Source: Dyella sp. ASV24 (GTDB lineage Bacteria; Pseudomonadota; Gammaproteobacteria; Xanthomonadales; Rhodanobacteraceae). Taken from it: 39,024 nt of DNA. This document shows, piece by piece, positions 1 through 39,024 of this stretch; position 1 is the stretch's first letter; every line of letters begins with the position of its first letter. The stretch lies in contig NZ_JAELTQ010000031.1 of NCBI RefSeq assembly GCF_016428905.1, positions 1-39,024 on the forward strand, read 5' to 3'. The notes under the pieces are model-generated. The model did no database searches. It saw only the letters and a list, made by a program, of their open reading frames with translations, and was not told where the DNA came from. A program made the position numbers and the translations under genes.

Positions 1-1062
<1,062 letters not shown>

Positions 1063-1098
1063 GGCGAAGTTCCTTCGTGGGTCATACGGGCACTGGGG

Positions 1099-1581
1099 TC
1101 AGCGCCAGGTGTTGGGGATTCCCGGCACCGGCGACAGCCAGTCATTGCCGTGGAAACTGAAATCGCGGACTTCCTTTTCCTGCTCGGGCTTGGCGTTTGC
1201 GCTGCCGGTCACGCTGTACGGGACGCTGCCTGCACTGCCTTTGACGGCCGCGGCCTTGATCGCCGCCGTCATGTCGGGCGTGGGCAGGACGTCGATCTGG
1301 GTCACGTCGGCGGCAAAGGCCGGGATATCGAGGTCAAAGCGGGTGTGCAGGCGTACCGGCACGCTGTCCCCGACCTGCAGCTGTCCGTCGATGGAGTGGA
1401 AGTCCATCGAGCCGTAGCTGTTGTTCTGAATGCGCATGATCAGGCGCCACTGGCCGTCGGGCCGGGTGGTCATTTCCTGGATGCTGATGGTTGGCGGAAA
1501 CACGCTCTTCTTCGGCGGCCCGCAGGCCACCAGGCCCGCCACCAGCACGAGTAGCGCCATACCACCGAGCAGTCGTTTCAT
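1099..1581 (-). CDS. Small outer-envelope lipoprotein of unknown function
   Basis: A 160-aa protein with a lipoprotein signal peptide: positive MKR start, hydrophobic stretch and lipobox LVAC, with the lipidated cysteine at residue 20. A GAGGTG ribosome site lies just before ATG 1581. The mature part is a single beta-rich domain with alternating hydrophobics (QWRLIMRIQNNS, then FDLDIPAF). This recalls the LEA-14/NDR1-like fold of other bacterial lipoproteins, but the resemblance is weak and is my inference. It lies 36 bp upstream of the acyl-CoA dehydrogenase gene on the same strand and could be co-transcribed with it. No catalytic motif is visible. Confidence 0.8.
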   Translation of the reverse strand: MKRLLGGMALLVLVAGLVACGPPKKSVFPPTISIQEMTTRPDGQWRLIMRIQNNSYGSMDFHSIDGQLQVGDSVPVRLHTRFDLDIPAFAADVTQIDVLPTPDMTAAIKAAAVKGSAGSVPYSVTGSANAKPEQEKEVRDFSFHGNDWLSPVPGIPNTWR

Positions 1582-1773
1582 GGATGCACCTCAAACGATT
1601 GTTTGAATATTAGCAGGAGGACGCCAGCGTCTGTCCACGGGGCAGATGCCGACACCAGGATCTCAGCGTGTATGCGATCACGCCTGCGTGACAGAGTGCT
1701 GTTCCGGCGGGAGGTTCCCATTGCGCAGCGCAGCAGGCATCATCGCGGGCTCGTTCCCTACAGCATGCTGCTC

Positions 1774-2241
1774 ATGACCCGACGTATCGTTGCCCGCCGT
1801 TCCCCCATCCATGGCAATGGCGTGTTCGCCGTTACCCCGATCAAGAAAGGTGAGGAAATCATCGAGTACAAGGGCACGTTGACGTCGCATGAGGAAGCCG
1901 ACGAGATGTACGGCGACGGCGGCGAGACCGGGCATACGTTCCTGTTTACGCTCAACGACGATTACTTGATCGACGCCAATCGCAAGGGCAACACGGCGCG
2001 CTGGATCAACCACAGCTGCGATCCGAACTGCCAGGCGGTGATCGAGGAAAGCGCCAACGGTAATCCTCGTAAGGATCGTGTGCTGATCGAAGCCATCCGC
2101 AACATCAAGCCCGGCGAAGAGCTGACCTACGATTACGGCATCACGCTGGACATGCCGCACACCGCGCGCCTGAAAAAGCTGTGGAAGTGCCTGTGCGGGT
2201 CGAAGAACTGCACGGGCACGTTGTTGAAGGCCAAGCGCTAA
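1774..2241 (+). CDS. SET-domain protein-lysine methyltransferase with post-SET motif
   Basis: About 155 aa, almost entirely a compact SET domain. Visible motifs: the N-terminal IHGNGVFA segment, the SAM-binding and pseudoknot motif RWINHSCDPNC, the catalytic-tyrosine motif GEELTYDYG, and a C-terminal post-SET cysteine cluster CLCGSKNCTG that pairs with the NHSC cysteine to bind zinc in eukaryotic family members. It should transfer methyl groups from SAM to protein lysines; the substrate is unknown. I chose ATG 1774 because family members usually begin just before the RRI-ARRS segment. ATG 1765 is possible and the frame stays open to 1603, but no convincing Shine-Dalgarno decides it. The gene stands alone, convergent with the Gre-like gene. 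Confidence 0.85.
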   Translation: MTRRIVARRSPIHGNGVFAVTPIKKGEEIIEYKGTLTSHEEADEMYGDGGETGHTFLFTLNDDYLIDANRKGNTARWINHSCDPNCQAVIEESANGNPRKDRVLIEAIRNIKPGEELTYDYGITLDMPHTARLKKLWKCLCGSKNCTGTLLKAKR

Positions 2242-2261
2242 GGCGTATCGCCGTTCGCCAT

Positions 2262-2287
2262 GTAGGAGCGCACGAGTGCGCTCCTAC
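2262..2287. repeat. REP-like palindrome / bidirectional terminator
   Basis: Perfect inverted repeat with 12-bp arms GTAGGAGCGCAC and GTGCGCTCCTAC around a 2-nt centre. It starts with the GTAG core seen in many REP elements of pseudomonads and xanthomonads. It sits between the convergent SET and Gre-like genes, where it could also end transcription in both directions, although no T-run follows. It is the only copy I noticed in this window. Confidence 0.7.
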
Positions 2288-2316
2288 CGATGCCGCATCA
2301 CGCGTCGCTGCGTTCG

Positions 2317-2820
2317 TCAGGCATCGTCGGGATACTCGATCCCGACCACCTCGACATTGATATCCCCTGCTGGCCTTTGCCAAACCACCTCGTCGCCCAT
2401 GCGCGCGCCGAGCAAGGCTTTGGCGACGGGCGAGACATAGCTGACCAACCCGTGTTCCACATCCGCTTCGTCCTCGCCGACGATGCGGTAGCGCGCGTGT
2501 CCTTCGTCGCTGTCAACGGTCACCAGCGCACCGAAGGCCACACGGTCTCGCGGTTGCTGCGCGGGGTCCACTTCAATGGCGCTGCCCACGCGCGCGTTGA
2601 TCCATTTGAGCTCACGCTCCACCTCGGCCAGTTCGCGTTGCTGCAGCAAGGTGTCCGTTGCCGTGCGCAACGCATCGCGTCGCTCCCGTAGTGCAACCAG
2701 CCGCTCTCGCAGTTGCGCGATACCGCGTGGCGTCACGTAGTTGGGGTGTTCGCTCAGCGGGATATCCGGCAGCCGTTCGCCGACGGATTCGTCCGCATCC
2801 TTCACGAAGGAGCGGCTCAT
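2317..2820 (-). CDS. GreA/GreB-family transcription factor with atypical coiled-coil tip
   Basis: A 167-aa protein with the Gre layout: a short N-terminal extension starting MSRSFVKDAD, an antiparallel coiled coil (about residues 28-80, from NYVTPRGIAQL), and a C-terminal FKBP-like domain (from about residue 85, including SYVSPVAKALLGARMGDEVV). ATG 2820 has a strong GGAGGT site 6 nt upstream. Canonical GreA/GreB bind the RNA polymerase secondary channel and use tip acidic residues in the GDLSENAEY segment to stimulate cleavage of backtracked RNA. Here that segment reads roughly LLQQRELAEVE, so the GD-SEN signature is absent. It probably still binds the secondary channel, but transcript cleavage activity is doubtful. 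It belongs to the short GreAB-like subfamily found beside true GreA and GreB in many proteobacteria. Confidence 0.85.
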   Translation of the reverse strand: MSRSFVKDADESVGERLPDIPLSEHPNYVTPRGIAQLRERLVALRERRDALRTATDTLLQQRELAEVERELKWINARVGSAIEVDPAQQPRDRVAFGALVTVDSDEGHARYRIVGEDEADVEHGLVSYVSPVAKALLGARMGDEVVWQRPAGDINVEVVGIEYPDDA

Positions 2821-2910
2821 CGCTTACCTCCAGCGCGCCGTCGTTTCGGCGCGTCTACCTAGATGCACATGGCGGCGTGTCTGCCGCGCCTCAAGCGGGT
2901 ACAGGCGCAC

Positions 2911-2932
2911 GGGTGCGACGCCGGTCGCACCC
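2911..2932 (-). terminator. Hairpin downstream of the EF-G2-like gene
   Basis: Perfect 9-bp stem GGGTGCGAC / GTCGCACCC with a 4-nt loop, 23 bp past the stop codon of the EF-G2-like gene. It lacks a clear U-tract, so intrinsic termination is plausible but not certain. Confidence 0.5.
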
Positions 2933-2955
2933 ATTCAGGCGATGAACGAACCGGT

Positions 2956-4995
2956 TCAGTCGTCGTCGACGTGAGGCTTCCATGCTTCGCTGAGTTGCTT
3001 CTGCACCGGTGCAGGCACCGGCTCGTAGTGGCTCAGGTCCAGGCTGTAGCGGCCGCGTCCACCGGTCATTGCCTTGAGCTCGGTGGGGTAGTCGGTCAAC
3101 TCCGCCAGCGGGGCCTGTGCTTTGATGACGATCTCGCCGCCACGCAGGGAGTCAGTGCCCATGATGCGCGCGCGTTTGCCCGCCAGTCCGCCGGTGACGT
3201 CGCCCACGTTGGCCTCGGGTATGGCGACTTCTACATCGACAATGGGCTCCAGCACGACCGGCCTGGCCTTTCCTACGGCGTCGAGAAAAGCTTTCTTGCC
3301 TGCACTGATGAAGGCGACTTCCTTGGAGTCGACGGGGTGGTATTTGCCGTCGTAAACGGTGACGCGTACGTCCTGAATCGGATAGCCGGCAACGGCGCCC
3401 GCTTCCAAGGCCTGCCGCACGCCTTTCTCGATAGCCGGCAGGAACTGGCCGGGAATGACACCGCCTTTGACAGCGTCGACAAACTCGAAGCCCGTGCCGC
3501 GATCCAGTGGCTCCACCCGCAGGAAAACCTCGCCGAACTGACCCGCGCCGCCCGTCTGCTTTTTGTGGCGATGATGGCCTTCCGCACGGCCCGCGATGGT
3601 TTCTCGATAAGCGATGCGTGGCGGGTGCGTGGTTACTTCAACGCTGTAACGGTCCTTCATGCGTTCAAGCATGATTTTCAGATGGAGGTCGGACAGTCCG
3701 CGCACCACGGTCTCGTTGAGCTCCTTGTGGTGCTCCAGGCGGAAGCAGGGGTCTTCCTCTGCCAGTCGACCGATAGCCTGCGAGAGTTTCTGTTCTTGTC
3801 CCTTGTGCTTGGGTTCCAGCGCCAGGCCAAACATGGGTTGTGGGAAGCGCACCGGTGCCAGGTGAATGCGATCCTCGTCGTGTGAATCGTGCAGCACGGC
3901 ATCAAAGTGGATCTCTTCCACTTTCGCGACCGCGGCGATATCACCGGGAATGGCCTGGTCGATTTCTTCGTGCGCCTTGCCGCGCAATCGGAACAGATGT
4001 CCCACCTTGAAAGGCTTCTTGCTGTCATCGATAAACAACTGCGTGTCGCGGCGCACGGTGCCCTGCCATACGCGGAACACGCCGAGCTTGCCCACGAATG
4101 GATCGTTGACGATCTTGAACACGTCCGCGATGACGTGCTGCGACGGATCGGCGTTGACGGTGATCTCTTCGCCATCGCCATTGAGGAACGGGGGCGGGTT
4201 ACCTTCCGCGGGATTGGGCAGCAAGCGGTCAGCCAGCTCCAGGAATTCTTTGATACCCGCGCCGGTGCGCGCACTCACGAAGCAGATGGGGACGAGATGG
4301 CCTTCGCGCAGGCACTGCTCGAAAGCGTCGTGCAGCTCCTGCGGGCTCAGTTCTCCTTCGCCGGAGTCGAGGTAGTGACCCATCACGGTTTCGTTGATCT
4401 CCACCACCTGGTCGAGAATGCGTTGGTGTGCTTCGGTCAACGACGAGATATCGGTGGTGCCTTCGCTATGGAAGAAGCAGTCGAGCACCTGCTTTCCACC
4501 ATCGGCGGGGAGATTCACCGGCAGGCATTGCGTGCCGAATTCCTCGCGCAGCGCGTCCACCAATCCGGCCAGTCGCGCGCCTTCGGTATCGATCTTGTTG
4601 ATCACCAGCACGCGCGCGAGCTTGCGTTCGGCTGCGCGCTCCATCATGCGACGCGTGCCGTACTCAATGCCGTTGGCGGCATTGATCACAATGGCCACGG
4701 TCTCCACGGCAGCAAAGGCGGATAACGTGGGGCCGCGGAAATCGGCGTAACCGGCAGTGTCGATCAGGTTGATGTGGCTCTTGCCGAACGGAATGCTGGC
4801 GATAGCCGTGTCAATCGAGTGGCCGCGCGTCTTCTCCTGTTCGTCGGTATCGGACTGGGTCGAGCCGCGCTCTACTGAACCCTGGTTCTGGATGACGCCG
4901 CCCGTGTGCAGCAGTGCTTCGAACAGCGTGGTCTTGCCGACGCCGGCATGTCCGGCGAGTGCGATGTTGCGGATGTTTTCCGTGTTGTACGACAC
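2956..4995 (-). CDS. EF-G2-type (elongation factor G-like) translation GTPase
   Basis: 679 aa from GTG 4995, chosen because GGGAGG lies about 8 nt upstream; the frame stays open to 5091 but the extra residues look non-native. GTPase motifs: P-loop GHAGVGKTT (residues 15-23), switch I RGHSID, G3 DTAGYADF, G4 NKID. Domain IV carries HKKQTGGAGQFG and the C-terminal domain V is present, so all EF-G domains are there. The G3 histidine that EF-G uses for GTP hydrolysis (DTPGH) is tyrosine here (Tyr83), as in the EF-G2/FusA2 subgroup. A mycobacterial member of that subgroup was reported to bind nucleotide but lack ribosome-stimulated GTPase activity. It is unlikely to be the housekeeping fusA, which normally sits with rpsL-rpsG-tufA. 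No neighbour hints at its role. Confidence 0.88.
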   Translation of the reverse strand: MSYNTENIRNIALAGHAGVGKTTLFEALLHTGGVIQNQGSVERGSTQSDTDEQEKTRGHSIDTAIASIPFGKSHINLIDTAGYADFRGPTLSAFAAVETVAIVINAANGIEYGTRRMMERAAERKLARVLVINKIDTEGARLAGLVDALREEFGTQCLPVNLPADGGKQVLDCFFHSEGTTDISSLTEAHQRILDQVVEINETVMGHYLDSGEGELSPQELHDAFEQCLREGHLVPICFVSARTGAGIKEFLELADRLLPNPAEGNPPPFLNGDGEEITVNADPSQHVIADVFKIVNDPFVGKLGVFRVWQGTVRRDTQLFIDDSKKPFKVGHLFRLRGKAHEEIDQAIPGDIAAVAKVEEIHFDAVLHDSHDEDRIHLAPVRFPQPMFGLALEPKHKGQEQKLSQAIGRLAEEDPCFRLEHHKELNETVVRGLSDLHLKIMLERMKDRYSVEVTTHPPRIAYRETIAGRAEGHHRHKKQTGGAGQFGEVFLRVEPLDRGTGFEFVDAVKGGVIPGQFLPAIEKGVRQALEAGAVAGYPIQDVRVTVYDGKYHPVDSKEVAFISAGKKAFLDAVGKARPVVLEPIVDVEVAIPEANVGDVTGGLAGKRARIMGTDSLRGGEIVIKAQAPLAELTDYPTELKAMTGGRGRYSLDLSHYEPVPAPVQKQLSEAWKPHVDDD

Positions 4996-5249
4996 GATGC
5001 GACCCTCCCATGGCTGGGCGCGGAATCGTGCCGACGTGACCTGCGGCGCCGCACGAAGCCGCGCAAGCGGCTGACGATGGCGGGCCGTCATGGTCGTCCA
5101 GGCGTGCGGGACGCGGGGGCGGTCATGGCGGGTACGGCCGGGGTGGCCGTTTGTGTAGGTTTTCGCGATCGGGCCCCTGGGTCAAGTTGCAGTGCGGTGG
5201 AAGGGGAACCCTTAAGGCTGGCGCTTGTCTGCAGAGGTCTCCACCCCGC

Positions 5250-6320
5250 ATGGTGGCTCGCATCCAACCTGCGCATACCCCCGAGTCGAGAAGAGAATCC
5301 CCCATCGAGCACACTGAGCAGGTCGAACACCATCGCTGGACGCCACCGGATGCCTCGTCACGCGGACTGGCGCCACTCGATGGACCCACACGTGCGTTGC
5401 TGCATCAGCTGCGCTGGCGAAAAGCCCCGCCCAGTCGCGGGCGTCGCTGGGTGGCCCTGGGCATCGTGCTGGTGTTGCACGTCCTGTTTGGATGGTTCAC
5501 CTGGCATGAAATGCAGGTGAGGAAAGCGTCGGAAATCGCGCGCTATGAGCGCGCGGGTGCACTGCAGGTGCGTTTGATACCGCGCGCGGTAACTCCTCCC
5601 GGTCCACCTGCGCCGGCGGAGCTGGTACCGCCGCCACTGCTGGAGCCTGTGCCACCACCGCGCCCGGTCAATCGGCCCGTGGTGCATGAGCCGCCGGCAA
5701 AGAACGCCATGACGGTGAGCCTCCCGCCAGAACCGCCTGCACCAGCGAGCTCCAGTCCGCCTGCGCCACAGCCCAATCTTTACAACCAGAGCGGGCAGGT
5801 CGCGTTGCCCGCTACGACAAGCACGGTGCCGCCCGCTCCGGAAGGGGGCTACGTGCAGAAGATGCCGCAGGGTGATTCAACGATCATGCAGCACACCACG
5901 TCGGTGCCGTACAAGGCCACGCGGTTTGACAAGGATTGGGAGAAGACCAGCGGCAACGTCGTCCAGGATGCGCTCAAGCGGGCGAAGGACGACACCACCG
6001 TGAAGCACACCTTCCACGTCGCGCCTGGTGTGCGCATCCATTGCTCGATCTCGTTCGCCGCGCTTTCCGGCGGCTGTGGCGGTGATCCGCCGGCACCACC
6101 GCCACCCAATGACGGTGATATGCGCATGAGCATGGCGCCAGCCAATCAGCTGGCGCCGGGTTCCCCCCCGCCCAAGGTGCCGAGCGTGGAAGAGTGCATC
6201 GCCATCTATCGCGCGGAAAAGCCGTTGCCCTATGGCTGCCCTGTCGATACGCCCACGCGTTCGGTCGATGCGGAAATGCAGGAGCGCGCGGCGCATCCCG
6301 TAAATCAGGAAAGTCACTGA
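5250..6320 (+). CDS. TonB-like membrane-anchored protein with novel four-cysteine domain (copy 1)
   Basis: 356 aa from ATG 5250 (AGAGG about 12 nt upstream; start moderately sure). Layout: an Arg-rich cytoplasmic N-terminus (RWRKAPPSRGRR), one membrane helix at about residues 67-86 with an internal His77, a proline-rich periplasmic stalk (about 100-200), then a compact C-terminal domain from about residue 210. That domain contains STIMQHTTSVPYKATRFDKD, KHTFHVAPGVRIHC and a final ECIAIYR...LPYGC. This is the TonB/TolA architecture, including the histidine in the helix, but the C-terminal domain is not the TonB fold (no YP motif). The next gene encodes a paralog, 52 bp downstream. No exbB/exbD genes are visible. 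Function unknown; a periplasm-spanning energy transducer or envelope linker is an inference. Confidence 0.8.
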   Translation: MVARIQPAHTPESRRESPIEHTEQVEHHRWTPPDASSRGLAPLDGPTRALLHQLRWRKAPPSRGRRWVALGIVLVLHVLFGWFTWHEMQVRKASEIARYERAGALQVRLIPRAVTPPGPPAPAELVPPPLLEPVPPPRPVNRPVVHEPPAKNAMTVSLPPEPPAPASSSPPAPQPNLYNQSGQVALPATTSTVPPAPEGGYVQKMPQGDSTIMQHTTSVPYKATRFDKDWEKTSGNVVQDALKRAKDDTTVKHTFHVAPGVRIHCSISFAALSGGCGGDPPAPPPPNDGDMRMSMAPANQLAPGSPPPKVPSVEECIAIYRAEKPLPYGCPVDTPTRSVDAEMQERAAHPVNQESH

Positions 6321-6372
6321 GCTGGCAGGGCCGAGGACTTCTCAGAATGGCGTCGCCAGCTACACTTCCGTC

Positions 6373-8289
6373 ATGGAGAGGGAATCCGCCGGCCGACTGA
6401 CTGTGTCACTACCATCGCCCAGGTCGGCGGCGGAGAGTGCGGCCGTCTATCGTCGGCGTCGCGCCGAGCGTCCACGCGATCGCTGGTTGCGCATTCTGGC
6501 GCTGGCCTGCGCACTGCTGGTGCACCTTGTGTTCCTGTTTGGCGCTGTCCTCGGCTCGGCCTACGAGATGGAAGAGGTCAACGACGAATCACCACCGCTG
6601 GTCGTGCGCCTCATCGAAAAGCCCAAGGAGGAACCGCCGCCGCCGCCCCCCGTACGCGGTACGCCGCCGAAGCAGGTGGGGCCGGTGCACAAGGGTAATG
6701 CGAGCAACGCGCCGCACACGGCGCGTCAGAGCAGTTCGTCCACACGCACCAACAACGATTTGTCGCCCATACCCGTGCCTGCGATGCAGACGCCGGTGGT
6801 AACCGATGTGTCCAAGGCGACGGCACCGAAACCGGAGATCACCGCCGCGCCGCTGCCACCAGTGACCGTCCCCAAGCCCGCGCCAGCCGAACAGTTGCAG
6901 CCGGTGCCTGTTGCGCCGGAGCCGCCGCAGGTAGCCATGGAAGCGCCCGCCGTCGAGAAGCCGGTGCCGCCGACGTTCCAGCCCGAGCCGGTGCGCAAGC
7001 CCCAGGCAGAGGGCAACCAACCCATGCCGCCACCGGCGTCGCTGGCCATTCCGGAGGTGCCTGCGCAGTCGGCCCCCGTCGTGACGCCGCCGACCATCGC
7101 GATGGAGAAGGCCGTGCCGACGGAAGCGCGTCCGAGCATTGCGCCAGTGTCCCGCCCGGAAGCACCCGCCTCGCCACCGGAGCCCGAATTGCAGGCCGTG
7201 CCCATGCCTGCGCAGGCCGCACCCACGGTGAACCTGCAGCCGCAGCCAAACACGATCGCACCGGTGGTGCCGAAAGAGCAGCCCACGATCGAAGCGCCCG
7301 CCATCCGCGTGGCGGAAGAGCCGCAGTTGGAAGCCGTGCCGCTGCCGCCCAATCCCCAGCCGACCGTTGAACACCCCCAAGCTCCGCATCTGGATGTCGT
7401 TGCGCCCAAGGCTGTTGCCTTGGACAACAAGCCGTCCATCGAGCGCCCGCAGTTGTCGGAGACGCCGGCGGAGTCGGCACCGACGCAGAGTGCGACATCC
7501 GCATCGAGTGCGCAGGCATCGTCTCAGAGCGCGTCCAGTGCGCAGGCGAATACGGCCAGCAGCGAGTCCAGCCCATCGTCCAGTGGAAGCGGTGAAAGCA
7601 GTGCGCCGAACGCGACGCCGCAAGGCAGCCGCAGCGGTACGCCAGGCCAGCCCAACGGTGCGAGCCAGTCACCGGGCGTCGCGGGTGGCAAGGGGCTGAA
7701 TCTTTCGCTGCCGCCAGGCAATGGCAATGGCAACGGACAAAGTGGCAAGGGGCAGGGCGAGCAAGAGGGCGCGGTGGGTACTTACGTGCAGCTCAAGCCG
7801 CATGGCAATACCGAGATCATGTCGCACGGCACGCCCAACATCGGCTACCAGTCGACCCGTTTCGAGAAGGATTGGACGCCCGAAGGCGAGAGCTCCATCG
7901 ATACGGCGCTGCGCCACGCCGTCGAAAAGACCACCATGCGCCACACCTTCCACCTGCCTCGGGGCGTGCGCGTGGAGTGTGTGGTGATGCCGTTGTTCCC
8001 CATGGCGCTGTTTGGTTGCGGCAACGGCGACGCCCCGCCACAGCCGGTGGACGATGTCGTCTACGACAAGATGAAGCTCGCGCCAACTAACCCGTTGGTT
8101 CCGCCTGCGCCTGTCAGCGCAGCACCTACGATGGCGACAGTGAAACTGGACAATGCGGCTCAGTGCTCGGCAGCACGTGTTGCAGGCGGTCCGCTACCGC
8201 CGGGCTGTTCGGCAGACACCATAACGATTCCCACCGGGCCGGCACGCAGCAGTACGACCTGGGTTCCGGCGAGTGACCAGTTTCACTGA
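6373..8289 (+). CDS. TonB-like proline-rich protein with novel four-cysteine domain (copy 2)
   Basis: 638 aa from ATG 6373; no good Shine-Dalgarno is visible, so the start is tentative (GTG 6403 is an alternative). A basic N-terminus (YRRRRAERPRDR) is followed by one membrane helix at about 40-62 with His51, an EKPKEEPPPPPP segment as in TonB, a very long Pro/Ala/Glu-rich stalk (about 85-370), a Ser/Gly-rich linker (about 370-465), and a C-terminal domain from about 480 homologous to the previous gene's. Shared features include TRF[DE]KDW, HTFH, GVR-x-[HE]C and a terminal C-x13-C ending LP-x-GC. Four cysteines are conserved between the copies, suggesting two periplasmic disulfides. The stalk is about 300 residues longer than copy 1's, long enough to span the periplasm. 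Likely one operon with copy 1. Confidence 0.8.
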   Translation: MERESAGRLTVSLPSPRSAAESAAVYRRRRAERPRDRWLRILALACALLVHLVFLFGAVLGSAYEMEEVNDESPPLVVRLIEKPKEEPPPPPPVRGTPPKQVGPVHKGNASNAPHTARQSSSSTRTNNDLSPIPVPAMQTPVVTDVSKATAPKPEITAAPLPPVTVPKPAPAEQLQPVPVAPEPPQVAMEAPAVEKPVPPTFQPEPVRKPQAEGNQPMPPPASLAIPEVPAQSAPVVTPPTIAMEKAVPTEARPSIAPVSRPEAPASPPEPELQAVPMPAQAAPTVNLQPQPNTIAPVVPKEQPTIEAPAIRVAEEPQLEAVPLPPNPQPTVEHPQAPHLDVVAPKAVALDNKPSIERPQLSETPAESAPTQSATSASSAQASSQSASSAQANTASSESSPSSSGSGESSAPNATPQGSRSGTPGQPNGASQSPGVAGGKGLNLSLPPGNGNGNGQSGKGQGEQEGAVGTYVQLKPHGNTEIMSHGTPNIGYQSTRFEKDWTPEGESSIDTALRHAVEKTTMRHTFHLPRGVRVECVVMPLFPMALFGCGNGDAPPQPVDDVVYDKMKLAPTNPLVPPAPVSAAPTMATVKLDNAAQCSAARVAGGPLPPGCSADTITIPTGPARSSTTWVPASDQFH

Positions 8290-8410
8290 CGTCATCCGCA
8301 TGCGTTGTTGTCCTTCGTAGTTCGTCGATAGTCCCCTCGGTAAAGGGTCGCTGGCGGTCTCTTGCCGTCAATGGTCAGGCTTCGGGCTCATTTGATCGGG
8401 AGCCCGAATA

Positions 8411-8844
8411 GTGAAGAACCATCTGATCGCCCTTCTGATGTTGCCGGCCTGTCTGCAGGCACGGTCACGCATGCCAGTGATGAACTCAACGGCAAACTCC
8501 GCTTTGATCTGAGCAGATGGTCGTTGATCTACAAGCACGTGAGTGGCAAGGGCGTTGTTACGTGCAATGGCGGGAAGTCGATGAAAGTAAAGCTGGAGGC
8601 CAATGGTGGCGGACTTTCAGTGGGCAGTTCGCGAGTCGATGATGGCAACGGCGTATTTGCCGCGCTGCATTCGATTGACGAAGTGCCGGGAACCTATGCC
8701 GATGTCAATGCGCATTCAGTCCTCAAGAGTGGTGATGCGCAAGTGCTCACCAAAGGAGTGGTGTCGCTGGCCATTGCGGGTGTCGGGCATGGCGTGGAAA
8801 TGGGCATCACCGTGGGTGAGCTGACCATCAGCAAAGACGAGTAG
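8411..8844 (+). pseudogene. Small exported protein gene with apparent frameshift after the signal peptide
   Basis: GTG 8411, 9 nt after a GGGAG ribosome site, opens a typical signal peptide: V/M-K-N-H-L-I-A-L-L-M-L-P-A-C-L. That frame then hits a stop at about 8484. The following codons in the -1 frame (from about 8455) read AGTVTHASDELNGKLRFDLS and continue to the stop at 8842-8844 as a coherent domain of about 125 aa (CNGGKSMKVKLEANGGG, VLTKGVVSLAI). Joining the frames gives a normal precursor with a cleavage site near THA|SDE. The upstream extension of the mature frame (to 8362) has no hydrophobic segment. So a single missing base near 8453-8458, a sequencing error, or programmed shifting are the options. 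The mature domain resembles small exported hypotheticals of beta- and gammaproteobacteria; function unknown. Confidence 0.65.
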
Positions 8845-8905
8845 GTGCGCACAACGATGGTGCGCGAAGGCGTGTCGGCCGCGTGGTGGCCGTGGATGCG
8901 TGCCG

Positions 8906-8923
8906 CTAGGTAGATCTACCTAG
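8906..8923. promoter_or_regulatory. 18-bp perfect palindrome, candidate operator
   Basis: CTAGGTAGATCTACCTAG is perfectly self-complementary over 18 bp and lies 100 bp before the start codon of the large secreted protein. No T-run follows, so it is not an obvious terminator. Its A/T-containing sequence with two CTAG tetramers (usually rare in bacterial genomes) stands out from the GC-rich surroundings. A dimeric repressor or activator site for the downstream gene is the likeliest reading. A 9-bp half (TCTACCTAG) recurs at 2854-2862, just upstream of the Gre-like gene's start. Confidence 0.5.
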
Positions 8924-9023
8924 TTGTTGCTCGAAGATTTTCGCTACCGAGCCTGCGTAGCACGCCGCATGCTCGCATAGCGCCGCGCAGCGATGACAGA
9001 AGCACTTTTCCTTCGAGGTATTT

Positions 9024-11558
9024 ATGCAAGCAGTACGCTGGTCCTGTCTCGTGCTGGTGCTTGGTCTGGTCGTGAATGACCCCGGTCAAGCCCAGCAGAA
9101 TACCCCCGCCACCTCTCCATCGTCGCAAGTTACCGTCGACTCCCGCGCGTGGCCGCATAGTTTCGATGTTGATGGCACGCATCTTGTCCTCCACCATCCG
9201 CAGCTCGAAAGTTGGGATGGCAACCAGCTCAAGGGGCGTCTCGCTGTTTCGGTGAAAACCGGTACGCAGGTGGGTGCGGACGGCAAATCCCATGATGTGC
9301 TGGACTACGGCGTGGCATGGTTCACCGCGCGTACGGTGGTCGACAAAACGCTGCGTCAAGTGACGCTGTCGAACGTCACCATCGACAAGGTGTCGTTCCC
9401 CACCGCGACGGGCCAGCAGGCGCGCTATCAATCGTTGCTCCAGGACATCTCGCGTCGCGGGAATCAAGTGGCCGACCTGGACACTATGGAGGCATCGCTG
9501 GCGATCAGTCGCGCGCAAGGCGAGGTGAAGAACGTCGCCGTGCGCAACGATCCACCGCAGATCATTTTTTCCTTCAAGCCCGCCTTGCTGGTGCTTATCG
9601 ACGGCACGCCGGTGGTGCGTTCCACCGGTAAGGGAGGCGTGACGCGCATCGTCAATACGCGTTCCTTGCTGTTGCAGGACAACGGCCATTACTACCTTTT
9701 GTTCGCCAGTCACTGGGTGAGATCAGCGGCGCTGGATGGCCCATGGACGCCAATGAAGGCGCCTCCTTCGTCGGTGCTTCAGGCGGCGGAAGCCGCCGAG
9801 AAGGCCAAGCAGGTGGATACGCTGGACAACCCGTCCGACGCGCTCAAGCAGGCGCTCGCTTCGGGACAGTTGCCGGATATTGTGGTGCGGACGCAGCCAT
9901 CCGAACTGATCATGGTGGACGGTGACCCGCAGTTCGCGACCATTCCCGGTACGCAGCTCGCGTACGTCACCAATACGTCGGAGGACGTCTTTGTCGATCA
10001 GGCCCAGGATTCCACGTGGTACGTGCTGATCTCGGGTCGCTGGTTCACTGCCAATTCGACCCAAGGCCCTTGGCGCTACGTGGCAGGCAAAGAGCTGCCA
10101 GCGGATTTCGCCAGGATTCCCGCCGACAGTCCGAAGAGCGCGGTGCTTGCATCTGTGCCGGGAACACCCGAGGCACGCGAGTCGCTGATCGCCAACAGCA
10201 TTCCCCAGACGGCGACGGTGAACACGCGCTCCACCCAGTTGCATCTGTCGTATGACGGTACGCCGCAATTCAAGCCGATCGATGGCACGTCGCTGTCGTA
10301 CGCATGGAACACGCCGGTTCCGGTCATACGCGTCAGCCCGGATGCGTATTACGCCGTGCAGAACGGCGTGTGGTTTACCGCGGCAGCCGCGAACGGGCCG
10401 TGGTCGGTGGCGTTGGATGTGCCATCGGTGATTTATTCCATCCCACCGAATTCGCCCTTGCACTATGTCACCTATGTATACGTCTACGGGCACGCCGATG
10501 ATCAGGTGTATGTGGGCTACTCGCCGGGCTACTACGGCACGGTGAGCAGCGATGGCGTGGTCGTTTACGGCACGGGCTATGCGTGCGATTCCTGGGTGGG
10601 CGACGTGTGGTACGGCTGTCCTGCGACCTATGGATTTGACGTGTCCTTCGGTTGGACGCCGTGGGCTGGTTGGGCGTTCGGTTATGCCTGGGGCGCGGCA
10701 TGGGCGTCCGCTTGGTACGGCCCGTGGTGGGGGCCGTGGGGTTATTGGGACGGCGGTTTCTATCCCGGCTACTGGGGCGGCGCCATTTCAGCGGCGAACG
10801 TGTATGGCCGCTGGGGCAACAGCGTCGTCGCAGGACGCGGCGTGGCGTGGTCCAACCCGTGGACGGGCAACTACGGCGAAGCCGGCCGTGGTAGCTACTA
10901 CAACACCGCAACGGGCGGCCATGGTTACGGTTATGCGGGGCGCAACACCAACGCTTACACGGGCGTCACGACAGGGCAGGCGGGCGGTGTTCGCTACAAC
11001 CCACAGACAGGACGTGTGGTGGCCGGGCAGGGCGGTGCTGCCGTGAACCCATACACAGGCAACGCCATAGCGGGCGGGCAGCACACGGCGGTGAATACGA
11101 ATACCGGTCGTGTCACACAAGCCGGTGGTGTGGCCGGTCGCACCAATGAGGGCGCGGGCGCGGCGGGTGCGTTCAACACCCAGGGTGCCGGCGGTGATGC
11201 GCGTGGTGCGGGTTACGTGAACTACAACCGTGAGACGGGGCAGGTGAACCACGGCGGTGTGGTCAATGTGGATGACCACGTCTATGCGGGCCGCGACGGC
11301 AACGTCTATCGGTACGATCCAGGCCAAGGCTGGCAGAAGGCAAATCAAGGCGGCAACTTCAATCACGTTGCCACGCCGGATAGCGCCAATACCGAGCAGG
11401 ATCGCATGGCGCGTGATCGCGGCAGGGATGCACAGTCGGTCGATCGCCCGCAGCGCCAGCAGTTCGACCGTGGCAACTACGACAATCGTTTCCACGGCCA
11501 GATGGGTGGCTTCCGCCCCTCATTCGGTGGCGGTCACTTCGGCGGGTTCCGGCGCTAA
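9024..11558 (+). CDS. Large secreted repeat protein, Gly/Tyr/Trp-rich, unknown function
   Basis: 844 aa with a signal peptide (about 1-23, cleavage AQA|QQ) and a GAGG site 5 nt before ATG 9024. After a beta-rich N-terminal region come three degenerate repeats of about 75 residues. Each ends in a Y-x(4)-G/S-x-W-[FV]-x(6-7)-GPW pattern: HYYLLFASHWV..GPW, TWYVLISGRWF..GPW, AYYAVQNGVWF..GPW. Next is a strongly aromatic segment (about 525-590) packed with W, Y, G and P (for example YGPWWGPWGYWDGGFYPGYW). The C-terminal 250 residues carry short T-G-x-V / N-x-x-T-G repeats, a VYAGRDGNVYRYD element and a Gly-Phe-Arg-rich end. It resembles large exported hypothetical proteins of Burkholderia and Xanthomonas relatives; a cell-surface or matrix role is inference. 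An 18-bp palindrome lies upstream. Confidence 0.8.
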   Translation: MQAVRWSCLVLVLGLVVNDPGQAQQNTPATSPSSQVTVDSRAWPHSFDVDGTHLVLHHPQLESWDGNQLKGRLAVSVKTGTQVGADGKSHDVLDYGVAWFTARTVVDKTLRQVTLSNVTIDKVSFPTATGQQARYQSLLQDISRRGNQVADLDTMEASLAISRAQGEVKNVAVRNDPPQIIFSFKPALLVLIDGTPVVRSTGKGGVTRIVNTRSLLLQDNGHYYLLFASHWVRSAALDGPWTPMKAPPSSVLQAAEAAEKAKQVDTLDNPSDALKQALASGQLPDIVVRTQPSELIMVDGDPQFATIPGTQLAYVTNTSEDVFVDQAQDSTWYVLISGRWFTANSTQGPWRYVAGKELPADFARIPADSPKSAVLASVPGTPEARESLIANSIPQTATVNTRSTQLHLSYDGTPQFKPIDGTSLSYAWNTPVPVIRVSPDAYYAVQNGVWFTAAAANGPWSVALDVPSVIYSIPPNSPLHYVTYVYVYGHADDQVYVGYSPGYYGTVSSDGVVVYGTGYACDSWVGDVWYGCPATYGFDVSFGWTPWAGWAFGYAWGAAWASAWYGPWWGPWGYWDGGFYPGYWGGAISAANVYGRWGNSVVAGRGVAWSNPWTGNYGEAGRGSYYNTATGGHGYGYAGRNTNAYTGVTTGQAGGVRYNPQTGRVVAGQGGAAVNPYTGNAIAGGQHTAVNTNTGRVTQAGGVAGRTNEGAGAAGAFNTQGAGGDARGAGYVNYNRETGQVNHGGVVNVDDHVYAGRDGNVYRYDPGQGWQKANQGGNFNHVATPDSANTEQDRMARDRGRDAQSVDRPQRQQFDRGNYDNRFHGQMGGFRPSFGGGHFGGFRR

Positions 11559-11568
11559 GCCGGAACCC
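11544..11568. terminator. Hairpin over the stop codon, between convergent genes
   Basis: Perfect 10-bp arms GGGTTCCGGC / GCCGGAACCC around a 5-nt loop that contains the TAA stop of the secreted-protein gene. It lies between two convergent genes and could stop transcription from both sides. No U-tract is evident. Confidence 0.45.
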
Positions 11569-11586
11569 GTAGGCGGCATCTGGCGC

Positions 11587-12168
11587 TCAGCGCAGGATGC
11601 CGTCGGTCTTGAGTTTCGGAATCAGTGTCTGCGCCAATTCCGTCGTGGCCTTTGGAATGTTCTTGGTGCCAATGCCTTGGGTGGTCACGGTCCAGATGAG
11701 CTTCTCTGAGCGCGGATCCCATACGCTGGTTTCCAACGTCACCACGTCGTATTGCTGCACGTCAGGCACGGAAGCCCACGCGCCGCCATACCAGCCATAG
11801 AAGCCACCGTACATCGGGCCGCTGGGCGTCACGCTTACCTTCTGCTCCACGCGCTGTACGCGTGTCACGAGCACAACCTGCGCGCCGCTGGACTTGACCA
11901 GATCACGTAGTCCGATGGCTCCGGTGGTGCCTGCGGGAATCTGCGTGTAGCTCGGTGCGGCCTGTATGCCCGCGGCCTGCAGTTGTTGCGCGAAAGTGTC
12001 TTCGAAGACGTGGCGCATCGTGTCACTGCGGGAGATGCCCACCACCACGACGTTGGTAGCCGGCGGTCCCGGCCATGCCGGGTCACGCCATTGGTTGGTA
12101 ATGCTGACGCTGGAACAGGCACACAGCACAAGACCGGCGGCGATAGCGAACAGACGCAACGCTTTCAT
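11587..12168 (-). CDS. DUF4136-family lipoprotein
   Basis: 193 aa. Signal peptide with lipobox LCAC (lipidated Cys18 most likely; Cys16 is also near) followed by SSVSITNQWRDP. The body matches the DUF4136 pattern: an N-terminal strand TNVVVVGISRSDTMRHVFED, a middle LVTRVQRVEQKV strand, a Gly/Tyr-rich loop (GGFYGWYGG) and a C-terminal strand EKLIWTVTTQGIG followed by an amphipathic helix. GGGAG precedes ATG 12168. The family is outer-membrane or periplasmic with no assigned activity. It follows the patatin autotransporter gene on the same strand after 100 bp with a hairpin, so partial co-transcription is possible. Confidence 0.85.
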   Translation of the reverse strand: MKALRLFAIAAGLVLCACSSVSITNQWRDPAWPGPPATNVVVVGISRSDTMRHVFEDTFAQQLQAAGIQAAPSYTQIPAGTTGAIGLRDLVKSSGAQVVLVTRVQRVEQKVSVTPSGPMYGGFYGWYGGAWASVPDVQQYDVVTLETSVWDPRSEKLIWTVTTQGIGTKNIPKATTELAQTLIPKLKTDGILR

Positions 12169-12190
12169 GGTGATGGCTCCCTGGTGAAAG

Positions 12191-12210
12191 GCCCACCCCG
12201 GCGGGTGGGC
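12191..12210 (-). terminator. Hairpin between patatin autotransporter and DUF4136 genes
   Basis: 8-bp arms GCCCACCC / GGGTGGGC with a 4-nt loop, 58 bp past the patatin gene's stop and 22 bp before the DUF4136 start. On the minus strand it is followed by a short CTTTC, so it is a weak terminator or attenuator candidate. Confidence 0.45.
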
Positions 12211-12268
12211 GGCAACAGGGATTGTGCGGCGGTGATCGTGGAGACTGCGCGATAGCCGCGAAATTACC

Positions 12269-14521
12269 TCACGGTGATGGCCGCAGCAGCGAGCCGAATG
12301 TCAGGTAGACCGAACTGTGGCCGCCCTGAGCGTAGCCATAGCCCAGGAACAAGGGGCCGAGTGGTGTCTGAATGCCCAGGAACATGCTGCCGGCGTAGAT
12401 GAGCGAATCAAACCGCACCTGGCTCTTGCTCTGCCAGGTATTGCCTGCCTCCAGGCTTGCGCCGATATAGACAGGGGTCGAGAAAATAGCGTCCATTTGG
12501 CCCGTGCGCCGGTACAGCACGGCGCGGCCAAGGAAGGATTGATCGCCGTGGAGCGATCTCTCCGGATAACCCGAAAGGTTCAGGAATCCACCCAGGAAGC
12601 TCTGCGCTTCAAAGAACTGGTCCATCTGCTTGTCATGGTCCAGCGCACTGCTGGCCCACATGCCAAGCAGCAGGTGGTAGCGCGTGCCGGCCAGCCCGAA
12701 ATCCGGCACCCAGTCGGCCTTCAGTTGTGCCACGTCGCCAGTCTGGTTTCCGCCTAACCATGGACGGTACATGTTGTAGGAGAAGTTGACGCGCCCGCCC
12801 CTGGATGGGAACTGTGCATCGTCCAGGCTATCCCAGTCCATGCCGACCTTGGCGACGCTGTACTGTTGTTGTTCGCTGAAGAAGTCTTCCGGGTTGCCGA
12901 TGCGCAGATCACCTTTGTCACTGCCGCGCGTGTACGAGGCGAGCACGCGCCAGTACGGCAGCGGCGACCAACCTGTTTCGAAACCCAGGTAGTTGCGCTT
13001 GACCCGGTACTCGGCCAGTTGCTTCTCGCCATCCGGGGTGAAGACGGGGAAATCCTCGTTGCGCACCAGGCCGTAGGGCATCACATACGTCGATGCGCCC
13101 TGGCCGAACGGTTGGTAGAACTCGGAAGCCAAACCACCAATGCGACCCATCCATAGCGTGCTGCGCCATTCGGCGCCGAGCTTGTTGATGTTGGTGGCGT
13201 TGACTTCGCCCGAGATGAGGTACTCGCTGCGCCCGGCGAAATCATCATCCAGTTCGAAGCCCAGCTTTCCGTAGACCGGTCCCCACGGCTTGTCGCGTGG
13301 AATGATCAGCAGGCCGCGATTGCCGTTATCGTCCTGCAACCGGTAGTCGATCTGTTGGTAATTGCCCTGCCCATAGATACTGCCGATCTGCGTTTCCAAC
13401 TTGGCTGGGTCGAAAGGCTTGTTTACGTCTTTCGCCAGACGCTCTTCGACGTATGGAGCCGTGTCGGTATGCGTGCTGTCCACCTTGAGGAAAGCCACCA
13501 GGCCTGGATCGAAGTCACGGCGACGATGTTCTGCGACAAACGCCGACCACTGCTCAGGGCTGACCGACAAGGCTTTAAGGCGAGGCAGCGCGGCTTCCGC
13601 TGCGGCTTTGCCTATCGCGATGGCTTCGGCGCCACGGTTGAACTCCGCCGCACTCATGTTGCCCAGCGCGGGGGTAATCAGGATGTCGTTAGGGCCCAGC
13701 GTATCCAGCTGTCGCTGGGTTTTTTCTTCCATCAGCGCGCTGACCATCTGGTTGAGCACAGCAACGGGATTGCTCAGCTGCTCCTTGGTTGCCAGAGGCG
13801 AGCCAACGTTGACGACAATGAGTTGCTGCGCACCCATATTGCGCGCCACGTCGATCGGTACGTTGTCCATTAGGCCGCCGTCGACCAGCAACTGGTCGTC
13901 GATGCTGGTAGGCGCAAAGGCACCGGGCACCGACATGCTCGAACGAATCGACAGCGCGAGGTCGCCGGAACCGAACACGACAGGTTTGCCGGCCACGATG
14001 TCCGTGGCTACAGCGCGGAACGGGATCGACAGCTGGTCGAAATCGTGGACGTTCCAGGTGGAAATCAGCAGGCGGCGCAGCAGCAGCAGCAGCTTCTGTC
14101 CCTGCACCACGCCAGCCGGCGTAATGATGTGACCATTCTTGTAGCCGACTTCGAAGTTGAGCAGATAGCGATAGTCGGCATCCTTGCGCCGCATGGGCAG
14201 TTCCAGGCGCGCGGGGTTGTCCGAGAACAGGTCGCTCCAGTCGAGCGTGGTAACGATGTGGTGGAGTTCCTCCGGCGTGTAACCCGCCGCGTACATGCCG
14301 CCGACGATGGAGCCCATGCTTGTGCCGGAGATGCGGCAGACCGGTATGTGTTCGCGTTCGAGGACTTCGAGTACGCCGATGTGTGCCGCGCCACGAGCGC
14401 CACCGCCGCCGAGCACAAGGCCAATGCAACGGGGAGTGGCTGAGGCTGGCGCAGACTGCCCGAAGGCGGGCACGGCGATACACAAGCACAGCAGCACGAC
14501 CAACGCGAACGCGCAACGCAT
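12269..14521 (-). CDS. Patatin-like phospholipase fused to Omp85 barrel (type Vd autotransporter, PlpD-like)
   Basis: 750 aa from ATG 14521 (preceded by GGGGGTGG; an in-frame TTG at 14533 adds four residues). Signal peptide about 1-21. Patatin domain about 30-230: oxyanion-hole GGGGARG (38-44), nucleophile motif GTSMG with Ser68, and catalytic Asp214 in DGG. Next comes a POTRA-like region (about 310-380, containing YVEERLAKDVNKPFDPAKL), then an Omp85-family beta-barrel (about 400-750) ending in the strand SSVYLTFGSLL plus a short RPSP tail. Known PlpD proteins export a lipase (phospholipase A1) through their own barrel. All catalytic residues are intact, so this is probably an active, surface-exposed or released lipolytic enzyme. 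It stands as the first gene of its strand, upstream of the DUF4136 lipoprotein gene. Confidence 0.92.
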   Translation of the reverse strand: MRCAFALVVLLCLCIAVPAFGQSAPASATPRCIGLVLGGGGARGAAHIGVLEVLEREHIPVCRISGTSMGSIVGGMYAAGYTPEELHHIVTTLDWSDLFSDNPARLELPMRRKDADYRYLLNFEVGYKNGHIITPAGVVQGQKLLLLLRRLLISTWNVHDFDQLSIPFRAVATDIVAGKPVVFGSGDLALSIRSSMSVPGAFAPTSIDDQLLVDGGLMDNVPIDVARNMGAQQLIVVNVGSPLATKEQLSNPVAVLNQMVSALMEEKTQRQLDTLGPNDILITPALGNMSAAEFNRGAEAIAIGKAAAEAALPRLKALSVSPEQWSAFVAEHRRRDFDPGLVAFLKVDSTHTDTAPYVEERLAKDVNKPFDPAKLETQIGSIYGQGNYQQIDYRLQDDNGNRGLLIIPRDKPWGPVYGKLGFELDDDFAGRSEYLISGEVNATNINKLGAEWRSTLWMGRIGGLASEFYQPFGQGASTYVMPYGLVRNEDFPVFTPDGEKQLAEYRVKRNYLGFETGWSPLPYWRVLASYTRGSDKGDLRIGNPEDFFSEQQQYSVAKVGMDWDSLDDAQFPSRGGRVNFSYNMYRPWLGGNQTGDVAQLKADWVPDFGLAGTRYHLLLGMWASSALDHDKQMDQFFEAQSFLGGFLNLSGYPERSLHGDQSFLGRAVLYRRTGQMDAIFSTPVYIGASLEAGNTWQSKSQVRFDSLIYAGSMFLGIQTPLGPLFLGYGYAQGGHSSVYLTFGSLLRPSP

Positions 14522-14722
14522 TACCACCCCCAATCAAGAGAACGGCGTTACCGTGGGGTAGCGCCGAAGTCAGGGCATCCTAAGTCAGAAAGCGGATCTG
14601 TGCGTCGGTGAAATTACTCAAGCGTGCAGATGTGACGGCGTACGAAATGTGTATACGGTTTCATCACAAAGCTGTCTGCGTGTGCGCAACGAACGAGCAC
14701 ATCAAGCTTGGGGCGCAAAGTG

Positions 14723-14747
14723 AAACGGGGCCGATTCGGCCCCGTTT
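14723..14747 (-). terminator. Terminator of the molybdenum hydroxylase operon
   Basis: Perfect 11-bp arms AAACGGGGCCG / CGGCCCCGTTT around a 3-nt loop, starting 1 bp after the TGA stop of the molybdopterin subunit gene. The A/T ends of the stem give a short U-run on the transcript. This is a convincing intrinsic terminator, and its symmetry lets it work in both directions. Confidence 0.8.
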
Positions 14748-14748
14748 G

Positions 14749-17013
14749 TCAAAGCATGCGAAGCATTTCTTTCAGTAATGGCAGGCGGCGTACGCGCACC
14801 GCGCTTACGCGGAACACCGCGTTGGCGAGGGCGGGCGCCGCCGTTGGCATACCAAGGAAGCTCGCGCCCGTCGGTGTACGGTCGCCGGGCACGAGGATCA
14901 CGTCAGTGGTATCGGGCAACTGCGCCATGCTCGCCAGCGGATAGTCCTTCCAACTGTGCTGCTGGATCTGGCTGTCCTTGTAACTCACCGACAGGTTGAG
15001 TGCGGTGGACAACGCATCGAGCGTGGCGCCGGCCACCTGACCTTCGAGACCGGTTGGATTGACGACGCGGCCGACATCGACCGCGCACACCACGCGTTCG
15101 ATGTTGAGCTTGTCGCCTTGCAGCGATGCCTCCACGGCATGCGCCACGTAGGCGCCGTCAACATGCCAGCAGGCAATGCCGAGACCATTCACCGTGCGCA
15201 GCCAGTTCTTCCACTCGATGCGATCGGCCACCAGCTTCAGCACGTTGATCAGGCGACCGGTGTCGAGCGTGCGTCCATCGCCCAACGGGATCATGCGCGG
15301 TTCACCGATCAGGCGCAGCCGGGTGACCAGTGGGTCTTCCTTGAGCGAGTGGGCGATCTCGTCCACGAAGCTTTCGACGGCGAAGGCGTTGCTCACGTGC
15401 GACGTGCCACGCGAGGGGCCTCGCAACATGGCCGAAGGCAGGGAATACCAGTCGCTGCGCAGGTTGGGCACGAGCCCTGCCGGCAGCTGATGAGCGTCGA
15501 CTTCGGACGTCCACAGGCGATTGTCGGGGACGCCACGCTGCGCCAGCGCCGAGGCACTCGCCATGCGCTGATTCCAGGTAAGAATCTGGCGCTTGCCGTC
15601 CAGCGCCGCGCTGAACTTGTGCACGGTGGCGGAGCGGTAGTAGTCCTGCGTGAGGTCTTCGTCACGCGTCCACATCAGCTTGACCGGTCTCTCCACCGCC
15701 TTGGCGAGCATGACGGCTTCGGCGACGTAGTCGTGGTCCAGGCGACGGCCGTAGCCACCACCCACGCGCGGCACGCGGATCTCGATCTGCGCAGGCGATA
15801 GGCCCGTAAGGCGCTGGACGACCGACCATGCCTGCTGCGGCGCCTGCGTAGGCACGACGAGGACGGCGCGGTCCTTGTCGATTTTCACCACGCAGTTCAT
15901 GGGTTCCGGGGTGGCATGCGCGAGCCATGGCTGCACATAGGTCGCCTCGACGCGCCGCGCCGCTTTCTTTGCGGCGCTATCGACGTCGCCGTCGTTGCGC
16001 ACGCGCGCGGCCGGCTGGGCGTTCTTGTCGTTGACCACGTCGGCGGCCTGTTGCTCGAACCAGGCGCTGTTCTCGCTTTGTGCACCGGCCTTCCAGTGCA
16101 ACTTCAGCTTGGCGCGGCCCTGCAAGGCCGCCCAGGTATTTTCAGCGAGTACGGCCACGGCGGGCGAACGCACGGTCTGGCCGAGTGGAACACCCGCTTC
16201 GGGCTTGATCTGTACCACCTTGACCACGCCCTTCACGGCAAGCGTGTCGGTGGTGTCCAGGCTGTCCACGCTGCCATCCGGCCAGGGGCAATGCGACAGT
16301 ACGGCCACCAAGGCTCCCGCCACGTAGGTGTCGAGTGCATAGTCGGTCTGGCCGGTGACAATGGCGCGCGCGTTGATGTCCCCTGCCGGCTGGCCGATCA
16401 GGGTGTAGTGGTCCGGCGTCTTCGGCTGTACTGGCGCATCAGGCGGCTGGATCTTCGCGGCGGCGTCGGCGAGGGAGCCGTAACCGAAACGGCGACCGTC
16501 CGGCGCGACGACGCTGCCTTCCTCGCAACGCAGGCGATCGGCCGGTACGCCGAGGCGACGCGCGGCGGCCTGCATCAGCAGCCAGCGCGCGAGCGCACCC
16601 GCGCCGCGCAAGTCGGCCCATGCGGCCGGAATGGAATCGCCCAGCCCGCTGGTCTGGTGGCCATACACCCAACGCGGCTTGCCGTTGTCGTCGTCCACGC
16701 CCAGGCCGAGTGGCACCACGCTGACGCGCGTCCAGTCGGCGTCCAACTCGTCGGCGATGATGCGCGCGAGCGAGGTAGAGGTACCGGTGCCGGTATCCGG
16801 ATCACGAATGCCGATGACTACGTTGCCATCCGCGTCGATGCGGACGTACGCGCCAAGGCCGTACAGCGTGTCGCCCAGCATGGAGGGCGGAACCGGTGCG
16901 TCCGCCGCCTCGGCGAACGGAATGCCGACGATCAGCGCCCCGGCCGTACCGGCGAGCACCTTGAGGAAATGGCGACGCGAAAGCTGCATCGTGGACTCGT
17001 GGGCGTCGCTCAT
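14749..17013 (-). CDS. Molybdopterin subunit of a xanthine-oxidase-family dehydrogenase (IorB-like), active-site Glu replaced
   Basis: 754 aa from ATG 17013, which overlaps the stop of the iron-sulfur gene in an ATGA junction; the frame extends upstream but that region is the neighbour's coding sequence. A Tat signal (SRRHFLK) is followed by a hydrophobic AGTAGALIVGIPFAEA, so the complex is exported folded. IorB-type features: GGGYGRR (418-424), the WTRDEDLTQDYYRS segment, AFAVESFVDEIAH, and C-terminal APALANAVF. The usual G-[VI]-G-E-P-G loop that brings the catalytic glutamate to molybdenum reads G-A-S-F-L-G here, putting Phe719 in the glutamate's place. The Q-x-E-G-G motif has become QVAGAT. 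The enzyme may therefore have lost or altered hydroxylase activity. Substrate unknown; relatives oxidise N-heterocycles or aldehydes. Confidence 0.87.
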   Translation of the reverse strand: MSDAHESTMQLSRRHFLKVLAGTAGALIVGIPFAEAADAPVPPSMLGDTLYGLGAYVRIDADGNVVIGIRDPDTGTGTSTSLARIIADELDADWTRVSVVPLGLGVDDDNGKPRWVYGHQTSGLGDSIPAAWADLRGAGALARWLLMQAAARRLGVPADRLRCEEGSVVAPDGRRFGYGSLADAAAKIQPPDAPVQPKTPDHYTLIGQPAGDINARAIVTGQTDYALDTYVAGALVAVLSHCPWPDGSVDSLDTTDTLAVKGVVKVVQIKPEAGVPLGQTVRSPAVAVLAENTWAALQGRAKLKLHWKAGAQSENSAWFEQQAADVVNDKNAQPAARVRNDGDVDSAAKKAARRVEATYVQPWLAHATPEPMNCVVKIDKDRAVLVVPTQAPQQAWSVVQRLTGLSPAQIEIRVPRVGGGYGRRLDHDYVAEAVMLAKAVERPVKLMWTRDEDLTQDYYRSATVHKFSAALDGKRQILTWNQRMASASALAQRGVPDNRLWTSEVDAHQLPAGLVPNLRSDWYSLPSAMLRGPSRGTSHVSNAFAVESFVDEIAHSLKEDPLVTRLRLIGEPRMIPLGDGRTLDTGRLINVLKLVADRIEWKNWLRTVNGLGIACWHVDGAYVAHAVEASLQGDKLNIERVVCAVDVGRVVNPTGLEGQVAGATLDALSTALNLSVSYKDSQIQQHSWKDYPLASMAQLPDTTDVILVPGDRTPTGASFLGMPTAAPALANAVFRVSAVRVRRLPLLKEMLRML

Positions 17014-17540
17014 GCCTGGGCTCCCTTGGCGGCACGCTTGATGGCGAGACGCACACGGGTCTGGCAGCCGCAGCGGCAAAGATTGGGCAACTGATCGATG
17101 TCGTTGTCGCTCGGTTGCGGATGGCGATTGAGCAGATCGAGCGAGGCCATCAGCCAGCCCGGCGTGCAGTAGCCGCAGCCGATGGCATCTTCATCGACGA
17201 ACGCCTGCTGCAGCGGATGGAGCTTGCCGTCGGCGGCAGCGAGGCCTTCGACGGTGGTCACCTTTTTACCGGACAACTTGACCACCGGCAGGCTGGTGGC
17301 CGACGCGAGCTTGCCGTCGACCAGCACAAGGTCATAGCCACCTTCGCCATGCTCGCCGCTGTACTTGGTGCCAGTGAGGCGCAGCACGTCGCGCAGATAC
17401 CACAGCAAGGGCATCTGGTCGTCGCCGGTGTGGCGATAGCTCTTGCCGTTGATCTCCAGGTCGACTCCCTCGCGCACCTTCTCGGGCACGACGGTGTTGC
17501 TTGTTCCGGGTGTCGGCATCTGGTCTTGCGCGTTCGCCAT
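17010..17540 (-). CDS. [2Fe-2S] subunit of the same dehydrogenase (IorA-like), ferredoxin-type cluster ligands absent
   Basis: 176 aa from ATG 17540 (GGAG about 10 nt upstream; an earlier in-frame start at 17570 is less likely). The fold is recognisable: beta-grasp N-terminal half (VDLEINGKSYRHTGDDQMPL, LLWYLRDVLRLTGTKY, LVLVDG) and a helical C-terminal half. The C-terminal cluster is intact: C122-G-Y-C125 and C155-R-C157 (plus C159). The N-terminal ferredoxin-like cluster is not: where the family has G-C-x3-x-C-G-x-C, residues 61-70 read SGEHGEGGYD. The fourth ligand position is Thr82. So one of the two [2Fe-2S] clusters that normally relay electrons from molybdenum should be missing. It is co-translated with the molybdopterin subunit and follows the permease gene by 51 bp. 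Confidence 0.85.
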   Translation of the reverse strand: MANAQDQMPTPGTSNTVVPEKVREGVDLEINGKSYRHTGDDQMPLLWYLRDVLRLTGTKYSGEHGEGGYDLVLVDGKLASATSLPVVKLSGKKVTTVEGLAAADGKLHPLQQAFVDEDAIGCGYCTPGWLMASLDLLNRHPQPSDNDIDQLPNLCRCGCQTRVRLAIKRAAKGAQA

Positions 17541-17591
17541 CGGTTCGGAGCTCCTTCGGGATCCACTCATTGTGGCATTGCAGCGCGGTCC

Positions 17592-18917
17592 TTAGGAGGC
17601 AGCCCGGCTGAACAGGCGTCGCCACACCAGGTAGACCGGGATGCCCGCCGCCATGATCAGCAGGCCGATGCCGGTGTTTTTGGGGCTGTTCTGCAGGCTC
17701 TGCACCACCACCAGGCCCACTGTGCCGATAAAGATCAGCGGCAGTACCGGGTAGCCGGGCACACGGAAACTGGCCTGGTTGCCCTCATACCGGCGATACC
17801 AGAACAGCGTGGCGACGCCCACGGCGCAGGCGAGCCAGTCGCCAAATGTGGCGTAATCGAGCAGTTGGCCGTAGCTGCCGGACAGCACCAGCACGATGGC
17901 CCAGCCGGACAGCAGCAATAGGGCGACGTTGGGCGTGCGGTGCACCGGGTGCAGGCGCGCCACGCTGCGGAAGAACAGACCGTCGTCGCCCATCACCTGC
18001 AGCACGCGTGCACCGGATACCAGCGTGATGTTGCAGAAGCCGAGCGTGGAAATCGCAATGCCAATGGCCATGACCTTGGCGCCTGTGCTGCCGAACACAC
18101 GCTGCATCACGTCGGCGGCCGGGGTATGGCTGGCGGCAAGGCCGTCATGGCCCAGTACGGCAAGGTAGGCGAGATTCACCAGCGCATACGCGGTGATGAC
18201 CAGCACCATGCCGATGAACAGTGCCCGGGGCAGGGTGCGCTGGGGTTCGGCCACTTCACCCGCGAGATTGTTGAGGTAGGTGAAGCCGGAATAGGCAAAC
18301 AGCACCGGCAGAGCCGCGCCCATGAAGCCGACGTTGGCGAATGCCGGATCCGGAGCCAGCACATCCTTGCCGCCCGCCCCTGCGAGGAACAGCCCGCACA
18401 CCACCAGCACCGCAACAGCCAGCAGCTTCAGCAGGGTGAACAGGTTATGGACCTGTGCGCCGAGTTTCAGGCCGAACAGATTGATCAGCGCGACAAACGC
18501 CAGCGCACCAGCGGCCAGCGGCGTGACCATGGTGTTGGGCAACCCGAATACCGCGGCGGCATAGCTGGCGAAGATGGTGGCCACCGCCGCGCTGGAGCCC
18601 GAATAGATCACCAGCAGCATAGTCCAGCCGAACAGGAACCCGGCCAATGGCCCGAAGGCCTCGCGCAGGTAGACGTAGCTGCCGCCCGCATGGGGGCGGC
18701 GGGCCCCCAGTTCGGCGTAACACAGCGCGCCGATAAGGGTCAGTACGCCGGCGCCCACCCACACCAGCAGCAAAGCCAGCCCGGATTCCGTACGCCCTGC
18801 GGCGATATAGGGATTCAGGAAGATGCCGCCGCCGATCAGTCCACCGACCACGATCAGGGCTGCATCCCACGGGCGGAGGCGACGGACGTAGCCGCCGGAC
18901 GTCGAGGTGTCGCTCAT
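17592..18917 (-). CDS. APC-superfamily amino-acid permease (LAT/basic amino-acid antiporter type)
   Basis: 441 aa from ATG 18917 (weak ribosome site; an in-frame start at 18950 is possible). About 12 hydrophobic helices. The first helix carries the APC unwound motif GGLIGGGIF, which contacts the substrate's backbone. The segment CYAELGARRPHAGGSYVYLR after helix 2 is typical of the family, with a conserved E in YAELG. It should move an amino acid or amine across the inner membrane by proton symport or exchange; the substrate is not predictable. It is the first gene of a likely operon with the two molybdenum hydroxylase genes. That may hint the enzyme acts on an imported nitrogen compound, which is inference only. 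Confidence 0.9.
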   Translation of the reverse strand: MSDTSTSGGYVRRLRPWDAALIVVGGLIGGGIFLNPYIAAGRTESGLALLLVWVGAGVLTLIGALCYAELGARRPHAGGSYVYLREAFGPLAGFLFGWTMLLVIYSGSSAAVATIFASYAAAVFGLPNTMVTPLAAGALAFVALINLFGLKLGAQVHNLFTLLKLLAVAVLVVCGLFLAGAGGKDVLAPDPAFANVGFMGAALPVLFAYSGFTYLNNLAGEVAEPQRTLPRALFIGMVLVITAYALVNLAYLAVLGHDGLAASHTPAADVMQRVFGSTGAKVMAIGIAISTLGFCNITLVSGARVLQVMGDDGLFFRSVARLHPVHRTPNVALLLLSGWAIVLVLSGSYGQLLDYATFGDWLACAVGVATLFWYRRYEGNQASFRVPGYPVLPLIFIGTVGLVVVQSLQNSPKNTGIGLLIMAAGIPVYLVWRRLFSRAAS

Positions 18918-19005
18918 GGATGCTTCGCTGCAGGAAAGTGTGGCGAGCATGGCGGCTGGGGCTTTTGTCAGCAAGCCCCGATGGCCTTCTTGGGACCGGA
19001 AACGA

Positions 19006-19030
19006 AAGGGCCGGCGCAAGGCCGGCCCTT
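19006..19030 (-). terminator. Terminator after the S53 peptidase gene
   Basis: Perfect 10-bp arms AAGGGCCGGC / GCCGGCCCTT with a 5-nt loop, 24 bp after the peptidase stop codon and ahead of the permease start. On the minus strand the stem ends in TT followed by TCGTTT. It is a good intrinsic terminator candidate that separates the peptidase from the permease transcript. Confidence 0.7.
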
Positions 19031-19054
19031 CCAGTGCGAGCTATGCGCCCACGA

Positions 19055-20980
19055 TCAGAACACGGTAAGGAACAGCGCCAGGTTGGTCACGTTAAGCGTG
19101 CCAATACCTGCGCCGGGCTCATACCCCGGTACGCCTTGGTAGTACCAGTTGTCGCCTGCCTTGATGTCATTGAAGGGCGAGAACGGTCCGTAGCTGAAGA
19201 TGTTCTGGAATGCATAGATCTGCGGGTTCCACAGACCGATGCGGCCATACGTGGCCTGCGTCAGCAGAGCGCTGATGCCGTTGAGCTGCGGCGCCACGAA
19301 GCTGGTGCCACCTTCGCCGGTCAGCAGGCCGCTGCCATCCGTCGACGACACGAAGCTGTAGCCCGTTTCCGGATCGGCATTGAGCGAGATGTCCGGCACG
19401 TTGCGACCCTTGAAGTTCGCCGGCAGCGTGTAGTTGAAGCCGTTGGCCGGCTGGTACAGAGTCTGCTTCTTCTCGCTCTTGCGGATGCCTGAGGTGAACG
19501 CCTGGTAGCGCGGCCGCGACCAGAACACGCTCACACCGCCACCGCCACCCGTCGAGAACACTTCGCTGGTGATATCCGCGCCGAAGTTGGTCTTGAAGTA
19601 GCTGACGATGTAATCCCAACCCCAGATGCGCTCCTTGTCCAGCGTGGCCTTGGGGCCGCCGCTGAAGCTATAGGTGAAGGGCACGGTGGTGCCGCCAGCC
19701 GTGGTGATGAGCGGATCAGAGCCCGGTGCGTCCGCCGTCAGCGGCGGCGGTACGGCGTCGGTCGGCAGGCCACCCAAGTCACGCACGGTGTCGTAGGCGC
19801 CGGAATCGCCCGCTGTCGCGAACATCGAAATACCCTGTGCGGCCGCTTCCAGGAACACCTGGTGGAAGGCGCGCAACTCATCGGTGTAATCCACGCCACC
19901 GTTCAACTGCGGGAAGTAGAAGATCTCTGGAGAACCCCAGCTCACCGACAGGCTGTCGACCTTGTTATCGGATACGGCCTGGTTGAATACGTCGAAGAAA
20001 CCGGCATCGGTGTTCGGCGCGTCATACACAATGATGTCCGCCCACGGCGCCAGTCCACCTGACTGCTCCACGTCCAGCGAGGTTTCGCCCGAGCCTGCCG
20101 CAGAACCCAGCACGCCGCCGCCATCCACATGCACCTGAGTGATGCGATTGGGTTTGACGGCGAGCCCGATGGTGCTCCAGTACGTATAGGCGTCAGCCGG
20201 CACGAAATCCGCCAGCGTGGCGATACCGATGGTGGAGCCCTTACCGTTCACGCCCGCCTTGTAGAGCGGGTTGATGTTGTAGCGGTTCGCCACGTCACCC
20301 ACGGTAAACGAGCCGGGCGTGCAGGTCGCCGTCGGATTGCCGGTGCAGGGTGTTGTCGCCGGTGCGGTGGCCGCCGCCGTCCTGGCCATGGGACTCATGG
20401 TGGAGGCGGAAGCGGGAGTCGACGGTTTGAACGCCGACACACGACGCGAGTGATAGCGCGACTCGGTGCTGAGGCCGGAAGCGACGATCAGCGTGCTCGA
20501 CAGGGACGAGGGCAGCGTCGGCGTAGCGCTCGGCCGATGGAACGTCGTGCCATCGGCATTGCGGTAATCGTGAATGGACGTCTGGAAGGCCTTGTTGAAC
20601 TGGCCAACCGTGCCGCTCACCTTGATGGCAAGGTGGTTCGGCAGCAGCTCCACTTGTTGCAGGCCTTGTTGTTTGGCAAACGCCTGCACCTTGGCGATGT
20701 CGTCGGCTGACGCGCCGAAGCGGTCTGCGAACTGCGCCGTGGTGAGGAAGCGGCGGAAGGAAGGATTACCCTGGGTTACCGTGCTGTAGACGAAATTCTC
20801 TAACGCGTCCTGATTGCGAAGTCCCAGCACAAGCGTGACGTTGACCGTCTCGTTCGTATTGCTGGGTCCTAGGTCTGCTGGTGACGAATTGCCCGCGGCC
20901 ATCGCCATTGAGGTGGCGCTGCCGAAGAACAGTAAGCCGAGAGAGGCTGCGAGCGACTTGCGTTGCAACGTCGAGAGCAT
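19055..20980 (-). CDS. Secreted S53 (sedolisin-type) serine-carboxyl peptidase with prodomain
   Basis: 641 aa from ATG 20980, which has GGAG 8 nt upstream. Signal peptide about 1-28 (ending AMA|AG). An N-terminal activation prodomain follows (about 40-175, with SFRRFLTTAQFADRFGAS and LAIKVSGTVGQF). A Ser/Thr/Ala/Pro linker leads to the catalytic domain. S53 residues visible: Glu299 and Asp303 in GETSLDVEQ, the oxyanion Asp392 in AGDSGA, and nucleophile Ser560 in GGTSFVAP. SVSWGSPE is also characteristic. The C-terminal calcium-site region (NDIKAGDN through YEPGAGIGTLNVTNL) is present. Such enzymes are exported, self-process and digest proteins, mostly at acidic pH. All catalytic residues are intact. 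Monocistronic with its own terminator. Confidence 0.92.
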   Translation of the reverse strand: MLSTLQRKSLAASLGLLFFGSATSMAMAAGNSSPADLGPSNTNETVNVTLVLGLRNQDALENFVYSTVTQGNPSFRRFLTTAQFADRFGASADDIAKVQAFAKQQGLQQVELLPNHLAIKVSGTVGQFNKAFQTSIHDYRNADGTTFHRPSATPTLPSSLSSTLIVASGLSTESRYHSRRVSAFKPSTPASASTMSPMARTAAATAPATTPCTGNPTATCTPGSFTVGDVANRYNINPLYKAGVNGKGSTIGIATLADFVPADAYTYWSTIGLAVKPNRITQVHVDGGGVLGSAAGSGETSLDVEQSGGLAPWADIIVYDAPNTDAGFFDVFNQAVSDNKVDSLSVSWGSPEIFYFPQLNGGVDYTDELRAFHQVFLEAAAQGISMFATAGDSGAYDTVRDLGGLPTDAVPPPLTADAPGSDPLITTAGGTTVPFTYSFSGGPKATLDKERIWGWDYIVSYFKTNFGADITSEVFSTGGGGGVSVFWSRPRYQAFTSGIRKSEKKQTLYQPANGFNYTLPANFKGRNVPDISLNADPETGYSFVSSTDGSGLLTGEGGTSFVAPQLNGISALLTQATYGRIGLWNPQIYAFQNIFSYGPFSPFNDIKAGDNWYYQGVPGYEPGAGIGTLNVTNLALFLTVF

Positions 20981-21402
20981 GTGTTTTCTCCAGGGTGGAA
21001 AGGGCCCTGACCGCGGCGCTGTGACGACGGCCCTGTGCGTCGGCACGCTTTTCGGCATGGCCATAGACGGACGACATTGGACTCCCCAAAACCCAGTACG
21101 CCCCCTGGAAATACATCCGCACTGGCCAGCTAAAGCTAACTCCGCTTGTTAAATCACGGAAGTGGCTGGTTTTGCGCAAAAATTTGCGGTTTTGGCGCGG
21201 TTGTTGGAGTTGTTGCCGCAATATGTTGCGCCTACAACCTTTGACCTATCGGTGGGCATCCGAAAGCGCATTTCGGCCCAATAAAGAAGGACTTGGCAGC
21301 CCTTTTCAGGCCGGGCGCCCATTTGCGGCACAATAAATGGGTTGTGCGTCGTGGACAGCCCTGTTTTCGACGCCCCGTTTCCCCGGAGTCGAAGCCATCG
21401 CC
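20981..21402. other. Divergent intergenic region between S53 peptidase and fumarase
   Basis: 422 bp without a convincing gene; short open frames here lack ribosome sites and recognisable products. The middle (about 21135-21240) is clearly AT-richer than the surroundings (for example TTTGCGCAAAAATTTGCGG near 21171), as expected for promoters serving both flanking genes. I could not fix a clear -35/-10 pair. Confidence 0.6.
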
Positions 21403-22917
21403 ATGACCACCATCAAGCAAGACGACCTGATCCAGTCCGTAGCGGACGCCCTGCAGTACATCAGCTACTACCACCCCGTCGACTACATCACCAACCTCGC
21501 CGCCGCCTACGAGCGCGAGGAGTCGCCGGCTGCCAAGGACGCGATGGCGCAGATCCTGATCAATTCGCGAATGGCCGCCGAAGGCCATCGCCCGCTGTGC
21601 CAGGACACGGGCATCGTCACCGTCTTCCTCAAGGTCGGCATGAACGTCCGCTGGGACGCCACCATGTCGCTGGACGACATGGTCAACGAGGGCGTGCGTC
21701 GCGCTTACAACGACCCGGACAACAAGCTGCGCGCCAGCGTGCTGGCCGATCCGGCCGGCAAGCGCACCAACACCAAGGACAACACGCCGGCCGTCATCAA
21801 TGTCTCCATCGTGCCGGGCGACACCGTCGAGGTGATCGTTGCCGCCAAGGGCGGTGGTTCGGAGGCGAAGTCCAAGTTCGCGATGCTCAACCCGTCCGAC
21901 TCCATCGTGGACTGGGTGCTGAAGACTGTGCCGACCATGGGCGCCGGCTGGTGCCCGCCGGGCATGCTGGGCATCGGCATCGGCGGCACCGCCGAAAAGG
22001 CCATGCTGCTGGCCAAGGAATCGTTGATGGAGCACATCGACATCCAGGAACTCATGGCTCGTGGCCCGCAGAACCGTGCGGAAGAGCTGCGCATCGAGTT
22101 GTATGAGAAGGTCAACGCGCTCGGTATCGGTGCGCAGGGCCTGGGTGGCCTCACCACCGTGCTCGATATCAAGATCAAGGATTACCCGACGCACGCGGCC
22201 AACCTGCCGGTGGCGATGATCCCCAACTGCGCGGCCACCCGCCACGCGCACTTCACCCTGGATGGTTCGGGCCCGGTCGCGCTCGATCCGCCGTCGCTGG
22301 AGCACTGGCCCAAGCTCACCTATGACTCCAGCAAGGGTCGTCGCGTGAACCTCGACACGGTCACCCGCGAGGACGTCGCCGGCTGGAAGCCGGGCGAAGT
22401 GCTGCTGCTCAACGGCAAGCTGCTCACCGGCCGCGATGCCGCGCATAAGCGCATGGTCGACATGCTCAACAAGGGCGAGCCGTTGCCGGTCGATTTCAAG
22501 AACCGCTTCATCTACTACGTGGGTCCGGTCGATCCCGTGCGCGATGAAGTGGTGGGCCCCGCTGGCCCGACCACGGCCACGCGCATGGACAAGTTCACCG
22601 AGCAGGTGCTGGCGCAGACTGGCCTGCTGGGCATGGTCGGCAAGGCCGAGCGCGGCCCGGCTGCCATCGAGGCGATCAAGAAGCACCAGTCGGTGTACCT
22701 GATGGCCGTGGGTGGCGCCGCGTATCTTGTGTCCAAGGCGATCAAGGCCTCGCGTGTCGTGGGCTTTGCCGACCTGGGCATGGAAGCCATCTACGAATTC
22801 AAAGTGCAGGACATGCCGGTGACCGTGGCGGTTGATTCGGCCGGTACCTCCGTGCACCAGACGGGCCCGAAAGAATGGCAGGCTCGTATTGGCAAAATCC
22901 CCGTGGTGGTGGCGTAA
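21403..22917 (+). CDS. fumA: Class I (iron-sulfur) fumarate hydratase
   Basis: 504 aa from ATG 21403 (MTTIKQDDLIQSV); GGAG lies 14 nt upstream. Both halves of class I fumarase are present: the alpha-type N-terminal region and the beta-type C-terminal region (KLLTGRDAAHKRM, GPVDPVRDEVVGPAGPTTA). The three [4Fe-4S] ligands match positions in E. coli FumA: Cys66 in LCQDTG, Cys184 in GWCPPGMLG and Cys276 in NCAATRHAH. It hydrates fumarate to L-malate in the TCA cycle in the cytoplasm and is oxygen-sensitive, unlike FumC. It is monocistronic, followed within 15 bp by a palindrome-ended repeat element. Confidence 0.93.
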   Translation: MTTIKQDDLIQSVADALQYISYYHPVDYITNLAAAYEREESPAAKDAMAQILINSRMAAEGHRPLCQDTGIVTVFLKVGMNVRWDATMSLDDMVNEGVRRAYNDPDNKLRASVLADPAGKRTNTKDNTPAVINVSIVPGDTVEVIVAAKGGGSEAKSKFAMLNPSDSIVDWVLKTVPTMGAGWCPPGMLGIGIGGTAEKAMLLAKESLMEHIDIQELMARGPQNRAEELRIELYEKVNALGIGAQGLGGLTTVLDIKIKDYPTHAANLPVAMIPNCAATRHAHFTLDGSGPVALDPPSLEHWPKLTYDSSKGRRVNLDTVTREDVAGWKPGEVLLLNGKLLTGRDAAHKRMVDMLNKGEPLPVDFKNRFIYYVGPVDPVRDEVVGPAGPTTATRMDKFTEQVLAQTGLLGMVGKAERGPAAIEAIKKHQSVYLMAVGGAAYLVSKAIKASRVVGFADLGMEAIYEFKVQDMPVTVAVDSAGTSVHQTGPKEWQARIGKIPVVVA

Positions 22918-22930
22918 CACCGCACTTCTC

Positions 22931-23089
22931 CTTCTCCCCTCCGGGGAGAAGGCCGGGATGAGGGGCGGGTGCTTGCGAAAAGGTTTCAAAAGTGAGCTTT
23001 TGAGATTCCACGACTGAGACAAGCCCGACCCCTCACCCCAACCCTCTCTCCCACAGGGACTACCTTCGGGTCGCCCGAAGGGGAGAGGG
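22931..23089. mobile_element. MITE-like element, gene-less relative of the DUF559 element
   Basis: A 159-bp unit between fumA and lysAC. Its left end is a hairpin CTTCTCCCC / GGGGAGAAG, followed by GATGAGGGGCGGGTGCTTGC and TTTCAAAA. Its right end carries AAGCCCGACCCCTCACCCCA, then CCCTCTC...GAGAGGG enclosing an extra hairpin CCTTCGGG / CCCGAAGG. Both ends match, in the same order and orientation, the ends of the element at 25855-26305, but the nuclease gene between them is absent. A 7-bp hairpin TCAAAAG / CTTTTGA lies inside. No target-site duplication is visible. The element also occupies most of the 304-bp gap before lysAC, whose remaining 130 bp would hold the lysAC promoter. Confidence 0.65.
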
Positions 23090-23221
23090 AGCTATTCGTG
23101 CTACCCCATACGCATCCGCATTTAGCCATCCAAACGCCCATCGAAGCGCAGCGGTTGCATTCCGCCTGCTGCGGCGCAACACTGGCCCGATTGTTTTCCC
23201 CAACCACCAACGTAGGTACTC

Positions 23222-25840
23222 GTGAACCCGCAAAGCCCCGCGTCGCTTCCTGCTGACGCATCCTGGATCGTGATGAAGTTTGGCGGCACCAGTGTCGCTA
23301 CCCTGCCGCGCTGGCAGAACATCCGTGAGCTCGTTGCCAGCCGCCGCGCCGAAGGCGCCCGCGTGCTGGTGGTCGTGTCCGCGCTCACCGGCATCACCGA
23401 CGCACTCAAACAAATGTGCGCGCAGGAAGACAAGGGCAAACGCATCGAGGCTGCCAAGGCGATCGCACAGCGTCATTACGACCTGCTCGATCACATGCAG
23501 CTGGCGGTTCCGGATACCCTCGGCGCTCGGCTCTCCGAGCTGGCGAAGCTGGCTGACGAAGGCCCGGCGCTGCTGGGCGAACTTGCCTGGTCGGCACTGG
23601 TGCAGGCGCACGGCGAGCTGATGTCCAGCGCGCTCGGCGCGGCGTTCCTCTCCCATAGCGGCTTGAGCACGCGGTGGGTGGACGCACGCGATTGCCTCTC
23701 GGCGATTGCGCTGCCCAACCAGAACGAGCGCACCAAGCTGCTCTCCGCCATGGTCGAGGCCAAACCGGATCCTGCACTGAACACACGCCTCGCCGCGCTG
23801 GGCGATGTCTTCATCACCCAAGGCTTCATCGCGCGCGAATCACAGGGGCGCACGGTCCTGCTCGGCCGTGGCGGTTCGGATACCTCGGCCTCGTACTTTG
23901 GTGCGTTGCTGAAGGCGCAGCGCGTGGAAATCTGGACCGACGTGGCGGGCATGTTCACCGCCAACCCGCGTCAGGTGCCCAGCGCCCGCCTGTTGCAGCG
24001 ATTGGATTACGAAGAAGCCCAGGAGATCGCTTCCACTGGCGCCAAGGTGCTGCATCCCCGCTGCCTCTCACCGCTGCGCGAGCCGCGCGTTCCATTGCTG
24101 ATCAAGGACACCAATCGGCCAGAGCTGGAAGGCACGCTGATCGGCCCGGAAGTGCGCGAGCATGCGCCCAGCGTCAAGGCGATCAGTGCGCGCAAGGGCA
24201 TCACGCTGGTGTCGATGGAATCGGTGGGCATGTGGCAACAGGTCGGCTTTCTCGCTGACGTGTTTGCGCAGTTCAAGCAACACGGCCTGTCGGTGGACAT
24301 GATCGGCTCCGCCGAAACCAATGTGACGGTGTCACTGGACCCCACCGAGAACCTGCTCGATTCCGATGCGCTGGCCGCGTTGGCTAGCGACCTGGCCAAG
24401 GTGTGTCGCGTGAAGGTCATCGCGCCGTGTGCGGCGATCACGCTGGTCGGTCGCGGCATGCGGTCGATGCTACATACGCTGTCCGCCGTGTTGGCTGAGT
24501 TCGGCCAGCTGCGTGTGCACATGATTTCGCAGTCGTCCAACAACCTCAATCTCACCTTTGTAGTGGATGAGAATGTAGTCGACGAGCTGCTGCCGCATTT
24601 GCACGAGTTGCTGATCACGGCGGGCGCGCTGCGTACCGACGACAGCGCCTTGTTCGGTCCAAGCTGGCAGGCGCTGTACGGCACCGGCGACGTATTGCCG
24701 CCCGCTGCGTCGTGGTGGCGCGAGGAGCGTCGCACCGATCTGCTCAAGATTGGCGCGGGCGCCACGCCGCGCTATGTCTACCACCTGCCTACGGTGCGCC
24801 AGCAGGCGCGTGAGCTGAAGACGCTGGCGGCAGTGGATCGCCTGCATTACGCGGTGAAGGCCAATACGCATCCGGCCATTCTCAAGGCGCTTGCGGAAGA
24901 AGGCTTCGGCTTCGAATGTGTGTCGCCGGGTGAACTGAAGGCTGTGATGGCCGTGGTGCCTGAGTCCGCGCCGCTGCTGTTCACGCCCAACTTCGCGCCG
25001 AAGGATGATTACGCGTGGGCGCTCACCACACGTGCCACGTTGTCGCTGGATTCGCTCTACCAGTTGGAGCAGTGGGGCGAGCTTTTCCGCGGCAAGGAAG
25101 TGGTGCTTCGCCTCGACCTCGGTCGTGGTCTGGGTCATCACGAGAAGGTGCGCACAGGCGGCAGTGGCAGCAAGTTCGGCCTGCCGGTGGAACAGCTCGA
25201 CGCGTTCCTGCGCCTAGCCGACACGCATGGCGTCACGGTGCGTGGCCTGCATGCGCACCTTGGCTCGGGCATCCTCGATGACGCCCATTGGGGCGAGGTC
25301 TACGGTCAGCTGGCCAGTCTGGCTGAGCGCATTGGCAGCGTGACGTTCCTGGATATCGGCGGTGGCCTTGGCGTGCCCTCGCATCCGGGCGAGGCGCGGC
25401 TCGATATCGCAGCGCTCGACAAGGTGCTGCGCGAGGTCAAGGCGGCTTATCCGCACTACAAGCTATGGATGGAGCCTGGCCGCTATCTGGTGGCCGATGC
25501 GGGCGTGCTGATCACCAAGGTCACCCAGACCAAGGGCAAGGGCAACGGACAGATCCGCTACCTCGGCGTGGATACGGGCATGAACAGCTTGATCCGCCCC
25601 GCGCTGTACGAGGCCTGGCACGAGATCGTGAACCTCACGCGCCTGGACGAGCCCGCCACTTCGCTATTCCAGGTGGTTGGCCCGATCTGTGAGAGCGGCG
25701 ACGTGCTGGGCACTGACCGGCGCTTGCCGGAGCCGCAGGAAGGCGATGTGGTGCTGGTGGCTCAAGCAGGCGCGTACGGCAAGGTGATGTCCTCGCCGTA
25801 CAACCTGCGGGATGAGGCGGAAGAGATCATCCTGGAGTAA
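23222..25840 (+). CDS. lysAC: Bifunctional aspartate kinase / diaminopimelate decarboxylase (LysC-LysA fusion)
   Basis: 872 aa from GTG 23222. The N-terminal half is an aspartokinase: KFGGTSV (19-25) at the ATP site, GRGGSDTSA in the middle, then ACT regulatory domains (about 310-460, SMESVGMWQQVGFLADVF and VHMISQSSNNLNL). The C-terminal half (about 490-872) is a group IV PLP decarboxylase: HYAVKANTH with Schiff-base Lys546, HLGSGI, the GGGLGVP phosphate loop, and CESGDVLG with the catalytic cysteine near the dimer interface. It thus joins the first step from aspartate and the last step to lysine in one chain. Both substrates of cell-wall synthesis (meso-DAP) and protein synthesis (lysine) depend on the pathway. 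The fusion is known in Xanthomonadales. The ACT domains suggest feedback inhibition by lysine or threonine. Confidence 0.95.
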   Translation: MNPQSPASLPADASWIVMKFGGTSVATLPRWQNIRELVASRRAEGARVLVVVSALTGITDALKQMCAQEDKGKRIEAAKAIAQRHYDLLDHMQLAVPDTLGARLSELAKLADEGPALLGELAWSALVQAHGELMSSALGAAFLSHSGLSTRWVDARDCLSAIALPNQNERTKLLSAMVEAKPDPALNTRLAALGDVFITQGFIARESQGRTVLLGRGGSDTSASYFGALLKAQRVEIWTDVAGMFTANPRQVPSARLLQRLDYEEAQEIASTGAKVLHPRCLSPLREPRVPLLIKDTNRPELEGTLIGPEVREHAPSVKAISARKGITLVSMESVGMWQQVGFLADVFAQFKQHGLSVDMIGSAETNVTVSLDPTENLLDSDALAALASDLAKVCRVKVIAPCAAITLVGRGMRSMLHTLSAVLAEFGQLRVHMISQSSNNLNLTFVVDENVVDELLPHLHELLITAGALRTDDSALFGPSWQALYGTGDVLPPAASWWREERRTDLLKIGAGATPRYVYHLPTVRQQARELKTLAAVDRLHYAVKANTHPAILKALAEEGFGFECVSPGELKAVMAVVPESAPLLFTPNFAPKDDYAWALTTRATLSLDSLYQLEQWGELFRGKEVVLRLDLGRGLGHHEKVRTGGSGSKFGLPVEQLDAFLRLADTHGVTVRGLHAHLGSGILDDAHWGEVYGQLASLAERIGSVTFLDIGGGLGVPSHPGEARLDIAALDKVLREVKAAYPHYKLWMEPGRYLVADAGVLITKVTQTKGKGNGQIRYLGVDTGMNSLIRPALYEAWHEIVNLTRLDEPATSLFQVVGPICESGDVLGTDRRLPEPQEGDVVLVAQAGAYGKVMSSPYNLRDEAEEIILE

Positions 25841-25854
25841 GCCTCGCTTTTCCT

Positions 25855-25890
25855 CCCTCTCCCCTCCGGGGAGAGGGTTGGGGTGAGGGG
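25855..25890 (+). repeat. Left terminal inverted repeat of the DUF559 element
   Basis: Hairpin of 10-bp arms with loop TCC, followed by TTGGGGTGAGGGG. It pairs with 26270-26305 in inverted orientation with two mismatches. As the first structure after the lysAC stop, the hairpin may also act as that gene's terminator. Confidence 0.75.
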
Positions 25891-25929
25891 TGGGTGCTCG
25901 CGAAAGCATTTCAAAATGGACGCTGCAGG

Positions 25930-26310
25930 ATGAAGCGTTTGAATGTCGACAGGGCTCGCGGTATGCGAGGCACCCAAACGGATGCGGAGCAATTGCTCTG
26001 GTATTACCTGCGCAACCGTCGCATGCAAGGCTGGAAATTCCGACGCCAGCACGAAATCAGTCGTTACATCGTCGATTTTGTCTGTCCGGACGCGGGCCTG
26101 ATCGTGGAGCTAGACGGCGGTCGGCATGGCGATCAGTTGATTTATGACGAGCGCCGTACTCTTGAGCTCCAAACGATGGGCTACAGAGTCCTGCGTTTCT
26201 GGAACAATGATGTACTGAAAAACGTGGAAGGCGTGCTTGAGGTGATCCTGGAGGTCTTGGCAAGCCCGGCCCCTCACCCCAGCCCTCTCCCCGAAGGGGA
26301 GAGGGAGTAG
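25930..26310 (+). CDS. DUF559 (Vsr/restriction-endonuclease-like fold) protein inside the element
   Basis: 126 aa from ATG 25930; a GTG at 25894 is in frame but lies at the edge of the inverted repeat. DUF559 hallmarks: RALR-type start (RARGMRGTQTDAEQLLWYYL), GWKFRRQHEISRYIVDFVC with Asp49, ELDGGRH (60-66) with Glu60, then YDERRTLELQTMGYRVLRFW and NNDVLKN. The D...E pattern is the one expected to bind metal in this PD-(D/E)XK-like family, so the nuclease residues look intact. The last 15 residues (SPAPHPSPLPEGERE) are encoded by the right terminal repeat itself. The family is common but without an established cellular role; here its setting points to a role in the element's own spread. Confidence 0.85.
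   Translation: MKRLNVDRARGMRGTQTDAEQLLWYYLRNRRMQGWKFRRQHEISRYIVDFVCPDAGLIVELDGGRHGDQLIYDERRTLELQTMGYRVLRFWNNDVLKNVEGVLEVILEVLASPAPHPSPLPEGERE
26270..26305 (-). repeat. Right terminal inverted repeat of the DUF559 element
   Basis: Mirror copy of the left repeat: CCCCTCACCCCA tail, then a hairpin with 10-bp arms and loop GAA. It overlaps the 3' end of the DUF559 gene and ends 12 bp before the murL ribosome site, so it could influence murL-murD2 transcription. Confidence 0.75.
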
Positions 26311-26329
26311 CGTCGACGGAGACTTGAGA

Positions 26330-27673
26330 GTGACCACCAACATCAACCCCCGCCTGACCCAGGTATTCCGCTTCGTGCGGTGCAGCTACGCCGACGGCGT
26401 GGCTGAGCTGGTCTACGCCTTCGACCACGGCGAGGAGCTGATCGAGCGCGTGCGTTTCCCGAACGCGCCCGCGCTGCCGGCCAACCATCAGGCCGCGTTC
26501 GATCAGGCGCTGAAGATGCTGCATCTCATCGCGGGCGTGAGCTACTACAAGGCCGGTGTGCCGCCGCGTATCGATGTGGTCGGCGGTCCGCTGGACGACG
26601 CCACGGCCAATCTGCTGGACGAGCTGTATCTGCATGGACTCGCTGAGTTTGCCTATCGCAACGGGCTGGACCTGCGCGGTCGTATCCAATTCCCTCGCGG
26701 CGGCGCCACGCAGCCGGAAGCGAAGGCGTTGGGTTTGCCGCACCGCACGCTGGTGCCGATTGGCGGCGGCAAGGATTCGCTGGTTGCGGTGGAAGCGATC
26801 AAGTCCATCGGCGGTGATGCGACGGCCGTGTGGGTTGGCAATTCGCCGCTGATCGCCGCCTGTGCCGAGCGCACCGGGCTGCCTCTGCTCAACATCCAGC
26901 GCGAACTCGCGCCGGGCCTGTTCGAGCTCAATCGCCTTGGCGCATGGAACGGCCATATCCCGGTGACGGCGGTCAATTCCGTCATCCTCGCGGTGGCGGC
27001 GATCCTTTACGGTTTCGATAGCATTGCTTTCGCCAACGAGCGTTCCGCGTCTGCCGCCACGCTGGAGTACGAAGGCCAGCAGGTGAATCACCAGTGGAGC
27101 AAGGGCTATAGCTTCGAGCAATTGCTCAGTGACTGGCTGCACCAGCACGTTGCCGCCGATCTTGATTACTGCTCCTTGCTGCGGCCGTTCTCCGAACTGG
27201 CCGTGACCCGCGCCTTTTCCAAGCTCACGCCGTACTTCGACGTGTTCTCCAGCTGCAACCGCAACTTCAAGATCCTGGGCCCCAAGCCGGCCGATCGCTG
27301 GTGCGGTCAGTGCCCGAAGTGCCACTTCGTGTTCCTGGCGCTGGCGCCGTTCCTGGCCAAGCCGCGACTGCTGTCGATTTTCGGCCGAAACCTGCTGGAC
27401 GACGAAAATCTCGCCCCGGGTTTCGATGCGTTGCTTGAGTATCAGGATCACAAGCCGTTCGAATGCGTAGGTGAGGGCGCCGAAGCGCGCGCTGCGATGT
27501 ATGCACTGAGCCAGCGTTCGGAATGGCAGGAAGACACCCTGGTGGCACGTTTCATTCGTGACATCCTGCCGCAACTCGACGTGAGCGAGCTCGCGCTGGA
27601 GCCATGGTTGGAGCCGTCCGCCGAACAACGCATTCCCAAGCGTCTGCAGCCGGCGCTGGCGTTCTTCGCGTGA
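26330..27673 (+). CDS. murL: UDP-N-acetyl-alpha-D-muramoyl-L-alanyl-L-glutamate epimerase
   Basis: 447 aa from GTG 26330, chosen because GGAG lies exactly 8 nt upstream (the in-frame TTG at 26324 is too close to it). It matches MurL: a PP-loop-like nucleotide motif GGGKDS (145-150), NERSASAATLEYEGQQVNHQ, and a cysteine cluster WC-x2-C-x2-CHF (Cys325, 328, 331). In Xanthomonas oryzae MurL converts the terminal L-Glu of UDP-MurNAc-L-Ala-L-Glu to D-Glu in an ATP-dependent reaction. This gives the normal peptidoglycan precursor without glutamate racemase (MurI). The partner ligase gene murD2 overlaps its stop by 4 bp (GTGA), so the two are translationally coupled. Confidence 0.93.
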   Translation: MTTNINPRLTQVFRFVRCSYADGVAELVYAFDHGEELIERVRFPNAPALPANHQAAFDQALKMLHLIAGVSYYKAGVPPRIDVVGGPLDDATANLLDELYLHGLAEFAYRNGLDLRGRIQFPRGGATQPEAKALGLPHRTLVPIGGGKDSLVAVEAIKSIGGDATAVWVGNSPLIAACAERTGLPLLNIQRELAPGLFELNRLGAWNGHIPVTAVNSVILAVAAILYGFDSIAFANERSASAATLEYEGQQVNHQWSKGYSFEQLLSDWLHQHVAADLDYCSLLRPFSELAVTRAFSKLTPYFDVFSSCNRNFKILGPKPADRWCGQCPKCHFVFLALAPFLAKPRLLSIFGRNLLDDENLAPGFDALLEYQDHKPFECVGEGAEARAAMYALSQRSEWQEDTLVARFIRDILPQLDVSELALEPWLEPSAEQRIPKRLQPALAFFA

Positions 27674-29040
27674 CCTCTCCGTTACCGCTGAGCATCGCGG
27701 ATCTTGCCGACAAGCGGGTGGCGATCTGGGGATTCGGGCGCGAGGGCAAGGCGGCTATCGCTGCCATTCGCTCACGTCTCCCCGCGTTGCCGCTGACTTT
27801 GTTCTGCAGCGATGCGGAAGTCGTTGCCGCGAGGGCGTTCGATGCGACGCTGACGGTGCACGGTGTAGAACCCGACGCGGCGGCGCTTGCCCCGTTCGAC
27901 GTGGTGGTGAAGTCCCCTGGCATTTCCGCGTACAAGCCCGCCCTGCTGGCCGCGCGTGAGGCCGGCATCCGCGTGTCGTCGGGAACCGCCCTATGGTTTG
28001 CAGAGAAGCCGGGTGCGCGCGTCGTCGCCGTAACGGGCACCAAGGGCAAGAGCACGACCACAGCCTTGCTTGCGCATCTCGCGCGCAGCCTGGGCGTGCG
28101 TACCGCACTGGCAGGCAACATCGGCATGCCACTGCTGGAACTGGTCGATCAGCCCGCTGATCTCTGGGCCATCGAGCTGTCGAGTTTTCAGACGGGCGAA
28201 GCCGGCCCCGTCGAGCTGGGTGTCATCACCAGTCTCTACGAAGAACACCTCGACTGGCACGGCACGCGTGAACGCTATATCGAAGACAAGCTCAAGCTGA
28301 CTGACGTGTCGAAACAGTTGTTGGTGAATGCCACGCAGCCTTCGCTGCTTGAGCGCACGTCGAGTCACCCGCATCGCATCGTGTTCGGCAATCCGGAGGG
28401 CTGGCATGTTGCGGATGGTTTCATTCGTCGCGGCACGCAGCGGGTATTCGAGGCGGCCAAGCTGCGCGCGCCGGGTGAGCACAACGCGCTCAATGCCTGC
28501 GCGGCGCTCGCGGCGCTGGAGGTCATGGGCTTCGACGCGCTGGAGGCCGCGCCATCCCTTGCCGCCTTCCGTCCCTTGCCGCATCGCCTGCAGCCGCTGG
28601 GTGAACACGATGGCTTTCATTGGATCAACGATTCCATCAGCACCATGCCCCAGGCTGCGCTGGCAGCGCTCGATAGTCTGCAGGGGCAGACCGTCACCCT
28701 CATTGTGGGTGGACACGATCGCGGACTGGATTGGAGCGAGTTCGTCGCGGCGATGAAGGTACGTGCGCCGCACGCCATCCTGGCGCAAGGCGCCAATGGT
28801 CCGCGCGTCGCGCGAGCGTTGCGCGAGGCCGGTGTGGCGGTGGAAGAGGCGAGCGATCTTGCTGCGGCCGTTGCACGCGCACGGACGCTGACGCCCGCAG
28901 GTGGCACCATTCTGTTGTCGCCCGGCGCGCCCAGCTTTGACCAGTTCCACGACTATGCGGATCGTGGCCGCCATTTCGCTGAGATGGCTGGTTTTGATGC
29001 GCATGAGATCGTTGGCATCGAAGGGCTTGGCATCGTCTGA
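27670..29040 (+). CDS. murD2: UDP-N-acetylmuramoyl-L-alanine--L-glutamate ligase
   Basis: 456 aa from GTG 27670, which overlaps the murL TGA. Mur ligase layout: N-terminal Rossmann-like domain (VAIWGFGREGKAA), central ATPase domain with P-loop GTKGKST (123-129) and the AIELSSFQT and EEHLDWHGT segments, and a C-terminal domain with HRLQPLGEHDGFHWINDS and LSPGAPSFDQF. On sequence alone it would be called MurD. The tight pairing with murL marks it as MurD2, which adds L-Glu instead of D-Glu to UDP-MurNAc-L-Ala. It acts in the cytoplasm, before MurE adds diaminopimelate made by the nearby LysAC. Confidence 0.92.
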   Translation: MTSPLPLSIADLADKRVAIWGFGREGKAAIAAIRSRLPALPLTLFCSDAEVVAARAFDATLTVHGVEPDAAALAPFDVVVKSPGISAYKPALLAAREAGIRVSSGTALWFAEKPGARVVAVTGTKGKSTTTALLAHLARSLGVRTALAGNIGMPLLELVDQPADLWAIELSSFQTGEAGPVELGVITSLYEEHLDWHGTRERYIEDKLKLTDVSKQLLVNATQPSLLERTSSHPHRIVFGNPEGWHVADGFIRRGTQRVFEAAKLRAPGEHNALNACAALAALEVMGFDALEAAPSLAAFRPLPHRLQPLGEHDGFHWINDSISTMPQAALAALDSLQGQTVTLIVGGHDRGLDWSEFVAAMKVRAPHAILAQGANGPRVARALREAGVAVEEASDLAAAVARARTLTPAGGTILLSPGAPSFDQFHDYADRGRHFAEMAGFDAHEIVGIEGLGIV

Positions 29041-29183
29041 CCAGACGCCGTGGCAGGGGAGCACTCGTGTGCGAAAGCCTGACGAAGCAGGTGCGTTCGA
29101 ACACCACGGTTGCGTATGTGTACGTTTCTGCAGAAAGACGGCGTGTCGCTTAGACTGGTGCTTCGAGCGAACGGAGCGTCCTC

Positions 29184-29588
29184 ATGCCCAAAGCCACGCC
29201 ATTCCTCATGTTCCAAGGTGGCAGCGCGCAAACTGCGCTTGACCTGTACTTCGCCACGTTCCCGGGCTCGCGCATGCTGAGCGTCGATTACTATGCCAAG
29301 GGCGAGCTCGGTCCAGAAGGTTCGATCAAGGTGGCGCGGTTTGCTCTGTGCGGTGCCGAATTCATGTGTTCGGACAGTCCAATCGAGCATGCATTCTCGT
29401 TTACGCCATCCAGTTCCATCTTCGTGGAATTCGAGGTGGCGGAGTCACTGGACCGGACGTTCGCCGTGCTTTCTGACGGTGGCGAGGTGCTCATGCCGCT
29501 GGATGACTATGGGTTCAGTCGCCGCTTCGGCTGGGTGAACGATCGATTCGGTGTGTCCTGGCAGTTATCGTTACCGCTTGCACACTGA
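29184..29588 (+). CDS. VOC-fold protein, PhnB / 3-demethylubiquinone-methyltransferase-like family
   Basis: 134 aa; GGAG lies 7 nt before ATG 29184. It shows the pattern of the PF06983 branch of the vicinal-oxygen-chelate fold: TPFLMFQGGSAQTALDLYFA, then FALCGAEFMCSD, SFTPSSSIFVEFE, and a C-terminal GGEVLMPLDDYGFSRRFGWV followed by DRFGVSWQL. Despite the historical family name these proteins are not shown to be methyltransferases, and no SAM motif is present. Metal ligands are not clear. It is followed 12 bp later by an acetyltransferase gene, probably as one transcript. Confidence 0.85.
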   Translation: MPKATPFLMFQGGSAQTALDLYFATFPGSRMLSVDYYAKGELGPEGSIKVARFALCGAEFMCSDSPIEHAFSFTPSSSIFVEFEVAESLDRTFAVLSDGGEVLMPLDDYGFSRRFGWVNDRFGVSWQLSLPLAH

Positions 29589-29600
29589 TACGCGACGGCT

Positions 29601-30071
29601 ATGACGATGGATATCCGCATTGACGATCTGCGTGGTGCTGAGGTTGCGGCATTGCTGCAGGAACACCTCGACGACATGGCGCAGCACTCGCCGCCAGAAA
29701 GCATCCACGCACTCGATTTGGAGAGGCTCCGCCGTCCGGAGATCACGTTCTGGACGGTGTGGGAGGATGGGCTGTTGCTGGGCTGTTGCGCGATAAGGGA
29801 ACTCGACCCCACGCACGGAGAGATCAAATCCATGCGTACCTCGAAGCACCATCGCCGCAAAGGCACGGCCGCCTTCATGGTGCAACACATCCTCGATGAA
29901 GCCGTACGTCGTGGCTATCAACGCCTGAGCCTGGAAACCGGCTCGCCCGCTGCCTTTGAGCCCGCGAGACGGTTGTATGCGCGGTTCGGTTTTACCTTCT
30001 GTGAGCCGTTCGGGGACTACGTGGAGGACAGGTACAGCGTATTCATGACGCGGGCGATCCAGCGCAGCTAA
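29601..30071 (+). CDS. GNAT-family N-acetyltransferase
   Basis: 156 aa from ATG 29601 (a second ATG at 29607 is possible; neither has a strong ribosome site). GNAT motifs are clear: central strand GLLLGCCAIREL, strand GEIKSMRTSKHHRRKGTAAF with the acetyl-CoA pyrophosphate-binding R-R-K-G-x-A, and the C-terminal RLYARFGFTFCEPFGDY segment. It should transfer an acetyl group from acetyl-CoA to an amine. The substrate cannot be told; the profile resembles small-molecule or amino-acid acetyltransferases of the PhnO/YafP type. It is followed by a strong terminator. Confidence 0.9.
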   Translation: MTMDIRIDDLRGAEVAALLQEHLDDMAQHSPPESIHALDLERLRRPEITFWTVWEDGLLLGCCAIRELDPTHGEIKSMRTSKHHRRKGTAAFMVQHILDEAVRRGYQRLSLETGSPAAFEPARRLYARFGFTFCEPFGDYVEDRYSVFMTRAIQRS

Positions 30072-30121
30072 CGGGGCACAAAGAACGCCTCGTACAAATG
30101 GCGCTGTGCACTCCCGGAAAA

Positions 30122-30153
30122 AAAGGCCACGCTCCTTACGAGGCGTGGCCTTT
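30122..30153. terminator. Bidirectional terminator between GNAT and M13 peptidase genes
   Basis: 11-bp arms AAAGGCCACGC / GCGTGGCCTTT with a 10-nt loop, an A-run on the left (GGAAAAAAAGG) and CTTTTTC on the right. It lies between convergent genes and has U-tracts in both directions, the clearest intrinsic terminator in the window. Confidence 0.9.
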
Positions 30154-30177
30154 CTTTTTCATCGCGCTGAAGGTCTG

Positions 30178-32256
30178 TTACCAGATCTTTACGCGGTCCG
30201 CCGGAGCGAGGTACAGCGTTTCACCCGGCTTGGGTTGGAACGCGTCATACCAGCCGTCGAGATTGCGCACGGTCTGCGCGCGGAAGCGGCCCGGCGAATG
30301 CTCGTTGCCGATCACGCGCTGGCGCATGGCGGCATCGCGGACCTTCTCGCGCCAGCTCTGGCCGAAGGCGAGGAAGAAGCGCTGGTCACCGGTCAGGCCA
30401 TCAACGACCGGAGCCGGCTTGTCGCCGAGCGACTTGTGGTACGCGATGTAGGCCACGGTCAGGCCGGACACGTCGGCGATGTTCTCGCCCAGCGTCTGCT
30501 GGCCATTCACGTGCAGGCCCGGCAAGGCCTCGTACGCGTTGTATTGCTCGACCAGTTTCTGGCCCGCCGCCTTGAAGTGCGCCTGATCTTCCGGTGTCCA
30601 CCAGTTGGCCAGGTTGCCCTGCGCGTCGAATTCGGCGCCGAGGTTGTCGAAGCTGTGGCTGATTTCGTGCCCGATCACAGCACCGATGGATCCGTAGTTC
30701 GCTGCGGCATCGGCCTTCGGGTCGAAGAACGGTGCTTCGAGGATCGCCGCGGGGAAGTTCAGTGCGTTCTGCAGCGGCAGGTTCACGGCGTTCACCGTCT
30801 GCGGCGTCATCCACCATTCGCCGCGATCCACCGACTGCCCAAGCTTGGCGAGCTGGTGGTCGTACTCGTACTTTTCGGCGCGCTGTTGGTTACCCAGTGC
30901 GTCGTCGGCGCGGATATCGAGCTTGGCGTAGTTACGCCACGTTTCCGGGTAGCCCACGCTGACGCGAATGCTGGCAATTTTTGCCTTGGCCTTCTGGCGC
31001 GTAGCGGGGGTCATCCAGTCGATATGGTCCACGCGCTCGTCGAACGCGGCGAGGATGTTCTTCACCATCTGCTCGACCTGTTGCTTGGACGAGGCGGGGA
31101 AGTATTCCTTCACGTAGATCTGGCCGACCGCATCGCCGAGTGCGACGTTGGTGCTGGCCACGGCGCGCTTCCAGCGATCACGCTGCTTGGGCGTGCCGGA
31201 CAAGGTCTGGCCGTAGAAGCCGAAGCTGAGGTCGGCATAGGCCTTGGGCAGCAGCGACGCGCTCTCGTTGAGTGCGTGGAAGGTGAGGTAATCCTTCCAC
31301 GCCTGCAGCGGTTCGCTGGCGGTCAGTGCGGAGAGTGACTTGATGGCCGGTACCTGCCACACGTCGACGATCTTCTGCTGATCGAGGCCAGCGGCCTTGA
31401 AGTAGGCAGCCCAGTCCAGTCCCGGCGCGTTCTTGGCGAACGAGGTCAGCGGCCACGGATTGTTGGCCTTGTGGATGTCCTGGCTGTCGACGATATCGAC
31501 CTGTGCTTTGGCGATCTTGGTTTCCAGGTCGAGCACGCTTTTCGCCTTCGCGTCGGCATCGGCCACGCCCGCCTGCTTCAACAGGGCAGCGACGTACGCC
31601 AGGTACTTGCCGCGCGTCTCTACCATGGCCTTGTCGTCGGACAGGTAATAGTCGCGCGTAGGCATGCCCAGGCCGCCCTGCAGCAGATACGGGATGTTGC
31701 GCGAAGCATCTTCCAGACCGTGCGACACAAACAGGCCGAACAGGTGCTCGGTGTGGAAGTTGGTGGCGTTCACCGGATCCACATCGGCGCGCAGGCCATC
31801 ACCCAGCACGCGGGCGAGGTCCGCCTTGCTGTTGATGGCGTCGATGGCCTTGAGTTCGGGCTGCAGCGGTTCGAGGCCGCGCTTCTCGATGGTGCCTTCG
31901 TCCATGAACGCGGCGTAGTAGTCGGCAATCTTGCGTTCGTTGCTGCCCGCGGCAGGCTTGCTCTTGCCAGCGGCCTGGATCAGGTCGGCGTTGCGCTTCT
32001 CGGCCTTCTGGAACACTTCCAGGAAGATGCCCGTGCTGGAGCGGTCGGCAGGAATCTCTGCCGTCTTCTTCCAGTTGCCGTTGGCATAGTTGTCGAAGTC
32101 GTTGCCGGGCAACACGCTGTGGTCGATGCCAGCCAGATCGATGCCGCTGGCGCTGCGCGCTGCCGTGTGAGCTGGAGCCGGCTGGGCCGCCGTACCCGCC
32201 ATGGCGCAGGTGGTGGCCATGGCGGCCGCCGTGAAAATCCAACGAAGTTGCCGCAT
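30178..32256 (-). CDS. M13 family (neprilysin/PepO-type) zinc metallopeptidase, exported
   Basis: 692 aa; AAGGAG lies 7 nt before ATG 32256. Signal peptide about 1-24 (AMAGTAAQ). The usual M13 N-terminal helical domain starts at SVLPGNDFDNYANGNW. The C-terminal catalytic domain carries HEISH (His530, Glu531, His534) with GHEISHSFDNLGAEFD, and the third zinc ligand Glu591 in ENIADVSGL. The family's ENxADxGG is conserved except Ser for the first Gly. The protein ends in VKIW, as M13 enzymes typically end in a short hydrophobic -W tail. It degrades peptides in the periplasm or outside. Length and motifs are complete. Monocistronic. Confidence 0.94.
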   Translation of the reverse strand: MRQLRWIFTAAAMATTCAMAGTAAQPAPAHTAARSASGIDLAGIDHSVLPGNDFDNYANGNWKKTAEIPADRSSTGIFLEVFQKAEKRNADLIQAAGKSKPAAGSNERKIADYYAAFMDEGTIEKRGLEPLQPELKAIDAINSKADLARVLGDGLRADVDPVNATNFHTEHLFGLFVSHGLEDASRNIPYLLQGGLGMPTRDYYLSDDKAMVETRGKYLAYVAALLKQAGVADADAKAKSVLDLETKIAKAQVDIVDSQDIHKANNPWPLTSFAKNAPGLDWAAYFKAAGLDQQKIVDVWQVPAIKSLSALTASEPLQAWKDYLTFHALNESASLLPKAYADLSFGFYGQTLSGTPKQRDRWKRAVASTNVALGDAVGQIYVKEYFPASSKQQVEQMVKNILAAFDERVDHIDWMTPATRQKAKAKIASIRVSVGYPETWRNYAKLDIRADDALGNQQRAEKYEYDHQLAKLGQSVDRGEWWMTPQTVNAVNLPLQNALNFPAAILEAPFFDPKADAAANYGSIGAVIGHEISHSFDNLGAEFDAQGNLANWWTPEDQAHFKAAGQKLVEQYNAYEALPGLHVNGQQTLGENIADVSGLTVAYIAYHKSLGDKPAPVVDGLTGDQRFFLAFGQSWREKVRDAAMRQRVIGNEHSPGRFRAQTVRNLDGWYDAFQPKPGETLYLAPADRVKIW

Positions 32257-32471
32257 GGGCGGTCTCCTTAGTGACTAAAGCCTAACGATAGTCCCAAATC
32301 CGGAGCGGTGGGGCATGACTAGGGGGACTGGCGCTTCGGGGGCTATGAGACTTTGTGACGGCCTGTAGCCTACTATGGAGGGCGCCCGGTCCGGGCGTTG
32401 GATGGATTACGGCCCGGGCACCGATAGCGGCCGCTGCTATGGCCTGACAAAACATCATAAGGATTGTGACG

Positions 32472-33791
32472 ATGCGTGCTGAAGGATGCAGCCGCCCGCG
32501 GGGACGTGCCGCGGGCTTCTTGGCAGGAATGCGGATGCTGTTCGTACTGGTGCTGGGATGGTCGGTGTTTCCCGCTCATGCCCAGGTTCATCCATGCAAT
32601 GGCTCTGGTCCGGGCGAGGTGATGGTCGGCGAACAGCCGGGCGGCAACGGCATAGCTCCGATTCCGCTTTGCCAGTACGTGGACAACGGCAGTTACCAGC
32701 AGGCGCCTCCCGCACCGGTGCGGCTACCGGATGTCTATATGGCCGTAGTGACCCATCCGGACACCAATCTGGTGTGGTCCGCTACGGGATACGCCAACGA
32801 GAAGCAGGCCGAACAGGTCGCGATGGATGCATGTGCAAAAGCCATGGGCGAGGGTTGCGGTGTCGCGGCAGGTTGGAGCAATCAGGCGGTGATCATTGTA
32901 GTCGCCGATGTCGCCGGCAATCTTTTCGTTAATGGCGATGGTGATGCGCGCAAAGCGCAGAAACTGGCGATGGGGGACTGTGAAAAGTACTCCACTGGCT
33001 GCCAGCTTATGAAAGTGGTAGTGAATGGTATGGCCGGTGGAGCCAATTATTTTCCTGCCACGTTCCCTGGGCGCAGGCTATTCGCATCGGTAGCGCGTCC
33101 CAAAGGCACACCACCCGAAAAGTGGGATGACAAAGCATGGCTGGCTACCGGTCAGGGCGGCTACAAAGCCGCCGAGGATGCGGTGCTGACGCAGTGTGCC
33201 CACGACACCGGCATGGAGTGCGAAATTCGCGTCACCGTAGGCAACGGTCTGATCGCCCGTTCGCTCGATGATCAGGGTCATATCTACTGGCTTAACGCCT
33301 CGGCTCCCGCCATCGTGGAGCGCATAGTTCGTTCCAGCTGCCCGAAGGAACGCGAGTGCCGGTTGGTGGATACGTTCGATGCGCGCACGCCACGCACGGC
33401 TGTCATTGACGTGAGTGGGTCCGAGGCCCCTGCGCGTGGCTTCTATTCGTTGGCGCGCCCGGTGGATGATGCGGCGGAAAAGGCATGGGGTAAGCGTGCG
33501 ATCGTGACGGGGCGCACTACGCGCGCGGAAGCGCAGGCGCAGGCAGTTGAGCTCTGCGAAGCCGAAAGTAAGATGCATTGCGAGGCGACGCCGAAAGAGG
33601 GCGATAGCGGCATCTCCCAGATGATGCTGTTGGTCCGCGACAGTACGGGTAAACCCAGTGTGTTCTTTGGCTCATCCAAAGATGACGTGAAGAACCAGAA
33701 GGAAAAGTACTGCGCCAAGAACAACGTATCCTGTCCAGGTGGCGAGGTGGTTGATCTCGCCAAGCCTGCGAAGACGACGGTGTCGATCTAG
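32472..33791 (+). CDS. Exported cysteine-rich protein with three DUF4189-like repeats
   Basis: 439 aa from ATG 32472 (AAGGA 8 nt upstream; GTG 32466 is too close to it). An unusually long, Arg-rich n-region precedes the signal core LFVLVLGWSVFPAHA|Q, so an internal start at MRMLFVLV is conceivable. The mature protein has three similar units of about 100 residues (beginning VYMAVVTHP, RLFASVARP and GFYSLARPV). Each has a helix with A-x-x-x-A-x-x-x-C and paired cysteines, matching the DUF4189 pattern and suggesting several disulfides. DUF4189 proteins are exported and of unknown function, frequent in Xanthomonadales and Mycobacteria. It is convergent with tamB. Upstream (32257-32471) holds the divergent promoters and a CGCCCGG / CCGGGCG palindrome at 32383. 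Confidence 0.8.
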   Translation: MRAEGCSRPRGRAAGFLAGMRMLFVLVLGWSVFPAHAQVHPCNGSGPGEVMVGEQPGGNGIAPIPLCQYVDNGSYQQAPPAPVRLPDVYMAVVTHPDTNLVWSATGYANEKQAEQVAMDACAKAMGEGCGVAAGWSNQAVIIVVADVAGNLFVNGDGDARKAQKLAMGDCEKYSTGCQLMKVVVNGMAGGANYFPATFPGRRLFASVARPKGTPPEKWDDKAWLATGQGGYKAAEDAVLTQCAHDTGMECEIRVTVGNGLIARSLDDQGHIYWLNASAPAIVERIVRSSCPKERECRLVDTFDARTPRTAVIDVSGSEAPARGFYSLARPVDDAAEKAWGKRAIVTGRTTRAEAQAQAVELCEAESKMHCEATPKEGDSGISQMMLLVRDSTGKPSVFFGSSKDDVKNQKEKYCAKNNVSCPGGEVVDLAKPAKTTVSI

Positions 33792-33811
33792 TCGCTGCAG
33801 TCCTTGCCGGA

Positions 33812-33844
33812 CCGCTCCTGATCACGATGCTGGTCATGGAGCGG
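33812..33844. terminator. Imperfect hairpin between DUF4189 gene and tamB
   Basis: Outer 7-bp arms CCGCTCC / GGAGCGG with an inner imperfect TGATCA / TGGTCA pairing, in the 73-bp gap between convergent genes. No T-run; a terminator role is only suggested by position. Confidence 0.35.
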
Positions 33845-33864
33845 TTGCGAAGCAAACATCCGGC

Positions 33865-36800
33865 TTACCGTTCGATACGGTAGTTGAGTGACGCACGATT
33901 GAAGTCCGTTGCGCTCTGCGCCTCGAAATTCCAGCGTGCGTTGAAGTGGTAGCGCAGGGTAATCACCTGGCCAGGATCGAACAGGCCCACGCCATAGCTG
34001 ATGTACAGGCGTGGTGAGAGGTATTTGCCCATGGTGAAGGCAGAACTGCCGTTGAGTGCGTCGCTGCTACTGACGCCGACATCGTCCAGGCCCAGACGCG
34101 AGCCGATGCTCTTGGCGAGCAGGTTGCCGGTGGCCGAACCAAGGGCTTGGGCCGCAGCGCCCACCATGTTGCCTTCGCCACCCTTCACCTGCGACAGCGG
34201 CTTGCCGGTGATCAGGTAGGAGAGGGCATCTGACTGTTCCATTGGCGGTTGCGAGAACACCGTGAGCACAGGGCGCTGCGCGGTACCCGCGATGTTGAGG
34301 CCAACCTGCTGGCCATCGTCGATGGTGGCGTTGGGGTTGAGCTTGCGAACCGCGCGGATGTTCAGACCAGGATTGTCGATAGGCGTACTGGCGAACAGCA
34401 GCTGGCCGCGATCGATCTGCAGGTTCTGTCCGTATGCTTTATAGGTGCCGCTCACTTCGATCTGGCCCTGGCCGGTAGTCGCGCGGCCGGGGCGTTCGCT
34501 GACGACCAATTGGCCTTGCAGGCGGCCATCGAGCCCCATGCCTACGAGGTGGGTCTTATTGCCAAGGTTGACTGTCACCGTGGCGGAAAGCGGCATCTGG
34601 CTGGCGGCTTCCTGCGGCTGTTTATCGTCCACCACCACCACGTCCGGTGAAGCTTTGGTGGCTCCCGCGCCGGGTAGCTTGTCCAGGTTCACGTCGGCGC
34701 TGTCGAGCGCGAGGCTGCCGGTGATGTCCAGACCCTTGTCGTTGTGCGTTACGGCGAGATCCGGAGAGATAGCGACCTTGGCGGCAGGAATATCGACCGC
34801 CCGGAAGTTGCTGCCCTTGACGGTCAGCACGCTCTGCGCATCGGGACCAAGCGCTGCCGTACCCGCCAGGACAACATGGCCATCACCCGAATGCAGCGTG
34901 CCGTCGATGCGGAAATGCTGCGCATCCGTCGTGCCGATACTCACGTGCCCCTGACTCAGTTTCAGCCCCATCGCAGGGATCTCTGCCGAGAAATCGGTGA
35001 GGTTGGCCTGGCCGCTGATTGCTGGAGCAGACAGCGTGCCGGCGAGATTGAAGTCACCATTCATGGCGCCCTTGGGGTTCACCACTTCGGTGGTGAATAT
35101 CTCCAGCAGGCGAAGATTGCTCACATGGATGCCGACGTGACCACCCAGCGATTGTTGTGCGCCACTGATGGTGACCTGTCCATCCACACGACCGCTGTTG
35201 GTCAGCCCTGCATGCAACTCGACCTGCTGGCTCGACGGACTGAGCTGAGCGGTGAGCGCCAGATTGTCGTAGGTGACGAGCGGCTGATCGGTGCGGTCGG
35301 CGTAGGCGACCGAGCCGTGGGGTGAGGTGATCGATGCGTTGCCTGTGAGTGCGCCCGCCGTATTGCGGCGAATGCTGCCATTGCCGTCGAGCGAACCTTC
35401 TACGCGCATGGGCACTTTGCTGGTGCTTACCGCACTCATGATCAGCGCAATGGGCAGGCCATGCAGTCGATAGCTCGCATCGAGATTGCCGGCTTTGTCC
35501 TGCTTGGCAGCGGCGCACAGCAGGGGCTCGCCAGCGGTGAGGCATAGCTCGGACAGGTTGAGCGCGCCATTGTTGTACGAGAGCTGCGTGGACTGTTGCA
35601 GTCGCCAGCGGGGCAGGCCAGCGAGATCGATGTTGAGCGTGGACAACGAACCGTTCCACGCCGAGCCCTTGAGGCCGCCGCTCAATGCCAGATCGGTGGA
35701 GAGCGGTGAACCATGCGCGGCCAGGGTGAGGTTATGCCGCTCCGCCGTGCCGTCGCCGCGCACGCTGACTTGCGTGAAGGCCAAGCCACCGGCATTCACG
35801 CCGCCGGCTTGGAGATCCAGCTTGCCGCCCGGATGGCTGATATCCGGTACGTTGGCGAGCAGATGGAGCGTATCCACATGCTGCCCGGCATAGCTCAGCG
35901 TGCTGCCCTGCAGGTTGGTGTCGACGGCAAGCTTGGGATACGTACCGCGCACCTGGACCGTGCCCTGCAGCTTGCCCGCCGCCTCAGGTAGCCAGTCGCC
36001 CAGAGAAGTGACGGCAAGCTTGATGGTGACGTCGTTGGCCTTGCCGGGCTTTGCGTCAATAAGCGCGTCACTGCCGCCGGAAACGAGATGCAGCTTGCCG
36101 TCCACCACTCCCTCGGGCGGCAGATGCAACTTGCCGTCGCCATGCACGGTGCGGTCGCGCAGATGGCCGTCCAACTTGCGGATCTCCAGCGTGACGTCTG
36201 GATGGTCCTTCGGCAGTGTGCCTTGCGAGGCAAGGTCGAAGTCCAGCGAGCCGTTCCATTTCGCCAGCAGATGTCCGGGGTCGAACTTGTGGGCGACCGC
36301 TTCGAGCTGCCAGCCTAGGGCCGGCTGCAGCGTCAACGTACCGTTGGCTTGCAAGTCGCCCTGGGGTTGCTTGACAGTCAACGCATGCAGGTTGATCAGC
36401 TTCTGCGTACCGTCGAGATCGAGCGTGACGTCTGCGAGCTTTCCTTCCGGGCCGAGCGCAAGCGCGCTCTCCGCATGGAACTGCTCGGCGGAACCCTTGG
36501 CGGTGAGCGTGCCGTGACTCAGCAAGGGCTGGCCTGCCATCTCCTCGGGAAGCACGACATCCTTCCAGTCGAGCGTGAGGTCGGCGCTTAATGGTTTGGC
36601 CGAAAGCTGCACCACGCCATGCGCGTTGATGCTGCCTTTGAACTGCGGCGAGGCGATGCCCAACTGCTCCAGCGTCAGCGTGTTGAGGTCGTCGCTGAAA
36701 CGCGCGCTCAGCGGCTGCAGTGCTACCTGATAGTCGTTGAGTCCCAGTTGTCCGGTGACGATGCCGCTGCGGCGATCGCCCTTGCCAGTGAGTGCGACAG

Positions 36801-37665
36801 ATAGGCCCGTAAGTGAGCTATCACCAAGGAACGGCTTGGGATCGAAGCGTGGTGCGTCAAGCGTTGCTTGCCACGCGTAATCGCCACCCTGGGCCATGTC
36901 CAGCTGCAGGCGGGCGGGCATGGGTAGCGTGAGCTGAAGATCCAGGTGTGCCTGCTTGCTGTCGCCGTGCGCGGCCAGCTCGCCCGCATAGTCGGTGCCG
37001 CCGGCTGTCCAGGCGAAGCTGGCTTTGCTGTCGCCACGGTACGTGCTGCCGACCACGATGTTGCCGGTAAGGTCGGCATGCCCATCCGGCGCACGCAAGG
37101 CGAGTTGCCGCAATTCGATGCCGCGGCGGCCCGTCCAGCTACCGGCGACATCCAGAGAGTTGGAGGCGAACAAGGGCTGTCCGGCTTGCGTGATCTTCAC
37201 CGTCCCCACGTGCGCGCGGTCGAGCACCATGTCGAGCGGGGGCTGCCACGAGAAACTGCTTTGGCTTTCCGGCTGATCGGGTTCGCTCGGTGGCAGGGCG
37301 ACGTCCACGCCATCGACATTGAGATCGAGCACATGCAGTCGTTTGCGTAGCAGCGCCGGCACGCGCAAGTCCAAGTGGGCCTTGGCTACCTTGACGTCCA
37401 ATCCCTTGCCGTCCGCGTAGCGCAGGCCGGAAAGATCAAGCGGACCCACCAGGCGCCCATCGGCTGATTGCACGGTGAGCTGGCCGTCAGTGAACCCTTC
37501 CGCGCGCGCCAACGCAAAGCGCAAGCCGGACGATGTGCCCAGCAACCATGCAAGGAAGGCAAACAGCAGGAGCAGGAGTGCGAGTAATGAAAGCAGCGTC
37601 CAGCGTAGCCAGCGACGGCGTGGGCGTGGCGCGGCGGCAGGGGTGGTGGTGTCGGCGTTCGTCAT
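33865..37665 (-). CDS. tamB: Translocation and assembly module inner-membrane protein TamB
   Basis: 1266 aa. A short cytoplasmic N-terminus rich in Arg (RPRRRWLRW) leads into one membrane helix (about 19-43). A very long periplasmic region of repeating beta-strands follows, the TamB/AsmA-like hydrophobic groove, with many LSG/LDL/VDG strand repeats. It ends in the DUF490 domain: ISYGVGLFDPGQVITLRYHF and the terminal NRASLNYRIER. This matches TamB of the TAM complex in length and order. TamB spans the periplasm and works with the outer-membrane TamA in barrel-protein insertion and, in E. coli, in phospholipid transport to the outer membrane. It starts 8 bp after the tamA stop, so the two are an operon. 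Confidence 0.95.
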   Translation of the reverse strand: MTNADTTTPAAAPRPRRRWLRWTLLSLLALLLLLFAFLAWLLGTSSGLRFALARAEGFTDGQLTVQSADGRLVGPLDLSGLRYADGKGLDVKVAKAHLDLRVPALLRKRLHVLDLNVDGVDVALPPSEPDQPESQSSFSWQPPLDMVLDRAHVGTVKITQAGQPLFASNSLDVAGSWTGRRGIELRQLALRAPDGHADLTGNIVVGSTYRGDSKASFAWTAGGTDYAGELAAHGDSKQAHLDLQLTLPMPARLQLDMAQGGDYAWQATLDAPRFDPKPFLGDSSLTGLSVALTGKGDRRSGIVTGQLGLNDYQVALQPLSARFSDDLNTLTLEQLGIASPQFKGSINAHGVVQLSAKPLSADLTLDWKDVVLPEEMAGQPLLSHGTLTAKGSAEQFHAESALALGPEGKLADVTLDLDGTQKLINLHALTVKQPQGDLQANGTLTLQPALGWQLEAVAHKFDPGHLLAKWNGSLDFDLASQGTLPKDHPDVTLEIRKLDGHLRDRTVHGDGKLHLPPEGVVDGKLHLVSGGSDALIDAKPGKANDVTIKLAVTSLGDWLPEAAGKLQGTVQVRGTYPKLAVDTNLQGSTLSYAGQHVDTLHLLANVPDISHPGGKLDLQAGGVNAGGLAFTQVSVRGDGTAERHNLTLAAHGSPLSTDLALSGGLKGSAWNGSLSTLNIDLAGLPRWRLQQSTQLSYNNGALNLSELCLTAGEPLLCAAAKQDKAGNLDASYRLHGLPIALIMSAVSTSKVPMRVEGSLDGNGSIRRNTAGALTGNASITSPHGSVAYADRTDQPLVTYDNLALTAQLSPSSQQVELHAGLTNSGRVDGQVTISGAQQSLGGHVGIHVSNLRLLEIFTTEVVNPKGAMNGDFNLAGTLSAPAISGQANLTDFSAEIPAMGLKLSQGHVSIGTTDAQHFRIDGTLHSGDGHVVLAGTAALGPDAQSVLTVKGSNFRAVDIPAAKVAISPDLAVTHNDKGLDITGSLALDSADVNLDKLPGAGATKASPDVVVVDDKQPQEAASQMPLSATVTVNLGNKTHLVGMGLDGRLQGQLVVSERPGRATTGQGQIEVSGTYKAYGQNLQIDRGQLLFASTPIDNPGLNIRAVRKLNPNATIDDGQQVGLNIAGTAQRPVLTVFSQPPMEQSDALSYLITGKPLSQVKGGEGNMVGAAAQALGSATGNLLAKSIGSRLGLDDVGVSSSDALNGSSAFTMGKYLSPRLYISYGVGLFDPGQVITLRYHFNARWNFEAQSATDFNRASLNYRIER

Positions 37666-37673
37666 GGCGCTGC

Positions 37674-39024
37674 TCAGAGATCCGGGCCGATCACGACGTG
37701 CAATTCCACGCCGTGTTTATCCGGGTTGTGCACCGGTGTGCCCACATCCACCCGGATCATACCCACGGGCGAGAGCCAGCGAACCCCCAAGCCCGCGCCG
37801 ATTTTCGGGCGGTAGTCCGTGCCATTGAACGCGTTGCCCGCGTCCACGAAGGCAGCCATGCCCCACTGGCGGGTGAAGTAATGCTCGACCTCGGTACTAC
37901 CCACCAATAGGTTCTTGCCGCCGATCACACGCCCATAGGAGTTCTCGGGGCCGATGCTCTGATAGCCGTAGCCGCGCACCGAGCGGTCGCCGCCCGCGAA
38001 GAAGCGCAATTGTGGCGGAAGGTCATCGAAGTTGTTGGTCCAGGTGGCACCGGCCGATGCGCGCAGGATGAGGCGGTTGTTGCCCCAGAACGAGTTGATC
38101 CATTTACCGTCAGCGGTGACCTGGCTGAAGCTGGCATCGGACAGTAGCGAGCCGACCGTGCTGCGGGCAGTAAAGGTCAGCGACCAGCCGTTGCGCACGA
38201 AGATGGGGTTGTCGCCGGATTTGCGCGACAGCGATATCTCTGGATAAAACAGGTTGCTTCGACCATGTTCGAGTCCTGGCGTGCTGTCCGACTCGCCTGC
38301 CTTCTGACCCACCGTAAACGTACCGTCCAGCGCGTGCACGCCGACGGTACGCACCCAGCCGTACCATTGACGCGTTTCGTTGGCCACGAGCTCCAGCGTC
38401 TTGGACTTGGAGGTGTCGGTGTTGGAGTCGCGATAGGTGGCGCCGTAGTTGAAGCTGCGCTGGTTCGGGCCGGGCATGGGCACCGTGTACAGCGTCGACA
38501 GGGTTTTGAGCTTCTGCGCGAGGATGATCTCGTTCTTCCACTTGTGGCCGCTGCGGTTCACCCAGCGCCGTTCCATGCTGGCGCGCGCGCCAAAGCCCGT
38601 GTCGGTGCCGATGAACGGGCCGCCGCTGTAGATGGTGCGCTTGGCCGGCGATAGCTCCACTTTTACGTCGACCACGCCGTTCTTTTTGGTATCGATGTCG
38701 GGCAGTACGTTCACGACGGAGAAGTAGTCCGCTCCGTTCAATGCCTGCTGAAGCTGCAGCAACTTGTCCTGCGCGAAGTAATCGCCGGACTTGAAGGGCA
38801 CATAGCGCTGCAGGAAGCCATCCTTGAACTGCGAGCCGTCGAAGTGCACGTCGCCGAACTTGTAGCGTGAGCCGGCATCCCAGGCGAGCTGGATCACGGC
38901 ACTGCGCTCGCCGCGATTCACTTCCACACGATGGGTCACGAGTTTGGCGTCGAGGAAGCCGTTGGCGGTGAGCGCCCCGCTGAGCGCATCGCGCGAGGAG
39001 TCGTACTCGCCGTCGTTAAGCGTC
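37674..39024 (-). CDS. tamA: Outer-membrane assembly factor TamA (Omp85 family), N-terminus outside window
   Basis: The frame is open to the right edge. The last 450 codons are seen, and the GTG at 38939 is internal. Visible parts: the end of a POTRA domain (TLNDGEYDSSRDALSG, ANGFLDAKLVTHRVEV), another POTRA domain with YKFGDVHFDGSQF and LQQALNGADYFSVV, and the 16-strand Omp85 barrel. The lid-lock loop motif GGDRSVRGYGYQS and the strand region FVDAGNAFNG are conserved. The barrel ends in the strand LHVVIGPDL. TamA sits in the outer membrane and binds TamB through its POTRA domains. The patatin/Omp85 protein at 12.3-14.5 kb is a different member of the same superfamily. Confidence 0.94.
   Translation of the reverse strand, partial: TLNDGEYDSSRDALSGALTANGFLDAKLVTHRVEVNRGERSAVIQLAWDAGSRYKFGDVHFDGSQFKDGFLQRYVPFKSGDYFAQDKLLQLQQALNGADYFSVVNVLPDIDTKKNGVVDVKVELSPAKRTIYSGGPFIGTDTGFGARASMERRWVNRSGHKWKNEIILAQKLKTLSTLYTVPMPGPNQRSFNYGATYRDSNTDTSKSKTLELVANETRQWYGWVRTVGVHALDGTFTVGQKAGESDSTPGLEHGRSNLFYPEISLSRKSGDNPIFVRNGWSLTFTARSTVGSLLSDASFSQVTADGKWINSFWGNNRLILRASAGATWTNNFDDLPPQLRFFAGGDRSVRGYGYQSIGPENSYGRVIGGKNLLVGSTEVEHYFTRQWGMAAFVDAGNAFNGTDYRPKIGAGLGVRWLSPVGMIRVDVGTPVHNPDKHGVELHVVIGPDL

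Follow-up and report, generated by a model that had tools for sequence, protein, structure and literature searches.

A DUF559 nuclease gene between inverted boxC/PIT/TM repeats and its possible partnership with their scattered copies

A gene for a DUF559 protein, a PD-(D/E)XK/Vsr-like nuclease, lies between two inverted copies of a triplex-type repeat in the genome of Dyella sp. ASV24, and the pairing of DUF559 with inverted repeats occurs in other bacteria well beyond chance and with a specific geometry. The repeat is the one called TM, formerly boxC and PIT, and described as an intrastrand triplex motif (PMC4666352). Such repeats have been seen across many bacteria over decades with no origin assigned to them, and what is new here is the link with DUF559. 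Since the gene stands between inverted triplex-type repeats in many bacterial groups, its nuclease becomes a possible partner of the scattered repeats. As judged from genome sequences, a nuclease that mobilises or maintains the repeats is the best inference, and we hold it moderately probable that the arrangement TM -> duf559 <- TM represents a domesticated Vsr-like nuclease gene equipped with its own recognition elements, whose product would recognise TMs and spread or maintain them.

The unit in the Dyella window

The window is the whole stretch of DNA that was analysed, 39,024 nucleotides of contig NZ_JAELTQ010000031.1. Its left TM element (25853..25890, plus strand) is made of a pyrimidine-first hairpin at 25855-25877, followed by a purine third strand at about 25880-25890, toward the gene; as a genomic repeat it reaches from about 25844 to 25901, and its mirror symmetry, by eye, is 9/10. 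The right TM element is inverted (26270..26307, minus strand), with the hairpin at 26283-26305 outermost and the third strand also toward the gene. A previous sequence-only reading had described inverted repeats of 36 bp with 34/36 matches around the gene: the arms are real, but they measure 38 nt each, are 95% complementary and have 379 nt between them. It was right in seeing each of them as a hairpin, which consists of a 10-bp stem and a 3-nt loop. Taken singly, neither fold stands out from what its composition would give (z -1.46 and -1.86). By eye, a pyrimidine arm, a loop and a purine arm follow one another in each element, and a further run of purines mirrors the purine arm (GGGGAGAGGG / GGGGTGAGGGG), so that in sequence form we find both the pyrimidine-first hairpin and the mirror-symmetric purine third strand of the triplex motif.

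With the published boxC/PIT/TM repeats the window arms share the form CCCTCTCCC-loop-GGGAGAGGG-2/3 nt-GGGTGAGGG, as well as a high copy number and the sometime occurrence as inverted pairs; the E. coli TM motif is reported to fold as a triplex in vitro (PMC4666352). The unit had been thought possibly undescribed, which no longer holds for its repeats, already known as the boxC/PIT/TM triplex motif; their pairing with the nuclease is real and recurrent. To the repeat as published, the present data add its link with DUF559, third strands that face the gene, and the match in subtype. In the main text of PMC4666352 the words endonuclease, nuclease, DUF and ycjD do not occur, and the paper reports finding neither transposase or integrase remnants around TM sites nor a mobility gene near the repeat. 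Among the papers listed, judged by titles and the opening of abstracts, in a literature scope that leaves preprints and most subscription papers outside, no link between DUF559 and TM or REP elements was found.

The DUF559 gene (25930..26310, plus strand) is the sole gene between the arms, as had been noted, and matches PF04480 with an E-value of 7.3e-40. It encodes 126 aa from the ATG at 25930, a start that recurs across the genus and fits the D49/E60 numbering, or 138 aa from a possible GTG at 25894. The C-terminal codons run through the right TM (PHPSPLPEGERE), which had been credited with the last 15 residues of the protein and covers 12 whole C-terminal codons instead. The conserved locus is bounded on the left by the gene that the sequence-only reading named lysAC (23222..25840, plus strand) and on the right by its murL (26324..27673, plus strand). 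Upstream of lysAC, a lone TM-like hairpin with a tail (CCTTCTCCCC..GGGGAGAAGG; 22930..22952, plus strand) is a dispersed copy outside the unit. Two sub-threshold Rfam matches within 25700-26500 were taken as chance.

In its own 5.6-Mb genome the left element has 88 listed matches, a figure in which self, both arms and both strands are counted, and the genome contains 93 exact CCCTCTCCC-N2-8-GGGAGAGGG palindromes together with one DUF559 match and one Y1_Tnp match. Among named relatives, Rhodanobacter and Dyella are the nearest. The sole Y1_Tnp match (L010, G000:C111:22018-22341, G000 being the source genome) is bordered by inverted repeats (AACGGGGTCAGGTTCACTT) and by GACCCCGTTCTTTA repeats, which apparently constitute a separate REP-like system, unrelated to the TMs.

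Recurrence and geometry of the pairing

Two sets of loci were compared, which may have species in common. The class set takes one DUF559 locus from each of the first 60 genomes by E-value outside the own family, out of 115/377 genomes class-wide with any DUF559 hit, the weaker ones lying outside the 60 examined. The named set takes the best 80 loci among the matches listed, many of them metagenome bins, from which five with a flank below 150 bp were dropped to leave 75. Each locus was scored by the best ungapped inverted match between the 300 bp to the left and to the right of the DUF559 domain, with a threshold of 14; the window locus scores 32. In the class set, an inverted repeat of at least 14 flanks DUF559 at 43 of the 60 loci versus 21/5308 sham positions of the same loci, kinship being ignored and the sham windows overlapping and containing gene interiors, so that they are not independent. 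In the named set, 58 of the 75 loci reach the threshold versus 7/458 other genes of the same loci, a control free of gene interiors in which kinship is likewise ignored. The refuting case named in the sequence-only reading, repeats placed at random with respect to DUF559, fails against these figures. Moreover, GC-rich hairpins with a stem of at least 8 occur both left and right of the gene at 39/60 class loci versus 7/2031 sham positions. The score of 14 is not reached at 17/60 class loci and 17/75 named loci. By record title, the named loci that do reach it belong to Alpha-, Beta- and Gammaproteobacteria, Desulfobacterales, Rokubacteria, Binatia and Gastranaerophilales; single records of Chloroflexi, Nitrospinota, Aminicenantes and Dadabacteria stay below.

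The arrangement of the arms is equally specific. Pyrimidine-first hairpins are the ones nearest the gene on both sides at 101 of the 135 loci (60 + 75), versus 5/2790 sham positions. Because the hairpin is pyrimidine-first on both strands, the orientation of an arm is read from its third strand, which points toward the gene in 194 of 229 arms and outward in 27 (p 2e-32, kinship ignored); a mirror identity of at least 0.8 is found on the gene-facing side of 154/229 arms and on the outward side of 12/229. A right element is present at 116 loci, and in 83 of them the reading frame reaches or passes its hairpin, which gives the proteins PHPNPLPEGERE-like tails. The likeness to REP elements and their RAYT transposases, with an unrelated enzyme, which had been suggested from the window, is supported, and the pairing recurs in several phyla with a fixed geometry.

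The two arms of a locus also resemble each other more (0.62) than arms of different loci do (0.42; 103 loci). In the class set, similar proteins tend to have similar arms (Mantel r 0.47, n 46, 0/1000), a link that is weak in the named set (Mantel r 0.11, n 57, 85/1000); these comparisons omit the 32/135 loci that lacked a usable pair of arms.

Scattered copies and the enzyme family

A strong DUF559 match, defined by a best E-value below 1e-16, is present in 76/377 class genomes. At least ten TMs and strong DUF559 occur together in 31 of the 377, TMs only in 17, DUF559 only in 45 and neither in 284 (OR 11.5, p 3e-13, kinship ignored). For Y1_Tnp the corresponding counts are 40, 8, 220 and 109, a weaker co-occurrence (OR 2.5, p 0.02), and the association between TMs and DUF559 is present in both Y1_Tnp strata, with five Y1_Tnp-free genomes carrying at least ten TMs and strong DUF559. 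A RAYT as mover of the TMs was rejected in view of that weak co-occurrence and of the other repeats around the Y1_Tnp gene of the source genome. Strong DUF559 is missing from 17 of the 48 TM-rich class genomes, three of which also lack Y1_Tnp. These three (G183, G394 and G395, with 56, 14 and 15 TM palindromes, G394 having a weak DUF559 match) may be orphan TM populations or have another partner.

The scattered copies also follow the kind of arm. Among class units with an exact palindrome in their own arms, 24/31 have at least five further copies in the genome, the other seven staying below five, versus 5/25 among units whose arms are other hairpins (p 8e-6, kinship ignored); the remaining units of the 60 comprise two with a one-mismatch palindrome and two without such a hairpin. 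In the genus set (20 genomes, with 27 DUF559 matches compared out of 35 listed), the DUF559 genes form four clades at four loci. The A-type palindrome has 6-21 copies, own arms included, in exactly the 6/20 genomes with an A-locus DUF559 and 0-2 copies in the other 14 (p 2.6e-5, uncorrected for ancestry); the count of 15 in G523 includes a duplicated assembly end. This match was foretold for seven genomes before counting, and G144, which holds a decayed A-like remnant, has zero A-type copies. C-type palindromes (CCCTCCCC) peak in G524 (27) and G144 (17), with no C-type DUF559 found in either, while G013 has a C-type DUF559 and a single copy of the palindrome; for D-type DUF559, no dispersed set matches under the A pattern. 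The gene of the lysAC unit has been lost in four genus genomes, whose L-type copies number 7, 46, 3 and 39; the 16 genomes that keep a full-length frame have a median of 49 (p 0.026, kinship ignored). Two of these 16 frames hold one in-frame stop, and p becomes 0.054 if they too are taken as losses. A low L-type count thus accompanies the loss in two of the four genomes only (7 and 3, not 46 and 39). Altogether, the scattered TM copies of a genome partly tend toward the subtype that flanks its DUF559, the C-type paralogue being a misfit.

These counts bear on a very improbable explanation by hitchhiking, under which TMs gather at gene ends through roles in termination or mRNA stability, or by way of RAYTs, and DUF559 is there by accident. 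The 17/48 TM-rich genomes without strong DUF559, the C-type mismatch between palindromes and gene, and the terminator role proposed for the repeat in an Enterobacter genome paper (PMC2869309) would agree with it. Yet only 7/458 other genes at these loci are arranged in this way, the co-occurrence persists in the five genomes without Y1_Tnp, the only Y1_Tnp of the source genome has other repeats, and PIT elements are cited in PMC4666352 as lacking terminator activity.

As regards the enzyme, the window protein matches PF04480 above the cut-off and PF18741 below it, and has no Y1 (HUH) domain. D49, E60, D62 and H66 are conserved: E20, D49, E60, D62, H66, R76 and others are invariant among 56 DUF559 sequences including the window. 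Asp49 and Glu60, which had been proposed as apparent catalytic residues, are invariant in alignments of both 17 and 56 sequences. A profile search against the PDB returned 3hrl, of the same family, and then 3r3p, titled as a mobile intron protein (E 4.9e-4), which we take to be I-Bth0305I of the EDxHD class. Vsr itself (1cw0) came at E 0.91, among chance-level hits, and toxin B-subunit chains (E 0.66 and above) were also taken as chance. DUF559 is thus alike by profile to 3r3p and, at that E-value, to Vsr; it differs from them in that its unit is palindrome-flanked and vertically inherited, with no intron or intein seen.

The likeness to Vsr would also fit a nuclease that acts as a caretaker, in repair or in the removal of DNA structures, with TMs spreading by replication slippage or host repair and the gene-side TMs working as sensors or regulators of DUF559 expression. 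The YcjD profile is reported to detect Vsr (PMC1189080), and VsrA of Caulobacter, a DUF559 protein proposed to be Vsr-like, has been tied to DNA damage in methyltransferase-less cells (PMC12907096); TMs moreover vary from strain to strain, as published (PMC4666352) and at the E. coli loci below. We consider this role distinctly unlikely: it leaves the two inverted arms of fixed orientation and the amplification of the matching subtype unexplained, and lower TM numbers would be expected, yet 31 of the 48 TM-rich genomes hold strong DUF559.

Inheritance, dispersal and the loci of E. coli

Within the genus studied, the DUF559 gene is vertically inherited and under purifying selection. The unit or a remnant of it sits at lysAC-murL in 20/20 genus genomes, four of them with degraded copies, and DUF559 also occupies that position in genera g6, g17, g18, g22 and g26, as well as in records named Rhodanobacter and Dyella. 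Genera g1 and g22 also have units at other loci in common. The median dN/dS within the genus is 0.12 (90/91 pairs from 14 stop-free genes), and relatives are rare on mobile replicons (44/72,556 plasmid and 3/50,697 phage records at E 1e-5). The fixed locus, the low dN/dS and the rarity on plasmids and phages therefore indicate a settled chromosomal gene, the dispersed part being the TM element. The earlier idea of a unit moving as a whole is so far not supported: the locus is fixed in the genus and the same in those five further genera of the family, and the search for empty lysAC-murL junctions that it called for gave no clean one among the 20 genomes.

In the source genome, at least nine noncoding elements of 948-1069 bp end in inverted TMs oriented as in the unit (loci L004-L007 and L041-L044, e.g., L006 1508-2563). 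Their longest matches, among the matches listed, are 78-91% alike. With MITEs and insertion sequences that have terminal inverted repeats they share ends of one kind, here the same TM arms; they differ in that all nine lack both a target-site duplication and a DUF559 remnant inside.

The E. coli DUF559 protein is YcjD (b1289), whose gene lies between fabI and sapF. TM copy no. 9 of PMC4666352 (1,351,205-1,351,240) is 167 bp from it, and a degenerate TM is seen by eye at the ycjD 3' end, so that just one flank has a clear TM, a single one, and the flanks hold no inverted arm pair. At least 80% of the fabI-sapF ycjD region is held by 3362/5426 genomes. Four of the records in which ycjD is not fully covered were compared: a TetR-RND operon lies between fabI and sapF in three of them, and the fourth has its hit elsewhere in the genome. 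An exchange of ycjD and this operon, named eefRABCD, has been described at the site (PMC12817139), which together with the three records therefore points to allele replacement; fabI-sapF was accordingly rejected as an empty site, since the operon occupies the place of ycjD and TM. The two contents, ycjD with TM and the TetR-RND operon, are alternatives at one intergenic site (L251, L260, L261). At other TM loci, about 13 bp stand in place of the TM pair of hrpB-mrcB in UTI89 and in an O158 strain (by eye), one allele of alx-sstT resembles a deletion between CCCTCTCCC copies, and 186 bp of fepB-entC are missing in two strains, with one possible 3-nt TAA duplication (by eye). Tails point inward in 3/4 K-12 TM pairs and outward in 1/4.

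A rival reading is homing, with DUF559 as a free-standing Vsr-type homing endonuclease that would cut TM pairs without a gene. Repair would then copy the gene into the space between the TMs, gene-less pairs being the empty sites and TMs spreading otherwise. This is unlikely in our view, although the profile search placed 3r3p, titled a mobile intron protein, nearest among solved structures outside the family, and gene-less tail-inward pairs exist in the source genome and at three of the four E. coli pairs examined. No orthologous alternation of TM pair and gene was seen at the sole sites examined, lysAC-murL (20 genomes) and E. coli fabI-sapF, and the gene is confined to four loci within the genus. 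Besides, homing does not predict the subtype matching of dispersed TMs unless the homing enzyme also drives TM copying.

The favoured reading, a nuclease that spreads or maintains its own TMs, may work as follows. The Vsr-like nuclease would recognise TM hairpin or triplex DNA exposed as a single strand during replication or repair, and would nick or cut there. Repair would then, at a low rate, place copies of TM pairs in other intergenic sites, and gene-less pairs, such as the noncoding ~1-kb family of the source genome and the boxC pairs of E. coli, would be non-autonomous derivatives. This mode of action would resemble that of RAYT and REPIN, with both the enzyme and the repeat unrelated. 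The two systems are alike in having an enzyme gene flanked by inverted palindromes (TMs here, instead of REPs), in the dispersed gene-less copies of the flanking subtype, a likeness that fails for the C-type, the D-type and 7/31 class units, and in vertical inheritance and domestication, here within one bacterial family; RAYTs are described as single-copy and vertically inherited (PMC8049555). On the other hand, the window protein lacks the Y1 (HUH) domain PF01797, and the repeat here is a triplex-type element, the one Y1_Tnp gene of the source genome having other repeats; most REPs are reported to belong to GTAG/CGTC-tagged families (PMC3733652).

In the broadest form of this proposal, which we judge evenly balanced, boxC/PIT/TM repeats would be the ends of domesticated mobile units found across phyla, whose enzyme, DUF559 (YcjD in E. 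coli), would read hairpin or triplex DNA in a second, independently evolved REPIN-like system. If true, the uncharacterised DUF559 nucleases would gain a function, and REPIN-RAYT a convergent counterpart. With a candidate partner enzyme in laboratory E. coli, YcjD, the spread of TMs becomes directly testable.

As a separate observation, one locus (L268, about 1950-3380, G029:C3) contains three head-to-tail TM-DUF559-TM units with a period of about 501 bp, with no stops listed within the three domain matches.
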